From: Cyanobium sp. FACHB-13342
GTDB lineage: Bacteria > Cyanobacteriota > Cyanobacteriia > PCC-6307 > Cyanobiaceae
NCBI RefSeq assembly: GCF_014697415.1
Contig: NZ_JACJRT010000015.1
Location: forward strand, 1 to 64,000
DNA length: 64,000 bases
Direction of reading: 5' to 3'
Each line of letters starts with the position of its first letter. The stretch's first letter is position 1. The notes below the pieces were generated by a model. The model was not told where the DNA came from and did not search any database. It saw only the letters and a list, made by a program, of their open reading frames with translations. Positions 1-64,000 of this stretch are shown here, in pieces. Both the position numbers and the translations under genes were made by a program.

Positions 1-112
1 GGAACAGGAGCAGACCCGACCAACCCACAAATACGAAGCGGTCGCGCTTGAGCCAGTCATCGAGGACGTCGAACCATCCCCGCTGCGGCGCGCGCCCTAC
101 AGCGATCGTCAT
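1..112 (-). CDS. psbD: Photosystem II D2 protein, N-terminal fragment
   Basis: This is the first 37 codons of D2, one of the two core reaction-centre subunits of photosystem II in the thylakoid membrane. Reading leftwards from the ATG at 112, the translation begins MTIAVGRAP and continues through [14 protein letters not shown] and [10 protein letters not shown], the well-known D2 N-terminus up to the start of the first membrane helix. The gene runs off the left edge of the window. No clear Shine-Dalgarno lies before the ATG. It is on the same strand as, and 120 bases downstream of, the adenylyl cyclase gene. Confidence 0.97.
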
Positions 113-152
113 GGTGATGAAACGGTGCGGAAAACCCGCGGAAGCTGTGGGA

Positions 153-169
153 TTACCGCGCGATGGTAA
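153..169. promoter_or_regulatory. Inverted repeat upstream of psbD
   Basis: TTACC and GGTAA form a perfect five-base inverted repeat separated by seven bases, about 40-56 bases before the psbD start in the short cyclase-psbD gap. The position fits an operator or 5' UTR structure. It does not match the direct-repeat HLR1 site of RpaB well, so no regulator is named. Confidence 0.25.
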
Positions 170-232
170 CAACGCTGAAGCGGATCGCGAGACGCTTCGC
201 AACGGGCTGACATGCCCGCCTCCAGCAGGGTT

Positions 233-2467
233 CTACTTGCTCTCCATGACCCAGACCCCATCCCAGTCCGCCGCAGGGGGGGCGGCGTCGAACGCGATGC
301 AGCGCTGCAGGTAAAGGCTGCTGAGCCGGTCGTCGGGATGGAGGGCCAGGGCCTGTTCGAAGCAGCTTCGGGCCGCGCCCCAGGAGCGCCTGCGGTAGAG
401 CTCCAGCCCATCGCGGTAATGGTTCAGGACTTCCATGGCCCTGGGGAAGCTGGCCTCACTGTGAAAGTCGAGCACCTCGTGGATCACCACGGGCTCGGTT
501 TTCCCCTTCACCACCACCCGGTCGGCTTCCCGGAGCCGGTAGGTGCCCCGCAGTCGGCTGCGGGTGGCCTCACTGATCAGCATCCGGGCGCCGTACTGCT
601 TGCAGGCCGATTCGAGCCGGGCTGCCAGGTTCACCCCGTCGCCGATCACGGTGTAGTTCATCCGTTTGGGCGAGCCGATGTTGCCGCTTACCACGGCATC
701 GGTATGGAGGCCGATGCCGATGCGGATCGGGGCCAGGCCGCCCTCCTGGCGTTGGCGGTTCAAGCCTTCCAGCTCGGTGAGCATGGCAATGCCGGTGCGC
801 ACGGCCCGGTCGGCATCGTCGGCGTTGGGGATCGGCAGGCCAAAGACCGCCATCACCGCATCCCCGATGAATTTGTCGAGCATGCCGCCCTCCCGCTGGA
901 GGCACTCGACCATCAACGTGAAGTAGGTGTTGAGCAGGCTCACGGTGCCCTGGGCACCCAGGGATTCGGTGAGGGTGGTGAAGCTGCGGATGTCGCTGAA
1001 GAGCACGGTGGCTTCGCTCTCCTGCCCCCCCAGGGCGTTGGCCCCCTCCCGCATCAGGGATTCGGCGATCAGCGGATCCATGTACCGGGCCATGGTGCCC
1101 TTCATCCGCTTTTCGTCGCTGATGTCCTCGATCATCAGCATCGAGCCCATGGCCGTGCCGCCCTCGCTGCGCAGGGGCATCAGGGTCAGGTTGGCCGCGG
1201 TGGGCTTGCCGGCAAGGTCGAGTTCCACGTCCAGAAGCGTCAGGCTTTCCCCCGAGCTGCGCACCTCGGCCAGCTTGGGGAGCAACCAGGTGCTGCTGTC
1301 GCCGAAGAGTTCAGCGGCAGCCAGGTTGATCACGTCGCGGGATCGGGCCCGGAAGATGCGGCAGCCCGACCGGTTGATGGTCTGGGCGACATCGTTGTCG
1401 TTGAAGGTGATCACGCCGCTGGCCATGCTCGCGAGCATGGATTCGGCGTAGGCCTTCATCGCCTGCACGTCGTCAAACAGCTTGGCGTTCTCCAGCGCCA
1501 CGGCCATCTGGGCCGTGAAGGCCTTGAGCCTGGCCGCGTCGTCGTCGCTGAAGACCCCTCCGCGCTTGTTCAGCACCTGGGTGGCACCGATCACCGTGCC
1601 GCTTTTGTTCAGCAGGGGGGTGCAGAGGATGGATCGGGTGAAAAAGCCCGTCTGCTTGTCGAACGACGGGTTGAAGCGCAGGTCGGCATAGGCATAGGGA
1701 ATGTTCACCGTTTCGCCGGTGCTGAACACCGTGCCGGCGATGCCCAGGTGGTTGGGGAAGCGGATCTTGGTGGCCCCGAGCCCCTCACCGATCTCCGTGT
1801 AGAGCTCATCGGTCTTGGTGTCATTGAGGAAGAGGGTGGAGCGCTCCGCATCGAGCAGGCGCGTGATCGTGCCGATCACCTTGTCCAGCAGGCTGCCCAG
1901 CTTGAGCTCGCCGGAGAGTTCCGACACCATCGTTAGAAACTCCTGCTCCCGCTGCCGTTTGCGTTCCGCGTCTTCCAGCAGCAGGCTGCGCTGCACGGAG
2001 ACGCTGGCCTGGCGGGCCATGGCTTCGATCAGGGCCAGGTGGGCCTGGTTGAAGCCCCCGTCGCCCTGGTGGTTCAGCACCTGCACCACGCCGATCACCT
2101 CGCCGTTGATGGTGCGCAGTGGGGCACAGGCGATGGTGGCCGTGCGGTAGCCGGTCTGCTCGTCAATGCTGCTTTCAAAGCGGGGGTCGGCATAGGCATC
2201 GGCAACCAACACCCCTTCGCCGCTCTGAAACACGTGCCCGGCGATGCCGCGGTCGTTGAGCAGGCGGATGTCCCGGCTAAGGCCGCCCACGCTCTGGCGG
2301 CTGTAGAGCTCCTGGGTCTCGAAATCATGCAAAAACACGGTGCCTCGATCGGCATCCGTGGCCTGGGTCACCAGTTCGATCAGACGCCCGAGCTGGCCGT
2401 CCAGGGTGTCTTCTTGGGCGACCGCATTGGCCACCTCCAGCAGCAGTCGGGCCTCGCGCAGGTTCAT
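233..2467 (-). CDS. GAF-GAF-PAS class III adenylyl cyclase
   Basis: Predicted soluble cyclase making cAMP from ATP, 744 residues. Two GAF domains occupy roughly residues 1-160 and 175-335, a PAS-like segment 340-450, the class III catalytic domain 480-665, and a short TPR-like helical tail 675-725. Metal-binding aspartates are D492 (LFSDIRSFT) and D536 (FIGDAV). K532 and T606 are the purine-selecting pair expected for ATP; N613 and R617 fit the transition-state residues. The order GAF-GAF-PAS-cyclase-TPR matches Anabaena CyaB1/CyaB2, whose GAF domains bind cyclic nucleotides, so feedback by cAMP is plausible. Its ATG overlaps the stop of the coiled-coil gene (ATGA), indicating translational coupling. 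psbD follows on the same strand. Confidence 0.9.
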   Translation of the reverse strand: MNLREARLLLEVANAVAQEDTLDGQLGRLIELVTQATDADRGTVFLHDFETQELYSRQSVGGLSRDIRLLNDRGIAGHVFQSGEGVLVADAYADPRFESSIDEQTGYRTATIACAPLRTINGEVIGVVQVLNHQGDGGFNQAHLALIEAMARQASVSVQRSLLLEDAERKRQREQEFLTMVSELSGELKLGSLLDKVIGTITRLLDAERSTLFLNDTKTDELYTEIGEGLGATKIRFPNHLGIAGTVFSTGETVNIPYAYADLRFNPSFDKQTGFFTRSILCTPLLNKSGTVIGATQVLNKRGGVFSDDDAARLKAFTAQMAVALENAKLFDDVQAMKAYAESMLASMASGVITFNDNDVAQTINRSGCRIFRARSRDVINLAAAELFGDSSTWLLPKLAEVRSSGESLTLLDVELDLAGKPTAANLTLMPLRSEGGTAMGSMLMIEDISDEKRMKGTMARYMDPLIAESLMREGANALGGQESEATVLFSDIRSFTTLTESLGAQGTVSLLNTYFTLMVECLQREGGMLDKFIGDAVMAVFGLPIPNADDADRAVRTGIAMLTELEGLNRQRQEGGLAPIRIGIGLHTDAVVSGNIGSPKRMNYTVIGDGVNLAARLESACKQYGARMLISEATRSRLRGTYRLREADRVVVKGKTEPVVIHEVLDFHSEASFPRAMEVLNHYRDGLELYRRRSWGAARSCFEQALALHPDDRLSSLYLQRCIAFDAAPPAADWDGVWVMESK

Positions 2468-2937
2468 GGCTGAATGCGGCCGCCCGCCTCCAGGAGCTGG
2501 CGCTGGGCCAGAAGGGCCTCCTGCAGATGCCGCAACTGGCTCTGGGTCTCGGCCTGGTGCCGCTGCAGCTCTTCGCGATGGTCGGCCTCCCGTTGCTCCA
2601 GCCGCTGTCTGAGCACAGCCACCGACCCTTGCAGCTGGCCCAGCTCCGTCAGGGCGTTCACGTGCTGTTGGTGCAGCTGCTGGGCCGCATCGCTCTGGTG
2701 GGTTTCGAGCTGTAGACGCAGGGCTTCAATGGAGCTGCGCAGTTGACGGTTTTGATCCTGTTCAGTGCTGAGGGCGCGGGTCAGCTGCTCGGCGGCCAGT
2801 CGCTGCTGCTCTTCCAGCTGGGCGCGCAGCGCTTGCACGGTGTGGCGCAGTTGCAGCAGCTCCAGGTTCAGCTCCTCGATGGTCTTTGCAGATTCCAGAT
2901 CGGACTGGCTTGGCTGTGGCTGGTCGGGGCCTGTCAC
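2464..2937 (-). CDS. Coiled-coil protein coupled to the cyclase
   Basis: A 157-residue protein, almost entirely predicted coiled coil, rich in Gln, Leu, Glu and Arg, with no recognisable enzymatic motif. I chose the GTG at 2937 (GTG ACA GGC) because the longer reading frame would run into the divergent ycf4 start and its extra residues look like antisense translation of the ycf4 leader. The stop overlaps the cyclase start by four bases. An adaptor or oligomerisation partner for the cyclase is a reasonable inference; nothing in the sequence proves it. Confidence 0.6.
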
Positions 2938-3044
2938 GGTCTTCGACCCTGCTCCTGAGATGCCTTGAGGATGGCAGATTTGAACCGACCCGCCCAGGAG
3001 CTGCGGTGACCCGGCAGGATGGCTCCCATCGTTTGTCACCTGTC

Positions 3045-3593
3045 ATGGTCTCCTCCCCCGCAACCGAGTCACTCGAGCTGCCGGTGCTGGGGTCTCGGCG
3101 GCTCTCCAATGTGCTGGTGGCCCTGGTGGTGACCACCGGTGGCCTGGGCTTCCTGCTCACCAGTGCTTCGAGTTACCTCGGCACCGACCTGCTGCCGATC
3201 GGCCACCCGGCCGAACTGGCCTGGGTGCCCCAGGGGCTGGTCATGGGGCTGTATGGCCTGGCGGCCATGGCCCTGTGCAGTTACCTCTGGGCGGTGATCG
3301 GCATCGATGTGGGGGCGGGCAGCAACCGCTTTGATCGGGCTTCCGGAACGGCCACCATCTGCCGCCGTGGCTTCCGGCAGACCATCAACGTGGAGATCCC
3401 CCTGCGGGAGATCCAGGCGGTGAAGGTGGAGGTGCGCGATGGCCTCAATCCCCGCCGCCGGTTGGCGTTAAAGGTGCAGGGCCGTCGTGACATGCCCCTC
3501 ACCCGGGTGGGGGAGCCCATGCCCCTGGCTGATCTGGAGCTCTCCGGAGCCCAGCTCGCCCGTTTCCTCGGCGTTCCCCTGGAGGGCGTCTGA
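3045..3593 (+). CDS. ycf4: Photosystem I assembly protein Ycf4
   Basis: Ycf4 helps assemble photosystem I on the thylakoid membrane. The 182-residue product has two N-terminal membrane segments (about residues 20-45 and 65-90), followed by the family's soluble part with SNRFDRASG, the CRRGFRQ segment and [12 protein letters not shown]. The length agrees with the usual 180-190 residues. The ATG at 3045 gives the expected start; longer in-frame starts would extend into the divergent gene. The stop TGA shares one base with the ATG of the following cyclophilin gene. Confidence 0.93.
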
Positions 3594-4336
3594 TGGGTCG
3601 CGATCGCCTTGGTTTGACACGGGACTCCAAGCGTTGGTTGAGCCGCCTGGTGCTCGGCGGGCTGTTGCTGCTGGCGCCCCTCACCCTGGTGGCCTGTGCC
3701 GCCGATAGCGGCACCCGCCAGCTCGGCTGCAGCACGGCCAGTACCCCTTGCCTGAGCGGCTCCGCCACCGTGGCCCTGCAGACCAACAAGGGGGAGGTGC
3801 AACTGCAGCTCGACGGCGCCGCCGCGCCCCTCACCGCCGGCAACTTCGTGGATTTGGTGAAGCGCGGGGTCTACAACGGCACCGTGTTCCATCGCGTGGT
3901 GCGGGAGCCCGTGCCCTTTGTGGTGCAGGGGGGCGACCCGGCCAGTGCCGACCCGAAGGTGCCATCCAGCCAGTACGGCCTGGGCAGCTATGTGGATCCC
4001 GCCAGTGGTGAAGCCCGGCTGATTCCCCTGGAGATCAAGCGCAGCGATGAAGCCGAGCCTCGCTACGGCGAACCGGTTACGGCTCCGGGCGTCACCCGCC
4101 AGCTCGCCCTGGCCCACCAGCGGGGTGCGGTGGCCATGGCCCGCTCGGCCGATCCCAATTCCGCCAGCGCCCAGTTCTATGTGGCCCTCCAGGCCCTGCC
4201 AGAGCTGGACGGCCGCTACGCCGTCTTTGGCCGGGTGAGCAAGGGGATGGAGGTGATCGACCAGATCCGCCAGGGCGACAAGATCGTCAAGGCGACCGTG
4301 GTGGCCGGCGGGACTTTGGTGCAGGGCGAGCCCTGA
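3593..4336 (+). CDS. Cyclophilin-type peptidyl-prolyl isomerase, lipoprotein
   Basis: Predicted peptidyl-prolyl cis-trans isomerase of 247 residues. A basic N-terminus, a hydrophobic stretch and the lipobox LVAC with Cys35 indicate export and lipid anchoring. The cyclophilin fold follows, with NFVDLVKRGVYNGTVFHR near residue 84 and GAVAMARS plus SAQFYVAL near 180-203. It probably folds proteins on the lumenal or periplasmic face. It begins within the ycf4 stop codon (TGATG), so the two are likely cotranscribed. It converges on ilvN across a short spacer holding a duplicated hairpin. Confidence 0.9.
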   Translation: MGRDRLGLTRDSKRWLSRLVLGGLLLLAPLTLVACAADSGTRQLGCSTASTPCLSGSATVALQTNKGEVQLQLDGAAAPLTAGNFVDLVKRGVYNGTVFHRVVREPVPFVVQGGDPASADPKVPSSQYGLGSYVDPASGEARLIPLEIKRSDEAEPRYGEPVTAPGVTRQLALAHQRGAVAMARSADPNSASAQFYVALQALPELDGRYAVFGRVSKGMEVIDQIRQGDKIVKATVVAGGTLVQGEP

Positions 4337-4358
4337 GAGGTGGTGCAGGGCAAGCCCT
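4318..4358. repeat. Duplicated 17-base hairpin at the cyclophilin/ilvN junction
   Basis: The last 17 coding bases of the cyclophilin gene (GGTGCAGGGCGAGCCCT, 4318-4334) recur 24 bases later with one change, G to A (4342-4358). Each copy contains an inverted repeat, AGGG-N4-CCCT. The second copy ends on the ilvN stop. It may act as a bidirectional terminator, though there is no T tract. Confidence 0.5.
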
Positions 4359-4887
4359 AGGCCGGCACGCGCTTGTTCGAGGCGGTGACCTTCAGGAAGG
4401 CGGTGTTGACACCGGAGGCCCGCTCCAGGGCCACCTTGCCGGTGCGGGCGATTTCCAGGATGCCGAAGCTTTCCATCACCTGCTCCAGGGCCACCAGCTT
4501 GCCGGGATCGCCCACGACCTCCAGGGTCAGGGCGTCATCGGCCACGTCCACCACATTGGCCCGGAAGACCTGCACCAGATCGAGGATGGCGCTGCGGCTT
4601 TCCGCCGGTGCCGACACCTTGAGCAGCATCAGTTCGCGCTCGACGCTGGGGATGCGGGTGAGATCAATCACGCCCAGCACGTTGATCAGCTTGTCGAGCT
4701 GTTTGGTCATCTGCTCGAGGGTGTGCTCGTCCCCCGCCACCACCATCGTCAGCCGGGAGATCCCTGCCTGCTCGGCGGGCCCCACCGCCAGGCTTTCGAT
4801 GTTGAAGCCCCGGCGGGCAAACAGGCCGGAGATGCGACTCAGGGCGCCTGATTCGTCTTCCACCAACACCGAGAGGGTGTGTTTCAT
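4357..4887 (-). CDS. ilvN: Acetolactate synthase small (regulatory) subunit
   Basis: The 176-residue regulatory subunit of acetohydroxyacid synthase mediates valine feedback in branched-chain amino acid synthesis. It opens with the ACT-domain sequence [19 protein letters not shown] and [16 protein letters not shown]; the C-terminal half contains [11 protein letters not shown]. Length and motifs are typical. It lies downstream of the alpha/beta-hydrolase gene, its ATG overlapping that gene's stop by four bases. The catalytic large subunit is not in the window. Confidence 0.96.
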
Positions 4888-5912
4888 CGCCTGAGGGACC
4901 CGCTGCGCTGGCTTTGCCCCAAATTACTGTCCGGCGCCGGCACGTGACTCCCAGACCCCAGGTGCTCCAGCCAGCTCAGCAAGGCGCCATTGAAGGCCGC
5001 CGGGTGTTCGTCATGGGGGCAGTGACCACTGCCGTCCAGCAGCACCAGGGAGAGGTCAGGGCGGAGCCGTTGCACCTGGGCCGCCACCTGCACCGGCACC
5101 AGCCGGTCGCGCCGACCCCAGATCAGCAGCAGCGGTTGGCCAAGCCGCCGCAGGAGGGCGGGCGCGGTGGCGCCATGGGGTCGTAGGGCCATGGCGATGC
5201 TCATCGCCCGCAGGGCCCGCACCGCCCCGGGCCGCCTTGCGGGTCGGGCGATCACCCGGTGCAGCTCCCGATCGCCGATCACCGGGGTGTTGTAGGCCGA
5301 TTGGATCCCCAGATCCAGCAGGGGGGAGTGGGCCAGGAGGGGCACCACCAGCTCCAGGGGCAGCAGGCGGCAGAGCAGGGTCACCAGCCAGCGTTGCAGC
5401 CGCCTTCGCCAGGGGCGCCGCCGGGGTGGACCGCTGCTGCTCGCCAGCATCAAGGTGGGATCGGGTAGGGGGGCTGCCGCCACAGCTCTCACAAGATGGG
5501 GAGCGAACACGGCGCAGCTGAGGGCCACCAGGCCGCCTAGGGAGTGGCCGACCAGCACCGCAGGCCCCTGCACCACCTGCTCGAGAAAGGCCTGCAGTTG
5601 CCGGGCCCAAAGGCGGTTGTCGAGCCGCAGGGCCGGCTGGCTGGAGGCCCCGAAGCCCAGCAGATCCAGCCCATACACGCGCCAGCCGGCGGCGGCGAGC
5701 ACCGCGGCATTGCGCCGCCAGTGGCCGCTGCCGGCGGCGAAGCCATGCACCAACACCAGGGCTGGGGCCGTGGCATCGCCCAGCACCCGCCAGTGGCAGC
5801 GCTCCCCCCGCCAGAGCCATTCGGCATGGATGCCCCACTCGACGCTCTCCCCGGTCGGCCGTGGGGGTGCAGGCTGGACGGTCACCACCACCTTGCGATC
5901 TCCTGACAGCAC
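4884..5912 (-). CDS. Alpha/beta-hydrolase fold protein
   Basis: A predicted hydrolase of about 340 residues, substrate unknown. The family oxyanion motif [12 protein letters not shown], the nucleophile elbow GHSLGG and a late GHCPHDEHP segment carrying the probable catalytic His are present. Cyanobacteria carry many such proteins and I cannot assign a substrate. The start is uncertain: the ATG at 5912 overlaps the divergent trm1-like gene by about 50 bases, and a GTG near 5891 would shorten the overlap. It is translationally coupled to ilvN, but a role in branched-chain synthesis is not implied by the sequence. Confidence 0.82.
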
Positions 5913-7066
5913 ACGCCAGCGCTCACTATTGCGAAGGGCTGGCCCGCCTGCAGCCCGGCAGCGGCTTTTTCCGTGCCGAGTCGCGCCCCTCGCGGGACCT
6001 GGGGGTGCTGCTGGCCCGCAGCCTGGCGGCCCGGGGGCGCCTGCGGGTGCTCGATGCCATGGCTGGCTGTGGCATCCGGGCCCTGCGCTACGGCCTGGAG
6101 GCCGGGGCGGAGGCGGTGTGGGCCAATGATGCCGATCCCGATCGACTGCCCCTGCTGCAGCGTCACCTCGCCGGGCTTCCCGGGGTGCGCTGCACGGCCC
6201 GCACCGCCCAGCACCTGCTGGCGGATTGCCTGCAGCGCCAGGAGCGCTTCGACCTGGTGGATCTCGATGGCTTCGGTTGCCCCACGGGCCTGGTGCCGCT
6301 GGCGTTGGAGGCGGTGGCCTTTGGGGGGGTGCTGTACCTCGCCAGTACCGATGGCCGCTCCCCCACCGGCCATGACCGGCCCGCCGCCGTTCGGCTGCTG
6401 GGGGCGGCGGCCCGGGCCCATCCGGCCAGCTGGGAGCTGGCCCTGCGCTTGCAGCTCGGCAGCGTGGCCCGGGCCGCCTGGGCCCTGGGACGGGGGGTCG
6501 AACCCCTGGTCAGCTTCAGTGAGGGCCGAACCTTCCGGACCGCGGTGCGGTTGCAGCGCCGGCCATCCCCGCGGCAGGAGGAGCAGCTGGGGATGGTGGC
6601 CCACTGCCATGGCTGCGGCCATCAGCAGGTGCAGCCGTTGATTCGGCTGCGCCAATGGCAGCCCTGCGGCTGCTGCGTTCCCACGTCGTCGGCGGCCGAC
6701 CAGCCCCCGCCCCTGGCCATCAGCGGACCGCTCTGGATCGGGCCGCTGCAGGATGGTGCCTTGCTGGCTGAGCTGGCAGCCCAGGCTCCCGCCGCCAGCC
6801 TCTCGCCGGAGGGGGCCCGCCTGTTGGCCCGTCTGGCGGCCGACCCTGGCCTGCCTGTCTGCTGCTGGCCCACGGCCGAGATTGCCCGCCGCCTGGGCGG
6901 TGGGCCTCCACCCCTGGCCAAGCTGTTGGCTGCCCTGCGGGCCGAGGGCTGGGTTGCCTGGCCCAGTGGGGTGATGCCAGGGCAATTTCGCAGTGATGCC
7001 CCCTGGCCCGAGATCCTGCAGATCGCGAGCCGGTTGGGCGCCATGGCCTCCGGCACTGCTAAATAG
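5861..7066 (+). CDS. Trm1-like tRNA (guanine-N2) dimethyltransferase
   Basis: Predicted SAM-dependent methyltransferase of the Trm1 family, which dimethylates guanine 26 (or 27) of tRNA. Visible motifs are the family entry [18 protein letters not shown], the SAM loop [25 protein letters not shown] and the catalytic-type [11 protein letters not shown] Cys cluster (CHGCGH, then CGCC) near residues 248-270 looks like the Trm1 zinc site. The start is ambiguous: GTG at 5861 is used here, but the first residues look unlike the family and overlap the divergent hydrolase. A CTG at 5903 would fit the family length better. Confidence 0.85.
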
Positions 7067-7088
7067 GAGGCCGTTCGCAGCCCGGTTC

Positions 7089-7190
7089 ATGGCCTCTGAA
7101 ATTTTCGGCACCGCTGCCCTGTTCTGGGTGCTGATTCCCGTTGGCCTGGCTGGTGGTGCCCTGCTGCTGAAGCTCGCCGACAAGGACTGA
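7089..7190 (+). CDS. petM: Cytochrome b6f complex subunit PetM
   Basis: A 33-residue single-span membrane protein starting MASEIFGTA, with hydrophobic core [18 protein letters not shown] and a charged DKD end. This matches the picocyanobacterial PetM pattern. PetM is a small peripheral helix stabilising the cytochrome b6f complex. The AGGAGG at 7065-7070 is 18 bases before the ATG, rather far for a Shine-Dalgarno. It follows the trm1-like gene by 22 bases. Confidence 0.88.
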
Positions 7191-7289
7191 GCTCCTCCCC
7201 GGCCTTCCTCTTTGAGTCCATCCCCGGCCTCCACCCCTCCCGATCAGGCCCAGCCGACGCCTAGGCTCAGGCCCGCTTGAGGGTTGGCG

Positions 7290-8252
7290 ATGCAGGTTTT
7301 GGTGGTTGGCGCAACGGGAACCCTCGGGCGGCAAGTGGCCCGCCGGGCCCTCGACGCCGGTCATCAGGTGCGCTGCGTGGTGCGCTCCCCCCGCAAGGCG
7401 GCGTTTCTGCAGGAATGGGGCTGCGAACTCACCCGCGGTGACCTGCTCGAGCCCGACAGCCTCGACTACGCCCTGGAGGGCCAGGATGCGGTGATCGATG
7501 CGGCCACCGCCCGGGCCACCGACCCCGGCAGCGCCTACGACATCGACTGGACCGGCAAGCAAAACCTCTTCGCGGCCTGCCAGAGGGCTGGGGTGAAGCG
7601 ACTGGTGTTTGTGTCCCTGTTGGATGCCCATCAGCACCGCCAGGTGCCCCTGATGGACATCAAGGCCTGCAGCGAGGACTGGCTGATGGCCTCAGACCTC
7701 GACTACACGATCCTGCGCGGGGTGGCCTTCATGCAGGGCGTGATCAGTCAGTTTGCGATTCCCGTGCTCGAGAGTCAGACGGTGTGGGTGAGTGGCACGC
7801 CCACGCCGATCGCCTACATGAACACCCAGGACATGGCCCGCTTCGCCGTGGCGGCCCTGGAGCGGCCCGAGACGGTGCGTCAGGCCTTCCCCGTGGTGGG
7901 TCCGCGGGCCTGGACCACCAGCGAGGTCACCCAGCTCTGTGAGCGTTACTCGGGCAAGGAGGCGCGCATCTTCCGGGTGCCGCCGGCCCTGCTGAGTTTG
8001 ATGCGATCGGTGACGGCCTTCTTCGAGGCCAGCCTCAACGTGGCTGAGCGGCTCGCCTTTGATGCCGTGACCGGTGGTGGCAAGGCCCTCGATGCGCCGA
8101 TGGAGGCCAGCTATGAGGCCTTTGGCCTGGATCCGGCCGAAACCACCGGCCTTGAGGCCTATCTCAAGGAGTACTACGACACGATTCTCAAGCGCTTGCG
8201 CGAGATGGAATCGGACCTCGACAAGGAAGCGAAGAAAAAGCTGCCGTTCTGA
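7290..8252 (+). CDS. ycf39: Ycf39, NAD(P)-binding photosystem II assembly factor
   Basis: An atypical short-chain dehydrogenase (NmrA-like) of 320 residues. Ycf39 binds high-light-inducible proteins and helps deliver chlorophyll to newly made D1 during photosystem II assembly. It shows the Rossmann motif VVGATGTLGRQVARRAL, the RSPRKAAFL segment, DWTGKQNLF and YTILRGVAFMQG, all Ycf39-like. The ATG at 7290 has AGGG six bases upstream; a TTG two codons earlier is less likely. Confidence 0.93.
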   Translation: MQVLVVGATGTLGRQVARRALDAGHQVRCVVRSPRKAAFLQEWGCELTRGDLLEPDSLDYALEGQDAVIDAATARATDPGSAYDIDWTGKQNLFAACQRAGVKRLVFVSLLDAHQHRQVPLMDIKACSEDWLMASDLDYTILRGVAFMQGVISQFAIPVLESQTVWVSGTPTPIAYMNTQDMARFAVAALERPETVRQAFPVVGPRAWTTSEVTQLCERYSGKEARIFRVPPALLSLMRSVTAFFEASLNVAERLAFDAVTGGGKALDAPMEASYEAFGLDPAETTGLEAYLKEYYDTILKRLREMESDLDKEAKKKLPF

Positions 8253-8320
8253 ATCCGGAATCGGCAGCCAGCAGGCCTGACAGTGCGCCTGTACTATTTC
8301 GGCGTTGCTCGGCTGCGCCC

Positions 8321-8536
8321 ATGTCGGTTGCCCAGATCAAGAACCTGCAGCGCCGCTTGGCGAACCTCGAGGCCGAGGCCACCGAGGAACTCAACCGGGC
8401 CTGTGGCCATGAGCTTTGGCAAACCCTGGGTTTTGATGCCTTTGACAGCCTGGAGGACGGTGACCGGCGGGCGCGGGCGAACTACTACTACGGCCAGTTG
8501 CAGACGGTGCGGGAGCTCAAGGACGTCGTCGGCTAA
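8321..8536 (+). CDS. Conserved small cyanobacterial protein, function unknown
   Basis: A 71-residue acidic, helical soluble protein starting MSVAQIKNLQRRLANLEAEAT, with an ANYYYGQLQTVRELK segment near the C-terminus. I recognise no domain. It lies between ycf39 and the convergent pseudouridine synthase. Reading-frame integrity and natural-looking composition support it as a real gene. Confidence 0.65.
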   Translation: MSVAQIKNLQRRLANLEAEATEELNRACGHELWQTLGFDAFDSLEDGDRRARANYYYGQLQTVRELKDVVG

Positions 8537-8542
8537 ACCGCC

Positions 8543-9202
8543 CTACCCGCCGCCCCCGGCGCGGCCCGATTTTCCGCCGCCGGCCCGGCCCCCGCGCCCG
8601 GGCGAGTGGCGCACCTGCTCCAGGCGTTGGGCTTCCGGGGGTGTCACCTCGCGCCAGGCACCGGGGGCGAGGCCGGTTAGGTCGAGGGGCGCAGCGCCGT
8701 CCATCAGATCGATGGCCACCCGCATGAGGCGCAGGGTGGGCAGCCCCACCGCGGCCGTCATGCGGCGCACCTGACGGTTGCGACCCTCGCGCAGCTCCAG
8801 CTCCAGCCAGCTGGTGGGAATGGCGGCCCGCTGGCGGATCGGGGGATCGCGCTCAGGCAGCAGGGGATCGGCGATCAGACGGGCCCGGGCTGGCAGGGTG
8901 GGCGCACCCTGAATCAGCACGCCCTGGCTCAGCTGTTCCAGCGCCTGGGGATGCAGGGCGGCCTTGCCCTCCACCTGGACCCAGTAGCGGCGCCAATGGC
9001 CAAAGGCGGGGTCGGTGAGGCGCTGTTGGAGTCGTCCGTCGCTGGTGAGCAGCAACAGGCCCTCACTGTCGGCATCGAGCCGGCCAGCGGCATACACCCC
9101 GGGGATCGGGATGTAGGGGGCCAGGCAGCCCCAGCGGCTGCCTGGTTCGGGCGTGAACTGGCTCAGCACCCCGTAGGGCTTGTTGAAGAGAAGGGTGGTC
9201 AG
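8543..9202 (-). CDS. RsuA/RluE-family pseudouridine synthase, probable non-ATG start
   Basis: Predicted rRNA pseudouridine synthase; GRLDADSEGLLLLTSDG contains the catalytic Asp, and REGRNRQVRRM is the conserved C-terminal family motif. The conserved first strand, LLFNKPYGVLSQF, lies upstream of the first standard start (GTG at 9169). The frame stays open only to a TGA at about 9256-9258 and contains no ATG, GTG or TTG before 9169. I place the start at CTG 9202 (219 residues), the only near-cognate codon that restores the strand. The C-terminus is Gly/Arg-rich. Function is secure; the start is not. Confidence 0.85.
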   Translation of the reverse strand: MTTLLFNKPYGVLSQFTPEPGSRWGCLAPYIPIPGVYAAGRLDADSEGLLLLTSDGRLQQRLTDPAFGHWRRYWVQVEGKAALHPQALEQLSQGVLIQGAPTLPARARLIADPLLPERDPPIRQRAAIPTSWLELELREGRNRQVRRMTAAVGLPTLRLMRVAIDLMDGAAPLDLTGLAPGAWREVTPPEAQRLEQVRHSPGRGGRAGGGKSGRAGGGG

Positions 9203-9227
9203 GGACGGCTGGTCGGGGGCCTGGGGA

Positions 9228-9317
9228 TCAACTGGCTTGGCGGGCTTTCCACAGGTTCACCACGCCGATGGAGATCAGCAGGAGGCCCAGATCCAACGAC
9301 AGCGGCGGCAAAACCAT
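9228..9317 (-). CDS. Possible 29-residue single-span membrane protein
   Basis: An ATG at 9317 opens a 30-codon frame starting MVLPPLSLDLG, with hydrophobic core GLLLISIGVVNLW and a basic end KARQAS, then TGA. The profile (short N-terminus, about 16 apolar residues, positive C-terminus) is what small photosynthetic subunits look like, but I cannot match it to a known Psb, Psa or Pet protein. It sits between divergent infA and the pseudouridine synthase, 25 bases before the latter's proposed CTG start. No clear Shine-Dalgarno is visible. Confidence 0.45.
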   Translation of the reverse strand: MVLPPLSLDLGLLLISIGVVNLWKARQAS

Positions 9318-9414
9318 GGCGGAGCCGAAACGGCACAGGTGCTGCCGACCCTATCGCCCGTCGGGCGGCAATTAAGCTATGGGCAGCGATTGATTCCCCA
9401 ACTAGCGCCCCCGC

Positions 9415-9681
9415 ATGATCGAGACCTCCGGTGTGATTGAAAAGGAGCAGGGCAACGGGTTTTACCTCGTGACCCTGGAACAGCCGGCTGGTCACCAGTG
9501 CCTCTGCCGGGCGGCCGGCAAGCTCACCAAATTCCGCATCAAGCTGTTGGCGGGCGACAAGGTGCTGGTGGAGATCAGCCCCTACGACCTCACCCGCGGC
9601 CGGATCACCTACCGGGAGCGCAATGCCGCAGCCGGCCCCCGTCCCGGTGGCAACCGTCCCGGTGGGCCTCGGCGGCGCTGA
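9415..9681 (+). CDS. infA: Translation initiation factor IF-1
   Basis: IF-1 binds the 30S A site during initiation. The 88-residue product starts MIETSGVIEKEQGNGFYLVTLE and contains the S1/OB-fold stretch KLTKFRIKLLAGDKVLVEISPYDLTRGRITYR in pieces recognisable throughout bacteria. It carries a Gly/Pro/Arg-rich tail after residue 70, longer than the E. coli protein (72 residues). It converges on the NTRC gene across a short repeat-containing spacer. Confidence 0.96.
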   Translation: MIETSGVIEKEQGNGFYLVTLEQPAGHQCLCRAAGKLTKFRIKLLAGDKVLVEISPYDLTRGRITYRERNAAAGPRPGGNRPGGPRRR

Positions 9682-9718
9682 GCGCACCTCACGGTGCGAC
9701 GTCGGCGCTGAGCGCACC
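9673..9718. repeat. Sixteen-base direct repeat with hairpin at the infA/NTRC junction
   Basis: CGGCGCTGAGCGCACC occurs at 9673-9688, spanning the infA stop, and again at 9703-9718. Between them CGCACC-TCAC-GGTGCG (9683-9698) forms a six-base-pair hairpin. It sits exactly between two convergent stops, so it is a candidate bidirectional terminator lacking a T tract. Confidence 0.5.
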
Positions 9719-9719
9719 C

Positions 9720-11105
9720 TCAGACGGCGACGCCTAGGAGGGCTTCAATGGCAGCTTTGAATTCGCTGCGCTGCTTCACGCCCCGGAAGGTGTGCTTGAG
9801 CTCCTTCTGGAAAAACAGCTGCACCGTGGGGGTGCCGGTCACACCGGCCTGGGCGGCGATCTCCTGATCGGCCTCGATGTTGATCTCCACGCCCTGGGCA
9901 GCACCGCCGAGTTCGTCGAGCACCCGCTTGAGTTGGGGCTTGAGCACGTGGCAGGGGCCGCAGCTGGGGGAGGTGTAGACCACCAGCAGAGGCTTGGGGC
10001 TGTCGTGATACAGCTTGCGCAGCGCGTAACCGCCCTTTTGCCAGATGGCGTCCGGGCTGAAGTTGCTGGCATCGCTTTCGGCGGTGGGCTGGGGCGCGCC
10101 CACCGCGGCCGGATCGACGGGATCGTGGCTCACGGTGACCGCCAGGTTGTGGTGGGTGAGCCAGCGTTCGGCCGCCAGGGCCGCCTGGCAGCCACTGCCG
10201 GCGGCCGTGATGCCCTGGCGCCACTCCGCATCGGCCACGTCGCCGGCGGCATAGACGCCCTCCAGGCTGGTTTCGGGGCGGCCGGGTTGGGTCACCAAAT
10301 AGCCAAGCTCATCCACCTCGAGCTGGCCCCGCACCAGGCGGGTGTTGGGGGTGTGGCCGATGGCGTAGAAGAGTCCCTTGACCGCCAATTCCTCGCTGGC
10401 GCCGGTGGTGGAGTCCCGCAGGGTGAGGGCCTCCATCCAGTCTCCGCCGCTGACGTCGGCCACCTGGCGGTTCCAGTGCACGGTGATGGCTGGGTTGGCC
10501 AGCACCCGGTCGGCCATGGCCCCGCTGGCCCGCAGCTTGTCGCCGCGCACGATCAGGTGCACATGGCTGCCGTATTTGGTGAGGTACACCGCCTCTTCGC
10601 AGGCGGAGTCGCCGCCGCCCACCACCGCCAGCTCGGCTTGGCGGAACTGGGGTGTGGCGCCATCGCAGATGGCGCAGGCACTGATGCCGTTGCTCCAGAA
10701 GCGCGCTTCGCTGGGTAGGCCCAGTCGGTTGGCGCTGGCCCCGGTGGCCAGGATCAGGGCCTGGGTTTGGAGGGTCTGGCCATCCGCGCTGACCCGGTAG
10801 GGACGCTGGGAGAGGTCGATGGCGGTGGCATCGGCTTCGATCAGCCGGGTACCCCAGCGCACCGCCTGGGCCTTCATGTTGTCCATCAGATCGGGTCCCA
10901 GGATGCCGTCGGGGAAGCCCGGGAAGTTCTCCACGTGGGTGGTGGTCATCAGCTGACCGCCAGGGATGCCCCCGTCCTGGAAGCCCGTGATCAGCACCGG
11001 GTTGAGGTTGGCCCGGGCGGCGTAGATGGCGGCGGTGTACCCCGCCGGACCCGACCCCACGATCACCAGGTTTTCCACGGCTGGGGCGGCTCCCTCGGAC
11101 GGCAC
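9720..11105 (-). CDS. trxB: NADPH thioredoxin reductase-thioredoxin fusion (NTRC type)
   Basis: A 461-residue fusion that uses NADPH to reduce its own thioredoxin domain; in cyanobacteria and chloroplasts NTRC reduces 2-Cys peroxiredoxin and tunes photosynthetic enzymes. Residues 10-320 are the flavoprotein: FAD motif [19 protein letters not shown], redox pair CAICDGA, NADPH motif [12 protein letters not shown] and [11 protein letters not shown] linker leads to a C-terminal thioredoxin (about 350-461) with active site CGPCHVLK. Both redox pairs are intact. It is transcribed towards infA. Confidence 0.93.
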
Positions 11106-11201
11106 GGCTTAAGCGGATCGACTATGACTTGAGCCTAGGCGATGGTCCGGGAGACCTGCTTTCGCGATTCCAAAAAGCGCCGAAACTTCTTCAGAGTTTC
11201 T

Positions 11202-11438
11202 TTAGATTTCCAGGAGTCCGTCGCTTTCGGGCCTGATGCCCTGTCCCAGATCGTTGGGGACCATCAGCACGCTGGCTTCGAGCAGTTCCGGATGCTCGTC
11301 CAGGCAGAGCAACCATTCCCGGAACTCTTCAGTGATCGCAAAGCTTTCTTCGTAGTGCTCGAGGGAGTCAAGCGTGGCTCGGCGGGCCAGAGCCCAGCTC
11401 ACGGCAACCGTGAGACGGCGATTCACTGCGGGGTTCAT
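11202..11438 (-). CDS. Small acidic conserved protein, function unknown
   Basis: A 78-residue protein starting MNPAVNRRLTVAVSWAL, with helical EHYEESFAITEEFREWLLCL following. No domain recognised. The ATG at 11438 is preceded by a purine-rich GGAGAGGGGAGC, a good ribosome binding site, which decides against the longer frame beginning at 11555. It lies between the helicase and the NTRC gene on the same strand. Confidence 0.6.
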   Translation of the reverse strand: MNPAVNRRLTVAVSWALARRATLDSLEHYEESFAITEEFREWLLCLDEHPELLEASVLMVPNDLGQGIRPESDGLLEI

Positions 11439-11551
11439 GCTCCCCTCTCCCTTGGATGGCACCACGTTGCCGGGGCACGTGCCGTCCTTCGGTATTGGTT
11501 GACACAACGTCGCAAATTTGCTGCGCAAGTTTGTATCTCGGCGGACGGGGA

Positions 11552-13012
11552 TCACGCCCTTTGCTGCAGAAAACCGGGCAGTTCCGGGCCCCCCAGGCGG
11601 ATGATCCCGCCGACCCGTTCATCGACGGTTTCCAGGGGAAGGGCTCCGGCGCCAGCGCTGCCGCTGGCCTCGGGTTCGGGGACCGCCAGCCTGGGGCGCA
11701 CCAGGTAGGGCTCGCTCAGGGACCAGCTGCGGGCGTAGCTGATCAGCAGGGGATCGGCGGGCGCAAACACATAGGACGGATCCCGGGGCACCGCTTCCAT
11801 CCCGGCCCGGTCTCCCGCCATCCGCACGGCCCGGGTGATCGCCTGGACGAAGCGGCTGCGGGTGACCACGGTGGTGAGGTAGGCCACCACCCGCAGCCGG
11901 GGGGCATCGAAGCCCTCGGCGCACATGTCGATGCTCACCAGCCAGTCGGCCTCGCCGGCCTGGAAGGCGGCCAGCCGGGTGGCGGCTTCGGGGTCCTGGG
12001 AGTGCACCAGATGCACCCGATCCCCTTCCTCTTCCAGCAGCCCGGTGATGCGCCGGGCATGGGCGATATCCCGGGCGATCACCAGACCGCCGGCCTCGGG
12101 ATGGCTGCCGCGCACCCGTTCCAGCCGTTTGCGGGCGTTGAGCAGCAAGCGCAGGGCGATGCTGCTGCTGTCGCCCAGCTGAATGGCCCGGCGCAGATTG
12201 CGGGCCCGCCAACTCTCGCGGACTTCGGCGGAGAGGGGGGAGGTTTCGGTGTCGGCGCTGGTCTGGGGGCGGCCGTGCTCCACCCAGCCATCCTGAAAGC
12301 GGAATTCCAGCGGGCGCACATCGCCGGCCAGGATCAATTGGCGGGGCTCCACGCTGAGGTCGGGGGCGATGCGCTCGATGATCTGATCGCCCTCGCGCAC
12401 CCGGACCCGGCGGGCCGCGCAGAAGGCCAGGTTGTCGGCCCGGAAGGGCGTGCCGGTGAGGCCCAGCCGCAGCTGGGCCCGATCGGTGAGCTGGCTGAAG
12501 GCAAAGCCCCAGGCGGCAGCTTCCGGTTCGTCGGGGTCGAGCCCCAGGTGGTGCACCTCATCGGCGATCGCCAGCCAACGGCCCAGGCCCAGCTGGCCCA
12601 GGGCCGTGGCGAGATGGCTGCGGTGGCGGCCGGCGCCTTGGTAACTGAGCAGCAAGCCATCCCAGTCGCCGTTGGGCTCCAGGTCGGCCAGGCCCCGCTC
12701 GGGGTCCCACTCGACCAGCCGCAGATTCAGCCGTTCTGCGGCTCCCAGCCACTGCCGCGCGATCGAACTGCGGTGGCAGAACACGAGGAAGCGCTCCAGG
12801 CGGCCCTCCCGCTGCAGGGTGTGGAAGCTGAGCAGGGCGCCGAGGGTCTTGCCGGCCCCGGGGCCGGCGTGAATGAGCACGTCATGGCCGCCCGGTTGGC
12901 CGTTGAGCAGGCGGGCGCGCAGCAGCTGGATCAGGCGGGTCTGCCATTGCCTGGGGCGGATCCCGGGGAGTGCCGGCGCCGGGAGGCCCAGATCAAAGGA
13001 GGGAAACGCCAT
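11552..13012 (-). CDS. Superfamily 2 DEAD/DEAH-like helicase
   Basis: A 486-residue ATP-dependent helicase or translocase. Motifs in order: Q-like RPRQWQTRLIQLL, Walker A GPGAGKT, motif Ia FCHRSSIARQW, Walker B ADEVHH, motif III LTGTPFR, motif V CAEGFDAPRLR and motif VI QAITRAVR. The layout resembles the SSL2/UvrB-type restriction-like helicases used in DNA repair. No nuclease or methylase is adjacent, so it is not obviously part of a restriction system. Substrate (DNA or RNA) is unknown. Confidence 0.85.
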   Translation of the reverse strand: MAFPSFDLGLPAPALPGIRPRQWQTRLIQLLRARLLNGQPGGHDVLIHAGPGAGKTLGALLSFHTLQREGRLERFLVFCHRSSIARQWLGAAERLNLRLVEWDPERGLADLEPNGDWDGLLLSYQGAGRHRSHLATALGQLGLGRWLAIADEVHHLGLDPDEPEAAAWGFAFSQLTDRAQLRLGLTGTPFRADNLAFCAARRVRVREGDQIIERIAPDLSVEPRQLILAGDVRPLEFRFQDGWVEHGRPQTSADTETSPLSAEVRESWRARNLRRAIQLGDSSSIALRLLLNARKRLERVRGSHPEAGGLVIARDIAHARRITGLLEEEGDRVHLVHSQDPEAATRLAAFQAGEADWLVSIDMCAEGFDAPRLRVVAYLTTVVTRSRFVQAITRAVRMAGDRAGMEAVPRDPSYVFAPADPLLISYARSWSLSEPYLVRPRLAVPEPEASGSAGAGALPLETVDERVGGIIRLGGPELPGFLQQRA

Positions 13013-13109
13013 CGCGCCATTGTGGCGATGAATGAGTGTTGTGGCCTATGGGTTTGTGGCTGGCTGTGACTACCTTCTGGCCATCCCCCCGGGCCAAGCT
13101 GTTGCCACC

Positions 13110-13319
13110 ATGGCCAACCCCGATTGCCCCCGCTCCAGTCCCTCCTCCGATCCAGGCTCCTGGGCCTGGACGGTGGAGCAGCAGCGACGCCATCTCGGCG
13201 CCTGCTGGGAGCTCGAGTGCGATATCGATCCGATGATCCTGCGAGCTCGCCAGCTGCGCCATCTCGGGGCCCTGCCCCAGGCCAGCTGCGTGGAACAGGA
13301 GCTGCTGCCCTTGTTCTGA
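13110..13319 (+). CDS. Small conserved protein, function unknown
   Basis: A 69-residue protein starting MANPDCPRSSPSSDP, with a Trp/His-containing helical middle (WTVEQQRRHLGACWELECDI) and four cysteines spread through the chain. I recognise no domain. The ATG at 13110 is preferred over an upstream GTG whose extra residues overlap the divergent helicase start region. Confidence 0.55.
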   Translation: MANPDCPRSSPSSDPGSWAWTVEQQRRHLGACWELECDIDPMILRARQLRHLGALPQASCVEQELLPLF

Positions 13320-13438
13320 ACCGTGCTCGGAGCCCTGGGTCCCGGGGCCGCATGGGGAACTGCGCATATTTGTTCGTGTGGTGTTGCCCCCGGGAGGGGG
13401 CTCACCCCCTAATAGAGGCATGACCCCTGGGAACCCTC

Positions 13439-14608
13439 TTGGCTGAACCGTCGGGTGTGGACGTGGGAGCGGTGCTGATCCTGCGGGAGCGCAGTGCGGG
13501 TGAGTCCCGGGTGGCCGCGACTCCAGAAACCGTGCGGCGCCTGAGGGCCCGCGGTTTGAATCTTCAGGTGGAGCAGGGGGCTGGCCTGGCCGCCGGCTAT
13601 GCCGATCAGGACTACGCCGACGCCGGTGCCCTCCTGGTGGAGCCTGGAGCTGGCCTGGGCGCGGATGTCGATGCGGTGCTCTGCGTCAACCCGCCCGCCG
13701 CCGCCGTTCTCGACCAGCTCAGGCCTGGTGCCCTGGTGGCCGGCCTGCTCTCCCCCTACGGCGCCTCGAGCCTGGTGGAGCAGCTTCAGGCCCGCCAGCT
13801 GTCCGCCCTGGCCCTGGAGCTGCTGCCGCGGATCAGCCGCGCCCAGAGCATGGATGTGCTCTCGTCGCAGGCCAACATCGCCGGCTACAAGGCGGTGCTG
13901 CTGGCCGCAGCGGCCCTTGACCGCTACGTTCCCATGCTGATGACAGCCGCGGGCACGATTCAGCCGGCCCGGGCGCTGATCCTCGGAGCTGGGGTGGCGG
14001 GCCTGCAGGCCCTGGCCACGGCCCGCCGCCTGGGAGCGGTGGTGTACGTAAGCGATGTGCGCCCAGCCGTCAAGGAACAGGTGGAATCCCTGGGGGGACG
14101 GTTTGTGTCGCCGCCGGAGCAGGAGGAGCGCCCGGCGGAGTCTGGGGGCTATGCCAAGGCGGCCAGCGAGGCCTTCCTGGCGGCCCAGCGCCAGCAGCTG
14201 GCCGAGCAACTGGCCCTGGCCGACATGGTGATCTGCACCGCCCAGGTGCCGGGGCGTCGCGCGCCGCTGCTGATCTCCGAGGAGATGGTGGCGGGGATGC
14301 GTCCGGGCTCGGTGGTGGTGGATCTGGCCGTGGCCCAGGGCGGCAATTGCGCCGGCACCGTCTGCGGCCAGACGGTGGAGCGCCACGGCGTCCAGCTGAT
14401 CGGCGGTGATGGCCTGCCCAGCTCCGTGGCCAACCACGCCAGCGCCCTCTATGCCCGCAACCTGGCCGCCCTGGTGGAGCACGTGCTGGGTGAGGGCGGC
14501 TTCCAGCTCGACCAGCAGCTCGAGCAGGAGGACCCGATCGTGGCGGGCTGCCTGCTCACCCACGCCGGCTCCTGCCGCTTCCCCGACCTCGTTTCCGGAG
14601 CCAACTGA
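13439..14608 (+). CDS. pntA: NAD(P) transhydrogenase alpha subunit, NAD-binding part
   Basis: The soluble dI domain of proton-translocating transhydrogenase, which passes hydride between NADH and NADP using the proton gradient. The 389 residues include RERSAGESRVAATPE, LSSQANIAGYKAVL, the NAD motif LILGAGVAGLQALATARRLGA and VSDVRPAVKEQVESLGG. The start is a TTG (13439); no in-frame ATG precedes the conserved N-terminus. Together with the next two genes it forms the split alpha1-alpha2-beta arrangement, each joined by TGATG. Confidence 0.95.
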   Translation: MAEPSGVDVGAVLILRERSAGESRVAATPETVRRLRARGLNLQVEQGAGLAAGYADQDYADAGALLVEPGAGLGADVDAVLCVNPPAAAVLDQLRPGALVAGLLSPYGASSLVEQLQARQLSALALELLPRISRAQSMDVLSSQANIAGYKAVLLAAAALDRYVPMLMTAAGTIQPARALILGAGVAGLQALATARRLGAVVYVSDVRPAVKEQVESLGGRFVSPPEQEERPAESGGYAKAASEAFLAAQRQQLAEQLALADMVICTAQVPGRRAPLLISEEMVAGMRPGSVVVDLAVAQGGNCAGTVCGQTVERHGVQLIGGDGLPSSVANHASALYARNLAALVEHVLGEGGFQLDQQLEQEDPIVAGCLLTHAGSCRFPDLVSGAN

Positions 14609-14913
14609 TGAGTGCCCTGTCCCAAGCCCTCTGGGTGCTCCTGCTGGGCAGCCTGCTGGGTCTCGAATTGATCGGCAAGGTGCCGCCCACCCTGCACACC
14701 CCGCTGATGAGTGGCGCCAATGCCATCAGTGGCATCACGGTGCTGGCCTCCCTCACCTTGATTGCCCAGGCCAATGGCCAGGTGCCCCTGTTGCTGCTGG
14801 GTTCCCTGTCCCTCGGCTTCGCCCTGTTCAACGTGGTGGGCGGCTTCCTGGTCACCGACCGCATGCTCGCCATGTTTTCCCGTAAAAAGACCCGTTCCGG
14901 AGGGGCAGGCTGA
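14608..14913 (+). CDS. pntA2: NAD(P) transhydrogenase alpha subunit, membrane part
   Basis: A 101-residue membrane domain with three hydrophobic spans, including LIGKVPPTLHTPLMSGANAI, the signature loop of the proton-channel part, and FNVVGGFLVTDRMLAMF. It begins inside the stop of the preceding gene and ends inside the start of pntB (TGATG at both ends). Confidence 0.96.
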   Translation: MSALSQALWVLLLGSLLGLELIGKVPPTLHTPLMSGANAISGITVLASLTLIAQANGQVPLLLLGSLSLGFALFNVVGGFLVTDRMLAMFSRKKTRSGGAG

Positions 14914-16337
14914 TGGCTGGACTCGATCTGTTGCCGGCCGTCATCGACCTGGTGGCGGTGCTGCTGCTGGCCCTCGGCATCAAGGGGCTCTCCAAGGTGA
15001 GTACGGCCCGCTCCGCCAACGGCCTGGCCGCCCTGGCCATGGGCCTGGCGGTGCTGGGCCTGCTGATCCAGCAGCCGCTGTCGGCCCAGGCCTGGCTCTG
15101 GATCGCCATCGGCACCGCGGCTGGCGGCCTGCTGGGCCTGGTGACGGCCCAGCGGGTGCCGATGACGGCCATGCCCGAAACCGTGGCCCTGTTCAACGGC
15201 TGCGGCGGCATGGCCTCCCTGCTGGTGGCCCTTGGGGTGGCGCTGTACAGCCCCGGCGGTGCCCCTGGGCTGGTGGAACAGATTTCGATCGTGATTTCGG
15301 TGTTCGTGGGTGCGATCACCTTCAGTGGCTCGATCGTGGCCATGGGCAAGCTGCAGGGCTGGATTGACACCCCTGGCTGGACCCAGAGCTCCCTGCGCCA
15401 CGGGGTGAACATCTCCCTGGCGGTGGCCTGTCTGGCCGGCTCCATCACCTTGCCCGGGGCCATGGCCGGTGCTCCCCTCTGGGTGCTCGTGGTGGCCTCC
15501 AGCCTGCTGGGCATCGGCGTGACCCTGCCCATCGGCGGGGCCGACATGCCGGTGGTGATCTCCCTGCTCAACTCCTATTCCGGCGTGGCAGCCGCCGCCG
15601 CCGGCTTCGTGGTGGGCAGCCAGTTGCTGATCGTGGCCGGAGCCATGGTGGGCGCTGCGGGCCTGATCCTCACCCAGGTGATGTGCACCGGCATGAACCG
15701 CTCCCTGGTGAGCGTGTTGTTCGGCGGGGCCCTGGGCGGGGCCGCTCCCGTGGGCGGTGGCGGCGATGAAGCCGGCTACACCCGCATCACCAGCTGCAGC
15801 GCCGAGGAATGTGCCCTGGCCCTGGAAGCCGCCGAGCGGGTGGTGTTCGTGCCCGGCTACGGCCTGGCCGTGGCCCAGGCCCAGCACGCCCTGCGCGAGC
15901 TCTCCAAGTTGCTCGAGGCCCATGGTGTGGAGGTGACCTATGCCATCCACCCGGTGGCCGGCCGCATGCCCGGCCACATGAATGTGCTGCTCGCCGAGGC
16001 CGACGTGCCCTACGAGCAGTTGCTTGAGATGGACACGATCAACCCCGAATTCCCCCGCACCGACGTGGTGATTGTGCTGGGGGCCAATGATGTGGTGAAC
16101 CCCGACGCCAAGAGCGACTCCTCCAGCCCCCTCTTCGGCATGCCCGTGCTCGAGGTGGACCAGGCCCGCCAGGTGTTCGTGGTGAAGCGCAGCCTGGGGG
16201 CCGGCTACGCCGGTATCAAGAACGCCCTGTTTGAGCTCCCCCAGACCGCCATGGTGTTCGGCGATGCCAAGGCCGTGCTTAACGGCCTGCTGAGCGAGCT
16301 GCGCAGCATGGGGGTGGGCAAGAAGGTGGCGGCCTGA
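14913..16337 (+). CDS. pntB: NAD(P) transhydrogenase beta subunit
   Basis: A 474-residue protein with about eight to nine N-terminal membrane helices (residues 1-265), then the NADP-binding dIII domain: VVFVPGYGLAVAQAQHAL, YAIHPVAGRMPGHMNVLLAEA and VIVLGANDVVNP. It completes the transhydrogenase. The stop TGA shares bases with a CTG that I propose as the start of the next gene. Confidence 0.97.
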   Translation: MAGLDLLPAVIDLVAVLLLALGIKGLSKVSTARSANGLAALAMGLAVLGLLIQQPLSAQAWLWIAIGTAAGGLLGLVTAQRVPMTAMPETVALFNGCGGMASLLVALGVALYSPGGAPGLVEQISIVISVFVGAITFSGSIVAMGKLQGWIDTPGWTQSSLRHGVNISLAVACLAGSITLPGAMAGAPLWVLVVASSLLGIGVTLPIGGADMPVVISLLNSYSGVAAAAAGFVVGSQLLIVAGAMVGAAGLILTQVMCTGMNRSLVSVLFGGALGGAAPVGGGGDEAGYTRITSCSAEECALALEAAERVVFVPGYGLAVAQAQHALRELSKLLEAHGVEVTYAIHPVAGRMPGHMNVLLAEADVPYEQLLEMDTINPEFPRTDVVIVLGANDVVNPDAKSDSSSPLFGMPVLEVDQARQVFVVKRSLGAGYAGIKNALFELPQTAMVFGDAKAVLNGLLSELRSMGVGKKVAA

Positions 16338-17377
16338 ATCCAGTCCTCCCTGCCCGGGGGCTCGACCTGGCCCCCTTCCGGCAGCGCTGGCCCTGGATCG
16401 GCCCCGATCTCCAGACCCTCCGGGACACCCTCAGCCCGCCCCGGTTGCCCGCCGAGCAGGGCGAGCCCCTCGCCATTGCGGTGGGGGAGGGAGCTTCCTT
16501 GCTTGCCCTCTGTGATCCACCCCGCTCAGGGGAGCCACGAGCCCTGGTGGTGCTGCTGCACGGCCTGGGCGGCTCCAGCGAGAGGGAGGGGCTGCGGCGG
16601 ATGGGTCTGAGCCTGCAGGACGCAGGGATGGCGGTGTGGCGGTTGAACCTGCGCGGCGCGGGGCCGGGCCGGTCGCTGGCCCCGGGCACCTACGCCGCCC
16701 GCTGCGACAGCGACCTGCTGCCCGTGTTGCGGCGGGCCCGCCAGCAGGCCGGCGGGCTGCCCCTGCTGGGGGTGGGCATCTCCCTGGGCGGCACAATGTT
16801 GCTGAATGGGGCCCTGGCCGAGCCTGGGGTGCTCGATGGCCTGGTGTGCACCAGCAGTCCGCTCGACCTGGCCGCTTGCTCGCGCCAGATCGAGCGACCC
16901 CGCAACCGGATCTACCAGCGCTGGCTGCTGCGCCGGCTGCGGGCCCAAACCCTGGCCGATCCCTTTGGGGTGTCTGCGGTGGAGCGCCGGGCCTTGCAGG
17001 GCCCAGATCGGCCGCGCACGATCCGCGCCTTTGATGCCGCCATCACCGCCCCCCGCTGGGGCTATGGCTCGGTGGAGCACTACTACCGGGAGGCGTCGCC
17101 GCTGCCCCGGCTGCTGGCTGCCCGTGGGGCGGGCGACCACCCCCAACCGCCCCTGCCTCCCACCCTGCTGCTGCATGCCCTCGACGATCCCTGGGTGCCG
17201 GCCGGCGGCGCCCAGGCCCTGGCGGCCAGCCCTCCGCCCGGGATGGAGGTGCTGCTCACTGCTCGCGGCGGCCACAACGGCTTCCACGGCGTGGGCGATG
17301 CTCCGCTGAGCTGCTGGGGCGATCAGCTCACGGTGCAGTGGTTGGAGCGGCTGCTGGCTGGAGGGCTAGGCCGCTAG
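16334..17377 (+). CDS. YheT-family alpha/beta hydrolase, probable CTG start
   Basis: Predicted hydrolase of 347 residues if started at CTG 16334; substrate unknown. The first standard start (TTG 16445) would remove FRQRWPWIGPDLQTLRDTL, which corresponds to the characteristic N-terminal 'F...W.....LQT' segment of this family. The CTG forms a CTGA overlap with the pntB stop, mimicking the common ATGA arrangement, and AAGG sits seven bases upstream. Catalytic features are VVLLHGLGGSSER, the nucleophile GISLGG and a C-terminal GGHNGFHG with the probable His. Its 3' end overlaps the convergent ferredoxin gene by 50 bases. Confidence 0.82.
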   Translation: MNPVLPARGLDLAPFRQRWPWIGPDLQTLRDTLSPPRLPAEQGEPLAIAVGEGASLLALCDPPRSGEPRALVVLLHGLGGSSEREGLRRMGLSLQDAGMAVWRLNLRGAGPGRSLAPGTYAARCDSDLLPVLRRARQQAGGLPLLGVGISLGGTMLLNGALAEPGVLDGLVCTSSPLDLAACSRQIERPRNRIYQRWLLRRLRAQTLADPFGVSAVERRALQGPDRPRTIRAFDAAITAPRWGYGSVEHYYREASPLPRLLAARGAGDHPQPPLPPTLLLHALDDPWVPAGGAQALAASPPPGMEVLLTARGGHNGFHGVGDAPLSCWGDQLTVQWLERLLAGGLGR

Positions 17378-17714
17378 CCGCCGTGAAGGGCATCCGCTTG
17401 AGGATCCAGGTCTCGATCGGGGTGCCGCCGAGCACGTGCTCTCGCAGGATCCGCTCGATCCGCTCCGGCGTCACGCTGCTGTAGACGATGCCCTCGGGCC
17501 AGATCAGCAGCACGGGGCCCTCGGCGCAGATGCGCAGGCAATCGGCTTTGGTGCGGAGCACAAGGCCCTCGGGCCGCGCCGGATCCTCCAGGCCCCACTC
17601 GCGCACCAGGCGCTTGAGGGTGTCCCAGCTGGCGGCGCCCACGGCGGGATCGGGGCAACAGAGGGCCTTGGTGGGAGTGGCGCAGAGCAGCAGGTGGTGG
17701 GAAACGCGCGTCAC
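17328..17714 (-). CDS. Thioredoxin-like [2Fe-2S] ferredoxin
   Basis: A 128-residue protein with the cysteine pattern of thioredoxin-fold 2Fe-2S ferredoxins: [13 protein letters not shown] near the N-terminus and [12 protein letters not shown] about 45 residues later, followed by [17 protein letters not shown]. It likely carries single electrons to an unidentified partner. The start is a GTG at 17714 overlapping the dxr stop by four bases. Its C-terminal Ala/Pro-rich tail overlaps the convergent hydrolase gene. Confidence 0.85.
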
Positions 17715-18961
17715 GCTGGCAGCGCAGCTGGGGCCTTGGCGTGCAGCTTGGCTGCAGCTTCACGCACCGCCTGACGGGCCCAGGCGTCCACGGCCAGCAC
17801 GTCGGACAGGGAGGGGTTGGCCATGAGGTCGGCCTTGTGGCGTTCGCACACCCCGTCGATCAGCCGCGGAATATCGAGGAAGTGCACCTGCTCCTCGAGG
17901 AAGAGGGCCACGGCCTGCTCGTTGGCGGCGTTCATGGCGGCGGGCATGGTGCCGCCGGCGCGCCCCGCCGCGTAGGCCAGCTCCATGCAGGGGTAGCGGG
18001 CCGGGTCGGGGGCGCGGAAGGTGAGCGCGCCTACCTCGGTGAGATCGAGGCGGCGCCAGGGGGTGTGGAGGCGCTCCGGCCAGCTGAGGCAGTAGAGGAT
18101 CGGCAGCTTCATGTCGGGCCAGCCCAGCTGGGCCAGTACCGAGGAATCGGCCAGTTCCACCATGGAGTGGATGATCGATTGGGGATGCACCACGATCTCG
18201 ATGTGGTCGTAGTCGAGGCCAAAGAGGTAGTGGGCTTCGATCACCTCCAGGCCCTTGTTCATCAAGGAGGCGCTGTCAACGGTGATCTTGCGACCCATGC
18301 TCCAGTTGGGGTGGCTGGTGGCATCGGCCACGGTGGCCTTGTGCAGATCGGCGGGGTCCCAGTCGCGGAAGGCACCGCCGCTGGCGGTGAGCTGGATGCG
18401 GCGCAGCCCCGGGGTGGGCCGGCCGGTGGAGAGGCGCGCCGTTTCGGCGTAGGGGGTGCCCTGCAGGCACTGGAAGATGGCGGAGTGCTCCGAATCGGCG
18501 GGTAGGAGGCGCGACCCGGATTTCTCCAGTTCGGGCAGCACCACCGGGCCGGCGGCGATCAGGGTTTCCTTGTTGGCTAGGGCCAGATCCTTGCCGGCGC
18601 GGATGGCGGCCAGGGTGGGCAGCAGGCCGGCGCAGCCCACGATGCCCGTCACCACCAGATCGGCCGTGGGCCAGGCGGCGGCAGCCTCCAGCCCCTCATT
18701 GCCGCCGAGGAGCTCGGGCATTCGGGTGGGCCGGGCCCCGGGCTCCAGGGCCTGCAGCCGCTCGCCCAGCTCGGCCACGCGCTCGGCATTGGCCAGGGCC
18801 ACCACTTCAGGGGTGTGCCGGCGGATCTGCTCGATCAGCAGGTCGAGGTTGTTGCCGGCGGTGAGCGCCACCACCCGGAAGCGATCGGGAAACTCTTCGG
18901 CCAGCTCCAGGGTCTGGGTGCCGATCGAGCCGGTGGAGCCGAGCACGGAGAGGGCTTTCAC
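17711..18961 (-). CDS. dxr: 1-deoxy-D-xylulose 5-phosphate reductoisomerase
   Basis: Converts DXP to MEP with NADPH, the second step of the plastid-type isoprenoid pathway that feeds carotenoids, phytol and quinones. The 416-residue product starts [21 protein letters not shown] from a GTG at 18961; the metal-binding [14 protein letters not shown] and the [28 protein letters not shown] block are intact. Upstream in-frame residues back to 19024 look non-coding and overlap the divergent gene. Confidence 0.96.
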
Positions 18962-19029
18962 GGGCGGGGCTCCAGCGGTGGGCACCAGTTTCCCATTCCC
19001 CCGTTGCCGCCCAGGCGCCAGCATGGGTT

Positions 19030-19683
19030 TTGCTTGGTGGCCCCAGCCTGGAGCTGATTTATGCCGATCCCTGGCTGCTGGCCCTGGCCAAGCCCTCGGG
19101 GCTGCTCTGCCAGCCTGGACTGGGGCCGGAGTTGGCCGATTCCCTGCTCAGCCGGGCCCAGCGGCGCTGGCCGGAGGCGCGGCTGGTGCACCGCCTCGAT
19201 CGCGACACCTCGGGCCTGATCCTGCTGGCCCGCGACGCCGAAACCCATCGCCGCCTGAGCGCCGCCTTCGCCGAGCGCCGCGTGCGCAAGACCTACCTGG
19301 CCTGGGTGGCGGGGGTGCCGGCGGGCCGCGGCGGGGTGATCGATCTGCCCCTGGCCCGGGTGGCCACCCGGCCGCCTCGCTATGGCGTGGTGCCGGTGGC
19401 CGGCGGTGGCAAGCCGTCCCTGACCCGCTGGCGCCTGCTGCGCCCCGGCCAGCGCGCCAGCCTGCTGCTGCTCCAGCCCCAAACCGGCCGCTCCCACCAG
19501 TTGCGGGTGCATCTGGCGGCCCTCGGCCACCCGGTGCTGGGCGATCCCCTCTACGGCGATGGGGCGGCGGCGCCGCGCCTGCAGCTCCATGCCGCCGGGC
19601 TGCGCTTGCGCCATCCGTTCACCGGCGAGCTGCTGCGTCTGCGCAGCGGGTGCCCGCTGACTGCGGCGGATCCCCTTAACTGA
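19030..19683 (+). CDS. RluA-family pseudouridine synthase
   Basis: A 217-residue stand-alone catalytic domain lacking an S4 domain. It contains [14 protein letters not shown], the catalytic [29 protein letters not shown] and [26 protein letters not shown]. The target (23S rRNA or tRNA uridine) cannot be told from sequence. It uses a TTG start at 19030; no in-frame ATG precedes the first conserved strand. Divergent from dxr. Confidence 0.9.
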
Positions 19684-19703
19684 GCCGAGTTGGTCTTCTC
19701 CCC

Positions 19704-19928
19704 ATGGCGGCATTGCCCGTGTGGCTGCAGCGTTGGAATTTCATTGACCGGGCCAAGCTGGAACGCCAGCTCTGGGACGCCTTCGAGCGCCAGGAGGATT
19801 TGCAGGCCCTGGTGGATGGCTGTGAGCCGGGCTTTCAGAAGGAGGTGTGGACCACCACCCTGGAGCGGATCCGCAAGATCGAGCGGATGATGCAGGGCCG
19901 GCAGGCGCCCGAGCCGAGCGAGGAGTGA
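19704..19928 (+). CDS. Small conserved cyanobacterial protein, function unknown
   Basis: A 74-residue helical protein starting MAALPVWLQRWNFIDRAK, with QALVDGCEPGFQKEVWTTTLERIRKIERMM near the middle and an acidic end. No domain recognised. It lies 20 bases after the pseudouridine synthase and is probably cotranscribed. Confidence 0.65.
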   Translation: MAALPVWLQRWNFIDRAKLERQLWDAFERQEDLQALVDGCEPGFQKEVWTTTLERIRKIERMMQGRQAPEPSEE

Positions 19929-20119
19929 GGGTGGAAGCCTGAGGGGCCCGCGTTTCCTGAGGTGTGGGGCGGGGTCTCCCGAATTCTGTACAGGTTGTAC
20001 GGAATGCAGAGGGGGTTGCGGTAGAACGGGTTTGCAGGGGTTGTCGAGGCGGTTGCGGGTGGGTGGCGAACGCGCGGTTTGAAGCTGCGTTCAGCCTCTC
20101 CACGCAGATCCGCAGCCAC
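19929..20119. other. Intergenic, convergent stops; no gene seen
   Basis: Between the convergent 74-residue protein gene and cysS. The only structure I see is two TGTAC elements (19987-19991 and 19996-20000) nine bases apart. They are vaguely LexA-like, but the site lies between two 3' ends, which argues against a promoter operator. Confidence 0.4.
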
Positions 20120-21616
20120 TCAGCTGCGTAGCCACTCGGTGATGCCGCCGGGTTTGTCGATCAGCTCGATGCCCTGCGCCTGGAGAGCAAGGCGGATGGC
20201 GTCGGCAGCCGCGAAATCCTTGGCGGCCTTGGCGGCCTGACGGGCCGTGATCTGGGCTTCGATCTCGGCGTCGCTGGGGCTCGCCACTCCCGGTCCCGAT
20301 CCCGATCCCGAGCCGGTGGCCGGGCTCTCGGCTGCCCGCTCCTGTTGGAGACCCAGCACCCCTGCCAGCTCCAGCAGCAGTTTGCCCTGGGCCACCAGGG
20401 CCGGTGTGGCGGCTTCGGCCGCGGCGGCCCCATCGCCGCGCTCGATCCGGTTGGCCAGGGCCCGCAGGGGTTTGGCCAGCTCGAACAGCACCGCCAGGGC
20501 GGCGGAGGTGTTGAGGTCGTCGTCCATGGCGGCGGCAAAGCGCTGGCGGGCGGCGGCCAGCTCCGGGGCCAGGCCCGCCGGGTCCGTCGCGATGGCTGCG
20601 CCGCTGGCGGCCAGGCCTAGGGCGGCATTGAGGCCCTTCCAGCCGGTGGCGGCGGCCTCGAGCGCTTCAGCGGTGAAGTCGAGCGGTTTGCGGTAATGGG
20701 CCTGCAGGGTGAACAGGCGCAGGGTCATCGGGGAGACGCCCGAATCCAGCAGGGCGCGGATGGTGGTGAAGTTGCCGAGCGATTTGCTCATCTTCTGGCC
20801 GCCCACATTCACCATGCCGTTGTGGAGCCAGTAGCGGGCCAGCTCCTGGCCGCTGGCCGCCTCCGACTGGGCGATTTCGTTCTCGTGGTGGGGGAACACC
20901 AAATCGGCACCACCGAGGTGGATGTCGATGGTGTCGCCCAGCTCCTCGCGCACCATCGCCGAGCACTCGATGTGCCAGCCCGGCCGGCCTGGGCCCCAGG
21001 GCGACTCCCAGCTCGGTTCGCCGGGTTTGCTGCCTTTCCAGAGGGCGAAATCAAACGGATGTTGCTTGCGGGCCTCTTCCTCGGAAGCCACGCGGCCGGC
21101 GGCGTTGTCCTGCTGCTCGCCAAGGTCGCGACCGGAGAGTTTGCCGTAGCCGGCATGCTGCATGACGGCGAAATACACGTCGCCATCGGCGCTGTAGGCG
21201 GCACCCTTGGCCACGAGCTCCCCAATCAGGCTGCGGATGGCCGCCAGGCTCTCGGTGGCCCGGGGCATGCGATCGGGCGGCAGGATGTTGAGGCGGGCCA
21301 TGTCGGCCACGAAGGCGTCGATGTTGCGCTCGCTCACCGCCTCCATTGAGCTGCCTTCTTCAGCGGCGCGATTGAGGATCTTGTCGTCGATGTCCGTGTA
21401 GTTCTGCACGAACGTCACCGCGTAGCCGCTCCAGATCAGGTAGCGGCGCAGCACGTCCCAGGCGATGTAGCTGCGGGCATGGCCCAGGTGGCAGAGGTCG
21501 TACACCGTCACGCCGCAGCAGTAGATGCTCACCTGGCCAGGCACCAGGGGCTCGAACGGCTCCAGGCGGCGCGTGAGGGTGTTGGTGAGCTTCAGGGTCA
21601 TCGGGCCAGCGGTCAC
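20120..21616 (-). CDS. cysS: Cysteinyl-tRNA synthetase
   Basis: Charges tRNA-Cys. The 498-residue class I enzyme has zinc and HIGH regions [19 protein letters not shown], the later zinc ligands in ECSAMV and [10 protein letters not shown], and KMSKS within [13 protein letters not shown] Ser/Gly/Pro-rich insertion occurs near residue 440. The GTG at 21616 overlaps the polA stop (GTGA); an ATG at 21601 five codons later is an equally good start. Confidence 0.97.
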
Positions 21617-24600
21617 TTCGCGTCCATCCAGTTGGGGCCGATGCCCGTTTCCACCACCAGGGGCACCGAGAGGGTGACGGCCCGTTCCATGGTTTCACGC
21701 GTCAGGGTCACCACCTGATCCAGTACGGCGGGAGCCGCTTCCAGCACCAGTTCGTCGTGCACCTGCAGCAGGAGTCTTGCCGGAAACTGGGCGGCCTGCA
21801 GCTCGCGGTGCAGCTGCACCATGGCCAGCTTGATGATGTCAGCGCTGGAGCCCTGGATCGGCGCATTGGCGGCGGCCCGCAGCTGCTGGGCCTCCATGCC
21901 GCCGCGGCGGGCCACCTCCAGGTCGATCTCCAGGGGATCCTTGCCCCGCAGCCGGCCCAGACCGTTGGGATCGAAGTGGAACGGCCGGCGGCGGCCCAGG
22001 ATCGTTTCCACATAGCCCCGGCTCAGGGCCAGCCGCTCCTGCAGCTCCAGGAAGGCGAACACCTTCGGGTAGCGCTGCTTGTACTTGGTGAGGAAGTCCT
22101 TCGCGTCGGCCTGGCTGACGCCCGTTTCCCGGGCGAAGCGCTGGGCGCCCATGCCGTAGATCACGCCGAAGTTGATCGTTTTGCCGAGGCGGCGCTCCTC
22201 CGGTGTCACCGTGTCCTTCTCCAGCAGCAGCCGGGCGGTGAGGGCGTGCACGTCGTCGCCGCTGCGGTAGGCCTCCACCAGCACCGCCTCGCCAGACAGA
22301 TGGGCCAGGATCCGCAGCTCGATCTGGGAGTAGTCGGCGCTGATCAGGCTCCAGCCCTCCTGGGGCAGGAAGGCCTTGCGGATCCGCCGCGAAAACTCGG
22401 TGCGGATCGGGATGTTCTGCAGGTTGGGGTTGCTGCTGGACAGCCTTCCCGTGGCCGTCACCGCCTGGTTGAAATCGGTGTGCACCCGCCCGGTTTCCGG
22501 CTCCATCAGGACCGGCAGGGCATCCACGTAGGTGCTCTTGAGCTTGCTGAGGGTGCGGTGCTCCAGCACCAGCGCCACCACCGGGTGGTCGGCTTCCAGC
22601 TTCTCCAGCACGGCCGCGTCGGTGCTCCAGCCGGTTTTGGTCTTGCGGGATTTCTTGCGGTCGAGGCCGAGGGTGTCAAACAACAGTTCGCCCAGCTGTT
22701 TGGGCGAGGCGAGGTTGAAGTCCACCCCGGCGGCCGCCTTGGCCTCGCCCTCGAGGCGATCCAGGGTGGTTTTGAGCTCCTCGCTGAGCTCCCCCAGGTA
22801 GGCCGTGTCGATGCGGATGCCGGTGGCCTCCATCAGGGCCAGCACCGGCTCGAGCGGCAGCTCCAGCTGGTCGAGCAGCTGGGGCAGGGCATCGCCCATG
22901 GCCGTGAGCTCCCGGCGCAGCAGCTGGGCCAGGCGCCAGGTGAGGTGCACATCCATGCCGCAGTACTGGGCGGCCTCGGCGATCCCCACGGACGCGAAGT
23001 TGGCACCCTTGGGCACCAGCTCGGCGTAGCTGGTGGGGCTGAAGCCGAAGTGGCGCTCGGCCATGGCGTCGAGGCCGTGTTTGTCGCCGGCATCGCGCAG
23101 GTAATCGGCCAGCAGGGTGTCCATCACGACCCCCTCCAGGGGCAGGCCGTGGCGCAGCAGGATCAGCCGGTCGTACTTGGCGTTCTGCAGGGCCTTGGGG
23201 TGGGAGGCGCTGGCCAGCCAGGGGGCCAGGGCGGTGAGCACCCCATCAAGGGGCAGCTGGCTCGGCGCGTCCGGCGGGGCGCTGAGCAGGTCGGCCGCCG
23301 CGGGTGGGTGGTGGCCAATGGGGATGTAGGCCAGCTCCGCCTGGCCATCACCCCAGGCCAGCCCCACCCCCACCAGCTCGGCTTGGAAGGGATTGAGGCT
23401 GGTGGTTTCGGTGTCGAGGGCCACGGGCCGGCCGGGATCGCTGCAGCCGTTGAGGTGGGTCACCAGGGCGGCGAGGGCCTCGGCGCTGCTGATCAGCTGG
23501 GGTTCGAGCGGGGGCAGCGCCTTGCTCTCGGGCTGATCGGGTGCTGTTGCACCGTCTGACGCGCCGTTTGTTTCACGGTCTGTTGCACCAGCCGAAACCT
23601 CATTGGCGGCGGCTGTGACGGCCTTGCCGCCCGCGGGGCTGGAGTCCTCGCTGGGCTGCGGCGGCACGGCCGAGAACAGCTGGGCGAAGTTGGGCACCTG
23701 TTTCACTAGGCTGTAGAGCTCCAGCTCCTCCAGGCTGCCGGCCAGGGCTTCGGCCTTCACCGCCCCCAGCTCCAGCCGCGGTTCGCTGGGCAGGGGGATG
23801 TCGGTGAGGATCTCGGCCAGCATGCGCGAGCGGTAGGCGTTGTCTTTGTCGTCGCGCAGCTTGTCCACCAGGGCGCCCTTGAGCACGCCTTTGGGGTCTT
23901 TGGCCTTGGGCCCAGCCTGCTCGAGGGCTTCGAGGGCCGCGTAGATGCCGTCCACATGGTCGTAGGCGGCGAGCAGGTTGATGGCGGTTTTTGGGCCCAC
24001 GCCCTTGACGCCGGGGATGTTGTCGGAGCTGTCGCCGGTGAGGGCCTTGAGGTCCACCACCTCCTCCGGGGTGACGCCGAGCTTGGCGATCACGCCCTCG
24101 CGGCGGATTTCGCTGGGGCCGCTGTTCTTGGCGTAGGGGCCGCCGCCCATGTAGAGCACGGCGATGTCGCGGTCGTCGTCCACCAGCTGGAACAGGTCGC
24201 GGTCGCCCGAGAGGATCCGCACCCGCCAGCCGGCGTTGGCGGCCCGGTTGGCCAGGGTGCCGAGCACGTCGTCGGCTTCGTAGCCCGGCGCCATCGCCAG
24301 GGGGATGTCGAGGCTCTCGGCCAGGATCTGCTGCAGGTTGGCCAGATCGGCGAAAAAGTGCTCCGGCGCCTCATCCCGGTGGGCCTTGTAGGCCTCGTCC
24401 GCCTCGTGGCGGAAGGTGGGTTCCGCCGTGTCGAAGGCCACCACCAAGCCATTGGGCTTGAGCCCCTTGCAGTTGTCGAGCAGGGCCTTGAGGAAGCCGT
24501 AGGTGACGCTGGTGGGCACCCCCGCCTTGGTGCTCAGGCCACCGTCGCCCCCCTTGGAGAAGGCATAGAAGCTGCGGAAGGCCAGCGAGTGGCCGTCGAT

Positions 24601-24633
24601 CAGCAGCAGCAGGGGCTTGGTGCTGGGGGCCAC
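21613..24633 (-). CDS. polA: DNA polymerase I
   Basis: Repair and Okazaki-fragment polymerase, 1006 residues. The N-terminal 5'-3' exonuclease starts [17 protein letters not shown]; an Ala/Ser/Thr-rich linker spans about 325-375. The 3'-5' exonuclease keeps its acidic motif (ALDTETTSL), so proofreading is probably active. Polymerase motif [17 protein letters not shown], the O-helix [12 protein letters not shown] and motif [10 protein letters not shown] complete it. It is slightly longer than E. coli Pol I because of the linker. Confidence 0.97.
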
Positions 24634-24675
24634 GGTGCTGCTGCCGTCGTTGCGTGGGGGCCAGCCTGCCAGAGC

Positions 24676-25068
24676 TCAGGGCTGGAGTTGGGCCACGGCG
24701 ATCCGCACCACGGCCTCCGCGGTGCCAATGGCGGCGGTGCTGTCGTTGGCATCAAAGAGATCAGCCGGCGCCTCATCGCCTTGGGGGTAGCGGCTGGCGC
24801 TGTTCATGCGCGTGAGCGCCTTAAGTTGCAGCTCAGCTAGGGCTGGGAGATCCAGGCCCTGCTGTTGCAGCAGCTCCACCAGTTTCTCGAGGGAGTGGCT
24901 GTAGGGCGGTGTGATCCCGGCCGCCAGCAGCAAGGCCTTGAGGGCTTTTTCGGCGGCCTGACCCGCCAGGTAGCAGGCCTGGGCATGGAACCCCTGGCCG
25001 GCCGTGAAGCGCGCTGCCTCCAGATCGTTTTGGGCCTGGCGGATCCAGGCCTCAACCCGGGGCGTCAC
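24676..25068 (-). CDS. HEPN-domain protein, probable partner of MNT
   Basis: A 130-residue helical HEPN protein. It shows the family layout WIRQAQNDLEAARF, CYLAGQAAEKALKALL, SHSLEKLVELL and SRYP near residue 92. In HEPN/MNT toxin-antitoxin modules the HEPN member is an RNase silenced by the nucleotidyltransferase. I do not see a clear RX4-6H catalytic motif here, so toxicity is doubtful. Its start overlaps the MNT stop by four bases, a typical paired arrangement. Confidence 0.8.
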   Translation of the reverse strand: MTPRVEAWIRQAQNDLEAARFTAGQGFHAQACYLAGQAAEKALKALLLAAGITPPYSHSLEKLVELLQQQGLDLPALAELQLKALTRMNSASRYPQGDEAPADLFDANDSTAAIGTAEAVVRIAVAQLQP

Positions 25069-25403
25069 GGCTGATCCAGGCGCAGGGCGTCGCGGCCGAT
25101 GGCCCGCCAGTAGGGATCCTCGCCCTGCTTCAGCTGTTGCCAGCGCTCCTGGCTTAGGGCCAGCACGTCGTCACCCAGGCGGGCGTCCAGCAGCGCATCG
25201 GCCAGGGCATCTGCGGCCACCTGGGTGGGGGCGATGGCCAGCAGGTCGACGTCGGAATAGGCGTCCCAGTCACCGCGGGCCAGCGAGCCAAACAGCCACA
25301 CCTCGCCGCCGGGATGGTGGGCGGCAAGAGCGGCGGCGCCGGCGCGCAACGCCGTTAGGCGGGCGCCGTGGCGCTGCTCGCGAAGGGTGGCCAGGCTGGG
25401 CAT
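25065..25403 (-). CDS. Minimal nucleotidyltransferase (MNT)
   Basis: A 112-residue nucleotidyltransferase with the defining motif LFGSLARGDWDAYSDVDLL (GSX10DXD), which binds ATP and metal. In characterised pairs this enzyme adenylylates the HEPN partner and acts as antitoxin. It is upstream of and overlapping the HEPN gene. The pair sits behind polA and in front of a divergent DUF1643 gene, without transposase or integrase. Confidence 0.85.
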   Translation of the reverse strand: MPSLATLREQRHGARLTALRAGAAALAAHHPGGEVWLFGSLARGDWDAYSDVDLLAIAPTQVAADALADALLDARLGDDVLALSQERWQQLKQGEDPYWRAIGRDALRLDQP

Positions 25404-25428
25404 GGCTTCAGGCTAGGAGCAGGGCACC

Positions 25429-26022
25429 ATGCTGGCGCCGTCAGCTGGTACGGCATCCATGAGCCCCTGCGGCCAGTACCGCTGGTGGCTGGAGCGGCTG
25501 TGGCAGCCGGCGGCGCCGCGGCTGCTGTTCATCGGCCTCAATCCCTCGCGGGCCGATGGCCAGCGCGACGACCCCACCCTGCGGCGGCTGGTGGGCTTCG
25601 CCCAGCGTTGGGGCTACGGCAGCCTGGAGGTGCTCAACCTGTTTTCCCGCATCAGCCCCTCGCCGGCGGTGCTGCGCCGCGCCGCCGATCCGGTGGGTGC
25701 CGAGGCCGATGCCTGGATCGGGCAACGCCTGGCGGCCCAGCCCCAGGCGCCGGTGTGGCTGGGCTGGGGCAACCAGGGGGCCTGGCGTCGGCGTGACCAG
25801 GCGGTGCTGGCCCTGTTGCAGGGGCGGGACCTCCGGGCCCTGGGGCTGACGGCCTCGGGTCAGCCCCGCCATCCCCTCTATGTGGCCGGCACTGTTGCGC
25901 TCCAGCCCCTGGCCTGGCACAACCCAGTGGCCCTGGGGCATCCTGTGGGCACCACTGCCCATCCAGCTGACGCCTCCCCATGTCCCGAATCCCCCGCCGC
26001 TACGCCGTTCACCTGCACATGA
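25429..26022 (+). CDS. DUF1643 protein
   Basis: A 197-residue protein carrying the DUF1643 pattern LLFIGLNPSRADGQRDDPTLRRLVGFAQRWGYG, NLFSRISPSP and GQPRHPLY. Biochemical role unknown. The start may be the ATG at 25429 or at 25459 (MSPCGQYRWW), the latter closer to the family. The C-terminal 14 residues overlap the next gene in another frame and look unconserved. Confidence 0.8.
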   Translation: MLAPSAGTASMSPCGQYRWWLERLWQPAAPRLLFIGLNPSRADGQRDDPTLRRLVGFAQRWGYGSLEVLNLFSRISPSPAVLRRAADPVGAEADAWIGQRLAAQPQAPVWLGWGNQGAWRRRDQAVLALLQGRDLRALGLTASGQPRHPLYVAGTVALQPLAWHNPVALGHPVGTTAHPADASPCPESPAATPFTCT

Positions 26023-26222
26023 GCGGTGGCCAAACCGAAACCGTGAATTTCCAGACCCTGGAGGCGTTTCAGCAGTGGTACGGCGGCGTGCTGACCGCCT
26101 CAGCCCCCGACACCTTTGTGAACGTGCCGATCGGCGACCTGGAGGGGGAATACCTGGTGGTGCGGCCCAGCGGCGTGATCGGCATCCATGTGGAACCCAA
26201 GTTCAACGCCCTCGATGAATGA
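25980..26222 (+). CDS. Conserved 80-residue cyanobacterial protein, function unknown
   Basis: Starts MSRIPRRYAVHLHMSGGQTE and contains NFQTLEAFQQWYGG, NVPIGDLEGEYLVVRPSGVIGI. The alternating polar and apolar pattern suggests a small beta-rich soluble domain. It starts 43 bases inside the DUF1643 gene and its stop overlaps the antiporter ATG (ATGA), so the three are probably one transcript. Confidence 0.7.
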   Translation: MSRIPRRYAVHLHMSGGQTETVNFQTLEAFQQWYGGVLTASAPDTFVNVPIGDLEGEYLVVRPSGVIGIHVEPKFNALDE

Positions 26223-27490
26223 CGCCTGAGCGGCTGGGTCTGCTCTGGGGTGTCACCGTTTTTGCCGGGGCTCTGGCCCAGGCCCTGGCCTGGTTGAGTG
26301 GCCTGCCCGGGGTGGTCCTGCTGCTGAGTGCCGGCCTGGTGATCGGCCGTTCGGGCTTTGGCCTGGTGGAACCCCTCGACCTGGGCGCCGGCCTGGGAAC
26401 GGTGGTGGGGCTGCTGGTGAGCCTGGTGCTATTTGACGGCGGCATCAACCTGCGGCTGCCGGGTGATGCCACCAAGCAGGCGGTGCTGCGCATCGTGGTG
26501 GTGCGGCTGGTGGTGGCCCTCGGCGCCGGTCTGCTGGCCGCCCACGGGCTGGCGGGGCTCAATTGGCCGCTGGCGGCCGTGTTCAGCGCCATCGTGCTGG
26601 CCACCGGCCCCACGGTGGTGAATCCGTTGGTGCGTCAGATCCGCCTGTCGCCGCCCCTGGGTGAGGTGCTCGAAGGCGAAGGGCTGATTTTGGAGCCCAT
26701 CGGGGCCGTGCTGGCCCTGCTGCTGCTGGAGCTGGTGCTGGGCGACCGGCACGGCTGGCGCGACGTGGCCCTGGGGTTGCTGCAACGGCTGGGAGGTGGG
26801 GTGGCGATCGGGGCGACGTGCGGCTGGCTGCTCGCCGAGGCCCTGCGCCGGATTCCGGCCCAGCCGGCCGGAGCCCTGCGGCTGCAGCTCACCCTGGGCA
26901 GCCTGTTTCTGATGTTCAGCGGCTGTGAGCTGTTGTTGCCCGAGTCGGGCTTGCCGGCGGCCGTGGCCGCCGGGGTGGTGGTGGGTCGGCTCCCCGACAC
27001 CGATGCGGCCGAGCTCGATGAGCTGATCCGCCAGCTGGCCCAACTGGCGATCACCATGCTCTTTCCCCTGCTGGCGGCCGATGTGAGCTGGGCCGAACTC
27101 AGCCCCCTGGGCTGGGGCGGGGTGAGCTGCGTGCTGGTGTTGATGCTGCTGGCGCGTCCTGTGGCGATCGGCCTGGCCACCTGGGGCTTGGAGTTCACCA
27201 TGCCCCAACGGGCCCTGATGAGCTGGTTGGCGCCCCGGGGCATCGTGACGGCCGCCGTGGCCAGCCTGTTCGCCATTCGGCTGGAGCAGGCCGGAGTGGT
27301 GGGGGCCGGCCGGCTTCAGGGGCTGGTGTTCCTCACGATCCTGCTCACGGTGGGCCTGCAGGGCCTCAGCGCTGGCCCCCTGGCCCGCTGGCTGGGCCTG
27401 GTGGAGCCGCCAGCACCCGGCTCAGAGGCAGCGGGCGATGCGGGCGCGGTCGTTGCCGCTGCGGTGGAGCAGCAGCCAGGTGGCCAGTAG
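26219..27490 (+). CDS. CPA1-type sodium/proton antiporter
   Basis: A 423-residue cation/proton antiporter with about twelve membrane helices. Diagnostic segments are [29 protein letters not shown] (the unwound helix where other families read 'TDP'), [15 protein letters not shown] and [15 protein letters not shown] near the end. It probably exports Na+ or H+ for pH and salt balance. The last 23 codons overlap the convergent gltX 3' end. Confidence 0.88.
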
Positions 27491-28882
27491 GTCGGGGCCC
27501 TGGAGGCTGCCGAGCAGGGCCGCCCGCAGGCTCTTCATGATCACGCCCTTCTTCACTCCAGCTGCCGTGGCCGCCTCGGTGAGCAGGCTCTGGGCTTGAT
27601 CAGCGCTGAGCGGGCCCTCCGGCAGGCGCTCCAGCAGCGTGGCCAGGGCCGGGCGGGCGCCCTCACTGGCCAGCTGGGTGCCCGCCGACTCCTGCAGCTC
27701 TGGCGTGGTGAAGAAGGGCCGGGCCTGCTCCACCCCATCGGCCAACAGGCTCAGTGACGGCCCGATCAGGCTGCAGAGGTCGGTTTGCCAGCTGGGGTCG
27801 GCGTTGGCCGTGCCGGTCTCCGTGCCCCAGCCCTGGGCCCCCCACAGGGGCAGCAGCTGCTGCCGCAGGGCGTCTGGCCCGAGCTCATGCAGCACCTGGC
27901 CATTGAGCCAGTTGAGCTTGTCCCAATCGAAGCGGGCGCCGGCCCGGTTGACCCGCTCGAAATCGAAGATCCTGGCTGCCTCCGCCAGGGTGAATCGCTC
28001 GCCCATCCCCTCCGGTGGTGACCAGCCGAGCAGGGTCATGTAGTTGGCCAGGGCCTCGGCCGTGTAGCCCATGGCCTGGAACTCACTCACCGAGGTGACG
28101 CCATCGCGCTTGGAGAGCTTCTTGCCCTCCTGGTTGAGGATCAGGGGTGTGTGGGCAAAGATCGGCGGCTCGGCGCCCAGGGCCTGGTACAGCAGCAGCT
28201 GTTTGGCGGTGTTGGCGATGTGGTCTTCGCCGCGGATCACGTGGCTGATCGCCATGGCGATGTCGTCCACCACCACCACCAGGTTGTAGAGGGGGTCTCC
28301 GATCTGGTCGGCTGGGGCTCGGCGGGCAATCACCATGTCGCCGCCCAGGTCGCTGCCACTCCAGCGCATCTCGCCGCGCACCAGGTCGTTCCAGGTGATG
28401 GTGGCGTTGTCGTCAATTTTGAAGCGCACCGTGGCCTCACGCCCTTCGGCGATGAAGGCCTGTTGCTGGTCGGGGCTCAGGTTGCGGTGGCGGTTGTCGT
28501 AGCGGGGGGCCTGCTTGCTGGCGGCCTGCTGGTCCCGCATGGCGGTGAGTTCCGCTTCCGTGGCAAAGCAGCGGTAGGCCTGGCCGGAATCGAGCAGCTG
28601 CTGGATCGCCGCCCGGTGCTCGCCGATGCGGGCGCTCTGGATCACCGGTTCGCCATCCCAGGCCAGCCCCAGCCAGGCCAGGCCCTCGAGGATGTTGGCC
28701 GTGTATTCGGGCTTGCTGCGCTCCCGGTCGGTGTCCTCGATGCGCAGCAGAAACTCGCCGCCCTGGCGCCGGGCAAACAACCAGTTGAAGACCGCCGTGC
28801 GGGCCGTGCCGATGTGCAGGGTACCCGTGGGGCTGGGGGCCAGGCGCACGCGTACAGGGCGTGAGGACTGTGCAGCACCCAC
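27422..28882 (-). CDS. gltX: Glutamyl-tRNA synthetase
   Basis: Charges tRNA-Glu; in cyanobacteria Glu-tRNA also feeds tetrapyrrole (chlorophyll, phycobilin) synthesis. The 486-residue class I enzyme has [27 protein letters not shown], the [12 protein letters not shown] block and KLSKRDG. The start is GTG 28882 with AGGAG eight bases before it. It is transcribed just downstream of tRNA-Asp. Confidence 0.97.
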
Positions 28883-28908
28883 CGGGAGGACTCCTGTTTG
28901 AACTGGAA

Positions 28909-28982
28909 CGGGACTGACGGGGCTCGAACCCGCAACTTCCGCCGTGACAGGGCGGTGCTCTAACCGATTGAACTACAGTCCC
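28909..28982 (-). tRNA. tRNA-Asp (GTC)
   Basis: The reverse strand folds into a complete cloverleaf: acceptor GGGACTG paired with CAGTCCC, anticodon stem CCGCC/GGCGG with loop CTGTCAC giving anticodon GTC, and GTTCGAGC in the T arm. The discriminator base is G, as expected for tRNA-Asp. CCA is not encoded. Confidence 0.97.
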
Positions 28983-29184
28983 AGTCTGCCTTTTGGGGCA
29001 ATCTGTGTCGCCCTTGCGACCTCAAAAGTATCCGTGATCGTCGGTCCGATCGTCAACCAATTGGTGTGTCTTGACTTGGCGTGGTGCGGTTGGTGAGGAT
29101 CGATCCGGAGGGGATTGCGCTGGGGTGCATGCAACCGCTCACCAAACAGGGGACATCCACGCCCTGGGCGAAGGCTGGGACACC
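28983..29184. other. Intergenic region upstream of tRNA-Asp
   Basis: About 200 bases of lower GC than the neighbours. It should hold the tRNA-Asp promoter, but I cannot point to convincing -35/-10 boxes. No small gene or RNA structure is evident. Confidence 0.4.
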
Positions 29185-29373
29185 TCAGGGGCGAAATCCT
29201 GCCGGCTCTATCAGCCGAACCTGATTTCCACGAGCTGTGAACTCACGCCCTTGGTCGCTCTGGACGACCACCCGGCCACCCGACTTGACCCGGATCACCC
29301 GTGCCCGAACCCAGCCCAAGGCAGCTGATTCGAGCACTTTGACCACATCCCCGGGTTGTAGATCCAACTCCAT
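29185..29373 (-). CDS. Small basic conserved protein, SH3-like
   Basis: A 62-residue protein starting MELDLQPGDVVKVLESAALGW and continuing ARVIRVKSGGRVVVQSDQG. The beta-rich pattern with 'GDVV...W..ARV' resembles small SH3/KOW-like barrels that bind nucleic acid or protein; this is fold-level inference only. The upstream in-frame extension would overlap tRNA-Trp, so the ATG at 29373 is chosen; GAGG abuts it directly. Confidence 0.6.
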   Translation of the reverse strand: MELDLQPGDVVKVLESAALGWVRARVIRVKSGGRVVVQSDQGREFTARGNQVRLIEPAGFRP

Positions 29374-29409
29374 CCTCGGAACCAGGAAACTGCAAGTTGG
29401 GGCATCGAA

Positions 29410-29482
29410 CGCGCCGTGGAGGACTTGAACCCCCGACATCAGGTTTTGGAGACCTGCGTTCTACCAACTGAACTAACGGCGC
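29410..29482 (-). tRNA. tRNA-Trp (CCA)
   Basis: The reverse strand forms a cloverleaf with acceptor GCGCCGT/ACGGCGC, anticodon stem CAGGT/ACCTG with loop CTCCAAA giving anticodon CCA, and GTTCAAGT in the T arm. The discriminator is G, as usual for tRNA-Trp. CCA is not encoded. Confidence 0.97.
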
Positions 29483-29524
29483 AAGGCCGATGCCCCCGTA
29501 AACATGAGACTCAGCGCGTCGCTA

Positions 29525-29585
29525 CAGCGCTCTCGAGAACAGACTTTCTGAAGAAAGGATTTCGAGAGCGTGTGTTGAAGCGCTG
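29525..29585. terminator. Nested hairpin downstream of rplS
   Basis: CGCTCTCGA (29528-29536) pairs perfectly with TCGAGAGCG (29562-29570), enclosing a second hairpin CTTTC-TGAA-GAAAG (29544-29557). An outer CAGCGC/GCGCTG pair (29525-29530 and 29580-29585) offers an alternative stem. It begins seven bases after the rplS stop and precedes tRNA-Trp. No T tract follows, so it may be a processing or stability element rather than a simple terminator. Confidence 0.6.
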
Positions 29586-29591
29586 AAGACT

Positions 29592-30083
29592 TCAGCGATC
29601 GAAGCGCTGCTTGACCCGCGTGGCTTTACCCACCCGGTCGCGCAGGTAGAAGAGCTTCGCCCGACGCACCTTACCGCGGCGCTCCACTTTCACGGAAGCC
29701 ACCTGGGGGCTGTGCAGCATGAAGACCCGCTCCACGCCGATGCCCTGGAAGATCCGACGCACGGTGATGGTCTCGTTGAGCCCACCGTGGCGTTTGGCAA
29801 TCACCACGCCCTCATAGGGCTGCACGCGCTCCTTGTTTCCCTCGCGGATCCGGACGCCCACCTTGACGGTGTCACCCACGTAGATCTCAGGCAGCTCGTC
29901 CTTGAGTTGCTCGGCCTCAAACGCACGGATGAGCTCCTGGGCGCTGAGTTTGCCGGTGGTGGCCTTCGTCCCGCTGGCCTTCGCCGCAGCCGGCTTTTCC
30001 TGCACGGCAGTCGCCGCCACAGCCATGTCGGCTTCTGCCTCTGCCGGGTTCACGGCTTGATTGTCTGTCGACTCCGTTGCCAT
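29592..30083 (-). CDS. rplS: 50S ribosomal protein L19
   Basis: L19 sits at the 30S-50S interface. The conserved domain (about residues 48-163) has [33 protein letters not shown] and the C-terminal [22 protein letters not shown]. An Ala/Glu/Lys-rich N-terminal extension of about 45 residues, absent from E. coli L19 (115 residues), precedes it. The ATG at 30083 has GGAG five bases upstream, which fixes the start against the longer open frame. Confidence 0.96.
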
Positions 30084-30233
30084 CTCAGCTCCGCGACGCC
30101 TGGCCAAACAGCCAGTGTACCGGCTCAGGGGGCCACCCCCAGTGGATGCCCTCCCCATGGCCCTGCCCACGGCGTTCCACTCCCGTTGGTAGTTTGAAGA
30201 TCTGCCGTTTCCCACGCTGCCGGCGCCACCAGC

Positions 30234-31097
30234 ATGAATCTGTTTGCCGATTTGCTGGCCAGCACCAAGGCATCCGCAAGTCCCGCCCCCGCCACGGCGG
30301 TCGAAACCGGTCCACGCATTCAGAAGAGTCGTCGAGGGGTGGAGATCAAGAGCGCCCGCGAAATCGACACCATGCGCCAGGCGAGCCGCATCGTGGCCAC
30401 GGTGCTGCGGGAGATCCTTGAGCTGGCAGCCCCCGGGATGACCACCGGCGACCTCGATCGCCACGCCGAGAAGCGGATCCGCGAGATGGGGGCCACTCCC
30501 AGCTTCAAGGGCTATCACGGTTTCCCCGCCAGCATCTGCGCCTCGATCAACAACGAGGTGGTGCATGGCATTCCCAACAGCAAACGGGTGATCCAGGCCG
30601 GCGATCTGGTGAAGATCGATACCGGCGCCTATTTCGATGGCTACCACGGCGATAGCTGCGTGAGCCTGTGCGTGGGCGAGGGCGCCACGGAGGAGGCCCA
30701 AACCCTCTGCCGGGTGGCCCAGGAATCCCTGATGAAGGGCCTGGCCCAAATCAAGGCGGGCAACACCCTGCTCGACATCGCCGGCGCCGTCCAAGACCAC
30801 GTGGAGGCCCATGGCTTTGCGGTGGTGGAGGACTACACGGGCCACGGCGTGGGTCGCAATCTCCACGAGGAGCCCTCGGTGTTCAACTTCCGCACCCGGG
30901 ATCTGCCGAATATGAAGTTGCGGCCGGGCATGACGCTGGCGGTGGAGCCGATCCTCAACGCCGGCAGCAAGGCCTGCCGCACCCTCAAGGACCGCTGGAC
31001 CGTGGTGACCGTCGACGGCAGTTGGTCGGCCCAGTGGGAGCACACCATTGCGGTCACCAGTGACGGCTGCGAGATCCTCACCGACCGGGATTTTTAG
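30234..31097 (+). CDS. map: Methionine aminopeptidase, type I
   Basis: Removes initiator methionine from nascent proteins. The 287-residue product has an N-terminal extension of about 35 residues and then the pita-bread fold: [33 protein letters not shown], the metal-binding [34 protein letters not shown] and WEHTIAV. All five metal ligands (Asp, Asp, His, Glu, Glu) are present. Divergent from rplS. Confidence 0.95.
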
Positions 31098-31112
31098 GGC
31101 TGGGCCCTGGGT

Positions 31113-31865
31113 TTAGGCCCGGGTCAACGCTCTGAAATAGAGCCACCGTCCCAGGGTGTTGAGCGGCATCAGCACGTAGGTGAGCGGGTTGGGGGTCACG
31201 ATGATCAGGTTGCAGCCCAAGCGGGCCTGGGCCAAGACCTGGGAGGCGACAAAGTCCGCTCCCATCAGGCCGATCGGGTTGAGGGCGGAGCGGAAGGGCC
31301 CCAGCACGAGACGGCGGATGCGCAGCGCTCCGGAGGCCCCACCCAGATCCAGGGCCCGCAGGCTCACCAGGTTGCCCAGCAGCCGTTTGCTCAGTTCGTA
31401 GAGCGGGCTGAGGGCCGGTTGGATTTCCGCCTCGGAGGTGTTGATCCACACTTCCGGTCGCGGGCGCCCGGCGGCCGGACGCTCCCGCACCACCTCGGCG
31501 AACAGCTCCAACAGGCGCCAACTGCTGAGGGCATTCACCTCCAGGGCCAGGTCGGTGGCCTCGCGACTGCGGGCCTGTTGTTGGTTGATGCCGTGGTTGA
31601 GCACCAGTACATCGACCCGCTCCAGCAGGGGACGCAGGGCGCTCTCCTGGCCGATCTGCCAGACCGCCTGCTCCACCGGGATCGCCTTGCCGGCGGCATC
31701 GCGCAGCTCGAGGGGGCGTTGGCCGCTGGTCAGGGCCAGGAGCCGGATGGCCTGCCCTGTGGCGGACTGGCGCGACCAGGCCCGCAGCAGGGCCTGACCA
31801 AAGCTGCCGCTTGCGCCGGTGATCGCAATGGTGCGGGCACCGGTGCTCCCATCAAATGTGACCAT
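31113..31865 (-). CDS. Short-chain dehydrogenase-like protein
   Basis: A 250-residue Rossmann protein with nucleotide motif AITGASGSFGQALLRAW and VLVLNHGINQQQ (in place of the usual NNAG). The region INTSEAEIQPALSPLYELSKRL holds a Ser and a YxxSK variant of the YxxxK catalytic pair. The C-terminus ends in a hydrophobic stretch. Substrate unknown. The ATG at 31865 is chosen because upstream residues are not protein-like. Confidence 0.75.
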   Translation of the reverse strand: MVTFDGSTGARTIAITGASGSFGQALLRAWSRQSATGQAIRLLALTSGQRPLELRDAAGKAIPVEQAVWQIGQESALRPLLERVDVLVLNHGINQQQARSREATDLALEVNALSSWRLLELFAEVVRERPAAGRPRPEVWINTSEAEIQPALSPLYELSKRLLGNLVSLRALDLGGASGALRIRRLVLGPFRSALNPIGLMGADFVASQVLAQARLGCNLIIVTPNPLTYVLMPLNTLGRWLYFRALTRA

Positions 31866-31932
31866 GACCCTGGCGCAAATGGCGACCGACGCGCCAGCAT
31901 GGTGCAGTCCCGCCGCCGCATCTGCCTCCTTG

Positions 31933-32352
31933 ATGGCTGATGGCATCTCCGCTCACCAGGCTTCGTCCGCTCAGGCTTCGTCTGAGACGGTGGCCCCGTT
32001 GGTGCCGCTGTTCGCTCCCTACTGCGGGGGGCTCGGGCATCAGGATTCCCTGGAGGAGGCCCTGGCCATTCTGCTGGTGGGCCACTGGACGGGCCTGCGC
32101 CTGCTGCAGGGTGGACGCAGCCATGCCCTGCGGCTGAGCTGGAGCGGCGAGACGGCTCCCCAGGAGCTGCTCCACTGCGACCTCATCTTCCCGGATCTGC
32201 CCCAGGTGGCCTACGCCTTTGACCTCCCCTGTCACCAGTTGGTGCAGTGGTTGACGGAGCGGCAGGGCCAGGAGTTACCCGCCAGCTTCTGGCGCTGGCT
32301 GCTGTTGGGCCAGCCCCCCTTGGCTACAGAAGCGGTGGGCAGCGCCGCCTAA
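31933..32352 (+). CDS. Conserved cyanobacterial protein, function unknown
   Basis: A 139-residue protein starting MADGISAHQASSAQASSE; the conserved-looking part is LEEALAILLVGHWTGLRLLQGG, PQVAYAFDLPCHQLVQWL and FWRWLLLG. No domain recognised. It precedes the DRTGG-domain gene by 37 bases on the same strand. Confidence 0.65.
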   Translation: MADGISAHQASSAQASSETVAPLVPLFAPYCGGLGHQDSLEEALAILLVGHWTGLRLLQGGRSHALRLSWSGETAPQELLHCDLIFPDLPQVAYAFDLPCHQLVQWLTERQGQELPASFWRWLLLGQPPLATEAVGSAA

Positions 32353-32389
32353 ATTTCGCCCCAAGACGCGCCCCCAGCGAGGTTGACCG

Positions 32390-33487
32390 ATGGCCCCCAC
32401 CTTGCTGATCGGTTCCTGCGAGCCCTTCAGCGGCAAATCCGCCGTAGTGCTTGGGCTGGCCCGCCAGCTCAGCCGTCTGGGCGTGCCGGTGCGCTTCGGC
32501 AAGCCCTTGGCCACCAGTCTGGATGCCCCCGGCGCAGAGGCCAGCTCCTCGGCCCTGTTGGACGCCGATGTCCGTTTCATCGGCGCCACCCTGGGGCTGC
32601 CGGAGTCGCACCTGATTCCCTCCTTGCACGTGCTGGACGCGGTGACCGCCCAGCAGCGTTTGCTGCAGGGAGATCTGGAGCCAGGGGCAGGGTTTCCCCT
32701 GTTGCGACAGCAGTTGGCGTCAGCCCCCGATGGGCTGACGTTGCTGGAGGCTGCCGGCAGCCTCCACGAGGGGCTGCTCTACGGACTCAGCCTCGGCCAG
32801 TTGGCCCGGGGGCTTCAGGCGCCGGTGCTGCTGGTGCTTCCCTGGACGGACAGCTGCAGCATTGATCCCCTGCTGGCGGCCCGGGCCCAATTGGGCGACA
32901 ACCTGGCGGGGGTGGTGCTCAATGCCGTCAACCCCGATCTGGTGCCCCAGCTCCGCGCTGAGCTGCTGCCGGCCCTGGAACGGCTGGGGCTGCCGGTGCT
33001 CGGCGTGATGCCCCAGAGCCCGCTGCTGCGCAGCGTCACGGTGGAGGAGCTGGCCCTGCGCCTGGGGGCCGAGGTGCTCTGCTGTCCCGAGCGTCTGGAT
33101 CTCCTCGTGGAAACCCTTTCGATCGGCGCCATGAACGTCAATTCGGCGATGGAGTTTTTCCGCCGCCGCCGCAACATGGCTGTGGTGACTGGCGCCGATC
33201 GCACCGACATCCAGCTGGCGGCCCTGGAGGCCTCCACCCAGTGTCTGATCCTCACCGGAGCCGGAGATCCCCTGCCCCAGCTGCTCAACCGGGCCGAGGA
33301 GCTGGAGGTGCCCCTGCTGAAGGTGGAGCACGACACCCTCACCACCGTGGAGGTGATTGAGCAGGCCTTTGGCCACGTGCGGCTGCACGAGGTGGTGAAG
33401 GCCAGCTTTGCCTTCCGGTTGGTGGAAGAGCACTGTGATTTCGGGCCCCTGTTCGCCCGATTGCAGTTGCCCGCGCTGGCCAAATAA
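32390..33487 (+). CDS. BioD-like ATPase fused to a DRTGG domain
   Basis: A 365-residue protein. Residues 1-215 are a P-loop domain of the dethiobiotin synthetase/cobyrinate synthase type, with GSCEPFSGKSAVVLGLA as Walker A. Residues about 220-340 form a DRTGG domain, as seen N-terminal to phosphotransacetylase, with NMAVVTGADRTDIQLAALEA. This pairing resembles the regulatory part of long Pta proteins without the acetyltransferase, so annotation as 'phosphotransacetylase family' is misleading: no catalytic Pta domain is present. Ligand unknown. Confidence 0.8.
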   Translation: MAPTLLIGSCEPFSGKSAVVLGLARQLSRLGVPVRFGKPLATSLDAPGAEASSSALLDADVRFIGATLGLPESHLIPSLHVLDAVTAQQRLLQGDLEPGAGFPLLRQQLASAPDGLTLLEAAGSLHEGLLYGLSLGQLARGLQAPVLLVLPWTDSCSIDPLLAARAQLGDNLAGVVLNAVNPDLVPQLRAELLPALERLGLPVLGVMPQSPLLRSVTVEELALRLGAEVLCCPERLDLLVETLSIGAMNVNSAMEFFRRRRNMAVVTGADRTDIQLAALEASTQCLILTGAGDPLPQLLNRAEELEVPLLKVEHDTLTTVEVIEQAFGHVRLHEVVKASFAFRLVEEHCDFGPLFARLQLPALAK

Positions 33488-33523
33488 CGCTGCTAGTTTC
33501 AAAGGGCAGGCTGTCGGCTACTG

Positions 33524-34036
33524 GTGACCCGGTCCCTTGATCTTCCGGCGCTCGATCGGATCGACACCCTCGCCCAGGAACTGGCAATGCTCCAGGACCG
33601 GAGCAAGCGGCGCATCGCCATTTTGGGCAGCCGCCACGTGCCGGTGGTGTCGATCCATCTGGTGGAACTGGTGGCCCGCTCCTTAGCCCAGGAAGGTCAC
33701 AACCTGATCACCTCCGGTGCCCAAGGGGTGAATGCGGCGGTGATTCGCAGCGTGCTGGAGATCGATCCGGCCCGGCTCACCGTGTTGCTGCCCCAGAGCC
33801 TCGATCGTCAGCCGGGTGAATCCCGCGACCAGCTCGAGCGGGTGCTGCACCTAGTGGAGAAGCCCGAGCACGACGAGCTCCCCCTGCCGATGGCCAGCAG
33901 CCTCTGCAACCAGGACATCATCAGCCGCTGTGACCAGCTGATTTGCTACGCCTTCCACGACAGTGAAACCCTGCTGGCCAGCTGCCGTGTGGCTGAGGAC
34001 ATGGGCAAGGTGGTGAGCGTGATGTTCTTCGACTAA
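33524..34036 (+). CDS. DprA/LOG-like Rossmann protein
   Basis: A 170-residue protein with RRIAILGSRHVPVVSIHLVELVARSLA and NLITSGAQGVNAAVIRSVL, the nucleotide-binding pattern shared by DprA and LOG proteins, and an acidic AFHDSETLLASCRVAEDMGK region. It is much shorter than competence DprA (about 290-380 residues), so a DNA-processing role is unproven. The start is GTG 33524, 36 bases after the preceding gene. Confidence 0.7.
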   Translation: MTRSLDLPALDRIDTLAQELAMLQDRSKRRIAILGSRHVPVVSIHLVELVARSLAQEGHNLITSGAQGVNAAVIRSVLEIDPARLTVLLPQSLDRQPGESRDQLERVLHLVEKPEHDELPLPMASSLCNQDIISRCDQLICYAFHDSETLLASCRVAEDMGKVVSVMFFD

Positions 34037-34054
34037 GCCTGCTGCAAGCGGAAC

Positions 34055-34480
34055 TCAGCCCGCCAGCAGTGCCTTCAGCCCCTCGGCGTAGAGCACGCCC
34101 GTGCACACCAGGCCGCCGGCCCAGCAGAGCCCGCGCAGGGGAGGTTTGTTGGCCACATACACGCCGATGTAGGCCAGCCGCAGGGCTGGGTGGATCCAGG
34201 CCGCGGCGATCGCCACCGGATTGCTGACGCCCGCCACCAGGCAGAGCAGCGTCGCTGGGGCGTGCAGGGTGAAGGCCTCGAAGCTGTTTTGGTGGGCCCA
34301 GGCGGCCCGCTTGCCCCAGTCGGGCAGGCGCTCGAACATCGCCCGCGGGGCGGCCAGGTCGGCCATCTGGAAGTTGGCCTGGGAACGGGCGGCCCCCAGG
34401 GGCACCGTGCTGAACACCACCACGCCGGCGGCCAGCAACAGCGACCAGGCGAAGGGGGCGAGTTGGGGGGAGAGGGACAT
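34055..34480 (-). CDS. MAPEG-family membrane protein
   Basis: A 141-residue membrane protein with four hydrophobic spans and the MAPEG signature AWAHQNSFEAFTLHAPATLL, where the RxxAHxNxxE-like motif contributes to glutathione binding in eukaryotic members. Bacterial relatives are often of unknown substrate. It lies beside a glutaminase and near glutathione-degrading genes, which is suggestive only. Confidence 0.82.
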   Translation of the reverse strand: MSLSPQLAPFAWSLLLAAGVVVFSTVPLGAARSQANFQMADLAAPRAMFERLPDWGKRAAWAHQNSFEAFTLHAPATLLCLVAGVSNPVAIAAAWIHPALRLAYIGVYVANKPPLRGLCWAGGLVCTGVLYAEGLKALLAG

Positions 34481-34504
34481 GGCCGCTGCACGCTGGCTCC
34501 CAGC

Positions 34505-36214
34505 CTAGGTTTCGCCCCCCTGGTGGGCGCGCTCAAAGGCGTTGATTTCGAGCTGCACAACTCCTTCGTTGATGCCCAACGCCGCGGCGATGGCGTGCAG
34601 TTGCTCCTGCTCTTGCGCCTCGATCATTCCATCGGCGCAGGCCACCTGAAAGGCCGTTTCCAGGATGATCCGTCGGGCTTTGTCGTCGATGTGGTGGCGC
34701 TGCTCGGCCAGTTCGGCAATCAAGCGGGTGAAGGGGGAGCCGGGCTGCTGATCCGGGAGGCTGCGGGCCTTGGCCAGGGCTTCGAAGGCGCCGGGCTCGG
34801 CTGGGGTTTGCATCAGCTCTTGATAGATCCTTTCCATCACAGCCAGCTCGGAGGCCTCCAGCTCTCCATCGGCGAGGCTGATGTCCACGATGCAGTGCAG
34901 GATCAGATCCCGCACCCGCAGCGCTTTGGTGTCTCCGTACACGATTCCCCAGCGCAGATCGGAGAGGTCCTGGTGCTTGCGCTGGCGGGACGCCCGTGGG
35001 TCGCGCTTGCCGCCGGAGTGGCCTCCCGAGAGGTTGTCGTACATGTGCAGGTGGAAGCGCTCCCCCAGTTCCTTGCAGAGGGCAATGCCCCGCACGGAAT
35101 TGCCGTAGGCATCGAGCCGTGGGGAGAACGTGGCCAGGCCCAGCAGGTTGGGAGCCACCACCAGCACCGATCCAGCCACGCCTGATTTGGCCGGCAGCCC
35201 CACCTCCAGGGTGAACACGCCGGCGTTGTCGTACAGGCCCGAGGTCTGCATGGTCGCCAGGGTGCGCTTCACGATCTCCGTGGAGAGCACCTGGCGGCCC
35301 GTGATCGGACAGACGCCCCCATTGGCCAGGGTGGCGGCTGCCACCGACAGCATCCGGGCGGTCATCTCGATGCTGCAACAGGAGAAGTAGACATCCAGCA
35401 TCTTCTGGAGATCCACGCCCCTGGGCAGGCCGATGCCGCCCTGCAGCAGATAGGCGATCGCGAAGTTTGTATTGGCCGTGGCCCGCTCCGATTCCATCGT
35501 GATCTCGCTGAAGCGCACCGGTCCGCAATGGCCGCATAGCTCCGCCCACAGCTCCATCAGCTGGCCGGTGATCTCCCGGGCATCGCTTTCGGGAAACCCG
35601 GAAGTCACCAGGCCAGCCACCATGATGGCGCCGGCATTCACGTTGGGGTTGAAGGGCCTTTGGTCCGGCAGCAGGCTGAGGTCATTGAACGGAAGCCCGG
35701 AGGGTTCCACTCCCACATGCCGGTGGGTGAATTCGGGGCCTTCGCGGCTGAGGGCGAAGGCGTAGGTGATCGGCTTCGACACCGACTGGATCGAGTGGTG
35801 CACATCCACATCGCCGAGGGCCAGGCGCTGTCCGTCCACAGAACAGACCGCAACCCCCCAGAGCTCCGGGTCTGCGTCCCTCAGGATTGGGATGTAATCG
35901 GCGTTGGCGCCGCTGCGGTCGGCTGATACCCGTTGGAAGAGGTAGTCAATGTCCTGGAGGAAGTCTTGCCATTCCGGAATCACCAGCTGCTGGTGGAGTG
36001 CGCGCGACACCATCAGCAGCTCGGGGCCCACTAGGGAGGAGAAGGCCTCGAGGCTCAGGGGCCCATCGCCGAGCCTGTCGAGCTGTTGGAACGTTTGCGC
36101 CAGCCGGCCGTCGTCGGCCTGCAAGCCGCTGGCCAGCAGGTGATGGCGCAGGCTGGCGGTGGTGACGGCGCCGTCGCGTTCGGCCCTCGCGTAGAGCGCT
36201 TGCATGCGGTCCAT
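34505..36214 (-). CDS. Glutaminase with EF-hand-like and TerB-like domains
   Basis: Hydrolyses glutamine to glutamate and ammonia. The 569-residue product has three parts. Residues 1-65 form a helical segment resembling the degenerate EF-hand region of eukaryotic glutaminases. Residues about 85-395 are the beta-lactamase-like glutaminase, with catalytic S144xxK147 (SVSK) and the NPNVNAGAIMVAGL block. Residues about 427-562 have two DISLADGELEASE / ACADGMIEAQEQE repeats typical of TerB/DjlA-like helical domains. Bacterial glutaminases are usually about 310 residues, so the C-terminal fusion is unusual. The ATG at 36214 is preferred over an upstream in-frame start. Confidence 0.88.
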   Translation of the reverse strand: MDRMQALYARAERDGAVTTASLRHHLLASGLQADDGRLAQTFQQLDRLGDGPLSLEAFSSLVGPELLMVSRALHQQLVIPEWQDFLQDIDYLFQRVSADRSGANADYIPILRDADPELWGVAVCSVDGQRLALGDVDVHHSIQSVSKPITYAFALSREGPEFTHRHVGVEPSGLPFNDLSLLPDQRPFNPNVNAGAIMVAGLVTSGFPESDAREITGQLMELWAELCGHCGPVRFSEITMESERATANTNFAIAYLLQGGIGLPRGVDLQKMLDVYFSCCSIEMTARMLSVAAATLANGGVCPITGRQVLSTEIVKRTLATMQTSGLYDNAGVFTLEVGLPAKSGVAGSVLVVAPNLLGLATFSPRLDAYGNSVRGIALCKELGERFHLHMYDNLSGGHSGGKRDPRASRQRKHQDLSDLRWGIVYGDTKALRVRDLILHCIVDISLADGELEASELAVMERIYQELMQTPAEPGAFEALAKARSLPDQQPGSPFTRLIAELAEQRHHIDDKARRIILETAFQVACADGMIEAQEQEQLHAIAAALGINEGVVQLEINAFERAHQGGET

Positions 36215-36391
36215 GGAGCACGCGGGGCGTTTGATGCATCTGATTGAACTCCCCCATCGCAACGGTCATGGCATCGGGGGGCGGTGGCTACGCAGCTGGG
36301 GCGCTCGGGTGGGCTGGCCGGGGGAGTGCCGAGTCGGAGGTTCTTTTCTAGGCTCCTGGGACGCTCGCGCTGATTCCCAGCCCCCGTTCCG

Positions 36392-36883
36392 ATGGCCGAC
36401 ACCTTTTCCTTCGACGTGGTCTCCGATTTCGACCGCCAGGAACTGGTGAATACGCTCGATCAGGTGCGCCGCGACGTCGGTCAGCGCTACGACCTCAAGG
36501 ATTCCAACACCGAAATCGATCTGGAGGAGACCAGTCTCACCATCACCACCGCCAGCGACATGACCCTCCAGGCCGTGGAGGATGTGCTGCGCCAGAAGGC
36601 CACCAAGCGCAACCTCTCGCTCAAGATCTTCGACTTCCAGCCTCCCGAGGCCGTGGGTGGTAACCGGGTGAAGCAGGTGGTCAAGCTGCGCAAGGGGCTC
36701 ACCCAGGAGCTGGCCAAGAGCCTGAGCAAAACCGTGCGCGATGAACTCAAGAAGGTCACCGTGTCGATCCAGGGCGACAGCCTGCGGATCACCGGCAAGA
36801 ACAAGGACGACCTGCAGCAGGCCATCAGCCTGCTCAAGGCCCAGGACGTTGAGGTGCCCCTGCAGTTTGAAAACTACCGCTGA
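36392..36883 (+). CDS. yajQ: YajQ-family nucleotide-binding protein
   Basis: A 163-residue protein starting MADTFSFDVVSDFDRQELVNT, with VRRDVGQRYDLKDSNTEID and ITGKNKDDLQQAISLLK, which is full-length for the family. YajQ proteins bind nucleotides; a Xanthomonas member binds cyclic di-GMP, while others bind tRNA. Function here is unknown. Its stop abuts the GTG of the oxoprolinase gene with no gap, suggesting coupling. Confidence 0.93.
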   Translation: MADTFSFDVVSDFDRQELVNTLDQVRRDVGQRYDLKDSNTEIDLEETSLTITTASDMTLQAVEDVLRQKATKRNLSLKIFDFQPPEAVGGNRVKQVVKLRKGLTQELAKSLSKTVRDELKKVTVSIQGDSLRITGKNKDDLQQAISLLKAQDVEVPLQFENYR

Positions 36884-39800
36884 GTGGCGGGTTGGCGCTT
36901 CTGGATTGATCGCGGCGGCACCTTCACCGATGTGGTGGGCCGCAGTCCCGCCGGCGATCTGGTGGTGCGCAAGGTGCTGTCCGTGCAGCCCGAGTGCCCC
37001 GGCGATCCGGCGGTGCGGGCCATCCGGCAGGTGCTTGGTCTGAAGCCCGGCCTGGCGCCCGTGCCAGCCGGCCTGGTGGAGGAGGTGCGGCTCGGCACCA
37101 CCGTGGCCACCAATGCCCTGCTGGAGGGGCAAGGCGCCGGAGTGGTGCTGCTGATCAACCGGGGCTTGGCCGATCTGCTCACCATTGGCGACCAGCACCG
37201 CCCCGACCTGTTTGCCCTGGAGATCAAGCGGCCCGATCCCCTGACGGTGCGGGTGCTGGAGGTGGCCGGGCGCCTGGCGGCCGATGGAACCGAGCTGGAA
37301 CCGCTCCAATGGACCGACGATCTCCAGCGGCAGCTGCGGCAAGCCCAGGCCGATGGCTACGCCACCTGCGCCGTTGCCTTGCTGCACAGCACCTGCAACC
37401 CCTGTCATGAGCTCCAGCTGGGGGCGTGGCTGGAGCCCCTGGGCTTTGAGGCCGTGGTGCTGTCCCACCGGCTCAGTGGCCGGCCCCGGCTCGTTCCCCG
37501 CGGCCAGACCGCCCTGGTGGAGGTGGCGGTGGCACCGGTGCTGGGGCGTTATCTCCACCAGGTGCAGCAGGCCCTGGGCCCAGCCACGCGCCTGCAGGTG
37601 ATGCGCTCCAGCGGCACCCTGGCGGCTCCGGGGGCCCTGCTGGCCAAGGACACGATCCTCTCAGGGCCGGCAGGCGGCATGGTGGGCGCGGTGTCCGTGG
37701 GGCTCCAGGTGTTGGAGGCTGCCGGATTGCCACCCCAGCCGATCGTCGGTTTCGACATGGGAGGCACCTCCACCGATGTGTTTCATTTCGATGGCCAGCA
37801 GGGGGATCTGGCTTGGGAGCGCAGCCCCACCACGGAGATCGTGGGCTTGCAGCTGCAGGCCCCGATGCTGCCGATCCACACGGTGGCGGCCGGGGGTGGG
37901 TCGATCCTGCGCTTCGATGGCCAGCGGCTGCTGGTGGGACCGGCCTCCGCCGGAGCCGATCCGGGGCCGGCGGCCTACCGCCGCGGAGGTCCGGCCACGA
38001 TCACCGATGCCAACCTGCTGCTGGGCCGCTTGCCGGTGGCGGCTCTGCCGGCGGTGTTTGGCCCCAATGCTGACCAACCCGCCGATGCGGAGGCTGTGCG
38101 CCAACGCTTTGCCAGCCTGGCCACCGCCATGGAGGCGATGGCACCGGGCATGACGCCCGAGCAGGTGGCGGCCGGGGCCCTGCAGATCGCCATCGAGGCG
38201 ATGGCGGAAGCGGTGCGCCGCATCTCCATCCAGCGCGGCCACGACCTGCGCGAGGCGTTGCTGGTGAGCTACGGAGGGGCCGGTGGCCAACACGCCTGCC
38301 GGCTGGCCGAGGTGCTGGGTGTGCCGCGGGTGTTGCTCCATCCCCTGGCCGGAGTGCTGTCGGCCTACGGCCTCGGCATGGCCGAGCAGAGGCTGTTGCT
38401 GGAGTGCTCGCCGCGGCTCCCCCTGGAGGCCGCCGCCCTGCCCGTTTTGCGCCAGCGGGCCGCCGCGCTGGTGCGCCAGGCCGTGGGCGAGCTCCCCGAG
38501 GGGGTGGGGTCTGGAGAGGCCCCCCGCCGGATCGGGATGCGCCTGGAGATTCGGGCCGCCGGTCGGGAGCAGGGGCTGGAGGTGGCCTGGTGCCCTGAGC
38601 AGCCCAACGATGCCGCCACGGTGGAGGAGCTGCGGCAGGCCATCGCCGGGAGCCATCGGCAGCGCTATGGCACCTGCCCCAGCGGGGAGCACTGGATCGT
38701 GGAGCGGCTGCTGGTGGAGGTGGCGCCAGGACCGACGCCGGATGCGCTGGGGCAGCGGGGTTCGCCAGCTTCCCCCCGCGCTGAAGGGCCGCTGGCCGAG
38801 GCTGCAACCACCCCCCTGTGGCTGGGCGAGAAGGCCGGTTGGCAACCTGTGCCCCTGTGGCGGCCAGGCCAGCTCGTGCCGGGGCAGCGGCTGGAGGGCC
38901 CGGCCCTGGTGGTGGACCTCACCACCACCACCGTGCTGGAGCCCGGTTGGCAGGCCACGGTGATGGCCGATGGGGCCCTGCTGTTGGAGAGGCTGGTGGT
39001 GCAGGGGGCCCCATGCCCTGCCGAGGGATGCGCATCTGGTGATACGCAGGCCGGTGGCGTGCACCCCCCCGATCCCACCTTGCTGCAGCTCTACAACCAC
39101 CGCTTCTCCGCCATTGCTGAGCAGATGGGGGTGCGGCTGCAACTCAGCGCCCGCTCGGTGAACATCCGCGAACGGCTCGATTTCTCCTGTGCCCTGTTCG
39201 ACGCCCGCGGCCGGCTCGTGGCCAATGCTCCCCACATTCCGGTGCACCTGGGTTCGATGGGGGAGAGCGTGGCCAGCCTGCTGGCGGCCATCGCCTGCGG
39301 CGAGCGTCCCCCCCTGGCTCCAGGGGATGTGGTGCTCTCCAACAACCCCTACAACGGCGGTACCCATCTGCCGGACATCACGGCCATCACGCCCCTGTTC
39401 GGCCCGGAGCCCGGGGGTGGGCCCCTGTTCTTTGTGGCGTCGCGGGGCCACCACGCCGATGTGGGGGGCATCACCCCCGGCTCGATGCCGGCCTTCAGCC
39501 GCACCATTGCCGACGAGGGTCTGCTGCTCGATAACGTGGTGTTCCTCAGCGATGGCGGCTTCGAGGAGGGAAGTTGGCGGCAACGCCTCGCAGCGGGTTG
39601 CCATCCGGTGCGCAACCCCGACCAACTGCTCGCCGATCTCCAGGCCCAGGTGGCGGCCAACCGCCTGGGGGTTGGGGAGCTTGGGCGCCTGATCGACCGC
39701 CATGGCCTACTCGAGGTGCAGGCGTACATGGCCCACGTGCAGGCCCATGCCGCCCAAGCGGTGGCTCGGGCCATGGCGGGGCTGCGCAGCGGCCGGGCCC

Positions 39801-40624
39801 GGGTGGAGCTCGACCATGGTGCTCAGATCCAGGTGGCGGTGGAGATCGATGCGGAGGCCCGCCGGGCCCGGGTGGATTTCAGCGGCACCTCTCCCCAGCA
39901 CGACGGCAACCTCAATGCCCCCCTGGCGGTGACCAAGGCGGTGGTGCTCTATGTCTTTCGCTGCCTGGTGGGGGAGGACATCCCGCTCAATGCCGGCTGT
40001 TTCGAACCCATCGACCTGATCGTGCCGGAGGGGTCCCTGCTCCATCCCCGGCCCCCGGCGGCGGTGGTGGCAGGCAATGTGGAGATCTCCCAGGCGGCCG
40101 CCAATGCCCTGTTCGCCGCCCTGGGGATCCAGGCGGCGGCCCAAGGCACCATGAACAACCTCAGCTTCGGCAACGCCCACTGCCAGTACTACGAAACCAT
40201 CTGCGGCGGCACCGGTGCCGGGGCCAGGGGCTACCCGGGGGCTTCGGCGGTGCAGAGCCACATGACCAATTCCCGCCTCACCGATCCGGAAATCCTCGAA
40301 TCACGGTTTCCGGTGCGGCTTGAGCAGTTTGCGATCCGTACGGGTTCGGGGGGAGCCGGTTGCTTCCGGGGAGGCGATGGCGTGGTGCGGCAGCTGCGGT
40401 TCCTCGAGCCCGTGACCGCAGCCTTGATCTCCGGTTCGCGCCGGGTGCCGCCGGCCGGCCTGGCCGGAGGGCAACCCGGGGCCTGTGGCCGCAACAGCTG
40501 GATCGGTGTCGACGGCACCATCCGTGAGCTGGAGGGCTGTTGCGAGCTGCAGCTGCAACCCGGCGAAGCCCTGCGCATCGAAACCCCGGGTGGCGGTGGC
40601 TACGGCCCGCCCCCCGTGCCATGA
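36884..40624 (+). CDS. 5-Oxoprolinase (HyuA-HyuB fusion)
   Basis: ATP-dependent conversion of 5-oxoproline to glutamate, closing the gamma-glutamyl cycle. The 1246-residue chain has a HyuA half (1-700) with RFWIDRGGTFTDVVGR, the TTVATNALLEGQG block and GFDMGGTSTDVFHF. The HyuB half (720-1240) has LDFSCALFDARGRLVANAPHIPVHLG, LSNNPYNGGTHLPDITAITP, SRGHHADVGG and NNLSFGN. The ends are intact. A hydantoinase acting on related rings is possible, but the neighbouring gamma-glutamyltransferase favours oxoprolinase. GTG start at 36884. Confidence 0.92.
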   Translation: MAGWRFWIDRGGTFTDVVGRSPAGDLVVRKVLSVQPECPGDPAVRAIRQVLGLKPGLAPVPAGLVEEVRLGTTVATNALLEGQGAGVVLLINRGLADLLTIGDQHRPDLFALEIKRPDPLTVRVLEVAGRLAADGTELEPLQWTDDLQRQLRQAQADGYATCAVALLHSTCNPCHELQLGAWLEPLGFEAVVLSHRLSGRPRLVPRGQTALVEVAVAPVLGRYLHQVQQALGPATRLQVMRSSGTLAAPGALLAKDTILSGPAGGMVGAVSVGLQVLEAAGLPPQPIVGFDMGGTSTDVFHFDGQQGDLAWERSPTTEIVGLQLQAPMLPIHTVAAGGGSILRFDGQRLLVGPASAGADPGPAAYRRGGPATITDANLLLGRLPVAALPAVFGPNADQPADAEAVRQRFASLATAMEAMAPGMTPEQVAAGALQIAIEAMAEAVRRISIQRGHDLREALLVSYGGAGGQHACRLAEVLGVPRVLLHPLAGVLSAYGLGMAEQRLLLECSPRLPLEAAALPVLRQRAAALVRQAVGELPEGVGSGEAPRRIGMRLEIRAAGREQGLEVAWCPEQPNDAATVEELRQAIAGSHRQRYGTCPSGEHWIVERLLVEVAPGPTPDALGQRGSPASPRAEGPLAEAATTPLWLGEKAGWQPVPLWRPGQLVPGQRLEGPALVVDLTTTTVLEPGWQATVMADGALLLERLVVQGAPCPAEGCASGDTQAGGVHPPDPTLLQLYNHRFSAIAEQMGVRLQLSARSVNIRERLDFSCALFDARGRLVANAPHIPVHLGSMGESVASLLAAIACGERPPLAPGDVVLSNNPYNGGTHLPDITAITPLFGPEPGGGPLFFVASRGHHADVGGITPGSMPAFSRTIADEGLLLDNVVFLSDGGFEEGSWRQRLAAGCHPVRNPDQLLADLQAQVAANRLGVGELGRLIDRHGLLEVQAYMAHVQAHAAQAVARAMAGLRSGRARVELDHGAQIQVAVEIDAEARRARVDFSGTSPQHDGNLNAPLAVTKAVVLYVFRCLVGEDIPLNAGCFEPIDLIVPEGSLLHPRPPAAVVAGNVEISQAAANALFAALGIQAAAQGTMNNLSFGNAHCQYYETICGGTGAGARGYPGASAVQSHMTNSRLTDPEILESRFPVRLEQFAIRTGSGGAGCFRGGDGVVRQLRFLEPVTAALISGSRRVPPAGLAGGQPGACGRNSWIGVDGTIRELEGCCELQLQPGEALRIETPGGGGYGPPPVP

Positions 40625-42420
40625 GCGCGGTTGACCTGCCCCGATGGTCGCTGGCGCTGGTGGCGGCGCTGGCCCAGCCCGTGCAGGCCGAGGTGCTGCA
40701 GGAGCGCAGCCAGCGCTTCCAGCCCCAGTGGTCGCCCGCCGGCATGGTGGCCAGCCAGGAGCAGCTGGCTTCCCGGGCGGGGGCGGCCGTGCTGGCCCGG
40801 GGGGGCAATGCGGTGGATGGGGCCGTGGCCACGGCCTTCGCCCTGGCGGTGACCCTCCCCCAGGCCGGCAATCTGGGGGGTGGGGGTTTTCTGGTGCTCT
40901 GGCTGCCGGGTCCTTCTCCGGCGGCCGCGCGCGGCTGTTCGGCGGCCGCTGAGATCCGGGTGGGCCGCGGCACGGCGGTGGCGGTGAACTTCCGCGAAAC
41001 CGCTCCTCTGGCCGCCATGGCTGGGATGTTCCTGGGCCCGGATGGGGAGGTGGATCGCCAGCGGGCCACCCGCAGCCCCTTGAGTGTGGCCGTGCCGGGC
41101 ACCCCCGCCGGACTGCTGCTCGCCCAGCGCTGCTATGGCCGCCTCTCGCGGGCCAGCGTGATGGCACCGGCCATCCGCTTGGCCAGCCGCGGCTTTCCGG
41201 TGGGCAAGGAGCTGGCCGATTCCCTGCGGCAGGCCACGCCCCTGCTGCAGGCCGATCCCACCTCCACCCAGCTGTTCCTGCAGCGTCCCCTGCGGCCGGG
41301 GACGATCTGGCGCCAGCCCCTGCTGGCCGCCAGCCTGCAGCGCATCGCCAACCAGGGCGAGCGGGGCTTCTACCAGGGTCCGATCGCCGAGTCCCTGGTG
41401 GCGTTGATGCGCCAAAGGGGTGGCTTGATTCGCCAAGCCGATCTCGATGGCTACCGGGCCCAGTTGGTGCGGCCCCTGCAGGCGCGCTTCCAGGGCTATC
41501 CGGTGGTCACCATGCCGCCGCCCAGCGGCGGTGGCGTCACCCTGGTGCAGCTGCTCCAGGTGCTGGAGCCCATGCCCCTAGCCCAGCTGGGTCTGAACAG
41601 TGCCGCCAGCCTGCACCGGATGGTGGAGGCGATGAACCTGGCCTACCGCGACCGCAACCAGTGGCTCGGCGATCCCGACCAGGTGGCCATGCCGTTGGAG
41701 CGGCTGCTCAGCCCCGCCCATGCGGACCGCCTGCGCGGCCAGATCCGGCTGGATCGCCATCGTCCGGCCGCCGACCTGGCCGCAGAGACCCCCAGCTCCG
41801 GCGGCACCAACACCACGCACCTCTCGGTGGCCGACCCTCAGGGGGGCCTGGTGGCCCTCACCACCACGCTCAACTTCGCCTACGGCAGTGGCATCAGCGT
41901 TCCCGGCGCCGGTTTCCTGCTCAACAACGAGATGGACGACTTCACCGCCAAGCCCGGTGTGGCCAACGCCTACGGGTTGGTGCAGGGCAGCGCCAATGCG
42001 ATTGCCCCCGGCAAGCGCCCCCTCAGCTCGATGACGCCCACCCTGGTGTTTCGCCGCGATGGGCGTCCATGGCTGGCCACCGGCAGCCCGGGCGGCAGCC
42101 GCATCATCACCACGGTGCTGCAGGTGCTGCTCAACCGCCTGGTGCACGGGCTGAATCTGGCCTCAGCGGTGGCCAGCCCCCGCATCCACTCCCAGCTCTG
42201 GCCCGACCAGGTGAGCGTGGAGCAGGGCCTCAGCCCGGACACCCTGCGCCTGCTGGAAGGGCAGGGTCACCGGGTGGTGGTGACCGCCGCCATGGGTTCG
42301 GCCAACAGCGTCGAGGTGTTGGCCGAGGGGGGAAGCCTGGGTGTAGCGGATCCCCGCCGTCTCGATGCGGCTGCCATTGGCGAGCTGCAGCTCAAGCCGC
42401 CGGTTGGCTCGGAGCGGTGA
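40621..42420 (+). CDS. ggt: Gamma-glutamyltransferase
   Basis: Removes the gamma-glutamyl group of glutathione; an exported, self-cleaving N-terminal nucleophile hydrolase. The 599-residue precursor has a signal-like N-terminus (WSLALVAALAQPVQAE). It continues with RGGNAVDGAVATAFALAVTLPQAGNLGGGGF, the autoprocessing site GTNTTHLSVAD with nucleophile Thr398, and the GSPGGSRIITTVLQV loop. The ATG at 40621 overlaps the oxoprolinase stop (ATGA). Together they would recycle glutathione glutamate. Confidence 0.95.
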   Translation: MSAVDLPRWSLALVAALAQPVQAEVLQERSQRFQPQWSPAGMVASQEQLASRAGAAVLARGGNAVDGAVATAFALAVTLPQAGNLGGGGFLVLWLPGPSPAAARGCSAAAEIRVGRGTAVAVNFRETAPLAAMAGMFLGPDGEVDRQRATRSPLSVAVPGTPAGLLLAQRCYGRLSRASVMAPAIRLASRGFPVGKELADSLRQATPLLQADPTSTQLFLQRPLRPGTIWRQPLLAASLQRIANQGERGFYQGPIAESLVALMRQRGGLIRQADLDGYRAQLVRPLQARFQGYPVVTMPPPSGGGVTLVQLLQVLEPMPLAQLGLNSAASLHRMVEAMNLAYRDRNQWLGDPDQVAMPLERLLSPAHADRLRGQIRLDRHRPAADLAAETPSSGGTNTTHLSVADPQGGLVALTTTLNFAYGSGISVPGAGFLLNNEMDDFTAKPGVANAYGLVQGSANAIAPGKRPLSSMTPTLVFRRDGRPWLATGSPGGSRIITTVLQVLLNRLVHGLNLASAVASPRIHSQLWPDQVSVEQGLSPDTLRLLEGQGHRVVVTAAMGSANSVEVLAEGGSLGVADPRRLDAAAIGELQLKPPVGSER

Positions 42421-42955
42421 TCAGGTTGATGGCCGAGAAGGCCAAGCCAATGCCGAACAACATGCCGATCGCCCAGATGCTGTCCGAGGGCCATTCGGCG
42501 ATCAGCATGCCGCCCAGCACGGCGGTGACGATGCCGTCGAGCAGCACCAGGCCCCGCGCCGCCCCCTGGCCGGTGGCTGCAGCGGCCAGTTCCATCACCC
42601 CTTCAAAGGCGAGCAGGAAGCCCACAAACAGGGTGAGGCTTACTTCGCTGGCCACGGGGAAAGCCAGGACCCACACACCGCCTCCCAGGTAGAGGAGGCC
42701 GGAGAGCACACGAAAGATCTTGCCCTTGGTGTCGGGCTCGCCGGTGAGCCGCAGCAGCTGGGACACGCCGGCGATCACGGAAACGGCCCCCACGGCGATG
42801 GTGAGCAGGGTGGCCGACACGAACGGCAGCACGATTGACAGCCCGGCTGCAGCAAAAAGCAGGGCAGCGGTGACCCAGCGCAGGGTGGGGGAAGCGGGAA
42901 CCGTCAACGCATCAGAAACCGGTATGAGCACCACTTTAATTCGTCTGCCGAGCAT
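42392..42955 (-). CDS. HdeD/DUF308-family membrane protein
   Basis: A 187-residue protein with six predicted membrane spans in paired-helix repeats (AALLFAAAGLSIVLPFVS, LSGLLYLGGGVWVLAFP, LDGIVTAVLGGMLIAEWP). HdeD of E. coli is an acid-resistance membrane protein of unclear mechanism. The 3' end overlaps the convergent ggt gene by 29 bases. Confidence 0.85.
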   Translation of the reverse strand: MLGRRIKVVLIPVSDALTVPASPTLRWVTAALLFAAAGLSIVLPFVSATLLTIAVGAVSVIAGVSQLLRLTGEPDTKGKIFRVLSGLLYLGGGVWVLAFPVASEVSLTLFVGFLLAFEGVMELAAAATGQGAARGLVLLDGIVTAVLGGMLIAEWPSDSIWAIGMLFGIGLAFSAINLITAPSQPAA

Positions 42956-43081
42956 CCCTGGTTCGCCTGAAGGCTTCCTTGGTCAGCAAAACAGCACGCC
43001 CGTGTAGCAAACCATCACAGCCTGCGGCGCCCTTGCCGCGGTCTCTGCAGCGTGATTGGCATCTCTGTTTGGCGTGGGCCC

Positions 43082-43579
43082 ATGCTTGAGCTGCTACCGC
43101 CGCTCAACGACCACAATCTGCCTTGGATGGATACCCTCCATCCAATCGTTGTGCACTTTGTGATCGCCATGGGGTTGATCACGTTTGTGTTTGATCTGAT
43201 CGGTGTGCTGACCCGGCGGTCAGCCCTGTTTGAGGTGAGTTTTTGGAACTTGCTGTTCGCCACCGCCGCCATCTTTGTGGCAATCATCTTTGGCCAGGTT
43301 GAAGCCGGATTGGCCAACCCCTATGGGGCCTCCCGCGACATTCTCAATCTGCACAGCACCATCGGCTGGTCGCTGGCTGGAGTGCTGTCGTTGATGTCGG
43401 GCTGGCGCTACGTCATTCGAAGTAAGGATCCCCAGCAGCTTCCCTTGGCCTTCCTCGGCGCTGGGGGTCTACTGGCGGCCCTGATTGTGGTGCAGGTCAC
43501 CCTCGGCAATCAGTTGATCTGGGTCTATGGCCTGCATACGGTGCCGGTGGTTCAGGCCATGCGCGAGGGCTTGGTGTGA
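43082..43579 (+). CDS. DUF2231 membrane protein, first copy
   Basis: A 165-residue protein with four membrane spans and the DUF2231 signature MDTLHPIVVHFVIAMGLITFVFDLIG, whose paired histidines suggest redox or heme interaction. It starts at ATG 43082 (MLELLPPLNDHN). It opens a plus-strand series running into the oxidase genes; DUF2231 genes commonly precede cyanobacterial alternative oxidase operons. The stop shares a base with the second copy. Confidence 0.85.
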   Translation: MLELLPPLNDHNLPWMDTLHPIVVHFVIAMGLITFVFDLIGVLTRRSALFEVSFWNLLFATAAIFVAIIFGQVEAGLANPYGASRDILNLHSTIGWSLAGVLSLMSGWRYVIRSKDPQQLPLAFLGAGGLLAALIVVQVTLGNQLIWVYGLHTVPVVQAMREGLV

Positions 43580-44199
43580 TGGCCTCCTTCATCCCCTCGG
43601 GCTGGCCCATCGAGCAGTTGTCCGCGGAGCTCGGGCCCAACGGGTTGCCCTACGCGCTGCCGATCCACCCCAACCTGGTGCATCTCACGATCGGCCTGTT
43701 CGTGATCGCGATCGCCTTTGACATTGCCGGTGCCCTCTACCCGGTGGAGAAGCGGGTGTTCCGCTTTTTGGCCCTGCCCGTCACCCGTGGCGGCTTTCAC
43801 GATGTGGGTTGGTACAACCTGCTGGCCTGCGCGATCGTCACCTTTTTCACGGTGGCGGCCGGCTTCTTTGAAATGCTGTTGGCGGTTCCGCTGCCTGGGG
43901 TCACCAGCACCATCGGCCTGCAGAGCATGGAGACGATGCTCTGGCATGGCGTGGGCGGTGTGCTGATCCTGCTGGTGATCGTGGCCATGACGGTGTGGCG
44001 GGGCTACCAGCGCTTTGTCTGGCGCCGCGACATGGGCCGTCAGGTGCAGTGGCTCTACCTGCTGGTCGGGCTCGGGCTGTTCCTGGTGATCGGCCTGCAC
44101 GGCACCCTCGGGGCCGAGCTGGCCGCTGAGTTTGGGGTGCACATCACCGCCGATCAGTTGTTGGCCGCGGGCGCTGATCTCAACGAGGCCCTGCCATGA
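43579..44199 (+). CDS. DUF2231 membrane protein, second copy
   Basis: A 206-residue paralogue with LPIHPNLVHLTIGLFVIAIAFDIAGALYPVEKR and four spans; HGVGGVLILLVIV and IGLHGTLGAELA complete the pattern. It starts in the TGATG overlap with the first copy and its stop overlaps the ctaC ATG, so the two are coexpressed with the oxidase. They may be assembly or electron-entry factors for it; this is inference from position. Confidence 0.85.
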   Translation: MASFIPSGWPIEQLSAELGPNGLPYALPIHPNLVHLTIGLFVIAIAFDIAGALYPVEKRVFRFLALPVTRGGFHDVGWYNLLACAIVTFFTVAAGFFEMLLAVPLPGVTSTIGLQSMETMLWHGVGGVLILLVIVAMTVWRGYQRFVWRRDMGRQVQWLYLLVGLGLFLVIGLHGTLGAELAAEFGVHITADQLLAAGADLNEALP

Positions 44200-45143
44200 G
44201 CAACCCGTCCGGCCGTTCCCGGCCTCCGATCAGCAGCGTGGGTCTGGTGGCCCTGTTGGGCTGGATCGGCCTATTGATCGCCCTGAGTTGGTGGATGGCC
44301 CAGCAGGCCTACCGCTGGTTGCCGGTTCAGGCTTCCACCGCCGCTCCCTTGGTGGATGGGCTGTTCAGCTTTGAAACGGGCATCGGCACCTTCGTCTTCG
44401 GCGCCGTGGTGTCGGTGATGGTGTGGGTGGTGGTGATGCACCGTGCCGAGAAATACGACGAAACCGATGCCGAACCGATTGAGGGCAACACCCGTTTGGA
44501 GGTGGTGTGGACAGCCATTCCCTTCGTGCTGGTGATGGCGATTGCGGTGTACGCCATTCAGGTGAACACCCGGCTCGGGGTGCTGGGGCCGATGGAGCAC
44601 ATCCATCTGGCCAATCCGGTGGAGGAGCAGGGTGGCTATCCCGCCGATCGGCTGCCTGCCGAGCAGGTGGAGGTGATCGCCAGGCAATGGTCGTGGGAAT
44701 TCCGCTATCCCGATGCCAACGTCTCCACCACCGAGCTGCATTTGCCGGTGGATCAGCCCGTCACCTTCCGTCTCGTGTCCGAGGACGTGCTGCACGGGTT
44801 TTACATCCCGGCCTTCCGCCTCAAACAGGACGTCATTCCGGGTCGGGCGATCAACTTCAATCTCACTCCCACCCGCGAGGGGCGTTACCGCCTGCGGGAT
44901 TCCCAGTTCAGCGGAACCTGGTTCGCTGCCAACCAGGCCGATGTGGTGGTGGAGAGCCAGGAGGAGTACCAGGCCTGGCTCCAGCACGCCGCTCACCAGC
45001 CATTGCAGCCTGGTCTGAGCGATGCGGTCGGCGAGTACGGCACGCGCAAGCAATTGAAGAATCCGGGCTGGGCCACCGTGCCACCGGCACCGCCCCCCCA
45101 GGTGAACGTTCCCGGATCCAACACCCTGCCGCATGACGCCTGA
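44196..45143 (+). CDS. ctaC: Alternative terminal oxidase subunit II (CuA-less)
   Basis: A 315-residue subunit II with two N-terminal membrane helices (17-40, 65-85 and 105-125 regions) and a cupredoxin domain. It keeps VLHGFYIPAF with His200, but the second CuA loop, normally CSELCGxxHxxM, reads DSQFSGTWFAANQ. The ligand positions are D235, Q237, S239, F243 and N246. CuA therefore cannot form, which is the hallmark of the ARTO class thought to take electrons from quinol instead of cytochrome c. First of three overlapping oxidase genes. Confidence 0.93.
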   Translation: MSNPSGRSRPPISSVGLVALLGWIGLLIALSWWMAQQAYRWLPVQASTAAPLVDGLFSFETGIGTFVFGAVVSVMVWVVVMHRAEKYDETDAEPIEGNTRLEVVWTAIPFVLVMAIAVYAIQVNTRLGVLGPMEHIHLANPVEEQGGYPADRLPAEQVEVIARQWSWEFRYPDANVSTTELHLPVDQPVTFRLVSEDVLHGFYIPAFRLKQDVIPGRAINFNLTPTREGRYRLRDSQFSGTWFAANQADVVVESQEEYQAWLQHAAHQPLQPGLSDAVGEYGTRKQLKNPGWATVPPAPPPQVNVPGSNTLPHDA

Positions 45144-46824
45144 GTTCATGACTTCCGCCACCTTCCCCGCCAGTCCTCCGGAGAACAGGTCCTGGACCCG
45201 TTACTTCGGCTTCAATACCGATGCCAAGGTGATTGGCATTCAGTACATCGTCACGGCCTTCTTCTTCTTCCTGATCGGTGGTCTGTTGGCCATGATCATC
45301 CGGGGGGAGCTGATCACCCCGGCGGCTGATCTGGTGGACCGCACGGTGTACAACGGCATCTACACGATGCACGGAACCATCATGCTGTTCCTGTTCATCT
45401 TCCCGGTGCTGAATGGGCTCAATAACCTGCTGATCCCCACCATGATCGGCGCTCCGGACATGGCGTTCCCGCGGCTCAACGCGGTGGCCTTCTGGCTGGT
45501 TCCGATCTTTGGGAGCCTGTTGATCGCCAGCTTTTTTGTGCCGGGAGGTCCGGCCTATTCCGGTTGGTGGTCCTACCCGCCCGTCAGCATCCAGAACCCA
45601 TTGGGCCATTTCGTCAATGGTCAGGGCCTCTGGTTGACGGCCGTGGCGCTTTCGGGGGTGTCCTCGATCATGGGCGCCGTCAACTTTGTGACCACGATTC
45701 TGCGGATGCGGGCTCCCGGGATGGGCTTTTTCCGCATGCCGGTGTTCTGCTGGACGGCCCTCGCTGCCCAGAGTCTGCAGCTGATCGGTTTGCCGGCCCT
45801 CACCGGTGGCGCTGTGATGCTGCTGATGGACCTGAGTTTTGGCACCAGTTTTTACCAGGCGGAGGGCGGGGGGGATCCAGTCCTCTATCAGCACTTCTTC
45901 TGGTTCTATTCCCATCCAGCGGTGTATGTGATCATCCTGCCGGTGTTCGGGATCTTCTCGGAGCTGTTCCCGGTTTATTCCCGCAAGCCCCTGTTTGGCT
46001 ATGTGTATGTCTCCCTGGCCTCGTTCATCATCGTGGGCTTGGGCCTGATCGTGTGGGTGCACCACTTCTTCACCAGTGGTGTTCCCCAGTGGATGCGCAA
46101 TCTCTTCATGGTCAACACCATGCTGATTTCCGTGCCCACTGGAGTGAAGGTGTTCGCCTGGCTGGGCACGATCTGGCGCGGCAAGCTGCGGCTCACCACG
46201 CCGATGCTGTTCTGCCTCGGAGGCCTCTTTAACTTCGTGTTCGCCGGTATCACCGGAGTGATGCTGGCCACCGTTCCGGTGGACATTCATGTGTCCAACA
46301 CCTACTTCGTGGTGGGCCACTTCCACTACGTGATCTATGGAGCAGCGGTGATGGGAATCTTTGCCGCGATCTACCACTGGTTCCCGAAATTCACCGGCCG
46401 CATGCCCTATGAAGGCCTTGGCAAGTTGCATTTCCTGCTCACCTTCGTTGGGGCCAACCTCAATTTTCTGCCCATGCACCCCCTCGGCCTGATGGGGATG
46501 CCCCGGCGGGTCTCCAGTTACGACCCGGAGTTTGCCTTCTGGAACGTGCTGGCCAGTTTGGGGGCCTTCCTGCTCGGGGTCTCGATCATTCCCTTCCTGC
46601 TCAACATGGTGAGTGCCTGGGTCCGTGGACCCAAGGCCCCCCACAACCCCTGGAATGCCATCGGCCTGGAATGGCTGTTGCCCTCACCCCCACCCGAGGA
46701 CAATTTCGGTGAGCACGTTCCCACCGTGATTTCCCGCCCCTATGGCTACGGCACCGGTGAACCCCTCGTGGAGAACCAGGCTGAGATCGAACGGCAACTC
46801 ACCCTTCAGGAGGCCAGCGCATGA
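45133..46824 (+). CDS. ctaD: Alternative terminal oxidase subunit I, A2-type heme-copper
   Basis: Catalytic subunit reducing oxygen to water; 563 residues and twelve helices. Heme and CuB ligands are all present: H80, H261 with Y265, H310/H311, and H396/H398 (VGHFHYV). The D-channel glutamate of A1 enzymes is absent: the motif is YSHPAVY (residues 259-265), the A2-type substitution. The first ATG (45133) overlaps ctaC; an ATG at 45148 is an alternative. The subunit should be functional. Confidence 0.96.
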   Translation: MTPEFMTSATFPASPPENRSWTRYFGFNTDAKVIGIQYIVTAFFFFLIGGLLAMIIRGELITPAADLVDRTVYNGIYTMHGTIMLFLFIFPVLNGLNNLLIPTMIGAPDMAFPRLNAVAFWLVPIFGSLLIASFFVPGGPAYSGWWSYPPVSIQNPLGHFVNGQGLWLTAVALSGVSSIMGAVNFVTTILRMRAPGMGFFRMPVFCWTALAAQSLQLIGLPALTGGAVMLLMDLSFGTSFYQAEGGGDPVLYQHFFWFYSHPAVYVIILPVFGIFSELFPVYSRKPLFGYVYVSLASFIIVGLGLIVWVHHFFTSGVPQWMRNLFMVNTMLISVPTGVKVFAWLGTIWRGKLRLTTPMLFCLGGLFNFVFAGITGVMLATVPVDIHVSNTYFVVGHFHYVIYGAAVMGIFAAIYHWFPKFTGRMPYEGLGKLHFLLTFVGANLNFLPMHPLGLMGMPRRVSSYDPEFAFWNVLASLGAFLLGVSIIPFLLNMVSAWVRGPKAPHNPWNAIGLEWLLPSPPPEDNFGEHVPTVISRPYGYGTGEPLVENQAEIERQLTLQEASA

Positions 46825-47405
46825 CCGCCACTACCGGCCAGCCCGCGACGGGCGAGCATCCAAACCACAACCTCACCGGTTTCATCATTTTCCTGTGCTC
46901 TGAGAGCGTCATCTTCTTGGCGTTCTTCAGTGGGTTCGCCCTGCTGAAAACCAGTGCTCTCAATTGGTTGCCCGCGGGCGTGGACGGGTTGGAGTGGCGC
47001 ATGCCGCTGATCAACACCGTGGTGCTGGTGTCCAGTTCCGGCACCATCTGGTTGGCAGAACGTTGCATGGCCAAGGGCAATTTGCCCGGCTTCCGGGCGT
47101 TCTGGCTGCTCACCATGGCTTTGGGGGCCTACTTCCTCTATGGCCAGGCCGTCGAGTGGGGTGGCCTTCAGTTCGGCTTCACCAGTGGTGTGTTCGGTGG
47201 CACGTTCTATCTGCTCACCGGCTTTCATGGACTCCATGTGGCCACCGGTGTGTTTCTGATGGGCCTGATGCTGGTCAAATCCTTCATCCCCCAGAACTAC
47301 GCGGGAGGAGAGCAGGGGGTGCAGGCCACATCTCTGTTTTGGCACTTCGTGGATGTGATCTGGATCATCCTGTTTGTGCTCATCTACGTCTGGCAGCGCA
47401 GTTGA
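46821..47405 (+). CDS. ctaE: Terminal oxidase subunit III
   Basis: A 194-residue membrane protein of the heme-copper oxidase subunit III family with FLCSESVIFLAFFSGFALL, TGFHGLHVATGVFLMGLM and SLFWHFVDVIWIILFVLIYVW. It starts in an ATGA overlap with ctaD. Thirty bases later the first GMC flavoprotein gene begins on the same strand. Confidence 0.94.
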   Translation: MTATTGQPATGEHPNHNLTGFIIFLCSESVIFLAFFSGFALLKTSALNWLPAGVDGLEWRMPLINTVVLVSSSGTIWLAERCMAKGNLPGFRAFWLLTMALGAYFLYGQAVEWGGLQFGFTSGVFGGTFYLLTGFHGLHVATGVFLMGLMLVKSFIPQNYAGGEQGVQATSLFWHFVDVIWIILFVLIYVWQRS

Positions 47406-47435
47406 CCCTTCCCGTTCCCTGTTGAAGTCTTCCCC

Positions 47436-48953
47436 ATGATCATCGACGACCGCCATTACGACGTCATCATCATCGGCAGTGGTGCGGCCGGCGGCACCAT
47501 GGCACGGTCCCTGGCGAGTTCGGGTCACGCTGTGTTGGTGCTGGAGCGGGGCCAGCAGATGCCGCTTGTCGATCAGAACGTCGCTGACGTCGATCTGTTC
47601 CGCAAGGATCGCTACCACCCCAAGGAGCAATGGTTCGGCACCGATGGGGATCCCTTCTCTCCCCAGACCATCTATGCCTTGGGAGGGAATACCAAGATCT
47701 GGGGTGGGGTGCTCGAGCGTCTGCGGGAGCAGGAGTTTGCTGGCCTGCCACTGCAGGAGGGCCGGGCCCCGGCCTGGGGGCTCGGTTCCGGTGATCTGGA
47801 GCCGTGGTACGACCAGGCCGAAACGCTCTACCGGGTGCATGGTCAGCGGGGGCTCGATCCCACTGAACCCACGTCGGCCCAGGCCTATGGGCTCTCTCCC
47901 AAACCGGTTGAACCCTTTTTTGAGGAGCTAAGGCTCGCCTTAGTGCGCCAGGGGGTTCGCCCCTATCCCCTGCCCCAAAGCTGGTCGGAATCCGTGGCGG
48001 ATCCCAGTGGCGATGCGGAGTTGTTCGGCGTCGACCCCGCCCGCGCGTCCACCTCAGTGGTGGTGAAGACCGGGGCCCAGGTGCAACGGCTGCATGTCAA
48101 CCCCAGTGGCACGGAGGTGCGGGGCGTGGAGGCCCTGGTGGATGGCCAGAGCTGGTTGTTCATGGGTCACCAGGTGGTGCTGGCGGCTGGGGCCGTCAAC
48201 AGTGCGGCGATCCTGTTGCGCTCCGCCACCGACCGCCACCCCCGGGGGTTGGCCAACGGCTCCGACCAGGTGGGCCGCAACCTGATGAAGCTGCAGCTCA
48301 CCTCGATCCTGCAGCTCGCCACGGAAGCGAACAGTGGTCGCTACGGACGCAGTTATGGCATCAACGACTACCTCTGGGGAGACCAGAACGTCTCGTTCCC
48401 ACTTGGTTCGATCCAGAACGGGGGTGGGGTTCTGCAGGATGCCCTGTTCGCCGAGTCGCCGCCGGTGCTCTCCCTGGTGACCAAGCTGCTCCCCAATTTC
48501 GGCATCGAACAGCTGGCTTCGCGCTCGATCAGTTGGTGGGCCATGAGTCCGGTGCTGCCCGATCCCCACAACCGCGTCAGCCTGCGGGGGGATCGGATCC
48601 AGATCACCTACCAGCCCAACAACCGTGAGGCCCATGATCGCCTTGTCTACCGCTGGATCGACACGCTCAAGGCGGTGGAGGCTGACCCCGATTGCCATGT
48701 GGTGAAGGAGGCACCCACCCATCCCCGTGGTGAAGCGCCCCTCTCGGCCATGGGCTACAGCTGTGGCACCTGCCGCATGGGCGACAATCCCGCGACGTCG
48801 GTGGTGGATTTGCAGGGCCGTAGCCATGAGGTGGCCAACCTCACGATTGCCGATGCCAGTGTGTTTCCAGCGTGTCCGGCCATGGGCTTCGGCCTCACGG
48901 TGATCGCCAACGCCTTGCGCATTGCCGACGTTCTGAAGGGATCCCTGCGATGA
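47436..48953 (+). CDS. GMC-family flavoprotein, active-site residues replaced
   Basis: A 505-residue FAD protein of the glucose-methanol-choline oxidoreductase family: DVIIIGSGAAGGTMARSLASSG at the N-terminus, YALGGNTKIWGG and the C-terminal CGTCRMG...ADASVFP block. Aligned without gaps to the second GMC protein of this operon, the His of the H-x-x-G-T-C-R motif is Y441 and the Asn of the later A-V-N-P motif is G484. Both normal catalytic residues are thus missing, so it may be inactive, use other chemistry, or serve as an electron-transfer partner. Coupled to the glucosidase gene by ATGA. Confidence 0.85.
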   Translation: MIIDDRHYDVIIIGSGAAGGTMARSLASSGHAVLVLERGQQMPLVDQNVADVDLFRKDRYHPKEQWFGTDGDPFSPQTIYALGGNTKIWGGVLERLREQEFAGLPLQEGRAPAWGLGSGDLEPWYDQAETLYRVHGQRGLDPTEPTSAQAYGLSPKPVEPFFEELRLALVRQGVRPYPLPQSWSESVADPSGDAELFGVDPARASTSVVVKTGAQVQRLHVNPSGTEVRGVEALVDGQSWLFMGHQVVLAAGAVNSAAILLRSATDRHPRGLANGSDQVGRNLMKLQLTSILQLATEANSGRYGRSYGINDYLWGDQNVSFPLGSIQNGGGVLQDALFAESPPVLSLVTKLLPNFGIEQLASRSISWWAMSPVLPDPHNRVSLRGDRIQITYQPNNREAHDRLVYRWIDTLKAVEADPDCHVVKEAPTHPRGEAPLSAMGYSCGTCRMGDNPATSVVDLQGRSHEVANLTIADASVFPACPAMGFGLTVIANALRIADVLKGSLR

Positions 48954-51640
48954 CCGACCCCATCCCCACTGAGGCCAGACGCATGGCCGAGCGTGACTGT
49001 GGTCACGCGCCCTGGAGCCTCTGGGGTAGCTACCTGCCGGATCGCCAGTGGGGCACCGTGCGCGAGGACTACTCCGCCGATGGCGATGCCTGGCGGTCCT
49101 TCCCCCACGATCATGCGCGCTCGCGCGTCTACCGCTGGGGCGAAGACGGCCTGCTTGGCATCTGTGATGAGCAGTGCCGCCTGTGTTTCTCCCTCGCCCT
49201 CTGGAATGGCCAGGATCCGATCCTCAAGGAGCGGCCCTTTGGCCTGGGCAACCCCGAGGGCAACCACGGCGAAGACCTGAAGGATTACTACTTCCACATC
49301 GCCAACACCCCCACCCACAGCTTCATGCGTGGGCTGTACAAATATCCCCAGGCCCGTTTCCCCTACGAGCAGCTGGTGGAGGAGAACGGCCGCCGGGGCC
49401 GCGACCAGCCGGAATACGAGCTGGTGGATACGGGCATCTTCAACGAGGGTCGCTATTTCGATGTGTTCATCGACTACGCCAAGGCCTCTCCCACCGATCT
49501 GCTGATCCGCATCCGGGCGATCAACCGCGGGCCCGAGGCGGCGCCGCTCAGCCTGCTGCCCACCTTGTGGTTGCGCAACACCTGGGCCTGGGGCTATCCC
49601 GACGCCGTCCGTCAGCCGATGCAGCTCGCGGGGGAGCGGCTGGTGACGCCCGCCCTGGGCGAACTGGCCTCCTATGAACTGCTGTTGAACGGTTCGGCTC
49701 AGTGGCTGTTCACCGACAACGAGACCAACAACGCGCGCCTCTTCGGCCAGCCCAACACCACGCCGTTCCAGAAGGATGGCTTTCATCGCTTCCTGATCGA
49801 GGACGAGCAGGGGGCCATCAATCCTGCGGCTGAGGGCACCAAAGCCGCCGCCCTGCTGCAGCACAACCTGGCGCCGGGTGAAACCTGGACGGTGGAATTG
49901 CGGTTGCGGGCGGTGGCTGAGCACGACGCTGGCCGCAACCCCGAGGGCGCAGATTCAGACCCGTTCGGCGAGAGCTTCAATGCCCTGTTCGAGGCCCGGG
50001 AGCAGGAATGGCTGGCCTATATGGAACACCGCGTGCCGGGTCTGGCGGCCGACGATCGTTTGGTCCACAACACGGCCCTGTCGGGCCTGCTGTGGTGCAA
50101 GAAGTACTACGGCTGGAGTGTGCAGCGCTGGCTCGAGGGTGATCCCACCCATCCGGCCCCACCGCCGGAGCGCCTGCACAGTGAAGCGGCCCAGTGGCGA
50201 CGCCTGCACGCCCACGACATCATCGCCATGCCGGATGCGTGGGAGTACCCCTACTTCTGCCAGTGGGACCTGATGTTCCACGCCGTATCGTTCGCGATTG
50301 TGGATCCGGCGACGGCTAAACAGCAGTCGATGCTGCTGCGCACACCCCACTACACGGCGCCCAACGCCCAGACGCCTGCCTACGAGTGGGCCCTTTCTGA
50401 CCCCAATCCTCCGATCGGGGCCTGGGCGGTGATGCGCATCTTCCAGATTGAGCGCAAGCAGGCTGATGGCACGGCCGATTTCGCCTACCTGCGCTCTGCT
50501 CTGCGCAAGCTGCTGCTCGAATACGGCTGGTGGGCCAACCGCAACGACCGCTCCGGCGACAACGTGTTTGAGGGGGGCTTCCTCGGCCTCGACAACATTG
50601 CCGTGTTTGACCGGCGCTTCCCCCTATCGGATGGCAGCCACATCGAGCAGTGTGATGGCACGGCCTGGATGGCATCGCTCAGCCTCAACCTGCTGAACAT
50701 CGCGGTGGAGCTCAGTCGTGATGAGGTCGAATACGCCGACCTGTGTGAGCGATTCGTCTATGACTTTGTGCAGCTTGCCATCACCCTCAACGCGTCACTC
50801 GGTCGGAGCTATCTCAACTGGGACGAGCAGGATGGCTTCTACTACGACGTGATCAAGCGTCCCGATGGCAGCACCGATTTCCTGCGTACCCGTTCGGTGT
50901 CGGGGCTGATCCCCCTGCTGGCGGTGGCCAGCTTCGACGTGGAAACGGTGGAGCGGCTGCCAGTGCTGGATGTGCTCAAAAGCCTGGCCTGGTTTGTGCA
51001 TGAGCGCACCTCTCCTACCTGGCTGCAGGCCAATCTGGGCCGGTGGCACAATGACCGACTGCTGTTCACTCTGGTGCCGGAAGATCGGCTGCGGCGGATC
51101 TGTGAACGGCTCTTCGACGAGGACGAGTTCCTCTCGCCCTACGGCATCCGGGCCCTGTCCAAAGTGTACGAGGACAATCCCTATCGCTACACCGAGGGAG
51201 CAGATAGTGAAGAGCTGCGCTACAGCCCCGCCGATAGCCCGGTGGCCATGTTTGGTGGCAATTCCAACTGGCGTGGGCCCGTGTGGATGCCGATCAATTT
51301 TCTGCTGATCGAGTCGCTGCAGAAGTTTGCCCACTTTTATGGCGACAGCTTCAAAGTGGAGTTCCCCACCCGCTCGGGCAACTGGGTCAACCTCTGGGAG
51401 GCCTCGCTGCAGCTGCAGAGCCGCCTGGTGGGTATTTTCCGCCGCGATGCCCTGGGTCGGCGCGCCTTCAATGGTGATGTGGATCTGTTCCAGAACGATC
51501 CCCACTGGCGGGATCTGATCCTGTTCAACGAATACTTCCACGGAGACAACGGCCGTGGTGTGGGTGCCTCCCACCAGACCGGTTGGAGTGCCGTGGTGGC
51601 CAAGATGATCAATCAGCTCCATCGTTATCCCACTGGTTGA
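48950..51640 (+). CDS. GH63-type glucosidase (MGH1-like)
   Basis: An 896-residue cytosolic-looking glycoside hydrolase with no signal peptide. The C-terminal (alpha/alpha)6 part resembles GH63/YgjK and mannosylglycerate/glucosylglycerate hydrolases: PYFCQWDLMFHAV with candidate acid D440, NSNWRGPVWMPINFLL, and NEYFHGDNGRGVGASHQTGWSA with candidate base E861. Likely substrates are alpha-glucosides such as glucosylglycerate, a compatible solute, or short glucans. It lies between two GMC genes in the putative oxidase operon. Confidence 0.85.
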   Translation: MTDPIPTEARRMAERDCGHAPWSLWGSYLPDRQWGTVREDYSADGDAWRSFPHDHARSRVYRWGEDGLLGICDEQCRLCFSLALWNGQDPILKERPFGLGNPEGNHGEDLKDYYFHIANTPTHSFMRGLYKYPQARFPYEQLVEENGRRGRDQPEYELVDTGIFNEGRYFDVFIDYAKASPTDLLIRIRAINRGPEAAPLSLLPTLWLRNTWAWGYPDAVRQPMQLAGERLVTPALGELASYELLLNGSAQWLFTDNETNNARLFGQPNTTPFQKDGFHRFLIEDEQGAINPAAEGTKAAALLQHNLAPGETWTVELRLRAVAEHDAGRNPEGADSDPFGESFNALFEAREQEWLAYMEHRVPGLAADDRLVHNTALSGLLWCKKYYGWSVQRWLEGDPTHPAPPPERLHSEAAQWRRLHAHDIIAMPDAWEYPYFCQWDLMFHAVSFAIVDPATAKQQSMLLRTPHYTAPNAQTPAYEWALSDPNPPIGAWAVMRIFQIERKQADGTADFAYLRSALRKLLLEYGWWANRNDRSGDNVFEGGFLGLDNIAVFDRRFPLSDGSHIEQCDGTAWMASLSLNLLNIAVELSRDEVEYADLCERFVYDFVQLAITLNASLGRSYLNWDEQDGFYYDVIKRPDGSTDFLRTRSVSGLIPLLAVASFDVETVERLPVLDVLKSLAWFVHERTSPTWLQANLGRWHNDRLLFTLVPEDRLRRICERLFDEDEFLSPYGIRALSKVYEDNPYRYTEGADSEELRYSPADSPVAMFGGNSNWRGPVWMPINFLLIESLQKFAHFYGDSFKVEFPTRSGNWVNLWEASLQLQSRLVGIFRRDALGRRAFNGDVDLFQNDPHWRDLILFNEYFHGDNGRGVGASHQTGWSAVVAKMINQLHRYPTG

Positions 51641-51695
51641 CGTTCACTCCAGAACGTCCACTGGCGATCACGACCTTTCCCTCGCTTTTCCATCG

Positions 51696-53330
51696 ATGGC
51701 CCCGGTGTCTTCCCCGGATCTGCTCACCGGCATCCACAGCTCACCCTTGCCTGTTGCCGAGCAGCAACTTGTTGCCAACGGCGCCCACTTCGATGTGGTG
51801 ATCATCGGCAGCGGTGCCGGTGGTGGCACCCTGGCGCGCACTCTGGCTGCCTCGGGTCTGAAGATCCTGGTGCTGGAGCGGGGCGACTGGCTGCCCCAGG
51901 AGCCTCAGAACTGGGATGCCGAGGAGGTGTTCCAGAAGAACCGCTACGTGTCGAAGGACGTGTGGCATGACAAGCACGGCAAGCCCTTCCAGCCGGGTAG
52001 CCATTACTTCGTGGGTGGGGCCACCAAGATGTATGGCGCCGCCCACTTCCGGCTGCGCCAGCAGGATTTCGAGGAGCTGCGCCACTTCGACGGCATCTCG
52101 CCGGCCTGGCCCCTGCGCTACAGCGATTTCGAGCCCTGGTACCAGCGGGCCGAGGAGCTGTTTCACGTGCACGGCCAGCGTGGTGAGGACCCCACCGAGC
52201 CCCCTTGCAGTGGCCCCTATCCCCACCCACCGGTGGCCCACGAGCCCCGCATCCAGAAGCTGGTGGATGACCTGCGAGCTGCCGGCTTGCACCCCTTCCA
52301 TGCCCCCACTGGGGTGATGCTGGATGAGGCCAACATGGCCTTCAGCCGCTGCCGCAAGTGCAATTGCTGCGACGGGTTTCCCTGCCTGGTGCATGCCAAG
52401 AGTGATGCCGACGTGCTCGGGATGCGACCGGCCCTGGCCAGCCGGACGGTGTCCCTGCTCACCCGGGCCGAGGTGCGTCGCCTGCACACCGATGCCAGCG
52501 GCCGCAGCGTGACGGCAGTTGAGCTACAGCACGATGGCGAAACCCTGCAGGTGAGTGGCGATGTGGTGGTGGTGAGCTGCGGTGCGGCCAACAGCGCCCG
52601 GCTGCTGCTGATGTCGGCCAATGATCGCCATCCCCGCGGCCTGGCCAACGGCTCCGACCAAGTGGGCCGCAACTACATGTTCCACAACAGCAAGGCGATG
52701 GTGGCCCTGGCCCATGAGCCCAACACCACCGTGTTCCAGAAAACCATCTCGATCAATGACTGGTATCTGGGGGATGCGGATTTCGACTACCCGATGGGCA
52801 ACATCCAGATGACGGGCAAGACCAACGGCACGATCATGAAGGGCTATGCACCGCTGGAAACCTTCCTGATGCCCGGCTGGTCGATGGACAAGATCGCCGA
52901 GCATGCCCTCGATTTCTGGATCTCCTCAGAGGATCTTCCAGATCCCGATAACCGGGTGACGATCGATGGCGGGGGCCACATTCACCTCAGCTATACCCCC
53001 AACAACCAGACAGCGGCCCAGCGGCTCTATGGCCGCCTGACCGGGATGCTGGACCATCTGTATCTGAAGAATCATCTGGTGGAGCGCCAGATCTACATCA
53101 AGAGTGAGATGGCGATCGCTGCGGTGGGCCACCAGGCGGGCACCTGCCGCTTTGGCAGCGACCCGGCCACGTCTGTGCTCGACCTCAACTGCAAGGCCCA
53201 TGAGCTGGACAACCTCTACGTTGTCGATACCAGCTTTATGCCGACCATCGGCGCGGTGAACCCCTCGCTGACGGCCATCGCCAACGCCCTGCGGGTTGGC
53301 ACCCATCTGCTTGAGCGTCTGAGGGCCTGA
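51696..53330 (+). CDS. GMC-family FAD oxidoreductase with cysteine cluster
   Basis: A 544-residue flavoprotein oxidising an alcohol or sugar. It has DVVIIGSGAGGGTLARTLAASG and HYFVGGATKMYGAAHFRLR. The C-terminal pair is intact, H479 (GHQAGTCRFG) and N522 (GAVNPSLTAIANALR). An unusual CRKCNCCDGFPC cluster (C219, C222, C224, C225, C230) could bind an iron-sulfur centre or zinc; the first GMC protein lacks it. No export signal is seen. A sugar dehydrogenase donating to quinone or a ferredoxin-like carrier is a reasonable guess. Confidence 0.88.
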   Translation: MAPVSSPDLLTGIHSSPLPVAEQQLVANGAHFDVVIIGSGAGGGTLARTLAASGLKILVLERGDWLPQEPQNWDAEEVFQKNRYVSKDVWHDKHGKPFQPGSHYFVGGATKMYGAAHFRLRQQDFEELRHFDGISPAWPLRYSDFEPWYQRAEELFHVHGQRGEDPTEPPCSGPYPHPPVAHEPRIQKLVDDLRAAGLHPFHAPTGVMLDEANMAFSRCRKCNCCDGFPCLVHAKSDADVLGMRPALASRTVSLLTRAEVRRLHTDASGRSVTAVELQHDGETLQVSGDVVVVSCGAANSARLLLMSANDRHPRGLANGSDQVGRNYMFHNSKAMVALAHEPNTTVFQKTISINDWYLGDADFDYPMGNIQMTGKTNGTIMKGYAPLETFLMPGWSMDKIAEHALDFWISSEDLPDPDNRVTIDGGGHIHLSYTPNNQTAAQRLYGRLTGMLDHLYLKNHLVERQIYIKSEMAIAAVGHQAGTCRFGSDPATSVLDLNCKAHELDNLYVVDTSFMPTIGAVNPSLTAIANALRVGTHLLERLRA

Positions 53331-53338
53331 GCCTTGGC

Positions 53339-53836
53339 TTAGGCGAGCAGGCTGCGAATCAGATCGGCGATCAGCAGGTTGTCGAGGGAGAACAGGCCGC
53401 CACCACAGCTGGCCAGCACCGCGCACATCACCACATACATGGCGGCCTTTTCCCAACTGGGGGGGTCACCCACCCCCATGGGGCCGGCGTAATCACCGGG
53501 GGGAATCTGGTAGGGATCGGGGGCGATGAAGGGAAAACCCGCCTTCAGCTCGACCACCACCGCGTAGGCCATCGACACCAGGATCGCCAGGGCCGCCAAG
53601 GGGGTAAGCAATCCAGGGATCAGGGCGATGCCGGCACCCCACATCGAAAAGGCCGAGAGAAAGCAGAGCCATTGCGGGGTCTGCATGGCCGTGGCCCAGG
53701 TCTTGAGGTTGCGCAGCTTGGGCCAGCCATGGCGAATGAAACAGATCCCCAGAAACACACGCATCACCAGCAGGGATGCCTGGGCCAGGGTGGACGGTGC
53801 TGCTGGCACCAGCAGCTCCACCACGGTCACGTCCAT
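53339..53836 (-). CDS. DoxX-family membrane protein
   Basis: A 165-residue, four-helix protein with VMRVFLGICFIRHGWPKL, LLTPLAALAILVSMAYAVVVELKAGFPF and a periplasmic-looking APDPYQIPPG loop. DoxX/DoxD relatives are linked to quinone-coupled oxidation in archaea and redox balance in bacteria. It is antisense to its neighbours, between the second GMC gene and glgX. The ATG at 53836 drops a non-conserved N-terminal extension. Confidence 0.8.
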   Translation of the reverse strand: MDVTVVELLVPAAPSTLAQASLLVMRVFLGICFIRHGWPKLRNLKTWATAMQTPQWLCFLSAFSMWGAGIALIPGLLTPLAALAILVSMAYAVVVELKAGFPFIAPDPYQIPPGDYAGPMGVGDPPSWEKAAMYVVMCAVLASCGGGLFSLDNLLIADLIRSLLA

Positions 53837-53932
53837 TGCGTTGCGGCCACAAGATCGCCACAACGTACCCACTTCAGCCAACCCTGGCCATGATCGTCAC
53901 AGGCTCCCAATCCAGTGGTTTCGGTAGTGCCC

Positions 53933-55987
53933 ATGGTGACCTCCACGCTTCCAGTTGGATGGACGGTTGCCCCCGGATCGAGCGCTCCGCTCGGGGCGAC
54001 GCCCGGTGCTGGGGGCGTCAATTTCAGCCTCTACGCCAAGGACGCCAGCCTGGTGGAGTTGTGTCTTTTTGATGGTCCGGAGGATGGCGAGCCGGCTGTG
54101 GTGGTGCGGCTCGAAGGAGAGCGGCACCGCACCTACCACTACTGGCATGCCTGGGTTCCGAAGCTGCAACCAGGGCAGGTGTATGGCTACCGCGTGCATG
54201 GGCCCCAGGATCCAGCCCGGGGTCTGCGGTTCGATCCTTCCCTTCTGCTCATCGATCCCTATGGGTTGGCGTTGGCGATACCGGCCGATTCCAGCGGTTC
54301 GATGAAAAGTGTGGTGGTCGATCCCGAGACCTACGACTGGGAGGGAGACGAGCCCCTGCGCCGTCCGGCCCGCGACACGGTGATCTACGAGTTGCATGTG
54401 CGCGGCTTCACCGCCCATCCCAGCTCCGGAGTGGCTGCACCCAAAGCCGGAACCTATGCGGGCCTGATCGAAAAAATTCCCTATCTGCAGGAGCTGGGCA
54501 TCACGGCCGTGGAGCTGTTGCCGGTGTTCCAGTTCGATCCCCAGGATGCCCCAGCTGGCTTGCCCAACTACTGGGGCTATCAGCCCATTTCCTTCTTTGT
54601 GCCCCATCACGGCTACAGCACGCGCCGCGACCCCCTCGCGCCCCTGGAGGAGTTCCGGGATCTGGTCAAGGCGTTGCACCGCGCTGGTATCGAGGTGATT
54701 CTCGATGTGGTGTTTAACCACACCGCCGAGGGCGATGAAACCGGCCGCACCTTCTGTTATCGCGGCATCGCCAATTCTGATTACTACCTGTTGGGCCCTG
54801 ATCCCAGTCGCTATGCCGACTACACCGGTTGTGCCAACACCCTGAATGCCAACAACCCAGTGGTGCGGCGGATGATTCGCCACAGCCTGCGCTATTGGGT
54901 GGAGCACATGCACGTGGATGGCTTCCGCTTTGATCTGGCTTCGGTGCTCGACCGCGATGAGACTGGCGAGCCCTCACCGTTGGCGCCGATTCTGTGGGAT
55001 ATCGACACCGATCCCGTGCTGGCAGGCACCAAGTTGATTGCCGAAGCCTGGGATGCGGCGGGTCTTTATCAGGTGGGGAGCTTTGTGGGGGATAACTGGC
55101 AGGAGTGGAACGGCCGTTTCCGGGATGATGTGCGCCGCTTTCTGAAAGGGGACGCCGGGATGGTGAGCAAGGTCAGCCAACGGCTGATCGGTAGCCCCGA
55201 CATCTACGGCTATGAGCACCGTCGGGCGGAGGCCAGCGTCAACTTCATCACCTGCCATGACGGGTTCACCTTGGCGGATCTGGTGAGCTACAACGCCAAG
55301 CACAACGAAGCCAACGGTGAAGCCAATCGCGATGGCTCCAGCGACAACGCCAGCTGGAACTGCGGCATCGAGGGTCCAACGCAGGATCCGGAGGTGCTGG
55401 CCCTGCGCCAACGGCAACTGCGCAATTTTTTCACCTTGCTGCTGCTTGCCGCCGGCACCCCGATGCTCGGGATGGGGGATGAGGTGTGCCGCAGCCAGCA
55501 GGGCAACAACAATGCCTACTGCCAGGACGGCCCAATCAGTTGGCTTGACTGGACCCTGGTGGAGCGCCACGACGATCTGCGGCGTTTCGTGCGGGAGCTG
55601 ATCGCTTTCCGCCGTCGTCGTGACGTGGTGATCGATCATCAGGAGCTGCTGCTGGAGGATCTTTTGCTCCGCAACCAGGTGACCTGGCATGGGGTGGTGC
55701 CTGGACAGCCGGACTGGACTGACGACTCCCGCTCCTTTGCCGTCACCGTGACCAGCAGTGGCCAGCGCTTTCGCTGTCACCTGATGGCTAACGCGTGGTG
55801 GGAGCCGCTGCGGTTTGGCTTGCCGCCGGCAGCGGCCGGTGACCGGTCCTGGAGGTGCTGGATTGACACAGCCCAGCCGAGTCCGGCCGACATCGTCGCC
55901 TGGGCCGATGGAGCGCCCGTGGGATCTGATGGGTGTGAGGTGGCTGCGCGCTCGATCCGGGTGCTGGTGGTGGATCTGCCCGCCTAG
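53933..55987 (+). CDS. glgX: Glycogen debranching enzyme, GlgX type
   Basis: Cleaves alpha-1,6 branches of glycogen or limit dextrin, GH13_11; 684 residues. An N-terminal CBM48-like region (GATPGAGGVNFSLYAKDA) precedes the barrel with DVVFNHTAEGDE, nucleophile D334 (GFRFDLAS), acid/base E371 (LIAEAWD) and D443 (TCHDGFT). All catalytic residues are intact. The ATG at 53933 is chosen over a GTG six codons earlier. It would supply maltooligosaccharides to the neighbouring glucosidase or to phosphorylase. Confidence 0.93.
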   Translation: MVTSTLPVGWTVAPGSSAPLGATPGAGGVNFSLYAKDASLVELCLFDGPEDGEPAVVVRLEGERHRTYHYWHAWVPKLQPGQVYGYRVHGPQDPARGLRFDPSLLLIDPYGLALAIPADSSGSMKSVVVDPETYDWEGDEPLRRPARDTVIYELHVRGFTAHPSSGVAAPKAGTYAGLIEKIPYLQELGITAVELLPVFQFDPQDAPAGLPNYWGYQPISFFVPHHGYSTRRDPLAPLEEFRDLVKALHRAGIEVILDVVFNHTAEGDETGRTFCYRGIANSDYYLLGPDPSRYADYTGCANTLNANNPVVRRMIRHSLRYWVEHMHVDGFRFDLASVLDRDETGEPSPLAPILWDIDTDPVLAGTKLIAEAWDAAGLYQVGSFVGDNWQEWNGRFRDDVRRFLKGDAGMVSKVSQRLIGSPDIYGYEHRRAEASVNFITCHDGFTLADLVSYNAKHNEANGEANRDGSSDNASWNCGIEGPTQDPEVLALRQRQLRNFFTLLLLAAGTPMLGMGDEVCRSQQGNNNAYCQDGPISWLDWTLVERHDDLRRFVRELIAFRRRRDVVIDHQELLLEDLLLRNQVTWHGVVPGQPDWTDDSRSFAVTVTSSGQRFRCHLMANAWWEPLRFGLPPAAAGDRSWRCWIDTAQPSPADIVAWADGAPVGSDGCEVAARSIRVLVVDLPA

Positions 55988-55997
55988 CGCTGACGTC

Positions 55998-56978
55998 CTA
56001 GGCCTGCAGCAGTTGCAGCTGATGGCCGTCGGGGTCGGCGAGTTGAAGGGCTCTTTCGCTGCCCACGAGGGCGGCCTGGCGGCCTAGCTCGATCACGCCC
56101 CCATGGAGGGGTTGGCCACCGAATGCCTCAGCGGTGGTGGCGATTCGATCCAGATCGGCAACGCGCAGACGGATCTGCCAATGGGCCAGATCCTGGGCGC
56201 CCTGGTCGACGGGCTTTGGCCGGCCGCTGTTCGGGGGCTGGTAGTTGAGGCATTCCACGCCGGCACCCATGGGGCAGCGGTGGCCGGTGATGCGCACCCG
56301 GGTGTCCTGGAGGCCATCGAGCCCATCCTGGGTGGGGCCGCTGTTGACCCCATCTCCCCCAAGCTTCAGTCCCAAGAGCCCGTCGTAGAAGCGGCAGCTG
56401 CGGGGGGTGTCGGCGACGCTGAGGGCGCTGTGGTCAATCCCTAGGAAAGGCCCGCTGGTCGGCTGGCTGGGATGCCAGCGGGCTTCGCCCTTGTCGGGCG
56501 GAAACTGCAGCAGCTCCAGGTTGTGCCCCTCCGGATCGCGGAACTTGAAGGCCTGAATGCCGGCGGCGGCGGTGTTCCAGTCCGGCAACGTTTGGGGCGC
56601 TGACGAGACCCCCACCAGCGAGTCCTCGGCGATGGCCTGGCGTGCCCTGGCGCTGGCGGCCTCCAGATCACTCACCACGATGCAGATGTGTTGAAACCAG
56701 AGGTCGCAGCTGCGGGAGTCGGCCGGGATCGGGCGGCCTGGCCGCAGGCCATCGCCCAGGTGCAGCACTTCGGTGAGCTCCAGGGTTTCAGCGCCCAGGT
56801 GCAGCCGCACCAGCTTGAGCTGCGAGCCGGGCAGGCTCACCAGCTGGGTATAGGGGCCTGGCTCCACCACCAGCGTGTCCCCCCGTTGAAATCCCAGGGT
56901 GGTTTCAAAGAAGTGGGCTGCTGCGTCGGCGTCGGCGGTGGTGAAGCCGATGCCGGTGATGTGGGGGTTGGTGGTCAT
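55998..56978 (-). CDS. Two-domain VOC (glyoxalase-like) protein
   Basis: A 326-residue protein with two vicinal-oxygen-chelate modules, each with a 'GF.T.D...A..FF...LGF' style start (residues about 8-150 and 185-325) and 'FRDPEGHNLELLQFP' / 'LADPDGHQLQLLQA' ends. The glutamate and histidine positions suggest metal binding. Substrate unknown; dioxygenase, glyoxalase and resistance functions all occur in the family. It is last in a five-gene minus-strand operon. The ATG at 56978 lies 13 bases after the preceding gene. Confidence 0.82.
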   Translation of the reverse strand: MTTNPHITGIGFTTADADAAAHFFETTLGFQRGDTLVVEPGPYTQLVSLPGSQLKLVRLHLGAETLELTEVLHLGDGLRPGRPIPADSRSCDLWFQHICIVVSDLEAASARARQAIAEDSLVGVSSAPQTLPDWNTAAAGIQAFKFRDPEGHNLELLQFPPDKGEARWHPSQPTSGPFLGIDHSALSVADTPRSCRFYDGLLGLKLGGDGVNSGPTQDGLDGLQDTRVRITGHRCPMGAGVECLNYQPPNSGRPKPVDQGAQDLAHWQIRLRVADLDRIATTAEAFGGQPLHGGVIELGRQAALVGSERALQLADPDGHQLQLLQA

Positions 56979-56991
56979 GGCAACGGGGTGA

Positions 56992-57411
56992 TCAGCGGGG
57001 CAGGGCGGTGAGGCCGGCGGCGGCGATGGCACTGTCCACATCGGGCGTCATGCCGGACACGCCGATGCCCCCCAGGCAGCTGTTCTCCAGCATCAGGGGC
57101 AGGCCACCGGCCATGGCTGCCGCCGGTTGGCCGAACAGGCCCGCCAGTTGCAGCAGGGCCGGCCGCTCGCCGTTGATGCTGGCCTCCAGGGCGGCGGTGG
57201 GCCTGCGGTTGAGGGCGGCCATGCGGGCCTTGGCGATGGAGGCCTCGGCACTTGCGGGGCTGGATCCATCGCGGCGCTCCAGCAACAGCAGGTGGCCACC
57301 GGCGTCGACAATGGCGATCGATACGCAGGCCTGTTGCTGGTCGGCCGCCCGGTGACTCGCGGCGGCGATGGCCCGGCAGTCGGCGAGTTCGAGGTGGGGT
57401 TGATGGCGCAT
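56992..57411 (-). CDS. GlcG/HbpS-family protein
   Basis: A 139-residue single-domain protein with CVSIAIVDAGGHLLLLERRDGS, SIAKARMAALNRRPT and GGLPLMLENSCLGGIGVSG, matching GlcG/HbpS. Members bind heme or small ligands; GlcG genes also occur in glycolate and sugar-oxidation operons. It starts at the TGATG junction with the Nif11 gene. Confidence 0.85.
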   Translation of the reverse strand: MRHQPHLELADCRAIAAASHRAADQQQACVSIAIVDAGGHLLLLERRDGSSPASAEASIAKARMAALNRRPTAALEASINGERPALLQLAGLFGQPAAAMAGGLPLMLENSCLGGIGVSGMTPDVDSAIAAAGLTALPR

Positions 57412-57668
57412 CAGCTCCAGACGATTTTGACCAGCCAGAGGTGCCCCTGGAGCTCCACCCCGGCGGCGGCGGCCTCCAGGTCGGCCTCCGAAAGCTTCAG
57501 GGTGGCTTCGGCCTGGTGCCGCACCAGATCCACGCCGCTGAAGCTGTAGCCCATGGTGGCCCCCAGCGCAGCGATGGCGTTGAGGTTGGGGCAAGCGCTG
57601 AAGCGCTCCAGCAGGGCCGGATCCCCTTTGACGATCTTCAGAAAGGCTTCGAGTTGGTCGCGGGCCAT
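57411..57668 (-). CDS. Nif11-domain protein
   Basis: An 85-residue protein starting MARDQLEAFLKIVKGDPALLERF, the Nif11 signature, followed by CPNLNAIAALGATMGYSFS. Nif11 domains occur as stand-alone proteins in cyanobacteria and as leaders of ribosomal natural products. The end LSEADLEAAAAGVELQG resembles a leader cleavage region, but the remaining tail HLWLVKIVWS has no Cys or Thr, so a lanthipeptide core is unlikely. Embedded between gluconolactonase and GlcG genes. Confidence 0.85.
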   Translation of the reverse strand: MARDQLEAFLKIVKGDPALLERFSACPNLNAIAALGATMGYSFSGVDLVRHQAEATLKLSEADLEAAAAGVELQGHLWLVKIVWS

Positions 57669-57682
57669 GGTGGTTGAGGCAA

Positions 57683-58600
57683 TCAGGGCGTCTGGGCGCC
57701 CCGGGTGTTGGTGAACAGGGCGTAAATCGCCTTGGAGGCGCACAGGAACAGGCGGCTGTGGTGGCGATCGCCGAAGCAGAGGTTGGAGACCCGATGGGGC
57801 ACCAGCACCTTGCCCAGCAGCCTCCCATCGGGGGCGATGCAGTGCACCCCATCGGCGGCACCACACCAGAGGTTGCCCTCTTCATCCACCCGGAATCCGT
57901 CGGCCCATCCCGGGGTGATCTTGTGGAACACGTCTCCACCACAGAGGCTGCGGCCGTCGGCGGCCACGTCGAACACCCGGATGTGCTGCCGGGGTTCGGC
58001 GGCTCCTGGGGCTCCGGATTCAGCCACGTAGAGCTTGCGCTCATCCGGTGAGAAGGCCAGGCCGTTGGGACCATCGAAGTCGCTGGCCATTGCCTCCACG
58101 GCACCCGTGTCCGGGTCGAGTCGGTAGAGGGCGGGTGGTTGCTCCGACGGTTGGCGGCCGCCCTCGTAGTCGTTGAGCAGCCCATAGAGGGGATCGCTGA
58201 ACCAGATCGAGCCGTCGCTCTTCACTACTACGTCGTTGGGAGCATTGAGGCGCTTGCCATGGGCCTGGTGGGCCAGGGTCGTGACCGTGCCGTCGGGCTC
58301 CAGGCGGGTGAGGCAGCGGCTGGCATGGTGGCAGCTGATCAGGCGTCCCTGGCGATCACGGGTCTGGCCGTTGGCGTAATCGGAGGGGGCCCGGAACACG
58401 CTCACGCCATGCTCGGGACTCCAGCGCATGGTGCGGTTGTTGGGGATGTCGCTGAACAGCAGACAGTTGTGGTCGCCGAACCACACAGGTCCCTCCACCC
58501 AGCGGAAGCCGTCAGCCAGCAACTCCAGCTCGGCGTTGAACAGCACCAGCTGTTCGAAGCGCGGGTCGTGACACTCGATCCAGGAGGGGAGCTGCGCCAT
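57683..58600 (-). CDS. SMP-30/gluconolactonase family protein
   Basis: A 305-residue six-bladed propeller lactonase. Metal and substrate residues appear in FRWVEGPVWFGDHNCLLFSDIPNN, KRLNAPNDVVVKSDGSIWFSDPLYG, DFDGPNGLAFSPDERKLYVAES and TPGWADGFRVDEEGNLWCGAADG. It probably hydrolyses glucono-1,5-lactone or a similar aldonolactone. It stands 14 bases upstream of the Nif11 gene and six bases downstream of the cupin gene. The glucose-dehydrogenase-like genes nearby make gluconolactone the natural candidate. Confidence 0.9.
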   Translation of the reverse strand: MAQLPSWIECHDPRFEQLVLFNAELELLADGFRWVEGPVWFGDHNCLLFSDIPNNRTMRWSPEHGVSVFRAPSDYANGQTRDRQGRLISCHHASRCLTRLEPDGTVTTLAHQAHGKRLNAPNDVVVKSDGSIWFSDPLYGLLNDYEGGRQPSEQPPALYRLDPDTGAVEAMASDFDGPNGLAFSPDERKLYVAESGAPGAAEPRQHIRVFDVAADGRSLCGGDVFHKITPGWADGFRVDEEGNLWCGAADGVHCIAPDGRLLGKVLVPHRVSNLCFGDRHHSRLFLCASKAIYALFTNTRGAQTP

Positions 58601-58606
58601 TGCGAT

Positions 58607-59068
58607 TCAGGAGAAAAAGCCAGGCGGAGCCTGCATCCAGGCGTCATCGTTGCGCTGCACGACCAACTGCAGACAGGGCACGTCTCCAACCTGGCCGGAC
58701 AGATGTCCCCAACGGCCATCGTCGAGCTTTCGACAGCGCTGATCCCCGCCAAAGCTGAAGTCTCCGGGACCGAATATATGTCGCTCACCATCCATGCTTT
58801 CGACAAACCACGAGCCGCTGAGAACAAAGATCCACTTCGGCACCTGATTCTCGTGCCATTGGCCCAGCCAGCCCACCGGTAGCAGGGTGAGAAAACTGTT
58901 GCCGTCTTCCATCAGCGGAGCACTCCACTGGGGGGCGACATGAGGATTGAGGGGAGATGAAACAAGCTCCTTAAACCGGCAGAGGCTCTGACGGCTAATG
59001 CCGTCAGACCCGGTCCAGAGATGCCAGTACTCCTTGGGTGGTGGTGCCTGGCTGGAGGGGTCGTCCAT
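58607..59068 (-). CDS. Cupin-fold protein lacking the usual metal ligands
   Basis: A 153-residue single cupin. The barrel segment WHENQVPKWIFVLSGSWFVES followed by HIFGPGDFSFGGDQ aligns with cupin motifs 1 and 2, but the standard HxH and following Glu are not preserved (His-Glu-Asn instead), so metal binding is doubtful. First gene of the minus-strand operon cupin, gluconolactonase, Nif11, GlcG, VOC, and divergent from the SDR gene. A sensor or carbohydrate-binding role is possible. Confidence 0.75.
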   Translation of the reverse strand: MDDPSSQAPPPKEYWHLWTGSDGISRQSLCRFKELVSSPLNPHVAPQWSAPLMEDGNSFLTLLPVGWLGQWHENQVPKWIFVLSGSWFVESMDGERHIFGPGDFSFGGDQRCRKLDDGRWGHLSGQVGDVPCLQLVVQRNDDAWMQAPPGFFS

Positions 59069-59332
59069 GGGCTGATGATGGGTCGGGATTCAGGGACGCG
59101 AGCTCACGTTGGATGGGCCCCACCAGCATGTCCGTTGGAATTCACCGGTAATCGACAGTGGGCGCTGGGGCCGTCTCGATTCAAGGTAAGCAGATCAATC
59201 TGGTTGAACCAGGCTTGACCAGCAGAACGTGACGGCCGTCTCCACTGTGCAGGGGTGTTGCAGCTGACTGCCGCTTTGATCGGCTGTGTCTAGCTTCGGC
59301 CTGAACCCTTCTTCCACTGCGCTCCTTGCGCC
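59069..59332. other. Divergent intergenic region between cupin and SDR genes
   Basis: The longest gene-free stretch of the window (264 bases). It must contain promoters for both the five-gene minus operon and the SDR gene. I see one clear palindrome (59200-59212) and no convincing small gene or RNA. Confidence 0.5.
59200..59212. promoter_or_regulatory. Palindromic candidate operator
   Basis: CTGGTT-G-AACCAG is a perfect six-base inverted repeat around one central base. A further TTGACCAG half-like element follows at 59215-59222. It is placed 121 bases before the SDR start and 132 bases before the cupin start, a good position for a regulator controlling both operons. No regulator gene is adjacent. 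Confidence 0.4.
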
Positions 59333-60139
59333 ATGACCACAACCAATCCCTACGCTCTCGAAACTCTTTCCAATTTCCTTAAGGGGAAGGTCGCCATCGT
59401 GACTGGTGGTAACAGTGGGATCGGCAAGGCGATCGTGGAAAATCTGGCCGAACTCGGCGCCAAGGTGGTGATTGACTACCGCTCCCATCCTGAGGCCACC
59501 GAGGACCTGGAGCGGGAGATTGGCAGCTATGGCGGCAGCAGCTATGGCGTTCAGGCCGATGTGTCGAAGCTCGATGATCTGCAGCGGCTGGTGCAGGCGG
59601 CTGTGGACAAGTACGGCCGCCTGGACGTGATGGTGAACAACGCCGGCGTCGAGACCCGCACGTCGATCCTCAACACCACACCCGACGATTTCGACAAGGT
59701 ACTTAATGTCAATTTGCGCGGTGTGTTCTTTGCCTGTCAGTACGCCGCCAAGCAGATGATCGCCCAAGGCGGCGGCGGCCGGATCATCAACATCTCCTCC
59801 GTGCATGAAGACTGGCCGATGCCGGAGAACACTCCCTACTGCTGTGCCAAGGGAGGGGTGCGCATGCTCACGCGCACGGCAGCGTTGGAGCTGGCCTCCC
59901 ATGGCATCACGATGGTGAATGTGGGCCCCGGCGCCGTGGCGACGCCCATCAACGACTCCACCATGAACAATCCCGAGTTGCTGGCCAAGCTCGATGCGGC
60001 CATTCCCCTGGGTCGGATGGCCCAGCCGGAGGAGATTGCCCGGGTGGTGGGTTTTCTGGCCAGCGATGCGGCCAGCTACATCACCGCCACCACGATCTTC
60101 GCCGACGGTGGCATCATGCAGAGCAGCCCGGGGCTGTGA
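59333..60139 (+). CDS. Glucose 1-dehydrogenase-like SDR
   Basis: A classical 268-residue short-chain dehydrogenase: TGGNSGIGKAI cofactor motif, NNAG, catalytic Ser in INISSVHEDWP and Tyr/Lys in YCCAKGG. The segments SSVHE, VGPGAVATPIN and ADGG at the C-terminus closely follow Bacillus glucose 1-dehydrogenase, which oxidises glucose to gluconolactone with NAD(P). Other sugar alcohols are possible substrates. It lies across from the gluconolactonase operon. Confidence 0.87.
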   Translation: MTTTNPYALETLSNFLKGKVAIVTGGNSGIGKAIVENLAELGAKVVIDYRSHPEATEDLEREIGSYGGSSYGVQADVSKLDDLQRLVQAAVDKYGRLDVMVNNAGVETRTSILNTTPDDFDKVLNVNLRGVFFACQYAAKQMIAQGGGGRIINISSVHEDWPMPENTPYCCAKGGVRMLTRTAALELASHGITMVNVGPGAVATPINDSTMNNPELLAKLDAAIPLGRMAQPEEIARVVGFLASDAASYITATTIFADGGIMQSSPGL

Positions 60140-60183
60140 ACGCTGGCTGAGCGGAGGGGACAGCAGGCACAGCAGGGAGCCAC

Positions 60184-60897
60184 ATGCGCATCACCCGTGA
60201 GGAGATCGTCCGATTGCGCAAGCGCCATCGGGGCTATCTGATCACGCTGGCCACGGAAGTCGCCCTGTTGCTGCTGTTGCCTGTTGCGCAGGGCTCCATC
60301 TGGCTGTTGTCCGGCTCGTTGATCGTGCTGGCATTGGTGTTGATGCTGTTCGTCAGCCGTTATTCCCCCCTGCACCAAACACGCCCGTTGATCTATGGCT
60401 TGGGTGGCCTTGCCATCGCCCTGGAATTGCTCTGGCACCTGGCCCTCACTGCTCAGCCCGCATTGGGCCGGGCGCTGACCATTCCCCATGTGATCGTCTG
60501 GCTGGTTTTTCTCTCCCTCGCGGTGATTCGCAAGGTCAAAACCTTGAACCGCGAGCCCTTCGTCACCGTGTCGGTGGTAATGGGTGCTGCATCGGGTTAC
60601 ATGCTCGTGGGCTTGGCGGGTGGGCTGTTGCTCACCGCCCTCTGGGTGCTCGATCCCTCCGCCTTTGACCTGACGGCGTTGCCGGCCGTCGGCTCCACGA
60701 CGGCACTCCCCAATGTGGTGGTGGCACCGGCGTTGATGGCGGCTGCCTTCACCATGCTCACCACTGTTGGCACCACGGTGCTGAAGACCAGCCATGTGGC
60801 CGGCCAGGTGGTGACCACGGTGATCACGGTGGTGGGTCAGCTCTATGTAGCCATCCTGATTGCCTTGATCCTCGGCCGTTTCCGTTGGAGGGCCTGA
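60184..60897 (+). CDS. Channel-like membrane protein with a degenerate filter
   Basis: A 237-residue membrane protein with about six helices, homologous along its length to the next gene's product. At the pore it reads TTVGTTV (residues 193-199) where the neighbour has TTVGYGD at exactly the same residue numbers, and the following helix aligns without gaps (QLYVAILIALILGRF versus PLYLAIVMGLLISRY). It cannot form a normal K+ filter. A regulatory or heteromeric subunit is the likeliest role. It ends at the TGATG start of the channel gene. Confidence 0.75.
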   Translation: MRITREEIVRLRKRHRGYLITLATEVALLLLLPVAQGSIWLLSGSLIVLALVLMLFVSRYSPLHQTRPLIYGLGGLAIALELLWHLALTAQPALGRALTIPHVIVWLVFLSLAVIRKVKTLNREPFVTVSVVMGAASGYMLVGLAGGLLLTALWVLDPSAFDLTALPAVGSTTALPNVVVAPALMAAAFTMLTTVGTTVLKTSHVAGQVVTTVITVVGQLYVAILIALILGRFRWRA

Positions 60898-61688
60898 TGC
60901 GCCGTCGTCATCGCTTTTACCGCCATCTCTTTGCGGTCTGCCTGCTGGTGATGGCTTCCATGGCCTTCCCCTATCCCCTGCGCCGCCTGGCACTGGCGGG
61001 CAATGTGCTGCTGATCCTGCTGCTGGCCTTTGAGCTGGGGCAGCCGGTGCGCCCCCGACAGACCCGTCGCCATTGGAGCGACTCGGTCTACCGCTGGACC
61101 GGGTTGGCCGGTGTGGCCTTTCAGATCATTTGGATGGTCAGCCCGACCACCTTTGCTGTCGTCGGCTTTCCGGTGATGGTGGTGATCACGGCCTTCATCT
61201 TCTGGAGCCTGAAGCGGCTGTTGCTCTGTCTCGGCCAGGAAGACCGCATCGGCATGGATGTGCTGGCGGGGGCCGTGGCGGGCTACCTGTTGCTCGGGAT
61301 CAGCGGCGGGTTGTTGTTTGGTGTGATGGAAACGCTGGCGCCGGGCAGCTTTGTGAGCCATACCGATGGTGCTCGGGCCTTGCTGCTGCGTGGGCTCCCC
61401 ATCAACGCGGCCGGGCTCCAGGTGTGGAGCCTCGATTTCACCCGGATCCAGTATTTCGCCCTGGTGAGTCTCACCACGGTGGGCTACGGAGACATTGTGC
61501 CGGCCACGCCTCCTGCCGAGATGGCGAGTGTGGCGTTAAGCATCAGTGGCCCCCTGTATCTGGCGATCGTGATGGGCCTGTTGATCAGTCGCTACACCTT
61601 GCAAAGCGAGGCGGAGGAGGTCAGGGGGCGCCCAGTGGATGTTCCAGCCCCACATCCACCTTCAGGTGCTGATTCGGACGACCGGTGA
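60897..61688 (+). CDS. Potassium-channel-like protein
   Basis: A 263-residue six-helix ion channel subunit with pore sequence FALVSLTTVGYGDIVPATP; the TVGYGD filter at 194-199 predicts K+ selectivity. No voltage-sensor arginine ladder and no RCK domain are obvious; the C-terminus is short, acidic and Pro-rich. Its 3' end overlaps the convergent NADH dehydrogenase gene by 68 bases. Start ATG at 60897 inside the stop of the paralogue. Confidence 0.85.
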   Translation: MRRRHRFYRHLFAVCLLVMASMAFPYPLRRLALAGNVLLILLLAFELGQPVRPRQTRRHWSDSVYRWTGLAGVAFQIIWMVSPTTFAVVGFPVMVVITAFIFWSLKRLLLCLGQEDRIGMDVLAGAVAGYLLLGISGGLLFGVMETLAPGSFVSHTDGARALLLRGLPINAAGLQVWSLDFTRIQYFALVSLTTVGYGDIVPATPPAEMASVALSISGPLYLAIVMGLLISRYTLQSEAEEVRGRPVDVPAPHPPSGADSDDR

Positions 61689-62991
61689 TCAGCAGGGAAG
61701 CCCGTTGCCGGGTGGCGATGGCCCATAGCCATTTGGTGAGCAGGCTCAGGCGATTTTCATTGGCGGGCATGAACATCAGGTGTGCCAGGCCCCAGAGGAT
61801 CCAGCCCGGCAGGCCAGTCACCTTCAGGCCGCGCAGATCGGCCACCGCATGCAACCGACCCAGCACCGCCATGGTGCCGAAATCGGTGAACTGGAAGGCC
61901 TTGTGCTGGCGTCCTTGGATTTGGGCCACGATGTCGGCGGCCACCCAGCCCCCCATCTGCACGGCGGGCCCGGCCATGCCCGGCAGGGGTTTGCCATCGC
62001 TGGTGTGGCTGTAGGAGCAGAGATCTCCGATCACCCGGATCTCCCCATGGCCCGGTATGGAAAAGTCCGGCTCCACCACCACCCGTCCGCCCCGGTCCAC
62101 CGTGCAACCGCTGGCGTCCGCCAGCACCTGGCCCAGATGGGAGGCCCGCACGCCGGCGGTCCAGCAGATGGTGGCGGCCTCCAGGGTGCGGGCACCCGCG
62201 GCGGTGTTCACCACCACCTTGCCCTCCTCAATCGTCTGCACCCGTCCGCCCAGCAGCAGCTCCACCCCCACCGATTCCAGGTAGGTGCCAGCGGCGGCTG
62301 AGAGGCTCGGGTCCATGGCCCGCAGCACCCGATCGCCGGGGTCAATGAGGGTCACCTTGCACTGGTTCGGATCGAGTTGCTTGAAGTCGCGGGCCAGGGC
62401 ATGGGCCATCAGGTCCATGAGCGAGCCGGAGAGTTCGCAGCCTGAGGGCCCGCCCCCCACCACCACCACCGACTGCAGAACGGCCCGGCGCGCGGGATCG
62501 GGGGTCTGCTCGGCCTCCTCCAGGGCGATCAGCACCCGCCGGCGGATCTCATCGGCGTGCTCGAGGATCTTCATCGGTGGCGCCGCCTCACGCCACTCGT
62601 CATGGCCGAAGTAACTGCTGCCGGAGCCGGCGGCCAGGATCAGGTGGTCGTAGGCGAACTGGCGGTCGTTGAACACGATCTGCCTCGCCTGGGCGTCGAT
62701 CTCGGTGACTTCGCCCAGCAGCACTTGCACGTTGGGGGCCTGGCCCACCATCTGGCGCAGGGGCGTGGCCACGTCAGCCTCCGGAACCAGCCCGGTGGCC
62801 ACTTGGTAGAGCAGCGGCTGGAACAGGTTGAAGTTGCGCTTGTCGATCAGCGTTACCCGCACGGGCTGGTTGATCAGGGCGTGGCAGGCCTGCAGACCTG
62901 CGAAACCTCCCCCCACGATCACCACATGGGGGAGCGGTTTGAGGCTCTTGTCGGGGGGGTCGAGCTCCAGGAAGAAGCGTTCGCGGGCCAT
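61621..62991 (-). CDS. Type 2 NAD(P)H dehydrogenase (NDH-2)
   Basis: A 456-residue flavoprotein oxidising NAD(P)H to reduce quinone without pumping protons. It has FAD motif VVIVGGGFAGLQACHAL, RNFNLFQPLLYQVATG, NAD motif VVVGGGPSGCELSGSL, CWTAGVRAS, RVIGDLCSYSH and a membrane-association C-terminus (LPGWILWGLAHLMFM). This resembles cyanobacterial Ndb proteins. It could feed the quinone pool used by the alternative oxidase encoded 15 kb away. Confidence 0.92.
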   Translation of the reverse strand: MARERFFLELDPPDKSLKPLPHVVIVGGGFAGLQACHALINQPVRVTLIDKRNFNLFQPLLYQVATGLVPEADVATPLRQMVGQAPNVQVLLGEVTEIDAQARQIVFNDRQFAYDHLILAAGSGSSYFGHDEWREAAPPMKILEHADEIRRRVLIALEEAEQTPDPARRAVLQSVVVVGGGPSGCELSGSLMDLMAHALARDFKQLDPNQCKVTLIDPGDRVLRAMDPSLSAAAGTYLESVGVELLLGGRVQTIEEGKVVVNTAAGARTLEAATICWTAGVRASHLGQVLADASGCTVDRGGRVVVEPDFSIPGHGEIRVIGDLCSYSHTSDGKPLPGMAGPAVQMGGWVAADIVAQIQGRQHKAFQFTDFGTMAVLGRLHAVADLRGLKVTGLPGWILWGLAHLMFMPANENRLSLLTKWLWAIATRQRASLLITGRPNQHLKVDVGLEHPLGAP

Positions 62992-63072
62992 CGTTCCCAG
63001 ATCGGTCGCTTCAAGGTATCGACCCTGGGCCGGTTTGGCCTGCTAAAGGTGGGCGTGGTTGTTGTCCCTGTC

Positions 63073-63327
63073 ATGTCTGTTGCGTCGATCCAGGCCTTTG
63101 TGGCCCGTGTGGCCGGTGACGCTGCCCTGCGCGACAAGCTCCACGCCGCCGCTGGGGTTGATGACATCGTCGCCATCGCGGCCGACCATGGCCACACCCT
63201 CGATAAGACCGTGCTGCTGCGGGAGCACGCCAGGGTGCTGAGCACCGCCAAGGATCACGAGCTCGCCGGGATCAACAGCTGGGGCGACGCGCTGATGCAT
63301 TGCTTCGGCGCCAGCGAGAACGACTGA
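63073..63327 (+). CDS. Second Nif11-domain protein
   Basis: An 84-residue protein starting MSVASIQAFVARVAGDAALRD, with AAAGVDDIVAIAADHGHTL, the Nif11 pattern. The tail STAKDHELAGINSWGDALMHC ends with one Cys and an acidic SEND. A leader-like cleavage motif is not obvious (LAG only). It stands alone between NDH-2 and the MFS gene; no modifying enzyme or transporter of the lanthipeptide type is visible in the window. Confidence 0.82.
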   Translation: MSVASIQAFVARVAGDAALRDKLHAAAGVDDIVAIAADHGHTLDKTVLLREHARVLSTAKDHELAGINSWGDALMHCFGASEND

Positions 63328-63331
63328 GCCT

Positions 63332-64000
63332 TCAGTTGAGCTTGAAGCCGCGCAACCGCGGCCACAGCGCGACCACTCCGGCCAGTAGGCCCAAGGCGAG
63401 GACCACTTGCACCAGCTGGTAGCCACTGCCGAAGTGGTGGCTGCCGGCCAGCCCGTGGATCGAGTAGCCGGCCGCGGCGAGGCTGAGCGACTGGAGGCCT
63501 TTGGTGAGGTTGGAGATGGCGTTGACCCGACCCTGCATGTCCCGGTCGCTGCCGGCCTGCAGCAGGGCGTTGTCGACCGAGATGGCCAAGGTGCTGAAGC
63601 CGCCGGCCAGGAAAGCTGAAAGAGAAGCCCAGTGCACCACATTGGAGGCGCTGAGGAGCAGTACGGACACCCCCAGCCCGGCGCTGGAGGCGGCCAGCAG
63701 CAGTCCGGCACGCCAACGATCGACCAGCTCCATGCCCAGGACCGAGCCCACGAAGCTGCCCAATCCCACGGCCGACATCAGGGCTGCATAGAAACCGTGG
63801 CCCGTCTCTCCGCTGAGGTGGCGTTGCACGAAGACGGGCAGCAGTCCCTGGAATGGCATGCCGAACACCATCACCAGGACGAGCACCAGCAGCAGGGTGC
63901 GCAGCTGGGTGCGATCGCGTACGTAGCGCAGGCCTGCCCGCAGGCTGGCGCGAAAGGACTCCTTCGGTGCCGATCGGCAGGTGCTACGTGGCAGCCAGGG
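63332..64000 (-). CDS. MFS transporter, C-terminal fragment
   Basis: The C-terminal part of a major facilitator of the MFS_3/enterobactin-exporter-like type; the frame is open to the right edge, so the start lies outside. About six helices remain, including GFYAALMSAVGLGSFVGSVLG, DRWRAGLLLAASSAGLG and NALLQAGSDRDMQGRVNAISNL, the last typical of multidrug or siderophore exporters. Substrate unknown. It converges on the Nif11 gene with four bases between stops. Confidence 0.88.
   Translation of the reverse strand, partial: PWLPRSTCRSAPKESFRASLRAGLRYVRDRTQLRTLLLVLVLVMVFGMPFQGLLPVFVQRHLSGETGHGFYAALMSAVGLGSFVGSVLGMELVDRWRAGLLLAASSAGLGVSVLLLSASNVVHWASLSAFLAGGFSTLAISVDNALLQAGSDRDMQGRVNAISNLTKGLQSLSLAAAGYSIHGLAGSHHFGSGYQLVQVVLALGLLAGVVALWPRLRGFKLN

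Follow-up and report, generated by a model that had tools for sequence, protein, structure and literature searches.

Among cyanobacterial K+ channels, SynK (slr0498) stands for a "core-only" type with six transmembrane (TM) helices, of which a GYGD-to-GAGD mutant served as a non-conducting control (PMC2853561). By description, the two tandem paralogues considered here, named A and B, resemble the SynK type in their six predicted TM helices, a pore loop between S5 and S6, the absence of both an S4 charge array and a regulatory domain, and a size of about 240-260 aa; the T-x-G-[YF]-G-D filter is found in B, whereas A is without Y-G-D. Bacterial K+-channel homologues lacking TxGYG are represented by the NirBac proteins, where NirBac1.1 and NirBac1.2 are tetrameric and conduct non-selectively, and where NirBac2.1, with the filter TTGTD, resisted purification, with no function established for it (PMC4607889). 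While TTGTD follows the same T-x-G-T pattern as A, the NirBac proteins are of the 2-TM Kir type with a large cytoplasmic domain and no tandem canonical partner has been described for them; A, on the contrary, has six TM helices and ends at residue 237, right after S6, i.e., without a Kir-type cytoplasmic domain. Further precedents for altered filters are NaK and the NaK-CNG chimaeras (PMC5052707, PMC9822992). As in NaK and CNG channels, the inner T-x-G is kept in A, the outer GYGD is replaced and a polar residue directly follows the glycine, but this residue is Asp or Glu in those channels and Ser or Thr, then Val-Leu, in A, which also lacks a cyclic-nucleotide domain. The filter is likewise strongly altered in a further bacterial channel, NaKTs of Tsukamurella (LPMGNGPLSP), which proved to be a Ca2+-activated non-selective cation channel (PMC5052707), yet this is a 2-TM protein whose unusual prolines sit at the inner filter end, as opposed to the outer-end alteration of A. 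As to subunits of tetrameric channels that change a canonical partner, the KvS subunits (Kv5, 6, 8, 9) acting with Kv2 offer an analogy only, since they are eukaryotic and voltage-gated, whereas co-assembly of A and B is a candidate only. The KvS subunits retain a canonical filter. A distinct set of ion/potassium channels has been reported from freshwater picocyanobacteria (PMC9361551), the gene clusters of which were not matched to A or B. The literature searched, of partial coverage, contained no description of the A family and none of a heteromeric K+ channel in bacteria.

The window, i.e., the whole stretch of 64,000 nucleotides from Cyanobium sp. FACHB-13342 analysed here, contains both open reading frames at the coordinates originally assigned to them, with the following features:

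59333..60139, + strand: SDR (short-chain dehydrogenase) gene upstream of A (Pfam adh_short_C2, 1.6e-64), syntenic with A in many genomes
60184..60897, + strand: gene A, six-helix channel paralogue of 237 aa with the outer selectivity filter replaced
60760..60780, + strand: filter of A, residues 193-199, TTVGTTV (equivalents of KcsA T74-D80: T T V G T T V)
60895..60899, + strand: TGATG stop/start overlap of A and B (TGA, stop of A; ATG, start of B)
60897..61688, + strand: gene B, canonical six-TM K+ channel subunit of 263 aa (Pfam Ion_trans_2)
61473..61493, + strand: canonical filter of B, residues 193-199, TTVGYGD
61621..62991, - strand: NDH-2-like gene (FAD pyridine-nucleotide oxidoreductase), convergent, at the far end of the syntenic locus

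The SDR gene and A are separated by 44 nt. At the other end, the 3' ends of B (+) and of the NDH2-like gene (-) overlap by 68 nt (window 61621-61688), so that the variable C-terminal tail of B is antisense to the NDH2 coding sequence.

As judged from pairwise alignment, A and B are paralogues, homologous along their full length, with a Smith-Waterman score of 166 against 39 +/- 7 for 1000 shuffles, none of which reached 166, and 26% identity by BLASTP (E 9e-4). The filters TTVGTTV (A) and TTVGYGD (B) each start at residue 193, and the alignment is gap-free from the filter through the end of S6, both as initially annotated. The matching residue numbers were set aside as evidence because the offsets cancel out: A is extended by about 10 residues at its N-terminus and B by about 10 ahead of the pore helix, with lesser gaps in between, and the equal numbering is thus partly a coincidence, the longer N-terminus of A being offset by the longer pre-pore-helix loop of B. 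In Pfam, B passes PF07885 (Ion_trans_2) at 2e-10, with 40.9 bits vs. a curated cut-off of 22.5, and A has no match at E<=1, PF07885 included; the NCBIfam search with A returned just one unrelated, sub-threshold entry, and a PDB profile search with A as query returned no match.

Whole-genome and GTDB searches place A throughout the Cyanobiaceae, namely in Cyanobium, Vulcanococcus, Synechococcus and MAGs, the closest relatives being those of Cyanobium sp. T1B-Tous (96%), Synechococcus sp. CS-1331 (86%) and Cyanobium usitatum Tous (86%). A more distant filter-altered paralogue, A2, typically with LTTxGSPVLK, is found in other genomes and is absent from the window's genome. In a tree of 141 sequences from which the filter columns were excluded, A and A2 lie together on one side of a branch (SH-aLRT 99) with all canonical sequences opposite, and 82 A sequences from several genera form a single clade. 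Among 386 genomes sampled phylum-wide, A-type scores (>200 bits) occur in Cyanobiaceae only, and the best match to A in other cyanobacterial families is at most 71 bits, by which an extension of the family past Cyanobiaceae was ruled out in this sample; at the loci outside Cyanobiaceae recovered by related searches (L022-L025, L141-L145), the filters are canonical. Most likely, A has a single origin within Cyanobiaceae and shares its six-TM ancestry with B.

The replacement of the filter is itself conserved. The T-x-G-[YFL]-G-D filter is present in all 50 canonical Cyanobiaceae sequences, B included, and in none of the 82 A sequences, where YGD is kept in 0/82 and the shared signature is L-T-[TS]-x-G-[S/T]-x-V-L. 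Considering the columns in KcsA numbering (82 A vs. 50 canonical Cyanobiaceae sequences), A has T at T74 in 82/82, T or S at T75 in 80/82 and G at G77 in 80/82. At Y78, A has S (40) or T (38), i.e., 78/82, vs. Y or F in 50/50 canonical sequences; G79 is unconstrained in A (A, P, G, S, T, D, E) vs. Gly in 50/50, and D80 is Val in 67/82 vs. D in 50/50. In the pore helix, the W67/W68 columns hold Y then F/Y in 50/50 canonical sequences vs. mostly Ala, Gly or Ser in A. Asp or Glu after T-x-G, as in NaK and CNG channels, occurs in 0/82 A sequences. The initial annotation had one copy losing GYGD and becoming filterless: the loss of Y-G-D stands, but "filterless" is too strong, since the inner T-V-G half stays and T-T-V replaces Y-G-D as part of a signature of its own. 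Such a fixed replacement appears to fit a working altered filter better than decay, to which the preference for Ser or Thr beside G77 also points. In one small subclade the filter has drifted further (L174, TTVNNSV; L192, TTISNSV; L173, TTLGNGV; L175, TTTGADI), G77 being gone in two, and one A2 sequence has TTIDS at the filter.

The AF2 model of A (mean pLDDT 81.8, pTM 0.81, from an 11-sequence alignment) comprises six TM helices and an extended loop, with helices at 129-156, 181-193 (pore helix) and 205-236 (S6), and the model of B has the same layout (pLDDT 78.2). With A as query, 6-TM channels rank top in Foldseek, the best E of 0.24 not being significant. In VIA, residues ~121-237 of A superpose on the Kir6.2 and Kir2.2 (Kir/KATP) pore domains over ~100 residues at 2.3-2.6 A, with a Z of ~7 that by itself is not decisive for helical proteins; the top rows were complex I subunits and other helical proteins (Z ~8), taken as chance for helical bundles. 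Together with the alignments, these models predict for A the S5 - pore helix - loop - S6 domain of the tetrameric P-loop cation channel superfamily.

Nei-Gojobori estimates from ten tandem-locus pairs gave a dN/dS of 0.10-0.16 for A and of 0.12-0.33 for B. The ratio of A is clearly below that of B in eight of the ten; in the other two, both involving CS-1331, the values lie close together (A 0.164 vs. B 0.121, and A 0.098 vs. B 0.131), the dS of B being ~1.9, i.e., near saturation. Further A pairs lie mostly at 0.05-0.26, and one A2 pair at 0.46. By these ratios, A is a constrained gene under purifying selection; the degenerate copy, for which a lack of conservation and a high dN/dS had originally been named as the adverse outcome, is conserved in other genomes, with the same filter loss throughout.

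The locus has the general layout SDR - A - X - NDH2, where X is (i) B, (ii) in 15 loci, a gene of the ClC chloride-channel family (Voltage_CLC 6e-60; e.g., L082 4230-5558 and L098 4232-5569), or (iii) absent. In the window's genus, X is B in eight genomes and nine loci, and B also occupies this place in a second genus (g70), where SDR does not adjoin. The tandem B genes form one clade, which includes the copy of genome G014 (14 rows, SH-aLRT 98). In that genome, the locus (L179) reads SDR - B - NDH2, with A missing and an A2 elsewhere. In a further group, A stands solitary beside cytochrome c oxidase genes (L076). The majority of A genes have no neighbouring B, and the view of A as part of each canonical channel operon was ruled out on that ground.

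The overlap of A and B at TGATG in the window proved to recur. The search for conserved pairs elsewhere, as the initial annotation advised, found the tandem in two genera, with A and B overlapping by 1 or 4 nt at 12/12 junctions examined, compared with 7/24 for SDR-A and 0/15 for A-ClC, counts that are not independent as several loci come from close relatives. Both the 1-nt (TGATG/TAATG) and the 4-nt (ATGA/GTGA) types are found in each genus, which argues that the overlap was kept while its form changed. As the strongest evidence for a functional relation between A and B, this regularity would concern coupled synthesis and not assembly. Of the earlier proposal that the overlap implies 1:1 synthesis, translational coupling holds up; the ratio goes too far, as compact loci overlap at other junctions as well, SDR-A among them. 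Similarly, the suggestion of a heteromer or regulatory subunit gains from the conserved altered copy and the recurring overlapped pair, but it is not implied by the pair itself, given that most A genes are without B, that ClC genes occur as neighbours and that G014 has B without A at the locus. On the same grounds, an obligate A+B channel is unlikely; facultative mixed A/B tetramers where the genes overlap are quite possible. The altered-filter A family, conserved and of single origin, is the better supported and more general finding than the heteromer.

Tentatively, A is best regarded as an altered-filter cation-channel subunit, likely non-K+-selective and capable of standing alone, which, where the overlap exists, may enter mixed A/B tetramers. 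As a pore-forming subunit of the tetrameric cation-channel superfamily, it would have exchanged the outer half of the K+ filter (Y78-G79-D80, KcsA) for a small residue with a hydroxyl group, one free position and hydrophobic Val-Leu, keeping the inner T-x-G, the strand of which could still bind cations. Its pore would most likely pass monovalent cations with strict K+ selectivity lost, as in NaK (TVGDGN), CNG (TIGETPPP) and NirBac. It would work without a tandem B, as in most genomes; in lineages with the overlap, including the window's genome, A and B would probably be co-translated, and A might tune K+ selectivity or conductance within mixed tetramers. This proposal draws on the single clade recovered at SH-aLRT 99 even without the filter columns, on the fixed replacement columns combined with the low dN/dS in the tandem pairs, on the pore helix, extended loop and S6 kept in the model and superposable on Kir/KATP pores, on the frequency of A without a neighbouring B, on the A-B overlap being stricter than at the SDR-A and A-ClC junctions, and on the precedents NirBac1.1/1.2, NaK and the NaK-CNG chimaeras. 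It sits less well with the loss of G77 at L174 and L192 and with the TTIDS of A2, which ill suit a conserved conducting filter there, with the acidic residue after T-x-G in NaK and CNG vs. Ser/Thr in A, and with full-length fold matches that are not significant in Foldseek and VIA. Moreover, TbIRK is K+-selective without the signature (PMC5429665), and as such the relaxed selectivity of A is not derivable from sequence alone.

The interest of the family lies in the Y-G-D half being nearly invariant across K+ channels, where A (>80 sequences) has replaced it once and consistently, the canonical paralogues that share its cells serving as internal controls. The role of a lone T-x-G inner half, and whether bacteria build mixed-filter tetramers, thereby become testable in small bacterial proteins, and the family may bear on salt adaptation.

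A somewhat unlikely alternative has A as a non-conducting, silent or dominant regulatory subunit, with B as its obligate partner if adjacent and another canonical paralogue otherwise, which would alter conductance, gating or location. Of 300 Cyanobiaceae genomes, 69 have A or A2, and 66 of these 69 also have a canonical paralogue of the same type (E<1e-20). The remaining three (G133, G142, G171) are 82-85% complete; every A-bearing genome of 90% completeness or more has such a paralogue, which suits a subunit never conducting alone as well as it suits the altered-filter channel. With ~96/300 genomes having a canonical gene without A and ~135/300 having neither, canonical genes without A are common and A without a canonical gene is rare, so the dependence would run one way. 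The pattern is consistent with a dependence of A on a canonical subunit, yet genome size and phylogeny confound it, canonical paralogues being widespread and both genes missing in many small-genome members; the same confounding applies to the partner in the same cell that a KvS-like subunit calls for. The A-B overlap kept throughout, the loss from A of the aromatic cuff and of the filter Tyr, Gly and Asp altogether, and the tolerated loss of G77 in a subclade also favour a silent A. Against it, a subunit never lining a conducting pore would have no need of a strict Ser/Thr after G77 or of a conserved L-T-x-x-G, and most A genes share no operon with a canonical one.

A picocyanobacterial heterotetrameric cation channel made from co-translated A and B, where the T-x-G-[S/T] half-filters of A would replace some of the four TVGYGD strands and thereby set selectivity or conductance, is itself unlikely in that specific form; if true, it would give bacteria a natural equivalent of the mixed-filter channels of eukaryotes.

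Rather improbable is that A and B form separate homotetramers of different selectivities that are merely co-expressed, i.e., a K+ path next to a cation path, just as A and ClC would provide a cation and an anion path in the ClC lineages. The exchangeable partner gene of A in the slot X (B, ClC or nothing) and the B without A in the slot of G014 speak for it, as do the discordant histories of A and B in CS-1331. Between CS-1331 and Cyanobium usitatum Tous (L067 4304-4903 vs. L068), the DNA identity of B is just 60-71%, compared with 93-97% for A and 81-93% for most of the flanking SDR and NDH2 sequence, and B alone looks to have been replaced by a diverged allele in CS-1331. However, the A-B overlap is far stricter than the neighbouring junctions, suggesting selection on coupled synthesis, and the homologous, gap-free pore helix, loop and S6 make mixed assembly physically plausible.

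That A is a duplicate of B in decay, retained only by chance, deserves practically no credence, for despite the lost K+ signature and a frameshifted copy in one complete genome, this pseudogene or relaxed-copy account of A in general is refuted by a dN/dS below or similar to that of B in the tandem pairs and mostly low elsewhere, by the single clade across several genera and by its fixed replacement signature.

The frameshifted copy lies in the complete genome G126 (L199, G126:C1:3129158-3133599), where the pore region of A is lost, which indicates that at least one lineage can do without A. In another Cyanobiaceae genome (L163, G276:C1:1660074-1661547), two canonical paralogues, with TTVGFGD and TTVGYGD, stand in tandem and A is found elsewhere in the same genome.
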